From Anthopleura xanthogrammica (Eukaryota; Cnidaria; Anthozoa; Actiniaria; Actiniidae): 64,000 nucleotides of DNA. A program made the position numbers and the translations under genes. The DNA is taken from the NCBI GenBank assembly GCA_964019055.1, contig OZ025211.1, forward strand, positions 13,530,082-13,594,081. Direction: 5' to 3'. The notes beneath the pieces were generated by a model. That model had not been told where the DNA came from, made no database searches, and saw only the letters and a program-made list of their open reading frames with translations. This document shows positions 1 through 64,000 of the stretch, piece by piece; positions within the stretch are counted from its first letter, which is position 1; each line of letters starts with the position of its first letter.

Positions 1-232
1 ATGTTTTACTAACATGAATGTCTACAGCATGCAAGGATCTATTATTCATTTTTGATATTATGTTTTATGCTTTTATCTTTTATTTAAGTTTCATAACAAT
101 AGTCTCAGATGGGAGAATGGTTGGGATACCTGTGTTTGCATCGTCATCATATACTTGGGGGTAGGAGGGATGAAGAGAGAGGCACGTGCACACACCGCAT
201 TTAATAAGATCCAATTTATTTACAGTCCATAC

Positions 233-834
233 CAGTGTCAAATTAGTCATTTCAATAGTGACCTCAGTTTCTTGATTTTTTTCTTCTTCTTTTTCCATTT
301 CCCTTAGTAGTTTTCTACAGTTGACACAGATACCTGATAAGAATATAAGAGTACTGGACTAAGTAAGCCTGGATTGATTTAATAGAATGAACAAAAATAA
401 TGTCATATACCTGATCCAGCTTGAACAAACACGCCGGTTCTCTTCAAGATCAATTGCGTATCCCTCTTACCAATTCCTCTTTCACCCTTCGGCCACGTTC
501 TTTTGCCTTTTCCATGATTAGAGATTTGAACCGGTACTCTACACCGTGTAGACTTCCTCGTCCAACCAAGCCCTAGCTTCCCGCGATGAAGTGGACAAAT
601 TGTCCATGTTTCGATATCTTTGGGACGTGTAAACAATCCCGCTCTACTTAAAATCAGATCTATTTCATTCTCGTGTCCAGCAAATTGAAATAGATTCTCA
701 TGGCTAGAAATCTCCTTTTTACATGCAAGGAAAGGAATCACATTAGAATATTTATGGCGATCTCTTGGATCATGACCACATCCCCCTCCAGTAAGTGCTT
801 TAAAAGAGCATTGCAAATCCATCGAGACTAACAT
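233..834 (-). pseudogene. N-terminal exons of the TTAA-element transposase-like protein
   Basis: Two exons are visible. Exon 1 (411 to about 834, first ATG at 834) carries the TWTICPLHRGKLGLGW block, then a Cys and a basic stretch KGERGIGKRD. This ICPxHR...LGxxW pattern is, from memory, the N-terminus of a large multi-copy family in corals and fish. It ends at a consistent donor (GGATCAG|gtatat). Exon 2 (233-333) starts after a TTATCAG acceptor and encodes GICVNCRKLLREMEKEEE, a C-x2-C motif followed by an acidic, lysine-rich stretch, then a donor CACTG|gtatgg. Joining the two keeps the frame (G|GT). Both exons are open, so this part looks less decayed than copy A, but the rest of the gene is not in the window. 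A metal-binding N-terminal domain is an inference from the Cys/His spacing. Confidence 0.6.
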
Positions 835-1659
835 CTTAACAGCCCGACTGAACAACTATTTTGTTATTGCTCTGCCGGACTTTTTAGAAACATACATAAC
901 ATGTCAAAGTTAATTAGGTCCAGTCATCCTTATCTTGTCGATCAAAAAATATGGGCATAGAGTTGGAACTTGTGAAGCTTTTCACTATTTTATTTGAACG
1001 AATATGAATTATTAAATCTTCCAAATATTTTCTGAAAAACTGATTTAAAGAAAAGCAACTAAAAAAATTCTAATAAGAAAGCAAAAACACGAATAATTTC
1101 AATTCAAATGATGAGTACCATAATATAGATCGAAGTGCTTTGCATAAATTATGCAGCGCTTAGAGGTTCACTATAAACCGAAATTACAAGATTTAGAGCA
1201 AAAAAGTTTTTAAAATCCTCCAATTTTAAAGGCAAAACATGATTTTGTTGTTTTTGTTTTTATTTCAAGACAGTTTGCGATAAAATAAGAAAAGCATGAC
1301 TGTTTATGCAAATTGTTTACCGCGACTTGGCAATTTGACTGATCTTAGCCGACGTTAGACTTGCACGATTTTGGGCAAGTTCAGAGCTCCATAACTTCGC
1401 TCGAATACATTTACCCAAGCTGATTTTTTCACAGTCATATATTTACTATCTTAACTTTCAGACTACAGAATATTATCAAATAATTTTTGGTAGCACACAG
1501 TAAAATAATTTTTGTTTTTGCCCTATTTTTGTGAAAGCGAAAAGTATAACTTAGAAATATTTTTTTAATTATGCTACAAAGTAGGTGGAAATCCATATAA
1601 AGGCTAGGGACTAAACTTGAGATAATAATTAACAACTTTGAGAAGGTTTCGAGTCATTA

Positions 1660-1893
1660 CAGTATTTAATTTTGCCACACGAGGCCGCCAAAGTTGACAA
1701 AAAATCGAGCGTCTCAAAGCGGCGCTTTGACGAAATTCCGTTTTTCGCGATTTTCTCCTAAAATATTCAATCTTTTTAAAAACAAAAAGCACCATGATGT
1801 ATTTCATGTTAAGGGCTACCTATGGTTCAAATATGAGCAAAATCGATTTTTTGAGCATTGCCGCGATTGTCTGGTTTTTACAGATATCTTCTC
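1660..1893. repeat. Terminal inverted repeat end of copy B
   Basis: About 230 bp with diverged similarity to the outer part of both inverted repeats of the 36.1-43.6 kb element, including TTCAAATATGAGCAAAATCG here against ACCAAATATGAACAAAATCG there, and the terminal TTTTTACAGA. It abuts a TTAA target site at 1894-1897. Confidence 0.7.
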
Positions 1894-1897
1894 TTAA

Positions 1898-3339
1898 AAC
1901 CCTATTTGCCGTAAATAGAGGAAGCTCTATTTTCCCCATACATTTCCTATAAGACTCGGCGGCTATTTTGTAAGCTGAAACGCATCATTGCGCATGTGTG
2001 AGCAGGCTCATGTTCCATATTTCTGGCAACGGTTGGCACACAGCACAACTTTTTTGTCCTTCTCTAACCAATTCCAAACCTAGATCTATGTGACAGGCAA
2101 ATAGTCAATTCATGTTTAGCTGTCGACTGGAAAATACCACACCGGGAAAGTATGAGGTCAACTTTCGTTTCAACGCCAGAAAAATTTAACAATCTCTTGT
2201 GATTTGATATATCCTTACAGCAGGATGATAATGTTATTACAGTTTCAGCTTTCCTATCGCGAACATCTAGACCACATTCTCCTCCTTAAACGCTGAAGGA
2301 GCACGACATCTTTTGAAATAAAACTTTACATATACGACGACCGACGAGAAAGACAACATGAATACTAATTAGGGCGGTTTGAAATCTACAAGTTGTTCAT
2401 CACAATGACATATTGCAAAAAGAATCGTATCAATAAGGTTCCAAATTTTATTTGATATTCATTAAAAGCAGCTTGTATTTACGAGTACAGTACTTCTAAT
2501 CATTTTCATATTAATATAGTACTGCAGTGTACCCTAAATATGTCAGTTGCGATATATATTATGCCCTTATTTGACTGACTACGCAGACTGCGGCAGCACT
2601 ATTATTTTTCTTTAGTTTGACAAAATATTTCAACCAGTTCACAATCAAATTGCTAGACGTATTAGAAATACTTTTCATGATATAAAGTAATATTTTCTAG
2701 CAATCCTGGAAACATTTTTAGTCTTGAAAAACTATTTTTTGACTCGCAACTTCGCAAATGAGGTTGGTTGTCGCTTTCAGTGTCAGTGGAACAAAACCCG
2801 AAATTTGTGAAAAGTAAAGGGCTCTTATTCGACTAAAATCAAAAAGAGTCCAGAATTTTTTTTATAACTTTAAAGAACATCCTTTTGTGAACCTTCTGGT
2901 ATAAATATCGAGAGTTTTGATGAAACACCTCGTATATTATTCTTCGCTCGAGTAACGGGTAGTTTACTAGTTCATTTATCGCTGTACGCATATCGTCTTT
3001 ATAAAAGGCCTCCGTTCCTATCCAAAATAATCCATATTTAATGAAACTGTTATTTCTTGGCCGTACTAGGCCCAATTGACCTAGATACAATGAATGAATG
3101 ACTTTTTATTTTGTTTTAGCGAGTTTACGAGACACTCAAAAATCGGCTAAATACCTAGTCGCGTGAGTCGAAATCAGGCTGGCATCGTCTTTGGTCGATA
3201 TTTTTCAAAATAACGAATATTTCAACTAATCAACCCCGTTTCGCTTACCTACATACCCTACCCTATCAATGATCAAAATATAAGCCAACACGATTTTTGG
3301 GCCGTGTCCGCGAATTTTTGAATTTTGTTTGATTTTTAC
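1898..3339. other. No gene recognised
   Basis: AT-rich sequence with only short chance reading frames. An 83-codon frame on the minus strand (2839-3090) matches nothing I recognise. No repeat structure, RNA gene or splice-consistent exon is evident. Confidence 0.5.
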
Positions 3340-4571
3340 TGACATTCACTCTTAACATCTTAGCTGTGCCTGTAGTATCATACAGTTTCAACATAATCAA
3401 CTGGAAGTTAAGTGAGATCAAAAGATTAGACACAAAGACAAGGAAATATCTAACAATGAACCGTATGCATCACCCTAAAGCGGATGTTGACAGATTTTAT
3501 GTAAAAAGGAAAGAAGGAGGTAGGGGACTCGTCCAGATAGAAAAGTCGTACAAAATATCAACTATCGGCCTGGACATGTACCTGAAAGAAAACCAAGAAT
3601 GCCTTCTAGGTCTAGTCTCTAAGCATGAAAACAACAAAAAGATGTACTCAATACACAAAGAAAGCAAAAGATTCAAAGCTGAAACTGCCGAAGCAAATGT
3701 TCCAGAATCTTTACCGAAAGAAAAAGACGTTTCCAGTATCGAAAAAGCACGAAGATTAAAGACCACCTACAAAGACCATCTGCAAACGGAACAACGTGAA
3801 AAGTGGGAATCTAAACCCCTTCATGGCCAGTACAAAAGGCAAGTGAACAAAGCAGATGTGGACAAACAGAGAACACACAGTTGGTTGAAAGGAACAGGCT
3901 TAAAGGCAGAGACAGAGGGACTCATCATAGCAGCGCAAGATCAGACACTTGCTACAAGGTACTACGAGAACAAGATCATAGGAAAAGATGTTAACATCAA
4001 ATGCAGAACGTGCGGTGAATACGACGAAACTATCGATCACATTATATCAGGCTGTCCTGTTCTCGCAAAGAAAGAGTTCATAGAAAGACACGATAAAGTT
4101 GGGACATACGTTCACTGAAAGCTTTGCAAGCAGTATGGATTCGACGTATGCAGGAAATGGTATGAACATGACCCTGAAAAAGTAATGGACAACGATACAG
4201 CAACAATTTTATGGGACATGCAAGTACACACGGACAAAACCATCAAAGCTAACAGACCAGACATCATAGTCAAGAACAAATTAGAAAAACGATGTCTTCT
4301 AATCGATGTGTCAATCCCAGCAGAAAGAAATGTGTCCTTAAAACAGATAGAAAAACTCTCCAAATACAAAGATCTAGAAATAGAAATAAGAAAAATGTGG
4401 GGTATGGAAACAAAAACCATACCTATCGTCATCGGGGCACTTGGGTTGATACACAAAGGACTAGAGCAGTACGTCAATAAATTACTAGGAGACATACCTA
4501 TCGCAAAAATGCAGAAGATTGGCCTCCTAGGAACTGCTCACATCATCAGGAGAACTCTTATGATTAATTGA
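3340..4571 (+). pseudogene. Non-LTR retrotransposon, C-terminal part with zinc knuckle and restriction-like endonuclease
   Basis: The frame begins inside the RT C-terminal region (VVSYSFNIINWKLSEI), so the copy is 5'-truncated near 3340. It continues through basic segments to a CCHC knuckle, CRTCGEYDETIDHIISGC (C-x2-C-x8-H-x4-C), then a restriction-like endonuclease core: RPDIIVKNK, 11 residues, then LIDVSIP (the PD...D pattern), followed by SKYKDLEIEI and IGALGLIHKG near the C-terminus. This order is the hallmark of LINEs that encode a site-specific REL endonuclease instead of an APE. The only break is an in-frame TGA at 4116-4118, where family members have Trp; frames before and after are the same. 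Clade (R4/Dong, NeSL, Hero or other) is not assigned. It ends at 4571 and is followed by a 3' UTR and an (AAT)n tract. Confidence 0.75.
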
Positions 4572-4725
4572 TTTGTTTTTCATCATTTAATCAGCTTTCA
4601 ATCCTCTATTTTTTTATTTATTTTTTAATAAATCAGTAATTAAATACATTCTAGTTTTCCAAAGGCTCATGGATTGGACTCGGCAGCTAAGAATTTTGTA
4701 AGCAAAACGTTAAGCAAATTGGAAA

Positions 4726-4757
4726 TAAATAATAATGATAATAATAATAATAATAAT
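4726..4757. repeat. (AAT)n tract at the presumed LINE 3' end
   Basis: An imperfect AAT/ATA run about 150 bp after the stop codon of the REL-type LINE. It is either the element's 3' tail or a microsatellite that served as target. The 300 bp that follow are simple AT-rich sequence with TATATA runs near 5000. Confidence 0.6.
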
Positions 4758-5061
4758 TTTTTATTATCTTATTTTTTATAATAATTTTAATAATAATAAT
4801 CCATTGATAAAACTTATTAATAACAAATTACACAATCTATAACAAGACAATTTATAACTATATTCGTATCTCTAAAAGTAGCAAAAGAAAAAGTACTGAT
4901 GAACATCAAAACGAGGTTATGAGTCCATGGGGAAAATATACCACTAGTTTTATCTAAAACCTTATGCTTTAGATATAAGTTCAATCTTTAAAAAAACAAC
5001 ATATATATATATAATATAAATTTAAAAATATATATAGAAATAAAAATATAAAAATAAAAGT

Positions 5062-5650
5062 CTAGCTCATTCGGGCAATAGCATTATCGAGGGAGATGTC
5101 TATATTTGTTGTATCAACTGTTCTTCTTATAGACCTTGATCCTCTAAGGCAAAGCAGAGCAGAACGTATGAGTTCAAAAGAAACTTTGGCCCTAACCCAT
5201 GAAATCGTATTGGCATAGTTCTCTCCCTTCTTAATCGATAATAATTCAGCTAAGCGTTTATGATAAATCTTGTACTCAATGCCCATTCCACCTGTTGTAC
5301 TGAACACTAAAGGCGTAAACGTTCCTTGCTCCACCTCCATGACCCTGTTGGCATATTTGCGTTTCTTCTCATTCTCATGCTGCCTGTAGACTTGCTCAGG
5401 TGTCTGATCACGGTAGGAGTCTGCATAAGGGTGGCATACCCGGACATCAAAGTATACAGACCTCTGTCGCTCCCAGAAACCTCTGGCGTGGATGTCAAGA
5501 CGGGCGTCGGGGGATCTGTTCGCATCCCTGTTCAAGGTCTCTCCGGTTATCTGCTGAAGAACCGGCTCCACCTCTACATCCTTACACACTGTGCCCAGCA
5601 GCTCTGCTTCCAGATCCCAAAGCTCATTGTGACATTGTATCACGAAGCCG

Positions 5651-5689
<39 letters not shown>

Positions 5690-5697
5690 TTTCTCAC
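5062..5697 (-). pseudogene. Second REL-type LINE C-terminal fragment (different family)
   Basis: An open frame of about 200 codons that starts inside an (ATT)n tract, giving an artificial poly-Ile N-terminus, and then enters real coding sequence at about residue 17. Recognisable blocks are [60 protein letters not shown] and [15 protein letters not shown]. From memory this combination is the endonuclease-containing C-terminus of a LINE family very common in corals; RLDIH...FFDVRV fits a PD-(D/E)xK-like core. It is not the family at 3.3-4.6 kb. The copy is truncated at the microsatellite on its 5' side. The frame is intact to the stop at 5062, so truncation rather than mutation killed it. Confidence 0.65.
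5652..5689. repeat. (TAA)n microsatellite
   Basis: About twelve perfect TAA units at the truncation point of the adjacent LINE fragment. Confidence 0.95.
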
Positions 5698-5699
5698 AC

Positions 5700-6620
5700 T
5701 CTTTATTTAATTTAATTAACCAATGACTTTGATTTCCTCAGTTGTAGCATGTCAGGGCTTCTTCTTGTCTCAAACTCTGTCAAGAATATAAGCACTGACT
5801 GATTAGTTATAGATTTGCAGGGTAAATGCAATGTCCTTTTTTTCTTGTGGAAGGGGGTAGCTTGTAGGTGCTGTGGGCAGGTACTTTCAAAGATTTTAGA
5901 AAGTAATTTCTATGTTTATTCTATTGCTAATGTAGCTGGCTTCCCTTCATGTGTGAGTCTACATTGATTGACACAAAGCTAGAAATCTCAGATACTACAA
6001 ACCTGTCTTAGCATTCTGTCACTTAATTATCAGAGCCAAACACAGCAATACTAAGCCTTACTTAAACCTTTTTCAGCTCTTGCACTTATGAATAGACCTC
6101 TTTACCTTGGGCGTAATGTTTTCCCATTTCAAATCACGTGTCGTTCCCTAGAGTATAATTTCTTTGTTTAATGGTTGCGCATGAGAAGACGCATGAATAT
6201 GGATACAAATGAAACAAAGAATCTTATTCTCAAGAGAATGACACATGGTCTGAAATGGAAAAACATTACACCCAAGGTAAAGAGTTCTATTGGAAAAATG
6301 ATTAAAAAAATTTAAATCCCTTAATTATCTCACAAAAAGGGCAATCAGACTCAACAATTTCTGATTAAAATGCTCATAGTCATGCAGCAGGATGAACTTT
6401 TGCTTTAAACCAAAAGAATGCACAAAGGCACAATTTTTTATTCTTCAGAATCAAACTGATCGACTGATGTAAGCTTAATAAGTTAATGAGCTGTACTTTT
6501 TTGAGGCCAAAAATGAATGAATGAATGAATAAAAACAAATAAATAAACACTGTTTCTCAGTAACCTAACTAGATATGCTAGCAAAAGTGCATATATCTAC
6601 TGCCAAAACACCAGATTCAG
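5700..6620. other. No gene apart from one MITE
   Basis: Outside the fold-back element at 6091-6291 this stretch has no frame I can support. A short (TGAA)n run (ATGAATGAATGAATGAAT) lies near 6513. Confidence 0.5.
6091..6291. mobile_element. Fold-back MITE (about 200 bp)
   Basis: The left arm starts AATAGACCTCTTTACCTTGG and the right arm ends AAGGTAAAGAGTTCTATT. The arms pair over roughly 80 bp with scattered mismatches (for example CATTTCAAATCACGTGT against the complement of ACACATGGTCTGAAATG), leaving a loop of about 40 bp near 6180. No target duplication is obvious, so the superfamily stays open. Confidence 0.8.
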
Positions 6621-9278
6621 CTGTCTCAGCTACTGATTTATAAAGTTCTGATGAACAGTACTTGCAACTCTCTTCCTGAACATCCTTAGAAAATCCACAG
6701 TAACAATATGAAGGCGGCTGGATGTGCTGGGGGATGTACTCCTCTTTATTCTTCTCGTCTTAGCCACACTGTTGCCATGAAGTCTTGTCGAAAAACTAGT
6801 TGCCATCTCTTTTCCAAGGTTGCATGTTTTGCATATTGTGAAAGTCTTACATGCTTTGCTTCCCTTCGTTGCATACTGTTTAATCCTAAGCCAAGACCAT
6901 ACTTTGTAAACAGAATGTCTGAATGGTATGGAACTGCATGTCCTTTTGTCCATACAGTTGGAGAAATGTTATTCAAAAGCAGGGAATTAGCATTAAAGTA
7001 ATGCTTACACAATGTTTTTAATTGATGGACTTCTTCCTAACTTGTTTCTACTCTTGAAAATGTTGAGACTATATCCTTCAACTGAAAACCTATATTGCTA
7101 AGACTGACATATTCAGCTTTGTTTCAGGTGGATCACTTTCATCAGTATTATCACATGTATTTGGAACACATTTTTTTAGTTTCCTTTCCTGTGAATCTGT
7201 AGTCAAACGTCTGCTTTCTCCCTTCTCTAAACCATTTGTTCAACTTTTTGGCCAGGCGAGTGACATTTACTTCAGTTTTTAGGCAGGTAAGATAAAGATT
7301 GAAAGGACAGTCTGCAGGAAGGTCAGCGGCATTAGTGCAAGTACGAGGTATGTTGGATTTAGTTATGGCAAGTTCAAGGAAACAATTATGTAAATACTGC
7401 CACCCATTATTGCCTAAGTGCAATGGCTCAGCATAGGCAAAGTCTATCAATCTTTCTAAAAGTGGTTCTCTCTCTTGCCGAGAATTTTCAGATCTGATAA
7501 ATTCTAGCACTTTCTTTCGCTTTGTTGAGTCACACAAATTTGTGTTGTCTAACTCTTGCTTCTTGCCCTGAACCTTTGTCGCGCTCTCAAGCCTTTAGGT
7601 ATATGACCAGGGATGCCATGTGGATTGTTCATCACTCCCAAGAGAAGCATGTACAGTTGCCTTGTCATCATGGTTTACATTTCCAAATGAAGAGAAAAAG
7701 TGTGCTGCATTTGTTAGTTCTCCTGCGACAAATGCCAACCACTTCATATCACAGGGCGAAAGTTCAAAGGAGAATTTTACTCTGAAGCCACTTATTTCAT
7801 ATGGCTTACATGAAATGGTATTGATTTCTTGGATTATTTTTTTGGCATACTTTTGCATACGAGGATGACCTTCACTACAGTTTGCCCCAGCAATCAAAAA
7901 GTTCTCATTCTGACTGGTAATTCTGCTTCCAAAATTTAAAAAGGACAATAACCATGCTGTCGCCTCATCATGTCGCCAAAGGGGGCTCCATCTGCACCAA
8001 TTGCAAGTCTGAAATGAAATTTTTCACTTCCAAAGTGATAGATAAATGAATTTTCTCCAAGGGCTTAATCTATAGAAACATACATTTCAGCAAGAACTAA
8101 AAGGTATGCTTTACGTTCACGGTAAGCTCCATGCACAACATCATCATCATCATCTTGTAGTACTGCCATATCCTTCACATTATCATTGAAATCAACTGCC
8201 TGAATGAATTTCACTAATCGGTCATATGGTACTAGATTAGGTAAGCCAACCCCTTCCATAAAGGTAAGCCTCTTTTTAGTTGTATTATTAAAAGAAAGGT
8301 TGGTTCGAATAGATTTGTACTTCTCCTTACTTAGAAGGCCTCCACTATATAATACCTTGACACTGCGGATAATGTTTTCCTTACTGTCTTCAAATTTCTT
8401 AACTTCTTTCTCTACAACATTTGGCAAGGCTTTTATTTTAGCTTTGTTTGATGTGGAAATGTACCTTTCAAGCTTTTTTGGTGTAATTTCATTTTTTAAA
8501 GTACACCACATCCCATCAAGTGCAGGAGTTGGGTTGTTTTCATGAGCACCATGTACTTCACCACATGCCTCGATTTTTTCTTTTCGTCTTCTCCTGCCTG
8601 ATTTTTCTGATAAAGGGACTTTAAAAGAAAGATTTATTCTTACCTCTGATTTCGTGTTTGCTTCAACTAGCTGTTCCTGTATTTCTTTCTGCTCTCGTTT
8701 CTTTGTTGCATGCAGACCAATGGGGTAGAAACTATCTTTAACAATTCTTTTGGTGCTTTTCTTATACTTTTGTATGCCCTGTCTTCCCATTCTATGAATG
8801 GAAGATAGCGACCCTAGAAATTGATTGAATAATTAAATTAATAGCAATGTTTGCAAGAAAAAATATATTCTAAATGTGATTAGAATACCTTTGTTTCCTA
8901 CTATGTAGACAGTGGCTACAGTCTGTTAGAAGTATTCTTGATTTAATGGTTACTATTTACCACTGGCTTGCATATTCCACTATCTTTGGTCTGTTTGTAT
9001 AAAACAGTGTCCTCATTTAAAGCATTCTTGTAGTATTGCTTTGCTACTGCCACCATAAGGTAAATGAAGTTATCCATTGAGTCAATCTTAAGTTTTTCTA
9101 CGTGTTTCGTCGCCTTAGTGTTCTCTCCCAGCTGCCATGAGATCACTATTCCACTCAAGCAATTATATTCTTCAAATGTAATGTTCCTTGCAAATGCCAC
9201 CATCCATGGTTTTCTGAAGGAGTAGGTAAATGAAGTTATCCATTGAGTAAATCTTAAGTTCTTCTACATGTTTCGAAG
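6620..9278 (-). pseudogene. Multi-exon gene of an uncharacterised multi-copy family (SPTVWT...REAKH family)
   Basis: Successive minus-strand blocks read as one decayed gene. 9240-8943 has KHVEKLKIDSMDNFIYLMVA. 8815-8065 follows a TTTCTAG acceptor and has a basic N-part, SVKVLYSGGLLSKEKYKSIR and LPNLVPYDRLVKFI. Near 8010-7980 is FHFRLAIGADGAPFGD, then after a frameshift LNFGSRITSQNENFLIAGAN and LSPCDMKWLAFVAGELTNAA to 7595. 7537-7151 follows. 7012-6746 holds ISPTVWTKGHAVPYHSDI and LGLNSMQRREAKHVRLSQYA. I recognise these as a repeated cnidarian family without known function. The G-A-D-G-A-P-F-G block could be an RNase-H-fold motif, but that is a guess. Frameshifts (near 7960 and 6750) and stops make it a pseudogene. 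A BEL element splits its upstream end. Confidence 0.6.
9057..9274. repeat. Tandem duplication of a coding segment (unit about 164 bp)
   Basis: A 54-bp stretch at 9057-9110 (AGGTAAATGAAGTTATCCAT...) recurs at 9221-9274 with a few differences. Both translate in the minus direction to near-identical peptides (KHVEKLKIDSMDNFIYL and KHVEELKIYSMDNFIYL), so part of the gene was duplicated in tandem before the BEL element landed four bases beyond the second copy. Confidence 0.75.
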
Positions 9279-9283
9279 CCTTC

Positions 9284-9653
9284 TGTTTAGGACAATTGAT
9301 TTCACGGCGGCACGCCTTCCAACTCGCTAATAATATTGTAGTTAATTCGAGTCTGAGTTCGATTTACTGGATTCACGAGGGTTTATTGACTTGACCTTCG
9401 TCCACTTAATTCAGCGATAACTCAATACAAGCGGTAAAAACTGTACAAAAAAGGACATAAACATTACAAAGTAAACTCGAACACTACAGGAAGTAAATTT
9501 GCTACTTACAATCGTGCCGTGTAAAGGGGGAAAGAAGAAAAACAACAAACTTGACTATTGACGAAGCGTCCCAAACGAACTGCTCACATGTTCCAAAAAA
9601 ACACTAACACGAGGTGTGCACGTGATGTGCCTGAGGCACAGGAGGCCCAAACA
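9284..9653 (-). repeat. BEL 3' LTR
   Basis: 370 bp, near-identical to 15852-16224, abutting the CCTTC duplication at 9279-9283. Confidence 0.9.
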
Positions 9654-9751
9654 TACCGGCCACCTTGGTACTACCAGCAGTAGGACCCAACCTAGCGAAA
9701 TATAACAACTAATGTTCAACTATATACGAGTCTAAATAAATGTCACTACAG

Positions 9752-11527
9752 TCACTCTAGATCCTTTTCTAGCAAACAAAGTTTTTGAATTGGTCGAACG
9801 AACTTTCCAGTTTTGGTCTTCACTTTCACCGTCCTGACTAGGTTATCTTTGCCTGGGTAGGTGTCCACGATTCTGCCTAGGTTCCAGCGTCCTCTTGGTA
9901 CGTTATCTTCTACGAGTAGCACCAGGTCGTTCGGCTTCAGGTTCTGCTTCACAGTAGGCCATTTGCCTCTGACTTGTAGTGATGGTAAATATTCCTTTAT
10001 CCATCTCGACCAGAAAAGGTCGGCGAGAAACTGCGCTTGTCGCCATTTGCGTCTGAGAATACCGTCCGCCTCAGTGAAGAGACCGGGAGGTAACGAGATG
10101 ACCTTGCGTTGCACGAGGAAGTGCGCCAATGTCAAGGGGTCCAAATCATTTGGGTCTTCAGAATTTGCAGTCAGAGCTCGGCTGTTCAGGATGCGTTCAA
10201 CTTCCGTCAGTACTGTAGTCAGGACAGCGTCACACACCGTATGGGAACCGATAATGGACTTAAGCACAGACTTTGCACTTCTGACTAATCTCTCCCATAC
10301 TCCTGACATACTTGAGGCTGTAGGCGGCTGGAACTTCCAACTGCATTCACGCTGAACAAGCTCCTTTTCTATCTGGGTTTGGTTCCAGGCCTTCATGCTT
10401 TCCTTTAATTCCCGTTCCGCTCCCACGAAGTTAGTGCCATTATCACAGCGCAGCTCTGCGACTTCACCTCGGCGATTCAGAAACCTTCTCAAGCACATAA
10501 TGAAATCGTCCGTGTTCATAGAGTTCACTACCTCTAAGTGGACAGCGCGGGTGGTGAGGCAGGTAAATAGACAGCACCAGCGTTTAGCTGTTCCTCGACC
10601 GTGTTTGACGTAGAGTGGTCCGAAAAGGTCCATACCTGTGCGTGTGAAGGGAGGCTCGTATACGGCTGTGCGGGAACTTAAAAGCAGTGCCATCAGTTGA
10701 GTGATAGGTCTAGCGTTCAGTTTCCTGCACACAATACATCTTCGTAGGCGATATCTGATTAACACGCGCGCTTGAGGGATCCAGAACTTCTCACGAAGCT
10801 TGGCCAAAATATGTTCTCGCCCAAGGTGACCGCAGGACTGGTGAAGGTGCGTAACTAGCAGGGTTGCGACGTGGCTGTTCTTCGGTAATATCAACGGCCG
10901 AGTTGTCGTCTTCATAGTCGGGCCAGTGGTGACTCTTCCATTTACTCTCAGTACTTGTTGTGAGTCAAGAATTGGATTGAGACTTGCGATTTTGCTTGAT
11001 GGTTTGATTGCTTGTCTAGAAAGCAACTTCTTAATCTCGTCAGGATAGTGGGCCCTTTGGGTGATCCTTGCAATCAGCGCCACTGCATTCTCGGTTTCAT
11101 CAACCGTCAGATTACCAGCAGACACTCCTTTTCTGTCTTGTATGTATTGAACGAATCTGTTGAGCCATGCGATTCTTCGTACAAGGATGGTCCAGTCTGA
11201 GCAGCTGTTGATTACTTGTTGCAAGGTGCCAGGATCAGTACGCTTTGGCTCCGGCTTGGATCTTTCTGGTTTTATACTTGTGGAGTTCACATGCCTTTCT
11301 CTCTTGATCTCGAGTTGCTCCTCGGGGACTCCCTTTAGCTCTTCGGTGGGCCAGCAGGATTCATCTTTCCACAAGAAATCTGGGCCACGTAGCCATCTGC
11401 CGTCTGCAGATAACCTGGATGGGTCGAGCCCTCTAGAAGCATCATCTGCTGGATTCAAGATGCCCGGCACATGTCTCCATTCTCCCACCTGGGAGTTCTC
11501 TTTAATCTCTTGGACTCTGTTGGCCAC
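9752..11527 (-). CDS. BEL/Pao integrase and C-terminal domain
   Basis: A 591-codon frame. Near the start is GEWRHVPGILNPADDASRGL, the end of the RNase H region. An HHCC zinc domain follows (THLHQSCGHLGREHILAKL ... RRCIVCRKLNARP). The catalytic core has D in FTRTGMDLFGPL, D in ELRCDNGTNFVGA, and E in SSMSGVWERLVRSAK. The C-terminal DUF5641-like domain has LKPNDLVLLVEDNVPRGRW and LGRIVDTYPGKDN. The frame is open throughout and ends about 100 bp before the 3' LTR. It is out of frame with RT by one base. Confidence 0.87.
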   Translation of the reverse strand: MANRVQEIKENSQVGEWRHVPGILNPADDASRGLDPSRLSADGRWLRGPDFLWKDESCWPTEELKGVPEEQLEIKRERHVNSTSIKPERSKPEPKRTDPGTLQQVINSCSDWTILVRRIAWLNRFVQYIQDRKGVSAGNLTVDETENAVALIARITQRAHYPDEIKKLLSRQAIKPSSKIASLNPILDSQQVLRVNGRVTTGPTMKTTTRPLILPKNSHVATLLVTHLHQSCGHLGREHILAKLREKFWIPQARVLIRYRLRRCIVCRKLNARPITQLMALLLSSRTAVYEPPFTRTGMDLFGPLYVKHGRGTAKRWCCLFTCLTTRAVHLEVVNSMNTDDFIMCLRRFLNRRGEVAELRCDNGTNFVGAERELKESMKAWNQTQIEKELVQRECSWKFQPPTASSMSGVWERLVRSAKSVLKSIIGSHTVCDAVLTTVLTEVERILNSRALTANSEDPNDLDPLTLAHFLVQRKVISLPPGLFTEADGILRRKWRQAQFLADLFWSRWIKEYLPSLQVRGKWPTVKQNLKPNDLVLLVEDNVPRGRWNLGRIVDTYPGKDNLVRTVKVKTKTGKFVRPIQKLCLLEKDLE

Positions 11528-13172
11528 AAAGTCTGGAAACGACGTTTGACATTTCTGAGATAGTGCAACACTATTTCACTGTCTGTCCAATACTGTGTTC
11601 TTTCAATGTCTAGATCAAGCTCCGCTCTAAGTGAACTGTTCATGCGGGTGGCCAGAACTGCTGCTTGGAGCTCGAGTCTAGGTATACTCATAAATTTCAA
11701 GGGGGCGTTTCTGGATTTCCCCATCAGGAATGAACAGTGGACGCTACCGTCTGGGTATTGCACTCGTAGGTAAGATGCAGTTCCAAAGCCGACTTCAGAC
11801 GCGTCGGCAAAGTGGTGTATCTGCAGCTGACACTGCGACACATCCGTTTCAGGTAGGAAGTAACATCGAGGTACGTGGACATTACTAAGGTGCAGTAGGT
11901 TTTCCTTCCAGATTCGCCATCTGTTGAGATAGATTTCACTTAGTGGTTCATCCCACTCAACTTTAGCTCTCCAGAGGTCTTGGATGACACTCTTTGCTTG
12001 CAGGGTGACTGGCGCAGCCATACCAAGGGGATCGTACAGGGAGCACAATGTGGAAAGGATTCCCCGCTTCGTTTCAGGGCGATCAAGCTGCTTAACTTCA
12101 AATCCAAGCTCATCCGTCTCGAGATGCCAGCGAACTCCCAGAGCTCTCTCAACCGGCAGTTCATCGAGGTCAAGATTCAATTCTGGTTTGGCTCTTCTCT
12201 GCGATGGAATTTGTGACAAAACATCTTTGTTATTTGAAGTAAACTTTGTAAGATTAAACCCTCCTCTCTGAAGGAGTTCAATCAGTTCCTTTGCAAGTGA
12301 TATTGCAGATGCTGAACCGTTGGTGGATGGTAAGCCGTCATCTACATAGAAGTTAGTCTTCACAGCTTTTACGACTTCGGCAGTAAAGTCATTTGCGTTA
12401 TCGTCTGCAACTCTTCTCAATGTAGAATTCACTACGCAGGGCGAAGAGGTGGCTCCAAAGATATGGACTTGCATGACGTAAACATCCGGAGGCTTGTCGT
12501 ACCCGTTGGTCCACCAAAGAAAGCGCAAAGCTTGTTGATCTTGTTCTGGAACCCGGACTTGATGGAACATTGATTCGACGTCTGCAGCCAGTGCTGTGTT
12601 TCCCTGTCTGAAGCGAAGAAGGACACCGACAAGGTTGTTGGTTGAGTCGGGACCTTGTAGAAGAGCCTTGTTGAGTGAAGTGCCTTGGAATTCTGCCGCG
12701 GCATCAAACACGATGCGGACCTTGCCTGGTTTATTGGGGTTCAGCACTGGATGGTGTGGTAAGTACCAGCGTACAGGACTCTCTGCCTTGATCTCTTCCT
12801 CGGTGAGCTTTCTTGCATAGCCTTTCTCGATGTTGCCTTGCATAACCTCGCGATACTTTGTTGCAAGTTCATTGTTTTCTGGTTTTAATAGGCGACGCTT
12901 CAACAGATCTAATCGTCTCTCTGCAAGAGTGCGGTTGTCTGGGAGATAGGGTTGATCATCTCTCCACAGCAGTCCTACCTCATAGTGACCGTCCTTTAGG
13001 TTCGTGGTTTCTTGGATTATCTTGACTGCGCGTCGATCCTCTTCGGAGAACGAGTCTTTCTCCAGAACTTCTCAAGTTTTGAGTCAAGATTTTTGTCTAA
13101 CGATACATTGTTCAACGATGTTGATTGTTCAGTCTCTACGCCAGTCGGACCGCAGAGGCTCCATCCGAGTGC
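11455..13172 (-). pseudogene. BEL/Pao reverse transcriptase and RNase H
   Basis: After the TAG the frame reads ALGWSLCGPTGVETEQ, is lost by a frameshift near KLEKFW (about 13075), and resumes as DSFSEEDRRAVKI and WRDDQPYLPDNRTLAERR, entering a 482-codon frame from 12903. That frame carries the RT fingers and palm (KVRIVFDAAAEFQGTSLN, ALAADVESMFHQVRV, then NFYVDDGLPS with the YVDD catalytic box at about residue 190). It ends with an RNase H-like part (IHHFADASEVGFGTASYL, PRLELQAAVLATRM, YWTDSEIVLHYL). A one-base frameshift near 11530 separates it from integrase. Catalytic residues are present but the gene cannot give a full polyprotein. Confidence 0.85.
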
Positions 13173-15767
13173 CTAGCGATAACCAAAGAGACCGTTTTCA
13201 TCATCTTCGGGAACTCTAATTTCCTTCTGTACGTGAGCCTTTGGAACGTTACTCCCGACCATTATCGAGACACGTGGAACGTCCACACTCGGGAAGCTTA
13301 TATCACGCAGGTGAGGACAGCTAGAAACATCTACTGACTCAGGAAGCACTTGGCTAGACTGGTGTAAGTCGGGCAGAACATAGGCGTCCTTGACGATGAT
13401 CCTTTCACCGTCTCCGTCAGGTGATCTTAGCGTGAAGTTAACTCTTTCGGTTTTGGTTTGTTGACAGTTCGTGATTGTATTGATCTGTATTTCATCAGGG
13501 ATTCCTTTCATATTGAGCTGATCAGCTAATCGTTGTTCGATCAGAGTGTCTGTGCATCCGTTGTCCAAGAACGCGTAGGTGGATATGGACTTGTTTTCAC
13601 TGGATGTGATGATGACTGGTAAGACGTTGAGTACTACAGACGATCTGACAGCGTTTGCTGCTGAAGAGGACACCGCCTTTGTCTGTTTCTTTGGTTCTTG
13701 TTGTTTTGCTCTATCAACCTCAGTAATTGACCTCTGTTGGGGAGAGGTTGGAATCGTAGCACCAGAGCTTGGACCACTACTTGGTTTGTCTTTATGCAGG
13801 ATGTCTAGGTGGCGACCGTTACAGCGCGAGCAGGACGGCGTATCTGGGCAGTTCCCAGAACCATGTCCCGGACGAGGCCTTCCACAGTTGAAGTAGAAGC
13901 GGCAGGAAGCTGCATATTGTCGTCGTACATCTACGTGTTCGCACCCCTTAATAGTTGGGCTATCTTTCAAGTTGTGGGCTGGACCCTTGCACACTCCACA
14001 TGGGTCAGCGTGCTTGGTAGTTGGTGGCTTGTCAACATTGGCGGTCGATATCGTCGACTGTTTCTGTATAGGTAAGTACGACTTCGTCGTTTTTACTGCA
14101 TTTTTGGCATCCTTGATTTCCTTCTTTGGCAATCCAAAGACCGGATCATTTTTGATTGTTGCATGTTTCGCAACAAAGTCAGAGATATCCTTAAGGCGTG
14201 CACATGAGCCACGCTTAAGGATCTCATAGTTCGCGTTTTGCCATTTTGCTATTAGATCATTTGGCAAACGATTGATTATCTTGCGTAGGTTGGTAGCGAC
14301 ACTGATTTCTTGTTCATCGGGGCCGGTCAGTATCTTAGTGGCTGCGTTGAGCCTTTCAGCAAAGTTCAAGAGTCCGATGTTGTCACCGTAGTTCAGTTTT
14401 GGACCAGATACCAGTTCTTCTATGCAGGCTTGCGAGACCTGTACAGGTTGGCCGTAGTGCTTTGCCAGAGTCTCCATCAGATCGTCGAACGAGCAGCCTC
14501 TGTTCCTTTTAACGACTTCGAGTGCTTCACCGCACAAGAACTTTGGCAGGTATTCCACGCATTGTGCGTCGGACAAGAGTTCGGATTCCAAGTGTTCACG
14601 TATTTGCTTACGGAAGAAGGGGAAGTCTGATGGATTCCCTCCAAACTGTGTGGGACGTATACCGTTTAGAAGCTGTATCTTCAACATCGCAGCGACGTGG
14701 TCTACAGACACCTTGCTATCTCTGCTGTCACGATTAGAGGCTGAAGACTGGGCTGTTTGTTCTGATTTCAGTATTGGTAGCTTCGTTAGAGGAGTTTCCA
14801 TGGCAAACGTCTCCTGACAGTCGTAGGGTTTGGTCAGCTCCAAAGTATGAAGTCTGCCGTCTGCCGGAGCTGTTACGTCGACCGTGAGGTTTGACTTGGG
14901 GGTTGAGTGCGACGCTGTGGCACCAGCAGGTCTGGAAGGCCTTGGCAGGTAGTCAAAAGGAGTAGTGAGCTTTATTTCATCCTGTAGATTACCAGTTGTA
15001 CTTGCTTCCTCGTCGAACTCGTATTCAACTCTCCATATTACCTCTGCGATCGCAACTTCTTCTTCAAGTTTTCGTAATTCCCTTCTGGCGTTCATCTCAT
15101 GCATTGACCTCGCCATACCTGCTTCTTCCTCTTGTCTGGCCTTGGCGAGCTCTAGTTTCCTTTTTGTCATAAGCATCGTTTTTAATTTTTCCTTTGAACT
15201 TTCTGAGCACCGAGAAGTACTACTAACATTGCAGACGCTGCCTTGGTCGAGGTTAATTACAGACTGAACTTGCCTTTGATACTCTTCTATTGCACGTGCT
15301 GATCGTTCCTTGAGCGATTTATAAACACTGACGACAGTTTCAAGGCGCTTTCTGTCTTTAATTCCTGGAAGATATTGCTCGTAGATGGCTCCGAGTGAAG
15401 CGCAAAGTCTCTGTAGTTTCTCAGCACTTGTTGCAGCTGAGATGTGGTCCCACGTATAAACTTGCAGGCGATCAATCTCGTCTTCTATGTCCTTGCAAAT
15501 CTGTGTCCATGTCGCCGCTAAACTACGTTGTTCGCTTGTAGCCCTTTGGCGTAACAGCTCACTTGGGTCAAACTGACGATTTGGTATTCGATGAGTCCTG
15601 AAATTGTACCGCACTGTTGGTTGTGATACGGTGGGTTCGTTGGTGTTGAATGCTGCTGTTGTAGTTGGAAGAGTTTCCCTTGGAAGTCCGTCATCTTCGG
15701 GATTGAACTGTAAATGACCAAACGCCATCTCATTTCCGGATAATCCGTAGTCCCGGCTCCATTCCAT
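13173..15767 (-). CDS. BEL/Pao Gag and aspartic protease
   Basis: A long open frame; the first ATG gives MEWSRDYGLSGNEM (15767), the frame itself opening slightly upstream with no ATG. A helical, charged N-terminal half (residues 60-260, many E/K/R with a coiled-coil look around EEEVAIAEV) is followed by the DUF1759-like capsid region (FGGNPSDFPFFRKQIREHLE). Then come Cys/His clusters (DPCGVCKGPAHNL, FYFNCGRPRPGHGSGNC, CSRCNGRHLDILH) as nucleic-acid-binding knuckles. The DUF1758-like protease has its catalytic loop at AFLDNGCTDTLI, with D-N-G in place of D-S/T-G. The frame ends at an in-frame TAG after NGLFGYR, inside what should continue as pol (ALGWSLCGPTG follows in the same frame). Confidence 0.85.
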   Translation of the reverse strand: MEWSRDYGLSGNEMAFGHLQFNPEDDGLPRETLPTTTAAFNTNEPTVSQPTVRYNFRTHRIPNRQFDPSELLRQRATSEQRSLAATWTQICKDIEDEIDRLQVYTWDHISAATSAEKLQRLCASLGAIYEQYLPGIKDRKRLETVVSVYKSLKERSARAIEEYQRQVQSVINLDQGSVCNVSSTSRCSESSKEKLKTMLMTKRKLELAKARQEEEAGMARSMHEMNARRELRKLEEEVAIAEVIWRVEYEFDEEASTTGNLQDEIKLTTPFDYLPRPSRPAGATASHSTPKSNLTVDVTAPADGRLHTLELTKPYDCQETFAMETPLTKLPILKSEQTAQSSASNRDSRDSKVSVDHVAAMLKIQLLNGIRPTQFGGNPSDFPFFRKQIREHLESELLSDAQCVEYLPKFLCGEALEVVKRNRGCSFDDLMETLAKHYGQPVQVSQACIEELVSGPKLNYGDNIGLLNFAERLNAATKILTGPDEQEISVATNLRKIINRLPNDLIAKWQNANYEILKRGSCARLKDISDFVAKHATIKNDPVFGLPKKEIKDAKNAVKTTKSYLPIQKQSTISTANVDKPPTTKHADPCGVCKGPAHNLKDSPTIKGCEHVDVRRQYAASCRFYFNCGRPRPGHGSGNCPDTPSCSRCNGRHLDILHKDKPSSGPSSGATIPTSPQQRSITEVDRAKQQEPKKQTKAVSSSAANAVRSSVVLNVLPVIITSSENKSISTYAFLDNGCTDTLIEQRLADQLNMKGIPDEIQINTITNCQQTKTERVNFTLRSPDGDGERIIVKDAYVLPDLHQSSQVLPESVDVSSCPHLRDISFPSVDVPRVSIMVGSNVPKAHVQKEIRVPEDDENGLFGYR

Positions 15768-15851
15768 AGTTTCACTCGTTGGCAAACTCTTGAATATTCA
15801 AACTTGAATTTTCATATAAACACTGTAGAAACGGTGGATTTTTTTACTGTA

Positions 15852-16224
15852 TGTGTAGGACAATTGATTTCACGGCGGCACGCCTTCCAACTCGCTAATA
15901 ATATTGTAGTTAATTCGAGTCTGAGTTCGATTTACTGGATTCACGAGGGTTTATTGACTTGACCTTCGTCCACTTAATTCAGCGATAACTCAATACAAGC
16001 GGTAAAAACTGTACAAAAAAGGACATAAACATTACAAAGTAAACTCGAACACTACAGGAAGTAAATTTGCTACTTACAATCGTGCCGTGTAAAGGGGGAA
16101 AGAAGAAAAACAATAACAAACTTGACTATTGACGAAGCGTCCCAAACGAACTGCTCACATGTTCCGTAAAAACACTAACACGAGGTGTGCACGTGATGTG
16201 CCTGAGGCACAGGAGGCCCAAACA
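15852..16224 (-). repeat. BEL 5' LTR
   Basis: 373 bp, TG...CA. Compared with the other LTR it has a 3-bp insertion (AACAATAACAAAC against AACAACAAAC) and GT for AA in TTCCGTAAAAAC. It abuts the CCTTC duplication at 16225. Confidence 0.9.
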
Positions 16225-16243
16225 CCTTCCATTTTAGTACATT
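16225..16243 (-). pseudogene. Upstream remnant of the exon interrupted by the BEL element
   Basis: On the minus strand a TTTTAATTCAG acceptor is followed by AATGTACTAAAATGGAAGG. Joined across the BEL element at its duplication, it reads into TCGAAACATGTAGAAGAAC of the 9.2-kb duplicated block and gives NVLKWKASKHVEELKI. This shows the element hit an exon of the decayed gene. Confidence 0.6.
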
Positions 16244-16249
16244 CTGAAT

Positions 16250-16950
16250 TAAAACAATATATAAATATTTTAGGAAACAAGCTTATTTTGTAATGAAGAT
16301 AATATAAGCTCACTACTGAATGCTGTTGAAAGTAAGAAAACCATAAATTCTTTTAATGATGTTTTAGCTTTAAAAAATTGGTTTTCATAACACAATGAAA
16401 CAAAGTGTTATTTATTAGTGCAATAGTCAATTTAATACCAAAGAGAACCAAAACTCATAGGATAAGGGTGCTAAATTCACTATAAATAATCTTCATTAAC
16501 TCGACTGGTCCATTGTAAGCTTAAAGCTAATTAAGCTTATTAATGACTTAGGGTTATGGGTAAAAAGTCAAAAAGTCACTCGTTTTCGCTTGGAAAATAC
16601 AAATGAGCTTCAGGCGCTACATTACCCACATTTTGATGCAAAAATGTGGTAAAAAAATCAAAATACTTTAATAAATGTATTGGGATAGCTAAAACGTTCA
16701 TCGTGACCAACATGGCTTCTAGTAGGTCTTTGCTGTTAAAACTTTTAACTCTTCAAAAGCTAAGCAATAAAAAATTCATGGGAAAATCACAGGAATAAGT
16801 GCCATACGAGTGTGCCTTTAGACGTAAAAAAGTCTGTAAAACTTACCTCAAAAACATTATGAAAAAAGAGGAATAATTCATGGTTTTATTTAATGCTTAA
16901 TTTATTATAATGTTTATAATGTGATCGCTTGAGCTGAATGAATTAGCCGC
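16250..16950. other. No gene recognised
   Basis: AT-rich spacer with no supported frame, RNA gene or repeat structure. Confidence 0.5.
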
Positions 16951-16954
16951 CATC

Positions 16955-18125
16955 TTGAAAAACTACGGCTGACACTGAAATGGCTACAATCGCGGGCTCC
17001 CAGGCCTGGCGTGCAGAATGCTAATTGCAAACATTCTGCTGATATTTCCTTCTGGGACATCAACTTCGGCTTTAGAACTCCTTCATCATAGTACCACCCA
17101 TTATCCTATTGGCTTGGGAGAGAAGGGCAAGGCAGTAGAGCATTCTTGCAAATCATGGTTTGGTAGTTCGCTCGCTTTATGTGGAGATTCAATGCATCCT
17201 GTGTCAGTGGAAGGGCATCAAGGTTTTTCTTTGACTTGCGAAATGCCGCAGCTCTCTCGTTATTGATATTAGCTTCCTTTGTGCCCTTGTTGTGGAGTTG
17301 ACAGACAAAGGCTTCAGCATCTTCAAGAACACTTTTATTTGGGGGGCTTTCTTCGCCAAGTTGTTCAAGAAGCTCTGGTAAGCAGCTATGGTTGAAGACT
17401 TTCCACTCTGAATGTTTCCCAATACCGGTAAATTGGCTTGTTGTATCACAACCAGTTTTGGTGTGAAACGCTAGCAGTGACTTCCTCTTCTTCTCACTCA
17501 ATGTGATCTTGTGACTCGGTATGTAGTTCCTTTTTCTTGATGTTCCAGAAAACATCCATAAGTCTGGACAAAGACTTTCCCTGTGTACCAGTAGGAGAAT
17601 AAGAACATCTGTGTCATGACACGACATTCAACTGCCTGAACCATCTTATGCTAGCATCCCTGGCCTGTAACAAAATTCTTGTATCTGCTTCCTTGTAGTT
17701 TGATGCCAGCCCTTGAAAATCTTTCCTTGACATATCAGATGACCACACCTTCAATATGTCATGGAACCCTCTGCTAACTACCAGTACAGGTCGGCGATGT
17801 GCAATGTAACTTCGCGAAATTTTTGTAGACAAAAAGTAAGCTAGGCTGGCCTTGTTTTCCTCTATGACAATGAATCTATCCCAACTGCCAGTTCTCTGTT
17901 CTCTGCTCTCAACATTTCTTCTGAAGCCCTTGTCCTTTCCTCCTTTGAGCTTCGTTCTGGTGCCTCCTTTGATGGAATTTTCGAGGTAGCAGTCAAATAC
18001 TACATCAACTCTCGTGCATTTCTCAGAAAGCTTATAAAGAAAACTTATTTGTTGTTGACGACGAAACTGTAGAAAAGCTTCGTAATCGTTGCTTTCAATT
18101 CATCATAGCACTTCTTATTGCTTCG
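16955..18125 (-). pseudogene. C-terminal part of an uncharacterised multi-copy family (RVDVVFD / HDTDV / GCDTT family)
   Basis: Minus-strand blocks in order: LSEKCTRVDVVFDCYLENSI and KGGTRTKLKGG (about 18020-17940), SWDRFIVIEENKASLAYFLS (about 17880-17830), LASNYKEADTRILLQARDAS (17700-17640), then after a frameshift CHDTDVLILLLVHRE and LLAFHTKTGCDTTSQFTGIG (17627-17430), and the tail GWYYDEGVLKPKLMSQKEIS with a final C-rich stretch (to about 16970). From memory this is the C-terminal third of a family present in many copies in corals and fish. Spaced acidic motifs (DTR, HDTDV, GCDTT) recall PIN/FEN1-type nucleases, but that is an inference. The N-terminal and middle parts of the same family occur at 44.1-53.6 kb. 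The copy is broken by frameshifts at about 17630 and 17110. Confidence 0.6.
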
Positions 18126-18147
18126 ATTTCCATCAACATATAATTAA

Positions 18148-18221
18148 CAATTAGTCCTCGAGTCCGAATGGTCTACGAGTCAATAGACTCGTAGGCCATG
18201 AGGGCGAGAGGTATAATTGTT
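18148..18221. repeat. 74-bp imperfect palindrome
   Basis: It runs from ACAATTAGTCCTCGAG to GCGAGAGGTATAATTGT, with a near-perfect central hairpin GGTCTACGAGTC-aat-AGACTCGTAGGCC. It looks like a fold-back insertion or the end of a MITE. Confidence 0.7.
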
Positions 18222-18410
18222 TGAGTAAAAACCTACTAATCGGTCCAATAAAAGGATGCAAAAAGTTTTGGATTTTGCTTTAAATATATATTTTTTTGGT
18301 TTTCAAAACCGGCGCTTTTCGCTACTAGAGGCCTATCACTAAAACACCCCTAGTAGCTCAGCCAATCACAGGGCTCGATTGGTGATAGACCATTAGTAGG
18401 TTTTTTCTAA
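18221..18410. mobile_element. Small MITE-like inverted-repeat element
   Basis: Left end TTGAGTAAAAACCTACTAAT pairs with right end ATTAGTAGGTTTTTTCTAA; a second inner inverted pair is GCCTATCAC with GGTGATAGAC. About 190 bp, adjoining the palindrome at 18148-18221. No target duplication is evident. Confidence 0.55.
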
Positions 18411-19934
18411 TAGGAGATATTGAACAAGCTGTAGTCGAGTTCCAGAAACTTTATGATATGCTGGAAGAGCAATATAGTGTCTTTCAAGATAAGGGAGTGA
18501 CTTACTCATGTCCAAGTGTTTCTTCAAATCAAAGTAGAGGTCGGCCAAGCCTCGTTATTCCCCAAGAACAAATAGAAGGTCTCCGTTCTCTTGGGCTGCA
18601 ATGGCTAAGTTGCTTGGTGTATCAGAAAAGACATTGAAACGAAGAAGAGAAGAGTTTGATATTTCCAGTACATTCGAAAAATGTTCTGACATCGGATGAT
18701 GAAATTGATCATTTTATAAAGACAGCTCTAGATATTTCACCAAAGTCAGGAGAAAGAATGCTTATTGGCTGGTTTAAAGGGAAAGGAATCCGTATACAAA
18801 GATGGAGGCTAAGAGAATCAGTGATGAGGGTCGATCTTTGGGAAGAGAGCTCAGAAGAAAAACTGTTACCAAAAGAAGAGTATATTCAATCCCAAACCCC
18901 AATGCATTATGATAAGAAATAGGAATCATGGCTCTTGTGTCTTTTACTACAACTATCAGAACGCTTTGTCCACTTTCTTTGCTAACACCATTTTATCTCA
19001 AAAGGGATTAGGAACTTAATAGGAAAGTGAATTTTCAAAGAGTGCTGGTAGTTGTAATTTGAATGGCAACATAATATAAATCACCTACCACACTTATTGC
19101 TTGAGTAAAAAATGACAAAGTTTTGTATGTTTCGATGCGAAAGCAACAATATAATTTGTGAGGGGCAGCCTGTTGGCTGTAAGTTTGTGAACTCATCAAT
19201 ATATGGAATCTTTAATTTGCTTTAAAATGCTTTATAGCCTGATGATGTCACAAACTTACAGTTTGCCCTCAACAACATTGTTATTTTCAAGTTAAAACAC
19301 ATCACAAAACTTTGTAGTTTCTCACTCAAGCGGTAATAACCGTAATATTTCTTTCATGTCAATATTCAACATGTAGTATACCACAAACAGAATCACAGAT
19401 AAAACACTTCAGACATTTCACAATTAAACATGTTTTAGCCCCTATCTGACATAATGCAGCTCGACGTCCCGTCCCCCTCCATACCAATGTTTTTTGGCTG
19501 AGACAATAACAAATAATTCATAACATCAACATTGGAGCAGAGGATAGGGGTTAACATAGAAATATATTTACATTTTGTGCTCTAAAACACACACAAGTCA
19601 TGTACTTTTGTCCAAGATTGTTAGTACTCAAAAGGCAAATTATTAATTACAGGGCACTATTTGATTGCTAATAATGACCACTGAACTTCAATGTGATCAA
19701 AAGTTTAAAAAGCACAAATTATGATCAACGTTCAGTAACTATTCACCAATGAACCATATAAATAACACAGTTTACATTTTGTTGAGTCAATCCATATGTA
19801 TTATGGCAATAAATTATGTTTGCATATTAGAAAAACAAGTATTAATCTGCCCACTCCACCCCTCTCATGATAAAAGCTAAGGTTTGGTGACAATCTCTAT
19901 TACTGGCTGTCATTGGTCCATATTTTTATGAATA

Positions 19935-22062
19935 CAGTATGTTGCCCAGTTTCGTGACAGTACCAGTTTCGTGACACTTACAAATCAAACTTGTTTTTAG
20001 CGACGGCTATTTGATATTTCGGAAAACGAAGAGAACCGAAAGAAAGCCGAACATTCAACTTCGAATGCATGTTTTGGCGATCTTTTTAAAGAACGTGTTT
20101 GTCAAGGAGAAGCCATTTTTGTCAGGTGAGTGGAGTTGTCTCGACGAAAATCTTTGATTTTCAATGCACAGTGAATTGCCCTGCACTCGAAAACTAGGCA
20201 TTAAAGTTGCTTATTCTCAAAGAAACAACTTAAGATTAGTACAGACGGAAGCTAGATAGTTAGATTTCATTCTACAACTGTTTAATGTTCAGGAAGTTTT
20301 ATATTTGCAAGAATCTTAGATGAATAGCATTGAGTTCGTTTTAAGATTAGGTGCCCAGTTTCGTGACACGCAAACACCAGTGATTACAAAAGCGTGACTA
20401 CACTGACAATAATAATAATAATAATTTATTATAATTTATTTAGCGCCAATTCCTTGGAGTTCAATAGCGCTTTACAAATATTTATACTAAAAAATATAGT
20501 AAGATTACTACTTTAAGACTAAAAATTCAACTACAAACTTCAACGTATACATAATATTAGATATAATAAAAATTAATAATCTAAATTAGCATGATTAAAA
20601 CATTGCAACTTCATTTACTAGATTTAGCACTTTTATAATTTACTTCAATAGAACATCAATCATATTTATCTTTTATTTAACAATTTTATTAATATTTAAT
20701 AAATTACACACAATTCGATAATAACTATAAATATATATCAAAAAAAATTAATAAGTTAATTAAAAGCTTGTTTAAAAAGCCAGGTTTTTACTCCCTGTTT
20801 AAAAGCTGGAATTGTACTGCAACATCTTATGCTTGGAGGAAGAGAATTCTACAGTTCAGGGGCAGCACAAGAAAAGGATCTCCTTCCATACGTTTTAAGG
20901 TTGAAAGGTTTCTCGGCTAATAGATGTAAAGAGGAAGATCTTAAAACACGAGAGGGAACATAAGGTTTGACTAGATCACATAAGTAGGAGATCGCTGTTT
21001 TGTTCAAAACTTTAAAAGTAAGTAAAAAAAGTTTGAAAACAATTCGCTGTTCCACTGGCAGCCAATGTAAGTCATACAAGATAGGTGTTATATGATCTTG
21101 CTTACAAGTGAAGGTTACAAGCCTCGCCGCTGCATTTTGAGCAAACTGCAGTTTTTGTAGAGAAGATTTTGGAAGCCCATACAAAAGAGAGTTGCAGAAA
21201 TCAAGTTTAGATATAATGAAGGCATGGACAAGAGTCTCACAGGTAATTTTCCAAAGATTATGTATATGGCAAAAACAAGATTTGCACACAGCAATTATAT
21301 GTTCATGAAAAGAAAACTTCTCATCAAAAATCACTCCAATATTTCTTACAGAGTGAGATGGGGAAATACTGGACTCTGGTATTTTGAGAGAATCAATTGG
21401 TGGTCGAGGACGATGAGCATTCGATAATATTAGAATTTCAGTTTTATCATTGATTAATTTTAATTTATTGGCAGTCATCCATTTGTCAATGTCAGCTGCA
21501 CAAGCCTTCATTTTACCCCTGGCAATTTCAAGTTCTTGGGAAGAAGATGATGGAAATAATAATTATTAACAAAACTATAGCCGCAAATTGTTTCAAAACA
21601 CACATGTTATGAATTCTGCAAATATTCACAGTTACAATGTAATTTTTAATCGAATAAACAGATTTACAATCTCTTCTTTCTCAAGTGATCTTGCGAATTA
21701 ATTAGATTTTCAACTCCCGTCGTATCATATTCCCCCATTTTAAAAATTTAACAAGGAACACTCAAATTTCACAACAAAATATTGTTAAAGGTAAGAAAAT
21801 ATGTTTTTGATTTGTTTTATGGAATTTTGTTGTGAATTACTTTAAAAACAATGCATTTTTACAACGTGTCACGAAACTGGCCCAGCTGTCATGAAATATT
21901 CCTTTTATTTTTTGTCAAATTAAAAGATTCGAAGAAAATATCTACATCATAATGTTACCTGATAAATTTGTTTTTATGTGACAAAATTTATAGAATTATC
22001 TTTTTCCGTAGAGAAGATTAGTATTCACAACCTGAAGTGTCACGAAACTGGGCAACATACTG
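19935..22062. mobile_element. TA-target inverted-repeat element, copy 1, carrying a LINE
   Basis: Termini CAGTATGTTGCCCAGTTTCG and CGAAACTGGGCAACATACTG are flanked by TA at 19933-19934 and 22063-22064. Copy 2 at 30051-30970 is homologous throughout in opposite orientation and lacks the 1.15-kb LINE present here, so without it this element would be just under 1 kb. It has no coding capacity. Termini and TA duplication suit a Tc1/mariner-type MITE, but no transposase is present to confirm this. It lies in the intron of the integrase-like pseudogene. Confidence 0.87.
20409..21558 (-). pseudogene. 5'-truncated CR1/L2-like LINE, RT C-terminal part
   Basis: A minus-strand frame of about 220 codons (21511-20849) starts in the RT thumb region (DIDKWMTANKLKLINDKTEI) and has the conserved tail VRNIGVIFDEKFSFHEHI, KLDFCNSLLYGLPKSSLQKL, QNAAARLV and LHWLPVEQRIVFK. 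An in-frame TAG follows CAAPEL, where family members have Trp (NSLPPSI follows in frame). A 3' UTR runs to an (ATT)n end at about 20410. Comparison with the empty site in copy 2 of the TA element gives the insertion point: ACTGACAAT...(insert)...AATTATTAACAAAAC here, against uninterrupted sequence there, with an AATAAT-like duplication. Confidence 0.8.
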
Positions 22063-22898
22063 TAATAAAAGTGCATCCGAAATATTAATTGACAAACATA
22101 TGTTTCTAGGCACCTAGATGGGTACCATAAGCTAATAAGGTGGCGAATAGTAATCCATCGTGCAATTGATGGATTTTCTCGTGTTGTTTTTCTGAAAGCA
22201 TCTACGAATAATAAAGCAACAACAGTTCTGGACTTTTTTTAAATGCAACTCAAGTCTACAATTATCCAAGAAGAATAAGAACTGACTATGGAACTGAGAA
22301 TGTAGCAGTTGCAAGAGAAATGCTTACTAGATATGGTTCTGAGTGCAATCCTGTACTTACTGGTCAATCAGTTCATAACCAGAAAATTGAAAGACTTTGG
22401 CGTGATGTACATGCTTATGTAGTTTTGTATTATAAGAATATATTTTACTATTTGGAACAAACACACCTGCTAAATCCAAATGATGAGGTTGATTTGCTGG
22501 CATTGCATTTAGTTTATCTACCGCGCATCAACTACACAATCGAACAGTTTGTCATGCAGTAGAATAATCACCCTATTTCCAGAGAAGGAGCATACTCACC
22601 ACTGCAGAAGTGGACAGAGGGATTATATAGCCTTGCTCATTCTATTACTTTCACAATAGTAGACAATCACTATGGAATTGATGATGATGCAACATTACCT
22701 GAACTGCAAACTAACAATCATGTTGAAGTACCAGAAAGCTACATTCAAATTTCACAGCATGAAATTAATTCTTTATTGGATGAAGTTAAGCCACTTGATA
22801 ATGACAATGAATATGGTATTATTTTGTATGAAAATACCAAAAGGGTACTAACAAATATCATCTCTAACAGATCAATGACAGTAACAAGTATTCAATAA

Positions 22899-23540
22899 CA
22901 AAATGTTGAAATGCAATTTGTTCCAATGGTTGGAAGCATAAACTTATACATTTTTTCATAGAGGCAGCATTTCTAGCTCTCTCAAATATCATCTCCGACC
23001 AATCAATAACAGTAACAAGTATTAAATAACAAAACTTTTAAATGCATTATGTATTTTCAATAGTTTGAAGAAAAAAGTTAAATATGTTTTTCTTCTCACA
23101 TAATTGGCTTGATCAAATGCAATCTGGCAACTAATGCCCTGGTCAATGTTAAAGAGGCACAAATTCCGTGCACAAAATCCTAGGCGTGGCCAAGTATGTG
23201 TTACAAATTAGAGAAAAAAGTATATGTTACAAATTAGAGACAAATTATATGTTATGCATTAATTAGATGCATAAATGGGGCCAAAGAAGTGGTCCAATTT
23301 AATCCCATCACATAGACAACAGTTTCATTGGTTTTCAAAATCCTGTGAAAAAACAAAGTGTGATAACTGAACTGTAATAAGGCGTGTTAAAGTGTAATAC
23401 ACCAAATCCAATTAAAATGTAGACAATAAAGTGTAATAGAATGTAATACAATTAAGTGTATAATTTCACAAGTTTTTTGTATTCAACAAAAATATACAGT
23501 TTGGATTTATGGGCTGTCTTTTCAAACAAATGCTAGCCTT
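22899..23540. other. No gene recognised
   Basis: AT-rich sequence. A short direct repeat (TAACAGATCAATGACAGTAACAAG at about 22865 and a similar segment at about 22995) and repeated GTAATACA/GTGTAAT strings near 23390-23465 are visible. No frame is supported. Confidence 0.45.
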
Positions 23541-23545
23541 AGCTT

Positions 23546-26350
23546 TTGCCAAATCCCACACCATGAATCAAAGCCATACTCATTAAATGCTTGAACTCTT
23601 GGGTGTCTTCAAAGGCTCTTGGTAGGTTAAGGCTTAAAGAGCAGGTTGAGGACCAGGAAAGACGCATAACTTGGTCTTCTTGATCATAGAAAGCTATTGT
23701 TATAAGATCATCGAACCAAGTGGTGGAATGCTGTCAGCACCAGTTATGAATATAAGTAGATCGTGCAAAGAAAGCTCTTCAATTTCGTTGTCTTCTAGAT
23801 CTTGTAAGAACAGTTCAAAACAATACATTGTTTTTTCTTCTTTTTCTCTGTCATTGGATCCATCTTCTGAGTAGTTTAATTGATACAGCTTCTTCATACT
23901 AAGAAAACTAAGTTTTTCATTGTTATCCTTAGAAAGAACAACATTAAAAACCTCAGCACTGCCCATTACAATATCACGAAATCCACCCATGGAATTTAGG
24001 TCTTTCTTGAACTGATCAATTTCTGCATGCACTGAAAAAAATGCTTGCTTTAAGAGGGAGTGCTGAATGTCTCCTTTCTTGCTTCTGTCACAAGTGTAAA
24101 TGGAAGTATACCCATGATCAGCGATTGCATCAGCCTTTGAATCTTTAAAAGCATCAAACATTTCATCATCAGTGCAATTCCTTAACTCAGATAAAAAATA
24201 TCTTGCATCTTTCTATCCCCAACAGCTTGGATTGCATGTTTGTTTTCATATGGAAGGTCATTCATAACAGAGTACGCATTCTGAGATAAGTGTTTAAGTC
24301 CTGGTCCTCCTTGCAAAATACTCCATGCTACCAACTTCCCAGCAAGTTCATATCTGTTGCTATGCAGCAGTTGCAAGTTGTGTGAGAACCAGTTTCCCAG
24401 AAAAACACGAAGGTTTTTTAGTGACAACATAAGTAGACGACAATATTCTCTTCTGGGTCCACCTGCATCAACTCCATCTTCCCCAGAAAATGTAACAAAT
24501 ACTTCTTTGTTGAAACAAAACTGTTTTCTCTCAATAGCTCTCAATGTACTTGAAAGTACATTCTTTCTATTTATAGCGGAGCTCCCGCGCAAGCGGAGCA
24601 CCATACTTAAGAAAAAAAGGTAATCCATCGAGTTGATTTTTCATGGCTTGATTACGTCATTCTATTGTCCATACATACATACATACGTCCGTCCGGTGTA
24701 CCACTATGCACAGGGTTCCCGCACGCTTTGCTTACTCACGAATGCACAGAAATTGCAAAAATGTAGTCAAAGATGGATCAAGAAGTATTTTTTCTTATTT
24801 TTGCAATGCCAAAAATACGTTTAATCGAAGTCATGTCTTTTTTAAAGTGAACAAAAACAATTTTTTGACTTTAGTGACTTGCTAAAGAAGATTTAGCGAG
24901 GGATGATTCTTAATCTTACGATGAAGTTTCGTGACTGAAACTTCAGTGAGAGAAAAAGTGGCCTGTAGACCAGAAAAACCTGATTATACTGCAAGAATAA
25001 TATTTCAGTTCCGTAGAAAACACTTCATAGAGGTAAATTAATTAATGTTAACTAATATTTCGTAAAGAATCGACAAAAAATGTGTAAACTAGCTGCAGAA
25101 ACTCTCGACAAGCCAAGGACGTTGATTCGGCAAACATTTGTCAGAACAACTAGATTTTTTTTAGATTTTAGATTTTTATCCTCTTTTTTTTCATTACTTG
25201 TGAATCAGAAAAGCGATATTTGAAGCTTTCCAGTTTTGTTTTTGATCCCATTTCAAGAATAAAGGCTAAGACTTAGTAAAAAGACTTAGTAAAAAGTAAA
25301 AAGCTTAGTTCTTTGAAAAAATATATTTGATGGCCAGCGAGCCTCACGCGAGGAATTCTGATGTCAAAACAAGATTCCATATTTCATGATTATATGGATA
25401 TTTTGACATTTTTATAGATAATTTATTTTAATGTTGAATGAAAGATGAAAAAGGAATACATATTAAACCAAATATTCGCTATTTATCGGGCTTTTCCAGC
25501 TATTATTATTACACAATCGCAAAAATGATGAGCTTGTTTTTTTTATGGATAAGCTTATGTTTTTGTAAGATATTTCGTTCGATAATAAAGTTAAGAATAA
25601 ATCTGAAAAAAACTTTACAAAGACCAATTACTAACAAAGAAAATTATTATCTTGCATTAATTAATGTCTCTTGTTGCATGTGAAATTCAAGTGAAGTAAG
25701 CTTAAGCTTATAAGTAATATTTCTCGAAACATTTCAGTGTAGTTCACAGTGTAGTCCACCCAAAAAAATCTTATAACTTTCATTTACTGAATAAAATCCT
25801 TTGTTCTATACATATATGTGTTCATATATTCTATAATCTATTTTTTTTTTTTTTCGAATTGAAAAGTTTTCTAATGCTTTTGAAGGCTTAAAATGATGGT
25901 TTTTCTTTCAGTTTTTCCTTCTGGGTTCGGGTAAAGAAGTGGTCACGCTGTAACCGGCGTTATGCCGCGTCACACAATTGTCACGTTTTTAGCACTATAT
26001 ATACTATGGGAGCTCCGCTTTTAGGCAATGCCTAAATCCATATATTTATGATGCTGTTGACATAATATCGGTTTTGGTGTCAATTTTTTTATTTACAAAT
26101 GCTTTGATCACTTCCAATGGCACTATTTCAGCTGCAGACGATTTTCCTACAGTTTCTTAGCTTTGTTCTTCAAGGCTTGCTTGGATGGCAGCAGCCATTT
26201 CTGCATCCTCTTCATCAGAATCCAAAATAAGCATATCCACATAGTTGTTATATCTGGCTGTTGTTTGGCTTTCTTGTGGTTGCTTATTCTGCATACTGCT
26301 GCTTGAGGAACTTGTAACTCCACTCGTTGAAGGGCCATCATCATCACTAA
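23546..26350 (-). pseudogene. HECT-type E3 ubiquitin ligase with UIM, pseudogene
   Basis: Upstream block 26350-26042 is Ser/Asp-rich and holds a ubiquitin-interacting motif, EEDAEMAAAIQASLEEQ (26164-26220), with the conserved A-x3-S core, then a stop. The HECT domain follows at 24628-23546: AINRKNVLSSTLRAI, FVTFSGEDGVDAGGPRREYC (the HECT GE-GxDxGGxxREF block), WSILQGGPGLKHLS, DDEMFDAFKD, ELSLHDLLIFITGADSIPPLG, and after a one-base frameshift SWSSTCSLSLNLPRAFED, with the active-site Cys in STCSL. From family knowledge the Cys forms a thioester with ubiquitin. Two one-base frameshifts (at about 24180 in a T run, and at 23712) and a 1.4-kb insertion disable it. This UIM+HECT type is highly expanded in corals. 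A host gene or host-derived retrocopy are both possible. Confidence 0.75.
24575..26019. mobile_element. Non-coding element with AGCGGAGCTCCC termini
   Basis: Ends AGCGGAGCTCCCGCGCAAGC and CTATGGGAGCTCCGCT form short inverted repeats (12 bp) bounding 1445 bp of AT-rich sequence with no credible coding frame. It lies exactly between the UIM block and the HECT domain. A (CATA)n run is at about 24673. Flanks (TTTAT and TTTTA) give no clean duplication. Just outside the right end is an 8-bp-arm palindrome, TTTAGGCAATGCCTAAA. Confidence 0.55.
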
Positions 26351-26776
26351 TTTCTACCTTCTGTATTTTGTTTGACTTTGAAATGGTTTCATTAGGTTAG
26401 CTGCGTCTTTAAAATAGCTCCTTTTTAGCCTAAAATCCACCACGGAAAAGGATCTCAAGTACACGGGACCTACAATTACAACAGTAAAATAAAAACTGTT
26501 ACTTAAATTACATAATAAATGTGTTGGGAATTCAGGAGGGTCCCTTATGGTTTCCTATAAATCAATGAATATTCAATAGTGTAGGCAACTACATTAATAA
26601 TACTGCCCTGCTTCAGAAAGGAAGCTCTATCAGGACATATAAATTTCCAATTATTGATTTAATACTGGTTAAAACCTGTTCTGGTTATGGTGACTAACAT
26701 ATCTTTTATACCAATGATACTTGCCATTGACAGATTTTGAGCAATAGGTGATTTGCATGATGATGTCGTGAACTAC
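26351..26776. other. No gene recognised
   Basis: Spacer between the HECT pseudogene and the 5' end of the LINE. No frame or repeat is supported. Confidence 0.45.
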
Positions 26777-26856
26777 AACTACCAGAATGCGAGAGACTGG
26801 GTTCGAATGTCGAAGGAGTAGGATGTGCCCGCCGAAGCTCCGACCTCATATAAAGT

Positions 26857-27540
26857 ATGGCCACAAATCTAAACGATAAGGCAAAGCGAAAGACAAGACC
26901 GAGCAGCGAATCAACTAAAAGTGAAGGCGAGTCGCCAGCTGATAAAAAGAAAAAGAGCGATTTAAACGAAGAAGACGAAGTCTTTCAAGCTTTATAAATG
27001 GTAGAGGAAGTCAGTGAGAACATGAAAAAGATACTGCAGAAATTAGAAAAGCTAGACAGTCTTGAATAATAACCAAAACCATGGGAAAAAGTCGTCTCCA
27101 TTGAATCACATATTGCCGAAATGAGGGTTGATGTACTTTAAACGAAGAACCTAGATACAGAAAAAGCTATTCAAAACTTAACGGTGACTATCGATCTCGT
27201 ATCAGATAGAGAAAGGGATGTCTCTGACGATGTAGCACGTAGTCAGGACGAGATTTTCTTGATAAAGAAGAAAATGGATTATTTAGAAGCATATTCAATT
27301 CAAGCATATTTACTGGAATACCCGAGATTCAATTAGAAGAAACTGAGCAAGTATTGCGTTCCTTCCTATCAAAAGAGTTAAGTATGCATGGTACAGAACA
27401 CATTGAATTCCAACGGATCCACCGGTTAGAGAAGAAAAGAAAAACCACAAGACCTATAATTGCCCGATTCCTACGAAATAGTGACAAAATAGTTTGAATG
27501 AAGCCTACGAGAAAGGAAAACTTTCCACCTCACAAAACAA
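26857..27540 (+). pseudogene. LINE ORF1 (RNA-binding, coiled coil)
   Basis: ATG at 26857 begins MATNLNDKAKRKTRP, a basic, Lys/Ser-rich N-terminus, then a TAA, a heptad-like stretch (MVEEVSENMKKILQKLEKLD), more stops, and QNLTVTIDLVSDRERDVSDD. After a frameshift, IFTGIPEIQLEETEQVLRSF and HIEFQRIHRLEKKRK with PIIARFLRN form the RRM-like C-terminal half typical of L1/Tx1 ORF1 proteins. Several stops and shifts. Confidence 0.7.
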
Positions 27541-28150
27541 GCCATTATAAAGCTAATAGAGAAAAAAGATAAAGACAAAACCTTTTTAAAAAATTGGAGA
27601 CCAATATCATTGATGAATGTCGATGTGAAAATTGCAACGAAAGCACTCGCTAAAACGACTAGAGTCTGTTCTTCCATATGTTATTCACAGAGACCAGAAC
27701 GCTTATGTAGAAGGCAGACTCATTCATGATAGTGTAAGATTAATAGACGACCTCATGTTTTATACTAAAGAGCATAATCTATCGGGATTAATGCTGGCAA
27801 TTGATTTCGAAAAGCCTTTGATACTCTAGGTTGGTGTTTTTTGAGAAAATCGCTTAAAGCATTCAATTTTGGAGATTCTTTTATTAATTGGGTAAACACT
27901 ATGTATAATAACATCCAAAGCTGTGTTTTAAACAATGGATACGCAACAAGAATTTTCGAAATTCAGAGGGGAGCTAGACAGGGTGACCCCCTGTCACCCT
28001 ATCTATTTATCATCGCCCTTGATTTATTAGCAATTAACATTAGAGGTGACCTCAATGTTAGAGGTTTTTGTATCGACGATCGACAAATCAAACTCAACTT
28101 ATTTGCAGATGATTTAACGTCTTTTTTAGCAGATAAAGATTATATAATAA
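27541..28150 (+). pseudogene. Tx1/L1-like reverse transcriptase, first part
   Basis: KNWRPISLMNVDVKIATKAL, LPYVIHRDQNAYVEGRLIHD, GLMLAIDFEKAF followed by a small frameshift, GARQGDPLSPYLFIIALDLL (RT motif 4) and LNLFADDLTSFL (the FADD catalytic box). The coding sequence stops abruptly at DKD at about 28140, where an (AAT)n tract and a minus-strand LINE begin, and is picked up again at 33107. Confidence 0.82.
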
Positions 28151-28483
28151 TAATAATAATTTTATTCTTAAGCGCATTACACAAAATCTCAATGCTCTTA
28201 CAATATATACAAAAAAAATAATAGTAAAAAAGAAAGAAAATATATATATGTATATGTATGTTGATAATGTATAATATGAATAGTCAATAAGCTAGCTAAA
28301 TAATAAAATAATAAATAATACCGTAATGGAATATATGTGACAGGTTGAGAGCCTGACACCACCCCAACCACAACATAGCGACAGAAGAGCAGGGAGTAGC
28401 GACAGGCTCATAACACATCATTGATAAATAAATAGATAAACAAGAAGCAAACAAACAAGCAATTAAATAAATTATATTAATAA

Positions 28484-28535
28484 ATAAATAGAAAGATAAA
28501 GAAAGAAAGAAAAAAAGAAAGAGTGAAAGAAAGAG

Positions 28536-28566
<31 letters not shown>

Positions 28567-28570
28567 AGGA

Positions 28571-28602
<32 letters not shown>

Positions 28603-28607
28603 AAAAT
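28484..28607. repeat. (GAAA)n purine tract
   Basis: About 120 bp of GAAA/GAAAGA units in the 3' UTR of the minus-strand LINE. Frames on the other strand here are Phe/Ser artefacts. Confidence 0.95.
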
Positions 28608-28858
28608 AGTAAGAAATATGAGTCATAAATAAACAAGAGTCCGACACCACAATAACTAACGGACGACAAAACGTTAGACAGAAGGATGTCAGACACTCGT
28701 CAACAATAAAATCAGACAAGATAAGAGTCAACGCCTCTCCCAGCCAGCCCACACCGAACCGAACTGATCACGAGCGACGTCACTCCCCTAACAAGGTAAT
28801 TTTATATAATAAGATAAAGATCTAATAATGCTAATTAGTTAATAAGAATAGTTGCATT

Positions 28859-31480
28859 TTATGCATTGAATAAAAATGTCTTCAGATTTCTTTTAAAGGA
28901 TTCGATGGATGGAACGTTCCTTATAGATATGGGTAGGTCATTCCACAGCACAGGCGCACAAATGGAAAATGCGCGAGAACCATAGTTTTTAGTCCTAAAC
29001 TTTGGTCTTGATAAGCGTAAATTTTCATTGGCGTTAGATCGTAGGACTCTGTTAGGCTTGAGTAGAGTGAGCAGATCGACCAGGTATCGAGGAGCCATAC
29101 CATTAAGGACCTTGTAAGTAATTAGTAGAATCTTATAAGTGATGCGCTTTCGTACAGGAAGCCAATGAAGTTTGCGCAGGACTGGAGTAGTATGGTCGGA
29201 CTTCCTACATTTGGTAACAAGGCGAGCGGCAGAGTTCTGAATACGTTGGAGTTTGGTGATATCCTTATCTGGCAACCCATAAAGTAGGCTATTGCAATAA
29301 TCGATTTTAGAAGAAATAAAAGCATGAATCAGTTTTTCTGTACTTGGTAAGTCGAGGAAGTTGCGGATACTCCCAATGCGCTTGACCGCAAAGGATGCTG
29401 ACCTGCAGAGATTGCTTATGTAAGGACGCATTGTTAATGAATGGTCAAGTGTTACTCCTAGGTCACGTACATTAGATGTAGACTTGATTACAACGCCATT
29501 GATTGTGACCTTTTCAACGGGCTCACGACTAAGATAGCGCGATGAGAAGTGAATAACTTCAGTCTTAGAAGAGTTGCATACAAGCTTGTTGTTAGTCATC
29601 CACAGTATAATGTCGTTGGTGCAGAGCTCCAATTTTGTAAGGCACGAGGGTTGCTCTGTTCTCTCCATAACCAAATACATTTGGGTATCGTCTGCATAGA
29701 TCATGGGTTGAAGGCCATGTTGATAAATGATTTCTTCAAGCAGTGCCACGTATAATGAGAACAACAACGGGCCTAGCACTGAGCCCTGAGCAACACCACA
29801 CTCTAAAGCTGACGGACAGGACCTAGCTTGGTTAATTACTATTGACTGTGTATGATTTGACACATAGGACTTGATCCAGGCAAGGGCTGTGTTTCTTATA
29901 CCAAAGTGTGTTTCCAGTCTGTCAAAAAGGATATTATAGTCAATCGTGTCGAAGGCTGACGAAAGATCAAGCAGCACCAGTACGACTTCTTTATGATTAT
30001 CAAGAGCTAGGTTTATATCGTTAGTAACACGTAGCAAGGCTGTTTCAGTACAGTATGTTGCCCAGTTTCGTGACACTTCAGGTTGTGAATAGTATATCTT
30101 CTCTACGGAAAAAGATAATTCTATAACATTTTGTCACATAAAGGCAAATTTATCAGTTAACATTATGATGTAGATATTTTCTTCGAATCTTTTAATTTGA
30201 TAAAATAAAAGGAATATTTCGACGGCCACGTAAGTGCCCAGTTTCGTGACAGCTGGGCCAGTTTCGTGACACGCTGTAAAAATGCATTGTTGTGAAATTT
30301 GAAGTGTCCCTTAAATTTTTAAAATGGGGGAATATGATACGACGGGAGTTGAAAATTTAATTAATTCGCATGATCACTTGATAAAGAAGAGCTTGTAAAT
30401 CTGTTTATTTGATTAAAAATTACATTGTAACTGTGAATATTTGCAGAATTCATAACATGTGTGTTTTGAAACAATTTGCGACTATAGTTTTGTTTATAAT
30501 TATTAATTGTCAGTGTAGTCACGTTTTTGTAATCACTGGTGTTTGCATGTCACGAAACTGGGCACCTAATCTTACAAGGGACTCAATATTATTCATCTAA
30601 TATTCTTGCAAATATAAAACTTCCTGAACATTAAACAGTTGTAGAATGACATTTAACTCTCTAGCTTCCGTCAGTACTAATCTTCAGTTGTTTCTTTGAG
30701 AATAAGCAACTTTAATGCCTAGTTTTCGAGCGCAGGGCAATTCACTGCGCAGTGAAAATCAAAGATTTTCGTCGAGACAACTCCACTCACCTGACTTCTC
30801 CTTCATGGCTTCTCCTTGACAAACACGTTCCTTAAAAAGATTGCCAAAACATGCATTCCGAAGTTGAATGTTCGGCTTTCTTTCGGTTCTCTTCGGTTTC
30901 CGAAATATTAAATAGCCGTCGCTAAAAACGAGTTTAATTTGTAAGTGTCACGAAACTGGGCAACATACTGTACTGTGGTGTGCTTGGTATGCAGATTGGT
31001 TTATGGCGTAAAGATCGCTTTCGACCAAGTAGTGTTTCAGCTGCGTTGCCACCGATTGCTCAATCACTTTTCCAAGTAAAGGGAAGTTGCTGATGGGCCT
31101 GTAATTCTTAAGTACCTCATGGTCAGCATCAGATTTTTTCAATACTGGAGTTACAAGCCCAGAGATCGATTTGTTATAGAAGTAATACACGGTAGAAGAA
31201 CATCGATAAACGTTTTCACCATACTCGTCGGGAGTGGATGTAATGAGCAGGATTTGGAAGGTGCATTCATGATAAACTTCTTCACAGCGTCCGTCACAGA
31301 TAGTACACGGTTTCAGGAACAAGTATAGATAGGCATTTAGGTGGTATTTTTGCCAGATCACATCTTAATGCACTCACTTTATCAGCAAGAACTTGGGCAG
31401 AGTCGTGGGAAGGAAGTATATGTGTGCCTTTTACTTTGAACAAACCATCGATTAATTGAAACAGCTGTTTCTGGTCAGAG
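28859..31480 (-). pseudogene. CR1/L2-like LINE: reverse transcriptase, split by a TA element
   Basis: The N-side (31480-30975) is damaged by shifts and then reads LKNYRPISNFPLLGKVIEQS and SAYQAHHST. After the 920-bp element (30051-30970) the frame resumes ETALLRVTNDINLAL, VLLDLSSAFDTIDYNIL (motif A with D), VAQGSVLGPLLFSLYVALLE (motif B) and YADDTQMYLVME (YADD box). It continues VRDLGVTLDHSLTMRPYI, KIDYCNSLLYGLPDKDITKL, QNSAARLVT and LHWLPVRKRITYK, ending at 28859 (SFKRNLKTFLFNA). The first nine codons after the junction (MSRNWATYC) are the terminal repeat of the inserted element, not LINE. Apart from that insertion the C-terminal 390 codons are open. Confidence 0.87.
30051..30970. mobile_element. 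TA-target inverted-repeat element, copy 2 (920 bp)
   Basis: Flanked by TA (30049-30050 and 30971-30972). Ends CAGTATGTTGCCCAGTTTCG and its inverse. Removing it with one TA gives CACCACAG-TA-CTGAAACAG on the minus strand and restores the RT frame HHST-ETA. The interior is homologous to copy 1 in inverted orientation. The motif CCAGTTTCGTGACA recurs within it (about 30235, 30253, and inverted at about 30550) as well as at the ends. Confidence 0.93.
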
Positions 31481-31481
31481 T

Positions 31482-33056
31482 TCATAACCTTGTTCTTGTA
31501 GTAAGTTTGTTTCGCTTCCTTGATTGCGTCATAGTTTCTCTGTGGATTTGCTTGTGGATTTCAAGGCCAGACCTCACCCACTTTCTTTCAGACCGTCGTT
31601 TCTCACGTTTGAGAGAGCGTAGGGTATCAGAGTACCAAGGTGCATGAGGTCTCAAGGTTGTAGAACGCTCTTGAATTGGAGCATGCTCATCCAGTAAGTT
31701 ATTAAGCTCAGAGTAGTATGCGTCAACGGCAGCTGATAGTTCAGAAGAAGGCGGGTCATTGATTAAAGGAAGACGAGACAAATCCTCTGCGAAACGATCA
31801 GAGTCTATGTTTCGCATTCTGCGGCTCTTGGAGTACACTTTAATCAGTGGAGGTCTAGGTAGGTCCAGATAACAGGTGATAGAAGCATGATCAGAAGGTA
31901 GATCGAATGAATGTCGTAGTTGAGAAACGAGTTCTTGACAGCTTGTAATAACGAGGTCCAAAGTATGACCCTTTATATGGGTCGGGAAAGCAACGTGTTG
32001 ATATAAATCTGCAGAGTTTGTAAGATCTTGAAAAAGTTCCACATCAGAATTGGTTGCGTCCATATGTAAGTTAAAATCACCACAGATTAAGCAGGAACCC
32101 TGAGAAGTCAATATGGATTCTGTAAGACTGCCAAAATCATCGAAAAACATGGACGAAGTTAGTTTGTTCTTAACTGAAGGAGGAGGTCGGTAGACAGTCA
32201 CAAGCCGCAAAGAGCAATTGCCAGCTTTTATATTGAGATCAAGACATTCCATAGCACTATACGTCGGATGGTCAATTGATTTTATTTCTAAGCCTTTGAG
32301 CAGAATAACAGCAACGCCTCCACCATTCTTGTTTACTCTAGGGTGATGGATGACTCTATAACCACACAGTGTATTAGAAAGATCAGCTATCGTCCGGGCA
32401 TCACGATCATCTCCACAGAGCCAAGTTTCGGTCAAAACCATAAAATCAAGTTAGTTGGAGATAACGAAATCAGACAATGAAGTCGTTTTGTTCTTTATGG
32501 AACGAGCATTCTGCAGGCCAAACTTAACTCTAGGCGGTGCATAATGCTGATTTAGGACTTTACCTGGTGTAATATAAACCAAGTTATCCAAGTTTCTTGA
32601 TGAAATTTGTTGTCTTCTGCAAGGTCTAGTTGATATCCTCACAGGAATTGGAAGGTATTGTTCAAGGCTCGAAGAGAAATGATTAGAATTCAAAGTCGAA
32701 GCAATATGCAAATTCTGGTTAGGATTCTTGAATGAAGACTTAGGAAGATTTGATTTGGGAAAGAAATCTGTAGGATTAGGCCCAGGGTTTACTGCAATGT
32801 CACTGAATATGGTTATATCCACAGGTGGGTCATGGCCAGGAATAAACAGCGAAATTGTTGGAACTGGAACATTCGAGTAGTGATATCCAGTTGTTGTCAG
32901 TCGGCGAACAGTTAGACCAGAATTCGATAACCAAGACTGCTCTTTGAGAGCAGATAAGCTAAAAATAAAAACTGGGTTGACTGTAGAAAAATATAGCTAG
33001 ACTGAGTCGAGAAGAAATCAAAAATGTATGAGCGAGAACAAAACTTGAGGCCGCCA
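31482..33056 (-). pseudogene. CR1/L2-like LINE: N-terminal region and APE endonuclease
   Basis: An ATG at 33056 starts MAASSFVLAHTFLISSRLSL, a hydrophobic, signal-like N-terminus. The frame shifts, then reads WLSNSGLTVRRLTTTGYHYS, LFIPGHDPPVDITIFSDI and a DIAVNPGP motif (32778-32801) resembling the 2A translational recoding peptide. Next is KFGLQNARSIKNKTTSLSDF. After a single in-frame TAA (about 32447) the endonuclease has MVLTETWL, NKNGGGVAVILL, LRLVTVYRPPPS, LICGDFNLHMDATN, HTLDLVIT and DLPSDHASI, the residue pattern of a catalytic APE domain (E, D/N, D, SDH). The frame runs on to 31482 with a basic linker. This enzyme nicks the target during target-primed reverse transcription. Confidence 0.83.
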
Positions 33057-33106
33057 TTCTAACGCTCAACCAAATATGATAAGATTCATATAAGATTCAT
33101 ATAATA

Positions 33107-34600
33107 GGTTAATGAAAATATTGCTATGCTTTGGAAAGTGTTCCGGCCTTAAAATAAACAAAAGTAAACTAGAAGCACTTCATCTGGGCGGAGAGTCCTC
33201 CGAAAAAATGGACATTGATGTAGAGCAAGTAGATCAACCCATAAAACTTCTAGGAATTCCCTTTACTTTAACAGAAATAAATCACTACAACTTAATTTGA
33301 AATCGATTCTTAGATCTTTAAAAAAAAACCTTAATCTCTGGAAATGGAGAAACTTAGCGATACTTGGAAAAATCCACATTTTCAAAACTTTCCCTCTTTC
33401 CAAGTTTCTATACCGAGCATCGCTAGTCCCTAATTCAAAGGAAATAATAAAACAAGCAAATAGCATAATTTTTGATTTCATTTGGAATGGAAAAGATAAA
33501 GTCAAAAGAAGAGCCTTAATTAGAGATTATCAGAAAGGAGATTGAAAAATGCTAGATTTGGAATGTTTAATTAATGCACAGACAATATCATTTTTCAAAA
33601 GATACTCCTTAGTTGAAGAAGCAGAAGATAGACCTTCATGGATGTTAATTTTAGATACTTTCCTGGAACCAGTTGGAGGGTCCTACTTACTAAGATGTAA
33701 TTATGAGTTTGATTGTCTACCTCTAAAAGTATCGCCATTTTACAGGGAATGTCTATCCTTTTTGTCAACTTTGGCTTTTGCCCACACAAAAGAAGAGACC
33801 ATACTCGAACTTTTAAATCAAAATGTATGGAATAATAAGGTTATATAAATAACAACATGTCGTGCTATTTCTCCGATTACACCTGTATTGGAATTCATAG
33901 AGTTGGAGATATGTTAAATGGCAAGGGGAGCTTTCTGCGATGGGATAAATTAAAGGCCAAAAGTTTAATGAATGACAATTATTTAGTGTGGTTTGGTTTG
34001 ATAAATGCAATTCCTCGTGAATGGCGAGAGAGGATATCACAACCAGGGAATGACATAAGCAAGGTAGCCTTCAACTCCTGCAACAATTCGAAAATTCTCG
34101 TATCAGTAGAAACTGATATAGCAAAGGTCACTTCCAAAGATGTATAAAGAGAGTTTGCATCTAAACTTTATGTGGTGCCCACAGCCAAAGAAAGGTACAA
34201 TGAAATATTTTCAAATTCTTCTCTCGAATGGGAAAAAATATATGCTTTCCCCTTCCAAGCCGCATTAGACACTCGAACTAGGGAATTTCAATTCAAAATT
34301 CTTAATAGGATTTTGTACACGAATGTTCAGTTGAAGAAGTTTGGGTACTGTGAATCAGCATCGTGTACATTTGGTTGTGGGGAAGACAAAACGCTTGAAC
34401 ATTTATAATGTAATTGCCGATACGCGCAACAGTTTTGGTTAGAAGACATAAAATGGCTAGAGAGATATGATATAAGAATAGACCTTTCGGAATCTACAAG
34501 TATCATTTTCGGCTTGTATAATATAGACAATGGCCTCCTAGTTAATCAACTTATACTCCTAGGAAAAAGAAGCATATTTTATTGCAAAATGAAAAACTTA
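33107..34600 (+). pseudogene. Tx1/L1-like LINE: RT C-terminal part and zinc knuckle
   Basis: Continuation of the RT after the nested LINE: FGKCSGLKINKSKLEALHLG, IKLLGIPFTL, LKKNLNLWKWRNLAILGKIH, FPLSKFLYRASLVP and IIFDFIWNGKDKVKRRALIR, the standard L1/Tx1 post-RT region. Later blocks have MLDLECLINAQTISFFKRYS, SFLRWDKLKAKSLM, FQFKILNRILYTNVQLKKFG and a terminal Cys/His knuckle (SCTFGCGEDKTLEHL, with a stop replacing the residue before CNC). At least five stops or shifts (33298, 33543, 33846, 34145, 34406). The A-rich tail ends at 34834. Confidence 0.8.
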
Positions 34601-34848
34601 TGCCAAATATAGAGATTTTCAAATCTAAAGTTAAAAACACTAAAAGAATAGAAGAACAGATAGCCCAAAGCAGTAACAAATTTCCTTTACATTTAAAAAA
34701 GTGGGAGAAAATTAACCAGGCCTTCAATTATTAATTTGTTTACTTAAAATTTTTCATAAATAGTTTACTTTTGTATTTAGTATAATTGTGAATCGAATAC
34801 AAATATTACAAAAAAATAAATAAAAAAAATAAAAAACTACCAGAATGC

Positions 34849-35655
34849 TTTACCCACTTTTTTTTGTAATGCAAGTAGTGCTAATTGTTTCTAGTAGTCT
34901 CCAAAGCAATTTAGAAGTTGAATAAGTAAGAGAATTCACAGAGAATGCTGATAGTTGTAGTAGCCCTCTGCCAAGCAATGAGTAAAAGTATACAAAAGCA
35001 GTAAAACGTTTTTAAGTAATGGGCTCTAAATTTAAAAGGATTTCTATGACCTGGTACTGGTGCTAGATTTCTGTTTTTATGTAGGGCATTCCTTCCTGAC
35101 TTCTACCCTAATCACCCTTTCTAAAGGGATGAACTAAAACTGATTACTTTTGATTGGTCAATACCTCAGGGAAAAAGCTAGCTCCCAAAGCAAACATCCA
35201 AAAGAAGTCAGTAACTAACTAGTTTGGGACTTGTAAATTCCTCATGTGTGTGAATGATTAGTAGATACTCTGTTTAATTATTCAGTTGCAGTGGTCTGTA
35301 AACAACTGACTAGTTTATTTAAAAAAAGTTATAGATTGCATCGTCATACCCAGACCCTACTCCTCAAGAAAATCACAGGGTCTGAAACCATAAACAACAT
35401 TAGAGCAAATGCTCTTTATACTGGACAAAGAGGCATTGGAACTGTTGTTTTCACGATTACGCGTGTTGTTTAAAAAGCCTAGGGGTTTTAATTGATTAAT
35501 GCATAATTTTCATTTATGTCTTTATCACATATACCTGGATAAGTAGAAATAATTATTGACATTTTTGATGAGAACTAGAGTGTATGAAATAATGCAGCTG
35601 AAATCAGTTAATGAAAAAAAAAGCAAATGCTCAAATAATATTTACTGAGACTTAC
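34849..35655. other. No gene recognised
   Basis: Unique-looking AT-rich sequence between the LINE's target duplication and the next exon-like segment. A 60-codon plus-strand frame (35291-35473) matches nothing I know. Confidence 0.45.
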
Positions 35656-36108
35656 CTTGTTTTGATCAATACTTTATCACTTTGCCAGTAAAATCACCAG
35701 TCCCAGCGTTCACACTAACAATTTTATTCCCAATTGCTCGAGTGAATTCATATTTTATAGGATCAAAAAAACCATGTAGCTTGTAGATCTTAGGTCTTGC
35801 TCAGACATATCCTCCTCGATCCCTATGGCACCGGCCGCAAAATTTCGTGTATATAGTGATTCTTTGAAGGCACCTCGTGGGACTTTCTCCATATTGGAAG
35901 AAGGTAGTAAAAATAACATCTTTCAGCACTGCAGGCTTGCGTGAGGCTTTGCTAGATTTCTTTTGTTTTGGAAAAGATGCCTTTTTTCCTTTGTAGTTTT
36001 TACTTGGCTGAAAAGTTGCCCTGGTACCTGAACTGCTTGCTTGAGTTGTCGGTTGTCTCACAAACGTCGTTGTTGATCCACGACCACGTGTACTGGGGTA
36101 AAGATTGT
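35656..36108 (-). pseudogene. Second half of the same split exon
   Basis: It continues the frame from 43561: LNNLYPSTRGRGSTTTFVRQ, a Ser/Thr/Lys-rich segment (KGKKASFPKQKKSSKASRK), TKFCGRCHRDRGGYV, then TGA at 35801, then in the same frame ARPKIYKLHGFFDPIKYEF and FTGKVIKY, a second TGA, and a strong donor ACAAG|gtaagt at 35656. C-x2-C-H suggests a small metal site. An exon of an unidentified, decayed gene; not part of the transposon. Confidence 0.5.
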
Positions 36109-36112
36109 TTAA

Positions 36113-36899
36113 GAGGGCATGTCTGTAAAAATCAAAAAAATCGAAAATCGGCGGCCACACTGAAAAAGTCGATTTAGTTCATATTTGGTCCAAACACGTG
36201 GAATACCACATAAATAAACGTACTGGTGTTCATTTTCGATAATTTCACTTTTATTTTGAAAAAATGGAGAAAATCGATTTTGGTCGCCGGCGGCCTCAAT
36301 TTAGCCCAAATTGAAGGCGAAAATGGTAGGTCTGAAAAAGGTGTTCGCGTAAAAAAATGAAGCAAACTAGAGAAAGTCTGTTTTAAAATCTTGATAAAGG
36401 AAAGGTTAAAGATAAATTTAAGCTAAAATATTAATAGGGAAACACGATTTAATAAGTGATCAGAAACTATTTACGAACTACATTTTTCGGGTTTCTTAGA
36501 TATTTAAATTTCACCCTTAGTTTGCAAAGCTTATTTTCATGTGCACCGGGTACTCGGATTTATCTAAAATTCCAGCCATAATAACTTCGAATATTAAGCT
36601 AAATCATATGTAAAATTCAGTTTGGGTTATTCAATGAGAGCTATATACGAAACTCTCGAATTCAGAGAAATTTAGGTTGTTTCGACTTGGCATCCAAGAA
36701 AACCTGTTCGAGGCAGACATGACTGTATCCCGTTTTTTAATTTTAATTTTAATTTTGCTTCATTTCTGATATTTGTCTTATATTAATATTAGATACTGAA
36801 TGCAATACATTAAAATTATTTGCCCTTGTTGGACTTTAGTTTAAAATCATTTTCCTTACATTTCAAAATAAGCATGTAAACACATGCACAGGCACGATC
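36113..36899. repeat. Left long terminal inverted repeat
   Basis: About 787 bp, inverse of 42809-43556. Shared landmarks include GACCAAAATCG next to GCCGGCGGCC, GTGCACCGGGTACTCGGA and GTCTGCCTCGAACAG in inverse. Confidence 0.93.
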
Positions 36900-37786
36900 T
36901 AAGACCGAAGTCGTTGTCACTAGCCAATCGAAGATTGGAGTGAGCCTTGAATTGCTAACGATTCTTTCTATTAAAATCAGTTTTAAAGTTTAGTTTATTC
37001 TGAATTAGCTATTTTTACCTTAAGATAAATAAATTCGAGGAAGGTGTTTCATTTTTACCTTTCACTTTCATCTAAAGTGGGCTCCCTGTGGCGGGGCCTG
37101 CTTGTTTCCGGTATTCATAGTCAAGCATGCAGCTTTATATTTTTTTCTCCACAAAGCAACTAAATCTGGCTCAATTTTACTAAAGACGGCCGGATAATGC
37201 CGCCGCTTACTAGCTAGTCAGTAGTCAATAAATCACGCATTTTTATGTTATTTCCGCCTAAAAGAGTACAATTATTTAAAAAGTTTGAAAAGGAAAACTG
37301 AAAATAAAGGGAAGAAATTAAAATGGATGTTTTTAATAAAGCTCATGCTTGCTAATCTTTAATCTTACTGCATGCTTCCACTTTTCTCTTCCCCATTCCG
37401 ATAAAATATAAACAAGTCGTCCGACATTCACACAGTCGGCTTGTGTCATAAACTGTCAAAACATTCATGACGTGGCTGGGCCACTGTCTCGACTCAGGCA
37501 AGATCACCGTAAAGAATATCTTTAAATATGATTTAGTTAACAACAATCCAGTTCACACTTGTTTTGATTTTTGTAAAATCTGATATCTCGCTAGCAGTTT
37601 ACCATCGAGAGAAAGAGACCCGAAACAAAGCTGAAGATGTTCAGTAGAAAACCTTGAACGTGCATGAGCCTTGTTGTGGGAATTAAACACAAGACGATCA
37701 TGAATATCGAACTTTCCGGCCAGTTCAACATGAGTTTGAAAGACAGTGAACGTCAGTCTCCTCTTTATATTTTCCTTTACCATAAA

Positions 37787-40700
37787 CTATTTAGAGCTGC
37801 AGGAGCAAAGGTTTACCATCGAGTCTAGTCGATCAATGTATGGCTTCTTCAATTTTACTTTTATATCAGACGTAGAAATGTCAAAGTAATTGCAGATTTC
37901 TTCAAGCATTTTCAAGGAAACCTTGTTTAGTTTTGAACTTGCTGAGAGATCACAAATGTTATGTACGTCGTACACAATAGGATGAGATGGAGTTGCTTCT
38001 TCTATGACTTCAGCACGGATGTCACTGAGGGCCTTCTCCCTTTCTATATTCTGAATATCTTCGTCATCAGTGTCTGCATCCTCTTCCGCCGTGTCCTGCT
38101 TATTCTTGTTTGCTTTATAGCGAGAGAAGAAGTTCGTTATCTGTGTTCGTTTCTTGCTGTTCGCATTTCCTTTGTAACTGTCTTGGGATCTTTCTTGAGA
38201 CCAGATATCTCTCCAATTTTAAACGCTTTGACGAGATAGTCTTTCTGTTTGGAAGAAAATCGTTTCTTCCCTTGAGCAGACTTGAGCGCTCATCCCATCT
38301 TGAGAGAAGGCTTGGACTTCCGAGCAACCTTACCACCAGCGTTTCCATCTGTATTAGGAACTGAGGAAATGCCTTCTTCAAGCTTCATTGAGTAACCCAA
38401 CATTGCCTTCAAGAACTCTTCTATGGGACCCACACTGTAAATGATGCTCAAGAGCTGAATAACGTTGGTACGATTTGACACACCCTTCCCCCGGGCAAGA
38501 AAAAAGCTGACTTGATTCCATTTCTTCTAAATCATCAGATGTGTCATCACAAGAGCCTTTATTTTCCTTGGAGGCGGTCTGTTTGACTTTCTTTTGTTGT
38601 CTTGGCTTTACCTGGACGAAACATACGGCTTTACCATTTGTCTCATCTTGATCTTCAATAGTCAGTTTGGGTATGGCATTGTCTTTCACTGCTGTGGGGA
38701 TAGATGGAGGGGGGTTGCACAGCGATACCCTAACGCCATGAACACCACCACAAGACTGAATAGCCGTCTTCAACTGTTGCGCTGTTTCAACATCGTGTCC
38801 TGAATTAAGGTGGAAATTGATGTGCGATTTTATGTTGGCGGCCTTTCTGTCACATGGCCCCTTTCCTCCCTGTGGATCAGAGAAATCTAATTGCTCCAGG
38901 GATACTCCATGGCGTTTTGCAACAACTTTAGCTCCTATCATGGTAAGGCCTGAGTGGTAACAGCCGGCATTGTCCTGTCTGTAATAAATGGACTTGAGCA
39001 TCGGCATAACCTTCTTCAATTGATAGATTACATTACATTACACGCTGTCTTGAGTACATGCAGGAAAGAGATGAATAAAGGGGATCTTTTCAATTTCTGG
39101 AACATTACGGGTAGCCACGGTGACATGCCACGGAATTCCGCGTTTTGCGAACCAGTCGCTCTGACTTTCTCGAAACTTGCGTGGTAAGTACTTCTTGTAC
39201 CCAGTCTTGTACGAGTAAAATTGAATTTGGATCTAAATTATCGAGAACGCGAAGTCGGGCTTCATCGTGATTTATGGATCTTAGCAAGTGGGCTTTCCAC
39301 GCAAGAATGCTCTCTTCAGATTGCTTGATAATGTATTCCATCTCTTCTTTGTCGTCTGAACTGCAATTTACCTTAGGGCATGCTATTGAATCTTTAATGT
39401 CTTGTAGTACTTGCCTCAAGATGGAACAGCGATCACACTGAAGGTCATGTTTGTGATCCTTGCAAACGATTTGAAAATCTTTGTCCTTAGGGTCACTCAG
39501 TGAATATGCAATACAGTGATCAGCAACTTTAGAGGCCGCAGAGACATGTACCTTAACAAGCAAACAAATATTAACATAAAAATGTGGATTTTAATTAAAG
39601 TATCAGTAAGCTCAAGTAGGGCGCAAATAGTAGTATTAGTATATATAGCTAAAGTATCTCATGGTCTATACGAAGGGCTAAGATCGAAACGTTTTTTCAG
39701 AATTCGTAAATTTAAAGACTCGATGATAAAACTAGTTCATCTCTGCATTACCGAGAACTATTGATATCCTTTATCTCTTTATAGTTTGAAAGATGTACAC
39801 ATGGTTTAATGGTACTATGACTGCACTTTTACGACTGCATGAGGCGTTCCTCTAACTAACCTTTCGACCCCTTTAAGGGAACAAATAAGGGATATTGCTT
39901 TAAGAAGCGGCTACATGCATGCGCCTGAATAAAATAAGGCCTCCATCGCTTACCTTATAGTCCCCTTTTAAGTAGCGTTTGGACGACTTCAATTTATTTC
40001 TTTGGAGATTGGACCATGACATTCCCATGCCTCTATCTCCAAGATTTTCGACCATTTCTTCTAAATCGTCGAAAGCTTGCACACCATATGCACTGAAATT
40101 ATCAAGGCCTTGTAAGGATTTTCTCTGGGATGCTGAGCATACTTTAAGTATCCTGTGTAAAGTACTGCGGCTAAGAGGAGGAAAATTTACTTCGCTACAG
40201 AAGGCCTCGTACTGCTGCACTATTCGTTCGGGGATGATTGTTCGGATTACGTTGGGTACTTTGATCTCAACTGTTGAAAGTTTTAGAGTTTTCTCTCCAA
40301 ATGATATGCGGGTTGGTAATAAAGGAAAGAAAATGCTCTAATTTTTTTGGAGCCACATCATTCTTGTTTGGATAGGTTTTTCGACCGGTGTTCCTCTCCC
40401 ATATAGAAGTAAATGCTTCTTAGCGATGTAATACAGATACCGTGTCAGGTCTGGAATCCATTTTTGTAGTGTTAGAAAATGGACTTTGTCAGCCATGATG
40501 GAAAGAATTTGACGGCGAACTTCCCAATGCCCTGCATTTTTGTAGCACTCGGTTAAAGCATCCATTAAGGAAACATCAATACTTTCGGCTTCATCTTTAC
40601 TTGAGTCAACGCTTGATTTTACAGAAGCAAAAAGCATGTCCGGGTCGTTTGGTGCAATTTCCTTCATAACAGTTTCAACAACTTTCTTAGCTTTTTGGGT

Positions 40701-41524
40701 GTATCTTCTTTTTGTTCTGCCAGAGCTTGATCCCATGGTGTTTTTAAGATGTTACGAATTGGAATGACGTCACGCTTTCCTAAATATATATTTAATTGTT
40801 GTAAAGGTGTGGTTGAATCTGCATCATCACCTTCGGAGCTATCACTGTCTTGTAGATGCTATAGATGCTTGATCGTTTTTCATCAGTTGATAGACTTCCT
40901 GTCGTGTAATGACTACCAACCTTCACATCGATATGGCTATTTTCAGGCGTCTGCAGCAAGAGAACATGAGTTTTTTAGAATCATTCACAAAACCGGTAAA
41001 TAATTCACAGAAAAATATAATTTATAATGAAAATTAAAAAAACACAGACATACAGTATATGCGTGTGTATCAATCTTGAACAGATTAATGAACATACCAA
41101 CGTAAGTTTTTTCAAATGAGAAGTAAATGCACTGACTTCATCTTCTTCAACTTCTTCTTTGGCAGAAGAATCAAGATCACTAGTATCCTTCAACTCGATA
41201 GGGCGATTTTCAGGCGTCTGCAGCAAGAGAAAATAAGGTTTTTTAGAATCATTCACACAGAAAAACAATACAGTAATTAAAAAACCAGCTTAAACAGAAG
41301 TCTATAGCTATGGACTTCTTGCTTGAATAGATACGTGGGGGATAGCAGTTTTAAACAGGTAAATGAGCATACCAATAATGCAAGTGGTTTGAAAAGAGAA
41401 GTAACTTCACTGTCTTCTTCTTCTTTAACTTCTTTGGTAGACTTATCATGATCTGCTAATTTCGTTTTATCACTTTTTTCCTTACAAATAGCATCGAGGA
41501 TTCCTCTACAACTGCGGCACAACC
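37787..41524 (-). pseudogene. Transposase candidate of the TTAA element (DNAGCYH / C2H2 family)
   Basis: Exons on the minus strand: 41524-41373 (GLCRSCRGILDAICKEK), 41217-41098 (PENRPIELKDTSD), 40950-39954 (LNIYLGKRDVIPIRN and RTKRRYTQKAKKVVETVM, LSRSTLHRILKVCSASQRKS, LQGLDNFSAYGVQAFDDLEE, MGMSWSNLQRNKLKSSKRYL), and 39551 on (VHVSAASKVADHCIAYSLSD, SILAWKAHLLRSI, NSILLVQDWVQEVL, YYRQDNAGCYHSGLTM, LDFSDPQGGKGPCDRKAANI). A C2H2 finger follows (FSCPGEGCVKSYQRYSALEH, then LQCGSH), then a basic tail (KRFSSKQKDYLVKAFKIGE) to a stop at 37787. I propose the Asp residues in VQDW, RQDNAG and PCDR as an RNase-H-like triad. Frameshifts near 40740, 40330, 39130 and 39060, a stop at 38150, and no ICPxHR exon mean it is dead. 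From memory this protein is multi-copy in corals and fish. Confidence 0.7.
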
Positions 41525-42808
41525 CTAAAAAAGAAACAAATATATGCTTATGTTCATGCCTGGTGCATAAAGCTCCCAACAGGATTTGGAATTGGAGCTA
41601 TTTGTTATTTGAAGATGCATCATGCCTTATACCTTGCTAAGTATTGATTATGAAAATAATTTGATTAAAATATACTGATTGATACTGACTGAGAACACAA
41701 AAGATATAAGAAAGTAAACTATCCATAATTTTGTATATAATAGAATGGTATTTCTTTTTATGAGTGTATAACTTCAAGGGCGGTTCCAGGGGGGTTGAGA
41801 GGTTTATAAGCCCCACCCCTTCCCCCCTCATATATGTTAATTTCGTTATCTCCGATCATTTTGCTGTGCCTGCCAAACTCGTCTTCCAAAAATCCTGGAT
41901 CCGGCTTTGTACCATCTTAGTGATTTTTTTTTGGTTCCCGCCAAAAATGACAATGAGCGTCCATGAACCAACGATCAATTAGCATAGCCGACTCAGCTTA
42001 TCTCGCGCGATCTTCCTCGTACATTTCATTTTGGGTTTTTTTTTTTTTCAAAAATAAAACTCGATGTTAGCAATGCTCATGAATTTAGATGCATTTTCAT
42101 AAAAGTCAATGCTTATATTCTAAATACCTTACAATATGCAAACAAGTACAATTTGAAGTCACTGAACACCTTAGGCCGAATGGAAGACTGCGTGCAAATG
42201 ACAGAACTGAGCCCAATGCAAGGATTTATCGCGATCCACGAAGCCAAATTTACGAGAGATATACTGAACCAACTTACCTGAACCAACTGGTATACATTTT
42301 CCGGTTTTTTCAAAAATTACTTCAAAGAACATTTTTCCAATTCCTTGCTCTGCTTTAGGCCATTTTCTTTGATTATCGTGTTTCGAAATTTCAGCATTGT
42401 CTACATAAACTGCGATCCAAAATTATAAAACCCGAATTTAAGTATAGGAAAATATTTAGAATAAGAGTAAAACCTGTAAAGCCAACTTTCATCAAGGCCT
42501 TATTTCAAGGTCGTAAGTAAATAATTGGCCACCGGTCGCTTCATCTTGAATAGGTAAATACCTAGCTACTTTAAGTATCACAACTAGAAATTGCAACTTA
42601 TGTACCATTTCTACTAGCTCTTCGTCAGGTAATTTATCTCAGTTTTAATTCTCATCAGCCGGTTATGTTGTGTTTTGTGTGTGTGTCTAAATTTCGCATA
42701 AATCTAATATTTAAAAAAAAATTAATATAAAGAATGAAATAAAAAAATTTGTTGTTTTTAGAAATTGTCAAAGTACTATAATTAATATAGGTCGTGAAAT
42801 TATCTATA

Positions 42809-43556
42809 GATCGTGCCGGTGCATATGTTTACATCCTTATTTTGAAATGTAACGAAAATGATTTTAAACTAAAGTCCAACAAGGGCAAAGAATTTTAATG
42901 TATTGCATTTAGTATCTAATATTAATATAAGACAAATATCAGAAATGAAGCATAATAAAAATATAATGGGATACAGTCATGTCTGCCTCGAACAGGTTTT
43001 TTTGGATGCCAAGTCGAAACAACCTAAATTTCTCTGAATTCGAGAGTTTCGTATATAGCGCTCATTGAATAACCCAAACTGAATTTTACATATCATTTAG
43101 CTTAATATTCGAAGTTATTATGGCTGGAATTTAAGATAAATCCGAGTACCCGGTGCACATGAAAATAAGCTTTGCAAACTAAGGGTGAAATTTAAATATC
43201 TAAGAACCCGAAAAATGTAGTTCGTAAATAGTTTCTGATCACTTATTAAATCGTGTGTCCCTATTAATATTTTAGCTTAAATTTATCTTTAACCTATTCT
43301 TTAAACAGATTTTCTCTAGTTTGCTTCATTTTTTTACGCGAACGCCTTTTTCAGACCTACCATTTTCGCCTTCGATTTGGGCTTAATTGAGGCCGCCGGC
43401 GACCAAAATCGATTTTTTCAAAATAAAAGTGAAATTATCGAAAATGAACACCAGTACGTTTAACTATGTGGTATTCTACATGTTTGGACCAAATATGAAC
43501 AAAATCGATGTTTTCACTGTGGCCACGCGATGTTTGATTTTTACAGACACGGCCTC
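42809..43556. repeat. Right long terminal inverted repeat
   Basis: About 748 bp, inverse of the left arm with small indels. Contains GGTACCCGG-like and TCCGAGTACCCGGTGCACAT landmarks. Confidence 0.93.
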
Positions 43557-43560
43557 TTAA

Positions 43561-43662
43561 TGCATCATTTGTAGTATTCGTTCGTCCAGAATTATTTTTC
43601 CTCAAGGAGTTTACGGCTTCTACAAGGCGATCCAGTATCTTAGATGATATCGAAGATGGCAT
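43561..43662 (-). pseudogene. First half of a reading frame split by the TTAA transposon
   Basis: ATG at 43662 begins MPSSISSKILDRLVEAVNSL and reads to NTTNDA at the TTAA. Joined across the element at a single TTAA it continues as LNNLYPSTRGRGS at 36108. I do not recognise the protein. The first half has a helical, leucine-spaced look. Without the insertion the frame would run about 155 codons to a TGA, and beyond it to a splice donor. Confidence 0.6.
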
Positions 43663-43680
43663 TCACTTGGGACAAACTAG

Positions 43681-44085
43681 TGCCAGGACCTCTCCTCGAA
43701 AAATAGATACTGCTGACCAAATGATCGTGGGCTAAGTATTATATTTGCCAACAAGTATTATATTCGAACAAGTATTAAATTCAAACAAGTATGAATATCT
43801 TCAAGCAAGTATTATTTATTTAATCAAGTATTATATTTTGAAATAATCAAAAATAATTGAAATAATTTTTTCGAACAAGTACGAAATATTTATAAACAAG
43901 TTACTGATTCCAAATGTCGTTCGTTTTCGGAAGTTTTGTTTTGTATTAGGCAAAAAACATCAAATATTAATACAAGTAACAATTGAAATAATGTATTATA
44001 ATTTCAAATAAGGTTTATTTTCATCAAAATAAGTCGTACATTTGCAAAAAAGTATCATATTTATTATGATGTATTTTTGTCTAGA
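43681..44085. other. AT-rich spacer with an imperfect CAAGTATTA repeat
   Basis: Between about 43749 and 43905 the string AACAAGTATTATAT (or a variant) recurs roughly every 16-30 bp (ACAAGTATTATATTCGAAC, ACAAGTATTAAATTCAAAC, CAAGTATTATTTATTTAATC and so on). No gene. Confidence 0.6.
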
Positions 44086-45343
44086 TCAGCGCGCCATATA
44101 TTTTCCATTTCTAAGCGTCGTCATTGCCTTGCATCTTTGTATGAGTGTCAACAAAGTCTGAAATTCGTGTGCAGGGGCATTAACGATAGGCAGTGGGCCA
44201 ACGACTGTGACCTGTGATTCATTAGTAGACAATACCCCATTAAAACCAGACCACCCTGGTATTTTCTGAAGCTCAGGTTGTTGTAGAGCTAGCCGGTTTA
44301 GAATCCAACCAAGCTCCTTGTACGATTCGTCGATTTTTATCTTGTCGGGGGTATACCACTCTTCCTTAACAGTTCCCTGTAGTGCTGGTTCTGGTTTCTT
44401 GTTTTCAAGTAAAACTTCGCTGAGCTCATGTAGCTCTGATGGTACTTCTAGATCCAGATGCCTGTCTGATTTTGGAGTCAACTGAATATCCATTGCCGGT
44501 TCACCAGGTTCCTTTCGACGAAAAGCTGCAACTTGAGTTGCATGAAATTTGCCCGTGCCACTAAGTGTCTCTTCATTTATGTCAATGTTGTCTAAAGCGT
44601 ATTTTATGTAGCTTGTTTCGGACATTTCCGTGAAGTTGCGTGGGACAAAAACCTTTCCATTTTCTTTGTATGTTTCAAGAACATCATTTGCGATAGTATT
44701 GTCTATTGTAAGAACAGTTTCATAGCTAACAGAGTGACCTGCGGAGTGCAAAAGCTGTACAAGCTCTTTCGATCGAGTTGCCTGGTAAACAGTGAGACCC
44801 AAGCCAATATGCTTCAGTGTTAGCTTACGTCCCCTGGAAGCTAGGAGCAACATGTCTTGGCAAATACTTAGTACTCATGTTTGCACATCTGCGTCCGATT
44901 CCTCCTCTTGTTGACCAGAGCACAAGAGAGAAATTAAAATAAACAAACTTTCTGGAACTATTTCCTTGGCACTTGCTTGATTACTTCTTCCAATGCAATT
45001 ATGGCCAGGTGCAGAATTTACATCATGGTGAACCTTAATTGCGACACGGTAAAGCCAACTTAACAATTCAGCATCTATATCAACATATTCTAAGGCATCA
45101 TTGTTCAAATCATCATCACTCGATACAGCTCCCTCTAAATCGTCCTGAGTATTTTGCTCTTTGAGCAATGTACGCAGTGCAGCTTCCTCAAGATTTGGAG
45201 AGACTATTGAATGGGGCTCAGAAGGATTTAATGGAGGGAGAAATGTCACCCTTCCACCAAGAAAACCTTGGATCCTTTCCTTAAACCTGTTGCTCCTGTA
45301 AGCTCCTGACTAACATGATAATCTTGCTTGAGTTTGTGGGTAT
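44086..45343 (-). pseudogene. Middle part of the uncharacterised family (KHIGLGLT / PGWSGFN), 3' of the split
   Basis: From the transposon border at 45343 the frame reads THKLKQDYHVSQELTGATGL and GSKVFLVEG, a TGA, then PPLNPSEPHSIVSPNLEEAA, ELLSWLYRVAIKVHHDVNSA, KEIVPESLFILISLLCSGQQ, and after a shift LASRGRKLTLKHIGLGLTVY, RSKELVQLLHSAGHSVSYET, IANDVLETYKENGKVFVPRN, FHATQVAAFRRKE, LQKIPGWSGFNGVLSTNE and GPLPIVNAPAHEFQTLLTLI, ending near 44086. This is the central region of the family whose C-terminus is at 16.9-18.1 kb and whose N-terminus is at 53.6 kb. Function unknown. Few breaks, so comparatively young decay. Confidence 0.65.
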
Positions 45344-45755
45344 AATAGAGATGTTCCGTGTAAGCTCACTATTTTACTATTTATGATAATGAGTCAACAA
45401 AATATGCAAATTACTAACCACCCAAGCTTTGTAGCGTCTACAAACCTGACTGTATTTAATACACAAACACTTTTTTTCACAATTTGAAATTGATATTTTA
45501 TTGAAACCAAAACAATATATATTCAATGTAGTATAGTATCTTGCGTGCTGTAGTATTTTGAGTGCTATGAAAGGTGAAATATAATCATCTAGTCGATACT
45601 GAAATAATCTGATTTACGAAGCTGAAATATTAATATTGGGTCTATATATTAGTCTGACACTAAATATATGTCTAAAACCGACACCAAATACGTCTAAACC
45701 TGAATTCCCTCAGACAAGGTCCTGTGTATATCACATTTAAGTATACTGATTCGAA

Positions 45756-46258
45756 TTAATCAGTTGAGCTGGAGCTGTCCGCGTATTTGTCCAATAGCAT
45801 GTTAACCTTGTCCAGTGTGTTCATGGCTTTCTTGCACATGGCTACATGCATGTTTTGCACTTTGCTTTTACCTTTGGATCGTTTTTTTTCGTTTAGCTTG
45901 GGGCTTTTTTCGTTTTGCATCTTTTTTGGCGCTTTCCACATCCACAATACTTTGCTCTGCAGAACTCGAGTGATCACTTGGCCCAGGAAAACAACGGGAT
46001 TCTTTGACTCAGAGGTAGTGGCTGTTTTTATCTCACTACTTACAATTCGCCGCATGCGGTTAATCGCTTGTTGGCTATCTTTCTCCATGTAGAATTCCAC
46101 GCAGGAAGAAAAAGGGAGGGAATCAAGGTTGTCTTTTACATGCTCCAGTATGTCTTCCCAGCTTTGTCCATTTTTTTCTTTGTAGCAACGAAGTACCAAT
46201 TCTCTTTCTGGATTCGTAATTCTAGCACGCTTACCTGGAGTTTTACGAGATGGACCTG
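45756..46258 (-). CDS. Accessory protein of the DDE_Tnp_4 transposon (possible DNA-binding partner)
   Basis: After a TTGTATACAG acceptor at 46258 the frame reads SRKTPGKRARITNPERELVL and RCYKEKNGQSWEDILEHVKD, a basic stretch followed by a helical, Trp-containing segment that could be a Myb/SANT-like or trihelix fold. It continues with SQQAINRMRRIVSSEIK, a Lys-rich segment (KSPKLNEKKRSKGKSK) and a helical end NMHVAMCKKAMNTLDKVNML, stopping at 45756 after an acidic, Ser-rich tail. The frame is open. PIF/Harbinger elements carry a Myb-like second protein that helps transposase bind the ends; that role is inferred from position and composition only. An upstream exon probably exists. Confidence 0.5.
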
Positions 46259-46621
46259 TATACAATAATCAGTGTGAAGAGTGAATGTTGATGCTGTGCT
46301 ACACGAAGACACAACAAAACGCTTCCTATAGGACTCGACCATAAAACTTTAATTTTCACAATACCTTGCTCTGATTTCTCAATATTACTCGTGTAAAAGG
46401 ATCTTTCTTCACATGTAGCTAGCTAGCTCGCGTCTTATGTGTAGTTACATCCAACACTGTCTTGTCAGAAATGCTGAGAAAACAAATTCAAGGCATGCTA
46501 ATGCCACTAGCTCGTGCTGGAATTGATGGTAGCATTGTCAATTTTCACATCTACTTGCGAAAGTATTTATCTCCAGCATAAAACGCGCTCACTAGCTTGT
46601 GATTTTTTCACAAGCTGAATA

Positions 46622-47768
46622 ATGTCGAAGATAAACAGGAGAAAGCATGTTAGTAGAAAAAAGAGGAGAGGGCGGGTACTTGAACTTTCTATGCTGCTTA
46701 GTACTATACTGCCTCTTTTGACATATCCGTCTTCGCTTGTGAGTTTTCAAAATTGTTTGCAACGTATTGTAGTCCCTTTTATACTTGTTCTTATTTCTCT
46801 GGGTCCTCCAATGACAGAGTCGAACATTTCGTTGATCAACCGTCTTCCCTTTGGACCACACTTACCTTTTTATGGGCGTGACGTGTTCACCATGTATCGT
46901 CGACATCGATATTTATTTTGGCTAAATACTGGCGAATTACCCGAGACACTAGAACAGATAGTTCGAGATGTTACTCCAGAATTGCGTCGTACTAATAGAA
47001 ATGGGAACATTAGACAGAGACAGAGAAGAGGAAAACTGAATATGACAAATCAAGTGTTAATGGTCATGATCTGGCTAAGGAAGTATTCCTATCTTGATAG
47101 CCTTGTGTTGTTATTTGACGTAAGTACTCAAACTGTATCAGCAATTACCTATCATGTTCCCGTTCTTTGGAGATATTTTCAAAGCAAATTACTTGGCCTA
47201 CCATAGCTGAGTGGAATGCTATGATAGGCTCTTTGGAATCGTTTCCAAATGCGGTAGGGTGCATTGATGGAACCCCTCACAGGATATATAGGCCACAGGT
47301 AGAACCACAGCGTGATTTCTATAGTGGACATCGCCATTATCATCTCCTTAATACACAAATTATCACCTACAATGAACATTAGATTTTTGCAGACCGGGTT
47401 TATTGGTAGTATGGTTGATGCAATGACTTACAGGCTCATGACTCCAGTAGGTCCTGGGAAAGCACTTGATTTACCTCCTGGTGCTATTCTTTTAGCCGAT
47501 CAAGGATACCCTGATATAGAACCTCTTGTGACACTGTTTCGACAGCAGCAAATAAGATGAATGGGGATATTGCAGAAACGCTGTGCCCAGAAATTCAACC
47601 GACGCCTAAGTTACTACCGTGTTTCTGTCGAGCATACAATCAAACATGTGAAATAATATAGAGCAATAGGATCTCTCTGGCGTCACCCACGCTGGTTCCA
47701 ACCGATTGTTGTTGAGCTGTGCACATTTCTCGCACAGCGTCACATAGAGCTATTTCAGACAGTTTGAG
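46622..47768 (+). pseudogene. DDE_Tnp_4 transposase
   Basis: From ATG 46622 the frame has MSKINRRKHVSRKKRRGRVL, LPFYGRDVFTMYRRHRYLFW, KLNMTNQVLMVMIWLRKYSY (a helical DNA-binding part) and FDVSTQTVSAITYHVPVLW. A frameshift at about 47200 leads to AVGCIDGTPHRIYRPQVEPQ (first catalytic D) and DFYSGHRHYHLLNTQ. A second shift leads to GFIGSMVDAMTYRLMTPVGP, GAILLADQGYPDIEPLV (second D) and, after a stop, KFNRRLSYYRVSVEHTIKHV (catalytic E), RHPRWFQPIVVELCTFLAQR and the stop at about 47768. All three acidic residues are present. Two frameshifts and two nonsense codons (47558, 47657) inactivate it. Confidence 0.85.
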
Positions 47769-48108
47769 ACTTGATGAACTAACAAAGTACCTAGGACCAA
47801 TGTGAATAATAATATTTATGTTACATATACTTGAGAATTTTTGATTTCTCGTGAATAATATTTCAGCTTCGTAAATCAGATTATTTCAGTATCGACTAGA
47901 TGATTATGTTTCACCTTTCATAGCACTCAAAATACTACAGCACGCAAGATACTATACTACATTGATCATATATTGTTTTGGTTTCAATAAAATATCAATT
48001 TCAAATTGTGAAAAAAAGTGTTTGTGTGTTAAATACAGTCAGGTTTGTAGACGCTACAAAGCTTGGGTGGTTAGTAAAATCATTTGCATATTTTGTTGAC
48101 TCATTATC

Positions 48109-48256
48109 TGTTATATATTGACCTGCGGTTGTCCTGGGCGCGCATGCGCGTGTAACCGCGTGCTTTTGGATGGTCCGCCATGTTGGATTAAAGAGTTTAC
48201 AAACCAGCAATATAAGTCTCTTCTTTACAGTTTACATTAGTAATTACAATACTACA
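48109..48256 (+). repeat. Ty3 5' LTR
   Basis: 148 bp, GC-rich core GGGCGCGCATGCGCGTG, TG...CA ends. Preceded by TTATC. Confidence 0.95.
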
Positions 48257-48300
48257 ACTGGCGACGAGGATAAAAAATCAAGTGTTCTTCAAGTGTACAA

Positions 48301-50094
48301 ATGGCACAATCACAAATCGGCGCGATAGAGCCGTTTGACGGAGATGACTTTTCCGACTACAGTGAAAGACTCGACTCATATCTGCTCGCAAACAAAATAG
48401 GTATTGTGGATGCAGATGCCAACGAAGCTACAAGTAAAGCAGCAGATCATCAAAAAGTCGCTACAGCTATATCAATTATAGGAAGGTCGGCCTATAAAGT
48501 GTTGAAAGATCTCTGTTTACCTAAAAAACCTACAGATAAAACATACATACAGCTCAAGGAAATCCTACAAAGTTACTACAAACCCAAGGTACTTGAAGTC
48601 GCTGAATCTTACCGCTTCCACCGCACAATCCAAAGTGAGAACGAAAGTGTTATCGAATACGCCAACAAGCTAAAACGCTTGGCAGTACATTGCAATTTTG
48701 GGCCATTCCTGACCAGAGCGTTGAGGGATCAATTTGTAGGGGGAGTGAGAAGTCAAGCTACCAGGAAAAAGTTACTGTCCGAGGACAGAACATTTGATCA
48801 AGCTTTAAAAGTCGCTCAGGCAGACGAGTTAGCCGAGAAAGAATCAAAACGACTTGTTGAAGTTACTGATATTCCTGCAAACCCACAAGTACATGCTGTA
48901 TCTGGCCATAAAGATAAGTCAAAACCTGTTGCTACTACATCCACTGCTGGAGGGAAAAAATGCTACCGATGTGATTCAACTCAACACCTAGCTGATAAAT
49001 GTATTCATGCAAATTCTACCTGCAATTATTGTCATAAGGCAGGACACTTAGCTAGGGTGTGTTTTAAACGAAAGAAAGAAAGTGGCTCTAATCCCCAGAC
49101 TAATCTTGTTACCACTACACCAACAAGTGAAGTAAGAGAGAACCTGTTTACTCCAGATACTGTCTACTTTCGAAATGTTAATTCATCTACAAAGTACCCG
49201 TTGTATCAACTTACAACTACAATTGACAACAAAGATGTTGTTATGGAAGTAGACACTGGCAGTGCTGTAACACTGTTAAGTTCACGTGACTTTAAGAGGT
49301 TAGGGGGCAGTACAAGTACCCTTAAACCTGCTACCCTTATTCTTAAAAGCTACACCGGAGACACCATAAAATGCCTTGGAGAGAAAGAGATGGGTATGAG
49401 AGTGGGAGATCAAGTGCATGATCTTACTATCAGAGTTGTAGAGGGACCTTCTTTGTTAGGAAGGGACATGATGAATAAGTTTACTCTACCCTGGCACAAT
49501 ATATTCAGCGTGGTATCTACTACTTCAGATGATATTATTCAACAGTACCCTGGTCTATTTGACAATAGTACGGTAGGGAAACTCAAGGATGTACAAGTGT
49601 CTTTGAAAGTAAATGATGATAATCCTGTATTTGTAAAACCCAGGGTTGTCCCATTTGCAGTTCGCAGTCAGTATGAAGCAGCTTTAGAGAAGCTCGAAGC
49701 TGAGGATATTATTGAAAAGGTTGAACATTCAGACTGGGCCTCTCCAACAGTCCCTGTTGTGAAGCCTGATGGCAGCATGAGGATATGTGGTGATTACTCA
49801 GTCACCATAAATAAGCATTCTGTTTTGGAGCAGTACCCCGTACCCACCCTTGAAGAGCTACTTAGCAAGTTGTCTGGTGGAAGTAAATACACTAAGCTTG
49901 ACCTCTCCCAAGCCTATCACCAATTAGAGCTGACGCCTGAAAGCAGGAAATACACTACTATAAATACCCACAAGGGACTGTACCAGTACAAACGCCTTAC
50001 TTACTTACGGTATCAGCAGTGCAGTCTCTATTTTCCAGCGAACAATAGAGAATGCCCTTCAAGACTTGCCCGGATGTTGTGTCTACATTTATGA
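48301..50094 (+). CDS. Ty3 Gag, protease and RT N-terminal part
   Basis: ATG at 48301 (MAQSQIGAIEPFDGDDFSDY), 45 bp after the LTR. Gag/capsid-like region to about residue 200 (YKPKVLEVAESYRFHRTIQS, YANKLKRLAVHCNFG), then two CCHC knuckles (CYRCDSTQHLADKC and CNYCHKAGHLARVC), protease with VMEVDTGSAVTLLSSRDF (D-T-G-S) and VVEGPSLLGRDMM, then RT fingers (WASPTVPVVKPDGSMRICGD, YPVPTLEELLSKLSGGSKYT, KLDLSQAYHQLEL). A 4-bp TTAC duplication at about 50000 shifts the frame in RT motif 4, so the rest of this frame to 50094 is nonsense. Gag and protease are intact. Confidence 0.9.
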   Translation: MAQSQIGAIEPFDGDDFSDYSERLDSYLLANKIGIVDADANEATSKAADHQKVATAISIIGRSAYKVLKDLCLPKKPTDKTYIQLKEILQSYYKPKVLEVAESYRFHRTIQSENESVIEYANKLKRLAVHCNFGPFLTRALRDQFVGGVRSQATRKKLLSEDRTFDQALKVAQADELAEKESKRLVEVTDIPANPQVHAVSGHKDKSKPVATTSTAGGKKCYRCDSTQHLADKCIHANSTCNYCHKAGHLARVCFKRKKESGSNPQTNLVTTTPTSEVRENLFTPDTVYFRNVNSSTKYPLYQLTTTIDNKDVVMEVDTGSAVTLLSSRDFKRLGGSTSTLKPATLILKSYTGDTIKCLGEKEMGMRVGDQVHDLTIRVVEGPSLLGRDMMNKFTLPWHNIFSVVSTTSDDIIQQYPGLFDNSTVGKLKDVQVSLKVNDDNPVFVKPRVVPFAVRSQYEAALEKLEAEDIIEKVEHSDWASPTVPVVKPDGSMRICGDYSVTINKHSVLEQYPVPTLEELLSKLSGGSKYTKLDLSQAYHQLELTPESRKYTTINTHKGLYQYKRLTYLRYQQCSLYFPANNRECPSRLARMLCLHL

Positions 50095-52259
50095 CATACT
50101 AATTACAGGGGAAACCGATGAAATACACTTGAAAAACCTACATGGGGTACTTCAACGATTACAGGAACTAGACCTTAAGCTTAAGAAGGACAAGTTCCAT
50201 TTCATGATGGATGAAATTGTGTACCTTGGATTTTCCATCACTGCTGCAGGAGTTTCGCTGAATTACTGTCTTTTATTGGCTCTGCCAATTTCCTTCGTAA
50301 ATTTGTTCCAGATTTTGCTGAGATCTTGTCCCCTCTGTACCAACTACTCAAAAAGGAGACCACCTGGAGGTGGGGAAAGAGGGAGCAGGATGCTTTTGCA
50401 AACATTAAGGCTGCTATGTGTTCCGATACCGTTTTGCGGCATTATGATCCTGCTGCAGAACTAGTTCTTCAATGTGATGCCTCTTCTGTGGGACTCGGGG
50501 CAGCCCTATTACAACCTGGCCCTGATGGTGAGTTACAACCAGTAGCTTATGCTTCTAGGACATTGAACAGTGCTGAACAGAATTACTCCCAGATTGAGCG
50601 GGAATCATTAGCTATTGTGTTTGGCATTACTAAGTTTCGCCAGTACCTGCTGGGCCGGCATTTTAAACTACTGACGGATCACAAACCCCTTATTACACTT
50701 CTCGGAGAGCACAAGCCTGTACCACAACTAGCGTCTGCAAGGATAAAACGATGGGCTCTTCTTCTAGCAGCGTATGATTACACTATTGAATTCATTGCTG
50801 GTAAAGATAATGTGTTTGCAGATTATCTATCTAGAAAACCAGTGGAAGCTGAATCTTCACCCGAGGAACATGTAAATGTACAAGTTATGTTTATTGAAGG
50901 AGAACAGATTATTGACTCCACTATGGTTGCTACGGAAACCACGAAGGATCCAATTTTGAGCAAAGTTCTGTACTTTACTAAACATGGATGGCCTGAAAAA
51001 CCAGGCCCTGAATATTTCCCCTACCACACCAAGAGGTTGGAACTTACGCAAGAAGATGGTGTTTTGATTTGGGATTCCAGGGTTGTTATCCCTGACTCCC
51101 TTCGTGTTATACTACTTAATGACCTACATGCAGAACACTTAGGCATGGTTAAAATGAAGCAGTTAGCCCGTCGTTACTTATGGTGGCCTAAGCTGGATAA
51201 AGACATAGAGGAAACTGTTAAACTGTGTTCAGCTTGCCAGGAGTCTGCTAAAGCCCCTCCATCGGCTCCACATCCTTCATGGTCTTGGCCCGGGGGGCCA
51301 TGGAAACGCTTACACCTGGATTTTGCCGGACCTTACCAAGGTAAAATGTTCTTAGTGATTGTGGATGCCTATTCCAAGTTTATTGATATCATACCAATGA
51401 CTCATGCCACCTCTTCAACTACCATTGCTGCTTTACGTCATACTTTTAGTTATTTTGGACTACCGGAACACTTAGTTACTGATAATGGTAGTCAATTACC
51501 AGTGCTGAATTCCAGACATTTCTTAGAGAAAACTGCATCCGACACACCACTACTGCACCCAACCATCCCGCCACTAACGGGATGGCCGAACGTTATGTCG
51601 GGGACTTCAAGGATAAACTTAACAAGATCGGGGATACCGGTGAGGCATTACAAACTAAACTAGACAGGTATCTATTAACTTACAGAGCCACTCCCACTTC
51701 ACTTGGAAAGACTCCTTCAGAACTGCTCATGAATAGACAGCCCAGACTAAGGCTTAGTGCCCTTAGGAGCAGCCCAAGCAAACAGGAAGTAAAGGTTTTC
51801 CAGGACAATCTCCATAATAGGCCTAAGTACAGTCAAAATCAACCTGTGTTTGTTCGTAATTTTGGAAGGGGGGCAAGATGGGTACCTGGTATGATTATTG
51901 GTACCATCAGTCCCAGGAACTATGATATTCAAGTAGGAGATGTAGTGTGGAAACGTCACGAGGAACAGTTACGTCCTCGACACATCCCCACTAGCCAATG
52001 TACCAACTCTCAATTGGTACCAAATCAGGGGGACATGCCTACTATGCCAATTACTCCTACTACAGATCACGGGAGTTCACCTTTAGACTTGGTGGAAACT
52101 CCAGAGACTTACTCTGTGCCTGCTGGTGTAGGCCCTACAGTGCCTGCTCTACCCAACGATAACAGTACTCTTACTTCAACACTGCCAACTACTCCACAAG
52201 TCAGGAGATATCCCTTACGTGACAGACAACCACCTGAAAGATTTATTGAACAATGTTAA
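50005..52259 (+). pseudogene. Ty3 RT (rest), RNase H and integrase
   Basis: In the shifted frame: GISSAVSIFQRTIENALQDL, then GCCVYIYDILITGE, where the catalytic box expected as YIDD reads YIYD (TAT at 50090-50092). IVYLGFSITAAGVS is followed by a deletion and shift, then FIGSANFLRKFVPDFAEILS. RNase H: LVLQCDASSVGLGAALLQPG, SQIERESLAIVFG, LTDHKPLITLL and KDNVFADYLSRKP. Integrase: zinc domain DLHAEHLGMVKMKQLARRYL with LCSACQES, core with LHLDFAGPYQGKMFLVIVDA, LVTDNGSQL and, after a frameshift at about 51580, MAERYVGDFKDKL, then the C-terminal tail to 52259. The element cannot make its own functional RT. Confidence 0.88.
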
Positions 52260-52341
52260 AGTAGAAAACTGTTGCTGAGACAATGATTGAACTGAACCTC
52301 ATTGTAACCTTATTTGTTAGCCTTCTTATTAGGGGGGCAGT

Positions 52342-52489
52342 TGTTATATATTGACCTGCGGTTGTCCTGGGCGCGCATGCGCGTGTAACCGCGTGCTTTT
52401 GGATGGTCCGCCATGTTGGATTAAAGAGTTTACAAACCAGCAATATAAGTCTCTTCTTTACAGTTTACATTAGTAATTACAATACTACA
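52342..52489 (+). repeat. Ty3 3' LTR
   Basis: 148 bp, apparently identical to the 5' LTR; followed by TTATC and then the resumed inverted repeat of the host transposon. Confidence 0.95.
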
Positions 52490-52662
52490 TTATCATTATA
52501 GTAAAATAGTGAGCTTACACGGAACATCTCTAATAAGTCCATAGGGCCTTAGCAGAGTAGATGTGTCCTTTAGACAGCCTCCTTTTGAGCAATCTCATAA
52601 CTTCTTTGAAACATTCATAATTAGCATCAATTTCTTTATCATCCTGCTAGATCTTCTGTGTG

Positions 52663-53041
52663 TGTTACGTGCAAGTAACAAGAGAAACACGTAGACCCAG
52701 CAAACTGCTGTGAAAACTACTTTAATATCCTTAAAAAAAACTGGTTAGATACAACTTAGGACTCTTAACCTAATCTTAATTATGACTTAGTTCTACTTAA
52801 ATGTCTCTTAGCTTGCCTGGCAGACCCTCCAGAACATTCCAGTATTTTCTAATATTACATCATGCTCTATTTATAGACTTCTGGAACAACGAAACTTATA
52901 GTCTTTCTAGAACATTCCCGACGAAGTCTAACAAGATAGAACTTTCTAAAACCAACTACTGGCTTGTGAAAACAAAATAGGATCTTCTAGAATCTTCTAA
53001 CAAAACTATTCATGACGATAGGCACGTTGGCCTTCATAACA
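52663..53041 (-). mobile_element. Solo LTR (379 bp) with heat-shock-element-like sites
   Basis: Begins TGTTACGTGCAAGTAACA, ends CTTCATAACA, flanked by TGTG on both sides (52659-52662 and 53042-53045), with no internal region: an LTR left by recombination. On the minus strand it has TATAAATAG (rc of 52868-52876), and upstream of it several nTTCnnGAAnnTTCn arrays, including TTCTAGAACATTC (52905-52917) and TTCTAGAATCTTC (52985-52997), plus partial ones at 52827-52840 and 52879-52893. It interrupts the uncharacterised gene. Unrelated to the BEL and Ty3 LTRs here. Confidence 0.75.
52827..52997 (-). promoter_or_regulatory. Cluster of heat-shock-element-like motifs with TATA box
   Basis: Two perfect three-unit inverted pentamer arrays (TTC-2-GAA-2-TTC) at 52905-52917 and 52985-52997, and weaker sites at 52830-52839 (AGAACATTCC) and 52879-52893 (TTCTGGAACAACGAA). 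With the LTR read on the minus strand, the two perfect arrays lie about 30 and 110 bp upstream of the TATA-like TATAAATAG. Binding by HSF is inferred from motif only. Confidence 0.45.
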
Positions 53042-53641
53042 TGTGCTTTTTTGAAAACGTTAATAGCACTTGAGATGATATTTTCCCTCTGAAGTTATCA
53101 AGTCAGTAACTCCAGCTAGTCTGCAACTCAACTCCTTATCGAAAACTGCTTGCCTTAGTATCTTTTCGGATGTTTCGAAGGTCTGTATCTGGTTTAAGGC
53201 TTGCTTGTTAGTATCTCTTGACAAAACATACATTTTTCCCAGTCAATGGGTTCCAAAGATGACCTTCTTACGGCGAATTCAGGGACCTTTTCTTCTGATT
53301 TTCTACTTGATTCTCGTTTTTGTAAACGCTCAATGTGTTCGTTGTTTGTAAATTCGCTGTAGCATTGCCTGTGCCACAACACATCTTGACTTCCCTTTTC
53401 CTTCAAACTTTTCTCTATTCTAGGGCACCCTTTGTAAGCATTTCCTTCACATTTATGCCTAATACCAGCACAATCTAGAACCCTGGAAATAACTGCATTT
53501 TTGCCTTTTGAAAGGACAAACTTCTTTTTTGGAAACTTGCCTACTTGGCAAATTATACATTTGCTCCAGTCGGTTTCGTCAGCATTATTGACTTCTTCTT
53601 TCAGAGGGCTGAGTGTGACAGAAGCTGTCATTCATTCCATA

Positions 53642-54189
53642 TGTTTGACTCTAAAACAAGGTCATCAAGGGTATAAACATAAATTTAAAATTCTCTCTTT
53701 CTTTTAATTGTAAGCTTTTTAACCTAAATACTTTTACTTATGTGTGAGAGCATAAATAGCAAAACAAAAGCCTGTAGATATAACTAAACTAGATGAGATA
53801 ACAATTTGACTACTTAAGTGGTCAAGTTTTAAGCGTCTGCAATAACTTACCTTGAATTGTCTTGACAATAAATAATTGTCTTACTTTACTCAATTCGTAA
53901 TGTTAACTTTTGTTTCCAAATTTTGTACGAGTCTTCTCTATTTTAGCTGCAAATGCTTTTGTTTTAACTATAAAACAAAATGGCTGCCAAAATTTACCTC
54001 GATTTCATACTGTCCTCACTCTCGCTTTCATGCTATCCTCGCTTTCATGCTTTCTTTGATTTCGTGTTATCCTCATTTTATTTGTGTGTGTGTAAAACTA
54101 GTTTTATACCTTAAAAAAATCTGTATTATTAGTCGAAATAATACATGAAGAATTTTTCATTATTTTAATATGGTTCTAGGTCACATGAC
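53642..54189. other. No gene recognised
   Basis: AT-rich, with short pyrimidine-rich direct repeats (CTCGCTTTCATGCT twice near 54020-54050). No supported frame. Confidence 0.45.
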
Positions 54190-55232
54190 CCAATTACAAT
54201 GATGATTGATCGTTGATCATTGATGGTTGATCATTGACCGTTGACCGTTGAGTGTGGACCATTGACCGTTGATCAGTGATTGTTGAACTTTGACTGCTGA
54301 ATGTTGACCTTTGACAGTTGATCGTCGACTGTTTATAAAAGAGAACTTTGATCACTGATCGTTGACCATTGATCGTTGACTGTTTATAAAAGAGAACTGT
54401 GATCTTTGATCATTGATCATTGGTCATTGATCATGGATCGTTGATCGTTGATCGTTGATAAAAGAGAACTGTGATCTTTGATCATTCATTGTTGATCGTT
54501 GATTGTTGATTGTTGAAAGTTGACAGTTGACCGTTGACCGGTGAGTGTGGACTATTGACTTTTGACCGTTGATAAAAAGAGAACTGTGATCTTTGAAGAT
54601 TGATCATTGGTCGTTGGTCACGATCAACGATCAATGATCAAAGATCACAGTTCTCTTTTATCAATGGTCAACAGTCAATACTCCACACTCAACGGTCAAC
54701 TTTCATAGATCAACAATCAACAGTCTACAATCAACAGTCAATGGTCCACGGTCAACTTTCAATGATCAAAGATCACAGTTCTCTTTTATAAACTGAAACA
54801 ATCAACAGTGAACGATCAACGGTCAACAATCAAGAATCACCGGTCAACGGTCAATAGTCTACACTCAATGGTCAACTTGCAACGGTCAACTATCAACGAT
54901 CAATGATCAAAGATCACAGTTCTCTTCTATCAATGGTCAACAGTCAATAGTCCACACTCAACGGTCAACTTTCAATGATCAACTTTCAATGATCAACTTT
55001 CAATGATCAACGAACAATGATCCATGATAAATTATCAAAGATTACAGATCTCTTTTATAAACAGTCAATGGTCAACGTTCAACAGTCATTTTTCAACTTT
55101 CAACGGTCAAAGATCAAAGATTTATAAACAGTCAACATAAGTCAATGATCAATGATCAACGAACACTGGTCAACGATCAGTGATCAATGATCAAAGATCA
55201 CAGTTCTCTTTTATAAACAGTCAAATTTCATG
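54190..55232. repeat. Degenerate 7-bp satellite, first block, with orientation switch
   Basis: Built from heptamers TTGATCR, TTGACCG and TTGACTG. On the plus strand it reads TTGAYC-type from 54190 to about 54620, then the inverse GRTCAA-type to 55232; the switch is at GGTCACGATCAACGATC. A longer box (AAAGATCACAGTTCTCTTTTAT or its inverse, often followed by AAACAGTC) recurs about every 70-150 bp (about 54340, 54460, 54580, 54645, 54770, 54912, 55195). Because the unit is 7 bp, frames through it repeat every 7 residues (INGQQS..., INDQRS...). These are by-products, not genes. Confidence 0.9.
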
Positions 55233-55234
55233 AT

Positions 55235-55838
55235 CTCATCTTTCATCACAATGCCTCTTTTGTCTATAACTTTAATACGGGAAACCTACCTAAAATATTT
55301 CACAACTTCTTTGAACTCATAAGTGAAAGACATAACTACAGAACCAGACTTGCCTCAATATCGTCATTTTCTCTTCCCAAAGTTCGGACGAATTATGGTA
55401 AATTTAATATTAGATTTGCTGGTGCTAAGGCTTGGAATTCAGTAGATGAGAAAATAAAAAAGGCCTCCAGCATTTCGAAATTTAAAGATTTACTAGAAAA
55501 TGCAATTACTGAAACTTACAATAATATAAAATAGAAATTTCCTCCTTCATATATACTTTATATTATTCTACTTATCCTAATTTGTTTATTCTATTTATCC
55601 TAATTTGCCTATCCTTACAAAACCAAATAATGTATAGATAATATTATTTCATTCCTTCACTATTTTGTTATTGTAGATGTAAATTTTGATAAATGATAAA
55701 CTGAAAAAATATAAAAGATGTTAGCCAACTGGCTTTGTATAGCTGTTAAGTTAATCCAGTTGGCTCGCACCATTATGTAAGGAAATATTTTGTAATTTAA
55801 TTGTATATTTAAATTGAGGTGCAAATAAAATTATTCAA
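55235..55838 (+). pseudogene. LINE C-terminal fragment enclosed by satellite
   Basis: Plus-strand frame: FHDLIFHHNASFVYNFNTGN, LPKIFHNFFELISERHNYRT, SFSLPKVRTNYGKFNIRFAG, AKAWNSVDEKIKKASSISKF, then FKDLLENAI and a stop at about 55533. GAKxWNSL and FKxxL endings are typical of the C-terminus of CR1/L2/RTE-type LINEs. A 3' UTR follows to about 55838 (AATAAAATTATTC). It starts directly at the satellite, so the 5' truncation point is in satellite DNA. Clade not assigned. Confidence 0.65.
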
Positions 55839-56385
55839 CTATCAACCATCAACAACGAATGATCAAAGATCACTGTTCTCTTTTATCAATGATCAACGAT
55901 CAAAGATCAGAGTTATCTTTTATAAACAGTCGACGATCAACGGCCAAAGGTCAACAATCAAAGTTCAAAAATCAACGATCAACGGTTAACTGTCAATGGT
56001 CAACGGTCAACTTTCAACCATCAACGCTCAATGATCAATGATCAATAATTTCTTATCAACAGTCAACTACCAACAGTCAATAGTCAAGGGTTAACTGTCA
56101 ACGATCAACAGTCAATGGTCAACGGTGGACAGTCATTTGTCAACAGTCAACAGCCAACAGTAACCATTGATCACTGATCATTATCAATGATCAACGATCA
56201 AAGATCAGAGTTATCTTTTATAAACAGTCGACGATCAACGGCCAAAGGTCAACAATCAAAGTTCAAAAATCAACGATCAACGGACAACTGTCAATGGTCA
56301 ACTTTCAACGGTCAACCATCAACCATCAACGATCAATCATCAATGTTCAATTACCAATGATAAATGATATCATGAAATCATCTGA
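55839..56385. repeat. 7-bp satellite, second block (inverse orientation)
   Basis: GATCAAC/GGTCAAC heptamers. Contains an internal direct repeat of about 90 bp (about 55895-55985 and 56195-56285: AACGATCAAAGATCAGAGTT...AAACAGTCGACGATCAACGG) and the box variant AGATCAGAGTTATCTTTTAT. Confidence 0.88.
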
Positions 56386-56394
56386 GGAGATCGT

Positions 56395-57240
56395 GTAGGT
56401 GCGAGAGGAGTGGGTGTCGCATCGTATGTTAATGAATCTTTAGCAGTAAAAAGGAGACGTGATCTTGAAAATAATAGTATAGAATTGCTTTGGGTTGAAC
56501 TAAAGCTTTCTAATCATAATCTCTTATGTGGAGTTTGTTACAGACCTCCAGGGAATTCTATTGAAGACACTGCAGGTTTCCTTGACTGTTTGCAAACTTC
56601 TTTTGATATTATTAGAGAAAGACCTCAAGACCTAATAGTATTAATGGGCGATTTCAATGCCCACTATGATCAGAACAATGCTTTGAATAGTTCTGCTTTT
56701 GGCCTGCGTTTTCTTCAATGGCTTAACTTTAACAACTTGTATCAGATGATCAATGAGCCAACTCACATAACTGAAAACACTGCATCGCTGTTGGACTTTG
56801 TTGTCACTAACTGTCCAGGATCTTGTGTCGACACTGAAACTTTTAGTCCGCCGGCTAATTGTGACCACTCTTATATTCATGCAAAACTTAGTATTTCTTT
56901 TGTTAGACCTTTAAAAAGGCATTTAAAAAGCACATTTGGAATTTTTCTGATGTCGACACGCGTAGTTTAAATAAGGAATTGCTAAAGATTAAACTATTTA
57001 CCAGTTCTGATTGCAATATAGACAAAACATATAATTTGTGGTTTCATCAGGTTTTCAATACGATTTGTTCCTTTGTTCATGAGAAAACTGTAATTATTCG
57101 CCCTTGCGACAAGCCCTAGTTTAATTCCTTAGTACGTTCTGCTATTCGAAAACGTAAGTGGCAAATAAAAATTCATAATAGCAATAAAAAAGTGATTCGC
57201 GAAGCTAAAGATAAATACTACAATAATTTAAATGAGCAGT
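56395..57240 (+). pseudogene. LINE APE endonuclease fragment
   Basis: Frame from about 56395: GVASYVNESLAVKRRRDLEN, ELLWVELKLSNHNLLCGVCY, RPPGNS, QDLIVLMGDFNAHYDQNNAL, NEPTHITENTASLLDFVVTN and ANCDHSYIHAKLS. These are conserved APE motifs (YRPP, GDFNAH, LDFVVTN, DH). The frame continues out of register after 56970 through KSDFRE-like linker sequence to about 57240. The N-terminal catalytic Glu region is missing at the satellite border. It may belong with the RT at 58.9 kb (same strand and order), the gap being filled by DIRS-like sequence, but I cannot prove that. Confidence 0.72.
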
Positions 57241-57517
57241 TCTTCTACGTCACCACATTTAGGGATCACGTGAGATAGCAACGCGCCTGCGCAACTTCAG
57301 TGCATGCTACTGTCAGCAAGTAGAAGGTCGTGTTTACGCCAAAGAGCCATTTATTGGGGAAAAACCGAATCGTATTGTAAATACGTATACTAAAATTTGC
57401 TTCGTAGAAGCAAAAAATAACCTTCCCCCGATTTAAGTGAACAGAATCGTTGAGATTCCTCCCTGAGCCTCGTGGAGGTTCATTTATTAATTCCATCAAG
57501 TACGGCGCGTTGTTGCT

Positions 57518-58660
57518 GTGACTGGCAAAATATCAAATATCGAAGAAAATTCCACATCTTTACCAAAAGTCCCTTCACAGAAGTCAAAAACTAAACAGAA
57601 AAAGCAATCTCAGACTGGGAACGAAGTTTCCGGGCAAGTTAAAGGGACGACAACAACAGAGAAAACTAGTGGCGCGAAAACGGTGACCACTATGAGGAAA
57701 GACGACAGCTCAATAACAGAAAAGACTATGTTAACACAGTAACATAGCTAATGAGGCCAAACTGTTACATGGCCTCCATTGATTTGAAAGATGCGTACTA
57801 TTCAGTTCCGGTGGCAGTGGAACATAAAACAATTCTTACGTTTTCAATGGAAAAACGCATTATTTCAATATTCATGTTTCCCAAATGGACTTGCATGATG
57901 TCCTAGAAAATTTACTAAGCTCCTTAAGCCTATATATGCTGAACTTCGCAAAAAAGGTACATAAATGTCCCATACATAGATGATTCATACCTTCTAGGTG
58001 AATCTCAGCTTGAATGCTGAGAAAATGTGAAAGAGACAGCTTCTCTTTTTCAAAAGCTAGGCTTCATAATACACCCAGAGAAGTCTGTTTTTCAGCCAAC
58101 CCAAGAATTAGAATTTCTTGGATTTATTATCAACTCTCGCACCATGACAATAAGGATAACTCAAGGCACTCAATTTGCAATCAGAATGTCAAAAATTATT
58201 GAGGAAATCTCAAGTAAAAATCAGAGATCCTGCACATGTAATAGGCCTGCTGGTTTCCAGCACAGCAGGTGTTGCAATTGGCATTCTTTTCTACCATAGT
58301 CTAGAAAATGAAAAATTTAATGCCCTCAAAAGAAGCACGGGAAATTTTGATGCAGTTTGCACTATTAGAGAAACATCTAGATCAGATCTCACATGGTGGT
58401 GTAAAAACATAATGAGTGTAGAAAAGAAAATTTTACCAGCCAATCCGGATTTAACTGTTAGATCAGATGCATCTAAAAAAGGTTGGGGGCAGAGTTGAAC
58501 AATAAATGTACAGGTGGACGCTGGTCTGCTGAAGAAACCAACGATCATATTAATGAATTAGAACTACGAGCAATTCCTTTGCATTGAAATCATTATGCAG
58601 CAACATCAGAAACACTCACATTAGAATTGAGAGTGATAACATACTGCGGTCTGCTCCGCC
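57518..58660 (+). pseudogene. DIRS-like reverse transcriptase and RNase H fragment
   Basis: A low-complexity K/S/T-rich frame (57518-57742: KVPSQKSKTKQKKQSQTGNE) is followed out of frame by MRPNCYMASIDLKDAYYSVP, VPYIDDSYLLGES (RT catalytic box YIDD), LFQKLGFIIHPEKSVFQPTQ, ELEFLGFIINSRTMTI, then HVIGLLVSSTAGVAIGILFY, RSDLTWWCKNIMSVEKKILP and TVRSDASKKGWGQS (RNase H). IDLKDAYYSVP plus the tryptophan-rich region between RT and RNase H fit DIRS-type tyrosine-recombinase retrotransposons. No recombinase is present. Several stops and shifts. The 57241-57517 segment upstream has no recognisable frame and may be its leader. Confidence 0.65.
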
Positions 58661-58930
58661 ATTTTTTCTTACTCCCATCAGCCAATTCGAGTTTTGGGTC
58701 TCGTTTTCATGCAACCGTTAGTTACCATGCCCTCAGACGAAACGTCCTATGATTTTTGAGCTTTTTGCTTGGTAATTTTCGTTTCGACATCTTTCGACAA
58801 CGCAGCAAAGTTTCTGCGAAGTTTATACTCAGTTCATTAACTTTGTCGAAATGATTCATCGTTCAGGCGGGCTATCTTATTCAAATGCAGTGACAAAACG
58901 TAATTGCTCGAACCGTTTTATTGTTTTGAA

Positions 58931-60165
58931 GCAGTGACATTTTTGAACCCGATACCACTCCATGGGATAGATGAGACTCAACATCAATTGCCCCAGTCCA
59001 TAAATTACCAGTCTCCAGACAGTTTCGGCGTTAGAAATCCTATGTTAAATTGGTTCCGCAGTTACCTTTCCAATAGGCATCAGCGAGTCGTTATGGAGGG
59101 GCAATGTCTAATAGGTCTAGCGTAGACACTGGGGTACCACAAGTCTCGGTATTAGGGCCTTTGCTCTTTCTCATTTATATTAATGATATATGTGACATCA
59201 TTAAGTCTAGATGCTCTTTGTATGCAGACGATACATCACTGTTTGAAATTGCTGGTGATACCGTAATATCCTCTGAAACATTGAATAGTGACTTGAGCAT
59301 CATAAATCAATAGTGTAACAATTGGCTAATGAAGATGAATACGTCTAAATTTGAAGCTATTCCGTTTTCAGTAAAGCGTGTAAAACCAATTCATCCTACT
59401 CTTTTCTTCAATGACATTCCTATTGGTGAGGTCAGCTGTCACACACACCTTGGTTTAACCTTTTCACACAATTTCTCCTGGAGGGATCATATATTATCAT
59501 TACATCAGAAGGGCACAAGCAAATTAAAGCTTTTAGATGACCTGAGTTGGGAGGATCTCAAAACTAGAAGGCTCCTTCACAAATTGTCTCTCTTTTACAA
59601 AATGGTCAATCATATTACTCCACTATATCTTACCAAGCTCCTTCCACTGAAAGTAGGTCAAAAATCCAGATATTCTTTGAGATCCAATGAGGGTTATTCT
59701 TTAATCCCAGACCGTACAAATAGGTTTAAAAATCTTCTTTACCGTATGTCATCCCAGAATGGAGCAGATTGGACAAAACTCTGCGCACTGCTGTTTCAAG
59801 TGAAGAGTTTAAATCTAAACTTTGTGATAGATTCTGTGTTGTTTATAATCGACTTTATAATGCCTCTCTCAATAGACAAGCATCTATACTACACACCAGA
59901 CTTCGGCTGGTGCAAATCGTCACCACTCTGTGACTGTAATGATGGATCTGTTGAGTCAATTTCTCATTTTTTCGTTCTCGATATGCCACTCAACGTCAAA
60001 CTTTGATATCACTTTCCGCACAGCTTTTGAATAAACCAATTCCCGATAAAAATAAAGTACATTATTTTCTACATAGTTCTCCATACCTCAGTTTAGAACA
60101 AGACCGAAAGTTGTTTATATATGTACAAAACTATATAATGGATACAAAAGGATTTCAATAATGTA
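58931..60165 (+). pseudogene. LINE reverse transcriptase, C-terminal half
   Basis: Starts within RT: SFGVRNPMLNWFRSYLSNRH, QRVVMEG, then after a small shift SVDTGVPQVSVLGPLLFLIY (Ser/Val where GVPQGSxLG is usual), INDICDIIKSRCSLYADDTS (YADD box), CNNWLMKMNTSKFEAIPFSV and THLGLTFSHNFSWRDHILSL. An internal deletion then joins to DLKTRRLLHKLSLFYKMVNH, KVGQKSRYSLRSNEGYSLIP and a Cys/His tail (SPLCDCNDGSVESISHFFVL). Trailing sequence to about 60165. One TAG at 59312 and several shifts. A CR1-like group, distinct from the LINEs at 20 and 28 kb. Confidence 0.72.
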
Positions 60166-60545
60166 TATTCTCAAATTTTATTGTAATGCGAGCCTTTTTC
60201 AATTTGCTTACTTTTATCCTCCTTAATATACATTTATCTCGTATACTTTCCTTGTAGTTTACCTTTATTTTAATTAATATTATAATGTCAATATCGTACA
60301 ACTTTTGTTTTGTTTTATTCCTTTACTCCAAAATCTGTAAATTTATACTGTGTAATCTCCCACGATGAGATTAACTCTTGGCGAGAACACAGAAAATTTA
60401 TGTTTAAATGAAATATTTGCCTCCAAATAGTGTTTTTATGTTTTCGTGGAATCCCTGTGGTTTTTTAATTTAAATTAAAACAATAGAGCCACGTTTATTA
60501 TTGGTTACGTAATGCTATGTAAATGTGGTTGGGTTGGAAGGATGT

Positions 60546-60845
60546 CAATGGGGATTTTGCACACCTTGCGTGACATTTCAAATATTGCTTTTCTGGTCCC
60601 GAAAATATCATATCTGGAAAGAGCATGTATGTGGTGGGCAACAGCTTGCCCACCAAGACAATTTTCCATACATTTCTTTATAGAAAAGGACATCTTTAAA
60701 AATTCATAACTTCGTTCGTATTTATTTGATTTCCCTCAAAATTTCAAAATTTACTAATTTTAGGATGCTCTTTCCAGATATGATATTTTCGGGACCAGCG
60801 AAGCAATATTTGAAATGTCACGCAAGGTGTGCAAAATCCCCATTG
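60546..60845. mobile_element. Fold-back MITE (300 bp)
   Basis: Arms 60546-60628 and 60763-60845 are near-perfect inverses; ends CAATGGGGATTTTGCACACC and GGTGTGCAAAATCCCCATTG. The central 135 bp is unrelated. No clear target duplication. Confidence 0.9.
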
Positions 60846-61069
60846 TTATTATCCCCTCTGGTATCTAGATGGTCACGCGTTATTGTGACAGCATCCTTTT
60901 CACGCTGCTATCCAACGAGACCACTTTGTAAATTCTTTTGATTCGTTAAGTTTACTCTTTTACCTACTAAATAAGTGGTCTTTTTGCTTAAGTTAAGGTT
61001 AATTACTTGATTATTTGATTAGCCCTTACGTGGTTTTGTTTTAATAAGTTAATTCGGGTCACTTTAGGT

Positions 61070-61689
61070 TGCTTTTGTTTGTTGATAGCGTTGCCACGCA
61101 GCGTCTTTATTTTCGAACAAATAGGACTTAAGATCGCTTTTATTATGGCTGGTAGGTTGCCTAAAGTGCTCATTTTAGGACATTCATTCGTTAAGCGTTT
61201 ATCTTGGGCCATAATAGGGGGTTTTGATACTCGATTAGATAGTTCTTTTGGTTTATTTGGGACGGCTGATGTTCGGTTAGGAGGCTTGGGCAGACGGACA
61301 GTCAATACGTTGCGTCATTTTGATTTAGATATTATTAATTCTTACGAACCTGACATTATTATTTTGAAGTCATTGGTTCTACTATAGATGACTTAGTTCA
61401 GTTACTTTTAGGATATTTGTCAGTTCGTGTGATTGGTTGGTGTTGTGTAATACCACGTGCTATTTCATATGCCGACTCAGTGTGTTTTCATCAAAGGGCA
61501 AACAATCTAAACAATTATGTTAAAGTAGTTTTAGATTCTGTCCCTGGCGTTTTCAATAGAACATAGAATTTTTAACCACCCAAATAAGGATTTTTATTTA
61601 TCGGATGGTATTCATTTGAATGCCTCTGGGCAGTACTACTTATTTCGTAGTTATCGTGGGGCGATTCTGAAGGCCTTGTCATTACTTTA
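61070..61689 (+). pseudogene. SGNH/GDSL-type hydrolase-like ORF of a retroelement
   Basis: MAGRLPKVLILGHSFVKRLS carries GHS, equivalent to the block I Ser of SGNH hydrolases. It continues GLFGTADVRLGGLGRRTVNT and SYEPDIIIL; after a frameshift near 61378 it reads STIDDLVQLLLGYLSVRVIG and, after further breaks, DFYLSDGIHLNASGQYYLF, where D-x2-H is block V. Order and spacing fit the esterase-like ORFs known from some CR1 LINEs and from elements common in corals. Whether it belonged to the neighbouring LINE or to a DIRS-like element is not visible. Inactive through frameshifts. Confidence 0.6.
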
Positions 61690-61830
61690 AGTGACTTAAT
61701 ATTCTTATTTTCTATTTAATGGGTCATGAGCTATTTTTATATTTAATTTCGGGGAAAACCCCGTTTTATCAGGGGCTATCCCTGTCTTTTTGCGAGTGTT
61801 ACTCGTTTTGGTGCTTGGTAGACATAGAGT

Positions 61831-61970
61831 CCCACCCTTTTATGTGGACCCTAGTCCCATTATTTGATGGTGTTTGGTTGACATTAGTCCCGCACTTTTA
61901 TGTGGACGCTAGTCCCGTTATTTGATGGTGTTTGGTTGACCTTAATCCCGCACTTTATGTGGACGCTACT
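61831..61970. repeat. 58-bp tandem repeat, about 2.4 copies
   Basis: Units start CCCACCCTTTTATGTGGACC (61831), CCCGCACTTTTATGTGGACG (61889) and CCCGCACTTTATGTGGACGC (61947), each followed by TTATTTGATGGTGTTTGGTT where complete. Confidence 0.9.
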
Positions 61971-62119
61971 GTGTTCGCCTTGGTTGCAAACAGGTTGCCC
62001 TTGCCTTGTTATTTTTAGTTGCCTATGTTTTGGTACCCAGGTGGGTAATTTTTGTAATCATTTTTTCCTAAATGTTACCCAATTATGACATTTCGATCAT
62101 TATCATTGTGAATCTCTCT

Positions 62120-64000
62120 AATGACGACCAATGATCAACGACAAATGATCAAAGATCACAGTTCTCTTTTATCAATGATCAACGATCAAAGATCACAGTT
62201 CTCGTTTATAAACAGTCGACGATCAATGGTCAAAGGTCAACAATCAACATTCAAAGTTCAAAAATCAACGGACAACGGTCAACAGTCCATACTCAATGGT
62301 CAACGGTCAACCATCAACGATCAACCATCAACCATCAACGAACAATCATCAATGTTCAATTACCAATGATAAATGATCAAAGATCACAGTTCTCTTTTAT
62401 CAACAGACAACGATCAATAGTCCACACTCAACGGTCAACGGTCAACTTTCAACGATCTATCATCAATGACAAATGACCAAAGATCAAAGATCACAGTTCT
62501 ATTTTATAAACAGTCAATGGTCAACGATCAATGGTCAATGATCAAAGATCAAAGATCACATTTCTCTTTTATCAATGATCAATAATCAAAGATCACAGTG
62601 CTCTTTTATAAACAGTCAATGGTCAATATTCAACTTTCAACGGTCAACTATAAACCATCAACGACCAATGATCTAAGATCACAGTTCTCTTTTATCAATG
62701 ATCAGTGATCAATGGTCACTGTTGGCTGTTGACTGTTGACAAATGACTGTCCACCGTTGACCATTGACTGTTGATCGTTGACAGTTAACTCTTGATTATT
62801 GACTGTTGGTAGTTGACTGTTGATAAGAAATTATTGATCATTGATCATTGAGCGTTGATGGTTGAAAGTTGACCATTGACCATTGACAGTTAACCGTTCC
62901 GTTGACTGTTGACCGTTGATCCTTGACCTTTGATTTTTTATTATTGACCATTTACCGTTGACACTTGAATGTTGACCATAGACAGTTTCTAAAAGAGAAC
63001 TGTGATCGTTGATCTTTGATCGTTGACCGTTGACCGGTGATCGCTGTCTAGTCACCGTTGATCGTTGTTTCTTGATCATTGATCGTTGATCATTGATCGT
63101 TGATCATTGATCGTTGATCCTTGATCATTGATCCTTGATCATTGGTCGTTGATCATTGGTCGTTGATCATTGATCGTTGATCATTGATCGTTGATCGTTG
63201 ATTGTTCATCGTTGATCGTTAATTGACTGTTGACCGTTGATCATTGAACATTCATCATTGAATATTTATTATTGATCATTGATAATTGATCATTGATCTT
63301 TTTTTTTAATCGTTGATTGTTAACCGTTGATCGTTCACTGTTGACCATTGATGTTTGACTGTTGGCTGTTGACTGTTGACAAATGACTGTCCACCGTTGA
63401 CCATTGACTGTTGGTCGTTGACAGTTAACCCTTGACTATTGACTGTTGATAGTTGACTGTTGATAAGAAATTATTGATCATTGATCATTGAGCGTTGATC
63501 GTTGATCGTTCATCGTTGATCGTTGTTCGTTGTTCGTTGATCGTTTAACGTTGATCGTTGATCGTTTATTGACTGTTCACCGTTGATCATTGAACATTGA
63601 TCATTGATCGTTGATCGTTGATCGTTTATTAACTGTTAACCGTTGATCATTGAACATTGATCATTGAATATTTATTATTCATCATTGATAATTGATCATT
63701 GATCTTTTTTTGATCGCTGATTGTTAACCGTTGATCATTGACTATTGACCATTGATATTTGACTGTTGGCTGTTGACTGTTGACAAATGACTGTCGACCG
63801 TTGATCATGGATCGTTGATAATTGATCGTTGATCGTTGATCATTGATCGTTGATCATTGATCGTTGATCATTGATCGTTGATCATTGATCGTTGATCATT
63901 GATCGTTGATCATTGATCGTTGATCATTGATCGTTGATCATTGATAGTTGATCATTGATCGTTGATCATTGAACATTTATCGTTGATCGTTGATCGTTGA
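62120..64000. repeat. 7-bp satellite, third block, with second orientation switch, running off the window
   Basis: Inverse orientation (GATCAAC type) from 62120 to about 62715, then forward (GTTGATC type) to the window end. The last 200 bp are almost pure 14-mer TTGATCATTGATCG. The box AGATCACAGTTCTCTTTTAT recurs at about 62153, 62191, 62386, 62488 and 62683, and inverted at about 62990. A block of about 130 bp (CTGTTGGCTGTTGACTGTTG...) occurs at 62712, 63357 and partly 63758, and in inverse at about 56040-56170. Confidence 0.93.

What the first reader, a model, noticed from the sequence alone, without database searches (positions are those of the whole stretch)
36113..43556. TTAA-target transposon with about 750-bp inverted repeats encoding a DNAGCYH/C2H2 protein: candidate undescribed transposase family
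Seen: a TTAA flank on each side, long inverted arms, and between them a multi-exon gene with ordered motifs (GLCRSC, SLQGLDN, VQDW, DNAGCYH, GGKGPCDR, a C2H2 finger). A second, diverged copy at 1-1893 joins the same terminus type to the same exon 2 with the same splice phase. Known: TTAA targets are used by piggyBac and Kolobok, whose transposases do not look like this; proteins of this kind are multi-copy in corals and fish, as I recall. Inference: the family is a transposase with an RNase-H-like core (Asp in VQDW, DNAGCYH, PCDR) rather than a host gene family.
Basis: partly seen in the sequence, partly recalled or inferred. Interest (0 to 1): 0.88.

Follow-up and report, generated by a model that had tools for sequence, protein, structure and literature searches.

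The report
TTAA jumping gene with DDD transposase
This stretch is a decayed copy of a cut-and-paste jumping gene that inserts at TTAA and carries its own DDD-type transposase; it is most likely the group repeat catalogues call Sola3, although that name could not be checked here.

The parts
36109..36112 (.). left TTAA (target duplication)
36113..36901 (+). left inverted arm, 789 bp, begins GAGGGCATGTCTGTAAAAATC
   Evidence: arm alignment 1-789/1-750, 90.7%
42807..43556 (-). right inverted arm, 750 bp, begins (reverse strand) GAGGCCGTGTCTGTAAAAATC
43557..43560 (.). right TTAA (target duplication)
42276..42389 (-). remnant of the N-terminal exon (matches residues 100-137 of P0126)
41277..41597 (-). 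open frame holding the GLCRSC exon
   Evidence: exon limits not determined
39888..40822 (-). main upstream coding piece (helical region, SLQGLDN)
   Evidence: stops inside
37790..39581 (-). catalytic core, C2H2 finger and C-terminal coding pieces, in several frames
39204..39206 (-). Asp 1 of the predicted triad (VQDW)
38972..38974 (-). Asp 2 of the predicted triad (DNAGCYH)
38849..38851 (-). Asp 3 of the predicted triad (GPCDR); 40 residues lie between Asp 2 and Asp 3
1..1893 (-). partial diverged copy, cut by the window edge, TTAA at 1894-1897
2019..3351 (-). further partial copy: N-terminal exon at 2019-2351, terminus at 3341-3351, TTAA at 3352-3355; inner limit not determined

Best explanation
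The element is a dead copy of an autonomous cut-and-paste DNA transposon. Its multi-exon gene encodes the transposase: an N-terminal Cys/His-containing region, a helical middle region, an RNase H-fold catalytic core with an Asp-Asp-Asp triad (D-83/84-D-40-D), a C2H2 finger, and in some members a SAP-like stretch. Inferred working: the protein pairs the two long inverted arms, cuts at their G(A/T)G..TGTC ends and joins the element into a TTAA, whose 4 bp are duplicated. Shown by sequence: the ends, TTAA on both sides, filled against empty sites, dispersed near-identical copies, internally deleted derivatives with the same ends. Shown only by prediction: fold and triad. Not shown: binding, cleavage chemistry, activity today. 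I think it most likely is the group Repbase calls Sola3 (about 0.7); that part is recall plus fit, not a test. The confidence given is for the transposon and DDD transposase reading.
For: Arms and TTAA. 178 matches of the core exon in the genome. Dispersed copies 96-99.9% alike that end at TTAA with unrelated flanks. General end pattern 903 sites against 202 for the reversed control, with 23 inward and 2 outward neighbour pairs among the first 100 sites. Subfamily ends 74, 150 and 22 sites, all with control 0; 13 of 13, 10 of 10 and 9 of 9 picked copies between inward ends. Empty-site matches. RNase H order of strands and helices with Asp at the three catalytic positions in two models; best structural neighbours are retroviral integrases and Mos1/SETMAR. 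Triad conservation.
Against: The window copy is broken, so nothing about it can be active. Foldseek alone is weak (best E 0.011 and 3.4e-4) and lists other RNase H-like nucleases too. With the general end pattern only 4 of 17 protein matches lie in an inward pair, 5 have one end within 8 kb and 8 have none. The letters of the C5 empty site could not be fetched. No activity data.
Confidence: 0.92

Rival explanations
1. Same mechanism, but a genuinely unnamed superfamily: a DDD transposase lineage separate from Sola3, Kolobok and piggyBac.
For: No curated transposase model seen to match in Pfam, NCBIfam or PHROGs; no source named it as such among the listed hits apart from one 'Transposon Tf2-6 poly, partial' label; motif words found in no relevant paper.
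Against: Sola is not covered by those libraries under any name I know, so absence is uninformative; Repbase, which I could not search, curated several of these animals (recall); the tested Sola features fit.
Confidence: 0.22
2. The DNAGCYH protein is a passenger or accessory gene in elements moved by another TTAA transposase (Kolobok or piggyBac).
For: TTAA is shared with Kolobok and piggyBac; some Kolobok ends also read ..CATGTC (PMC6004289 passage).
Against: The protein itself has a predicted DDD RNase H core with a nearly invariant triad. In the complete L056 element the sense frames of 100 aa or more are the 1008-aa frame and a 157-aa frame that I read as its N-terminal exon. Protein types and end types vary together over three subfamilies.
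Confidence: 0.04
3. It is a member of Kolobok or piggyBac.
For: TTAA target; the GAG ends are purine-purine as in Kolobok.
Against: No C/DxxH motif between the second and third acidic residue in the consensus; no THAP model among the matches shown; the 1008 type begins GT; ends and arm length differ from the piggyBac hallmarks.
Confidence: 0.05
4. Host multigene family spread by segmental duplication, with the repeats alongside by chance.
For: One copy (C6 near 13.62 Mb) shares at least 59 bp of flank with the window copy, so it is a duplicate of the same insertion.
Against: Young copies have unrelated flanks and the same boundaries, empty-site matches and derivatives with the same ends.
Confidence: 0.01

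Closest known systems
Sola superfamily, Sola3 group
   Same: DDD transposase, 4-bp target duplication, 2-9 kb, inverted arms up to about 1.1 kb (Sola features from a passage of PMC10741241); TTAA for Sola3 is my recall.
   Different: Nothing tested differs for autonomous copies; one non-autonomous element (L059) has arms of at least 1294 bp, above the quoted 1124. Sequence relation untested.
Kolobok
   Same: TTAA target; purine-purine start in the GAG subfamilies.
   Different: No C/DxxH, no THAP match shown, 40 residues between second and third acidic residue, Asp as third residue, one subfamily starts GT.
piggyBac
   Same: TTAA target, DDD triad (the latter by recall).
   Different: Ends lack CC[C/T]T and the arms are hundreds of bp, not 12-19 (hallmarks from a passage of PMC2872659).
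Mos1 mariner transposase and retroviral integrases
   Different: 6-16% identity in the listed rows; other domains, ends and target differ.

Membership tests
Sola (Sola3) | DDD transposase | tested here: met
   Predicted fold with Asp at three catalytic positions; 236/239, 234/235, 231/233. Prediction, not assay.
Sola (Sola3) | 4-bp target site duplication | tested here: met
   TTAA on both sides of 9 of 9 elements examined; filled-site queries with one TTAA match uninterrupted places.
Sola (Sola3) | length mostly 2-9 kb, TIR 11-1124 bp | tested here: met
   6.4-8.8 kb for 32 picked copies; arms 713-1043 bp in three gene-bearing elements. L059, without the gene, has at least 1294 bp.
Sola (Sola3) | TTAA as the Sola3 target and Sola3 terminal letters | not testable with these tools
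   TTAA is seen, but that Sola3 uses it is recall; the 2009 paper is not held.
Sola (Sola3) | sequence homology to Sola transposases | not testable with these tools
   No Sola sequence in the libraries at hand; papers gave no sequence.
Kolobok | TTAA duplication | tested here: met
Kolobok | termini 5'-RR ... YY-3' | tested here: inconclusive
   GAG subfamilies fit, the 1008 type starts GT; definition from PMC9587614 passage.
Kolobok | C/DxxH between second D and last E | tested here: not met
   By my reading of the consensus lines, no C/D-x-x-H between Asp 2 and Asp 3; the third residue is D.
Kolobok | THAP DNA-binding domain | tested here: not met
   No THAP among the families shown for 48 members (25 of 32 families shown) or 60 members (all 6 shown), nor for six full proteins.
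piggyBac | TTAA duplication | tested here: met
piggyBac | 12-19 bp TIR with CC[C/T]T end | tested here: not met
   Ends begin GAG or GTG and arms are hundreds of bp; hallmarks from PMC2872659 passage.
piggyBac | transposase homology | tested here: inconclusive
   No transposase Pfam family among those shown; remote homology not excluded.

The most novel reading that the evidence does not exclude
An unnamed superfamily of TTAA-targeting DDD transposons with inverted arms of about 700-1000 bp and a transposase of about 1000-1200 aa, spread through cnidarians, amphioxus, a crinoid, bivalves and a rotifer, and young enough in this genome to have many long open frames: a third independent solution to TTAA targeting beside piggyBac and Kolobok.
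Probability: 0.22. Interest if true: 0.75.

Novelty: new member of a known kind. Interest (0 to 1): 0.45.

Why it matters
In the sources seen, these proteins are called uncharacterized, hypothetical or C2H2-type (with stray labels such as 'Transposon Tf2-6 poly' and 'SURP and G-patch'), and no Pfam model for their core was seen, so transposase genes are being listed as ordinary animal genes. The family gives a DDD transposase with TTAA targeting and no similarity found to piggyBac, which helps to ask how TTAA specificity arose more than once. Its young copies make it a candidate for an active transposon, and TTAA transposons are useful genome tools.

Tried and rejected
Literature: ten searches listed no paper with the motifs of this protein, and none of the passages I read gives Sola3 ends or a Sola3 transposase sequence. 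Passages only were seen of PMC5199201, PMC2872659, PMC10294476, PMC8634313, PMC4455052, PMC9587614, PMC10741241, PMC11071193, PMC5753468, PMC9783078, PMC4298943, PMC12477816 and PMC6004289; other papers were seen as listings only. The 2009 Sola paper and the 2011 paper on catalytic domains are recalled, not seen.

Bacterial bridge: I recalled that ISAzo13 (PF07592) may be a bacterial relative of Sola and searched the window's genome for it: no match. This says nothing about Sola3. No relative was confirmed in prokaryote contigs (96 pattern stretches, none confirmed), viral contigs (10, none confirmed) or phage records with P0165.

Fold searches: piggyBac, Kolobok and hAT chains are not among the 50 rows shown by VIA-align; Hermes appears in the Foldseek lists. 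Absence there excludes nothing. The best match in the viral library was Ostreid herpesvirus 1 ORF109 (E 9.9e-4), which I take as the shared RNase H fold only.

Counts and what was left out: one search used 36 of the 74 sites (GTG-type rows and their variants; GAG rows left out), 21 of the 150 sites (100 are listed; the 3-mismatch rows and three 2-mismatch rows left out) and 22 of 22. The 32 protein copies were picked by eye from the listed rows after the sites had been seen; the other matches were not tested this way. One search used the first 100 of 903 sites. One aligned hit (P0243) was left out.

Full report
What is in the window. The element runs 36113-43556 (7444 bp), with TTAA directly outside each end. 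Its arms align from their first bases, 789 bp against 750 bp at 90.7% identity (five ungapped blocks at 89-95%). The ends read TTAA|GAGGGCATGTCTGTAAAAATC and TTAA|GAGGCCGTGTCTGTAAAAATC. Homologues match at 42389-42276, 40822-39888 and 39581-37790. Six aligned pieces fall in three frames and three of the six contain stops, so this copy is dead. Two further partial copies lie at 1-1893 and 2019-3351, each ending at the same type of terminus with TTAA. The short terminus pattern alone is not significant in the window (4 matches with up to one mismatch; 8 of 100 shuffles reach 4).

The family in this genome. A search with the 219-aa DNAGCYH exon gave 178 matches; the open frames listed run from 108 to 1184 aa and many copies have identical scores. 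I fetched five copies of a 1008-aa type, five of a 712-aa type and four of a 660-aa type, with the focal relatives. Within each type, matching blocks between copies at different places are 96-99.9% alike, and the similarity ends at or within a few bases of TTAA. The types have different but related ends: TTAA|GTGTCATTGTCAGAGAAAACC, TTAA|GAGTGGATGTCAGGAAAAACC and TTAA|GAGGYGATGTCCATAGCC. L056 holds a complete 1008-type element of 7080 bp with 713-bp arms at 98.9% identity. Its sense frames of 100 aa or more are the 1008-aa frame and a 157-aa frame that I read as the N-terminal exon.

Ends as a genome-wide signal. TTAAGAGNNNNTGTC occurs 903 times, its reversed control 202 times. Among the first 100 listed sites, neighbours within 12 kb face inward 23 times, outward twice and the same way three times; shuffled strands gave 7.1 inward on average and at most 15 in 2000. 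Of the 17 listed protein matches in that stretch, 4 lie inside such a pair, 5 more have one end within 8 kb and 8 have none; two of these 8 are of the GTG-ended type. The specific ends of the three types have 74, 150 and 22 sites with up to 2, 3 and 2 mismatches, all with control 0. For the copies I picked, 13 of 13, 10 of 10 and 9 of 9 lie between two inward ends, 7.08-7.09, 7.47-7.77 and 6.4-8.8 kb apart. I picked them after seeing the sites, so this shows consistency and is not a blind test.

Target duplication. Nine of nine elements examined have TTAA on both sides. Joining the flanks of two insertions around one TTAA gave queries of 304 bases. One matches an uninterrupted place on C5 over 304 of 304 bases at 80% identity and equal length. 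The other matches 38 other listed places, all across the junction, at 73-82%. The letters at the C5 place could not be fetched, so its single TTAA is inferred from equal length and not read.

Derivatives. Six elements of 0.68-4.36 kb with the same type of ends and inverted arms were examined (L041, L059-L062, L064). None has the full gene. One of 3.70 kb (L062) has 852-bp arms that are 100% identical and, by my reading, two pieces of the gene on opposite strands.

The protein. Three searches found 204, 588 and 21 relatives at E up to 1e-3, each among about 8000 scored candidates and with at most 120 listed. Named sources are cnidarians (Exaiptasia, Nematostella, Acropora, Oculina, Actinostola, Paramuricea, Porites), amphioxus (Branchiostoma), a crinoid (Antedon), bivalves (Mytilus, Saccostrea) and a rotifer (Adineta). 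A distant relative (P0242, 1371 aa, 25% identity, unnamed source) keeps the layout with SDNANSY and GKTVLD at the places of the usual motifs. No transposase model was among the Pfam families shown for 48 members (25 of 32 families shown), 60 members or single proteins. SAP matched 14 of 48 (E up to 0.1, best 1.1e-4) and 3 of 60 (E up to 0.01, best 3.4e-5); where its place was shown it is near the C-terminus. NCBIfam and PHROGs gave nothing for two proteins each.

What it is and how it works. A cut-and-paste transposon with a DDD transposase and TTAA target. Ends, target duplication and past mobility are shown by sequence; fold and triad are predicted; binding of the arms by the Cys/His-containing parts and the cleavage chemistry are inference from known DDE/D enzymes. 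A second copy about 50 kb away shares flank with the window copy and so is a duplicate of the same insertion.

Name. Kolobok fails on C/DxxH and THAP, and piggyBac on ends and arm length. Sola fits the features I could test from a passage of a review (PMC10741241). That Sola3 uses TTAA is recall. I put about 0.7 on Sola3, 0.22 on an unnamed superfamily and the rest on other named groups. Hence 'new member of a known kind', with the novel reading kept open.

Noticed in passing
window 1-3355: Two partial copies of the family lie nose to tail, each with its own terminus and TTAA (1894-1897 and 3352-3355); the first may have inserted into the second.
   Followed up: partly
G000 C6:13619143-13626145 (L002, L004, L039): A copy about 50 kb from the window element shares at least 59 bp of its left flank at 96% identity, so element and flank were duplicated together.
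   Followed up: partly
G000 C13:2550923-2629572: Ten matches to the same 81-base part of the arm cluster within about 80 kb; looks like an amplified arm-derived repeat.
   Followed up: no
L040 3394-7098: Inside the third focal copy on C3 lie frames that look by eye like a SAP-type protein and another DNA transposon's transposase: a nested insertion. No search was run on them.
   Followed up: no
L048 2310-3368: A tandem array with a 6-base period lies inside one 660-type copy, seen as self-matches shifted by 6.
   Followed up: no
P0242 (1371 aa, unnamed source): A distant relative (25% identity) with the same core layout but SDNANSY and GKTVLD motifs; a lead to a wider superfamily beyond animals perhaps.
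   Followed up: partly
m1df2ed18fa27 against the viral structure library: Best viral neighbour is Ostreid herpesvirus 1 ORF109 (E 9.9e-4, 13% identity), probably only the common RNase H fold.
   Followed up: no
PMC6004289 passage: Xenopus Kolobok ends of one subfamily read AGGACATGTC after TTAA, close to GAGGGCATGTC here; a shared TGTC inside ends of different TTAA groups may or may not be chance.
   Followed up: no
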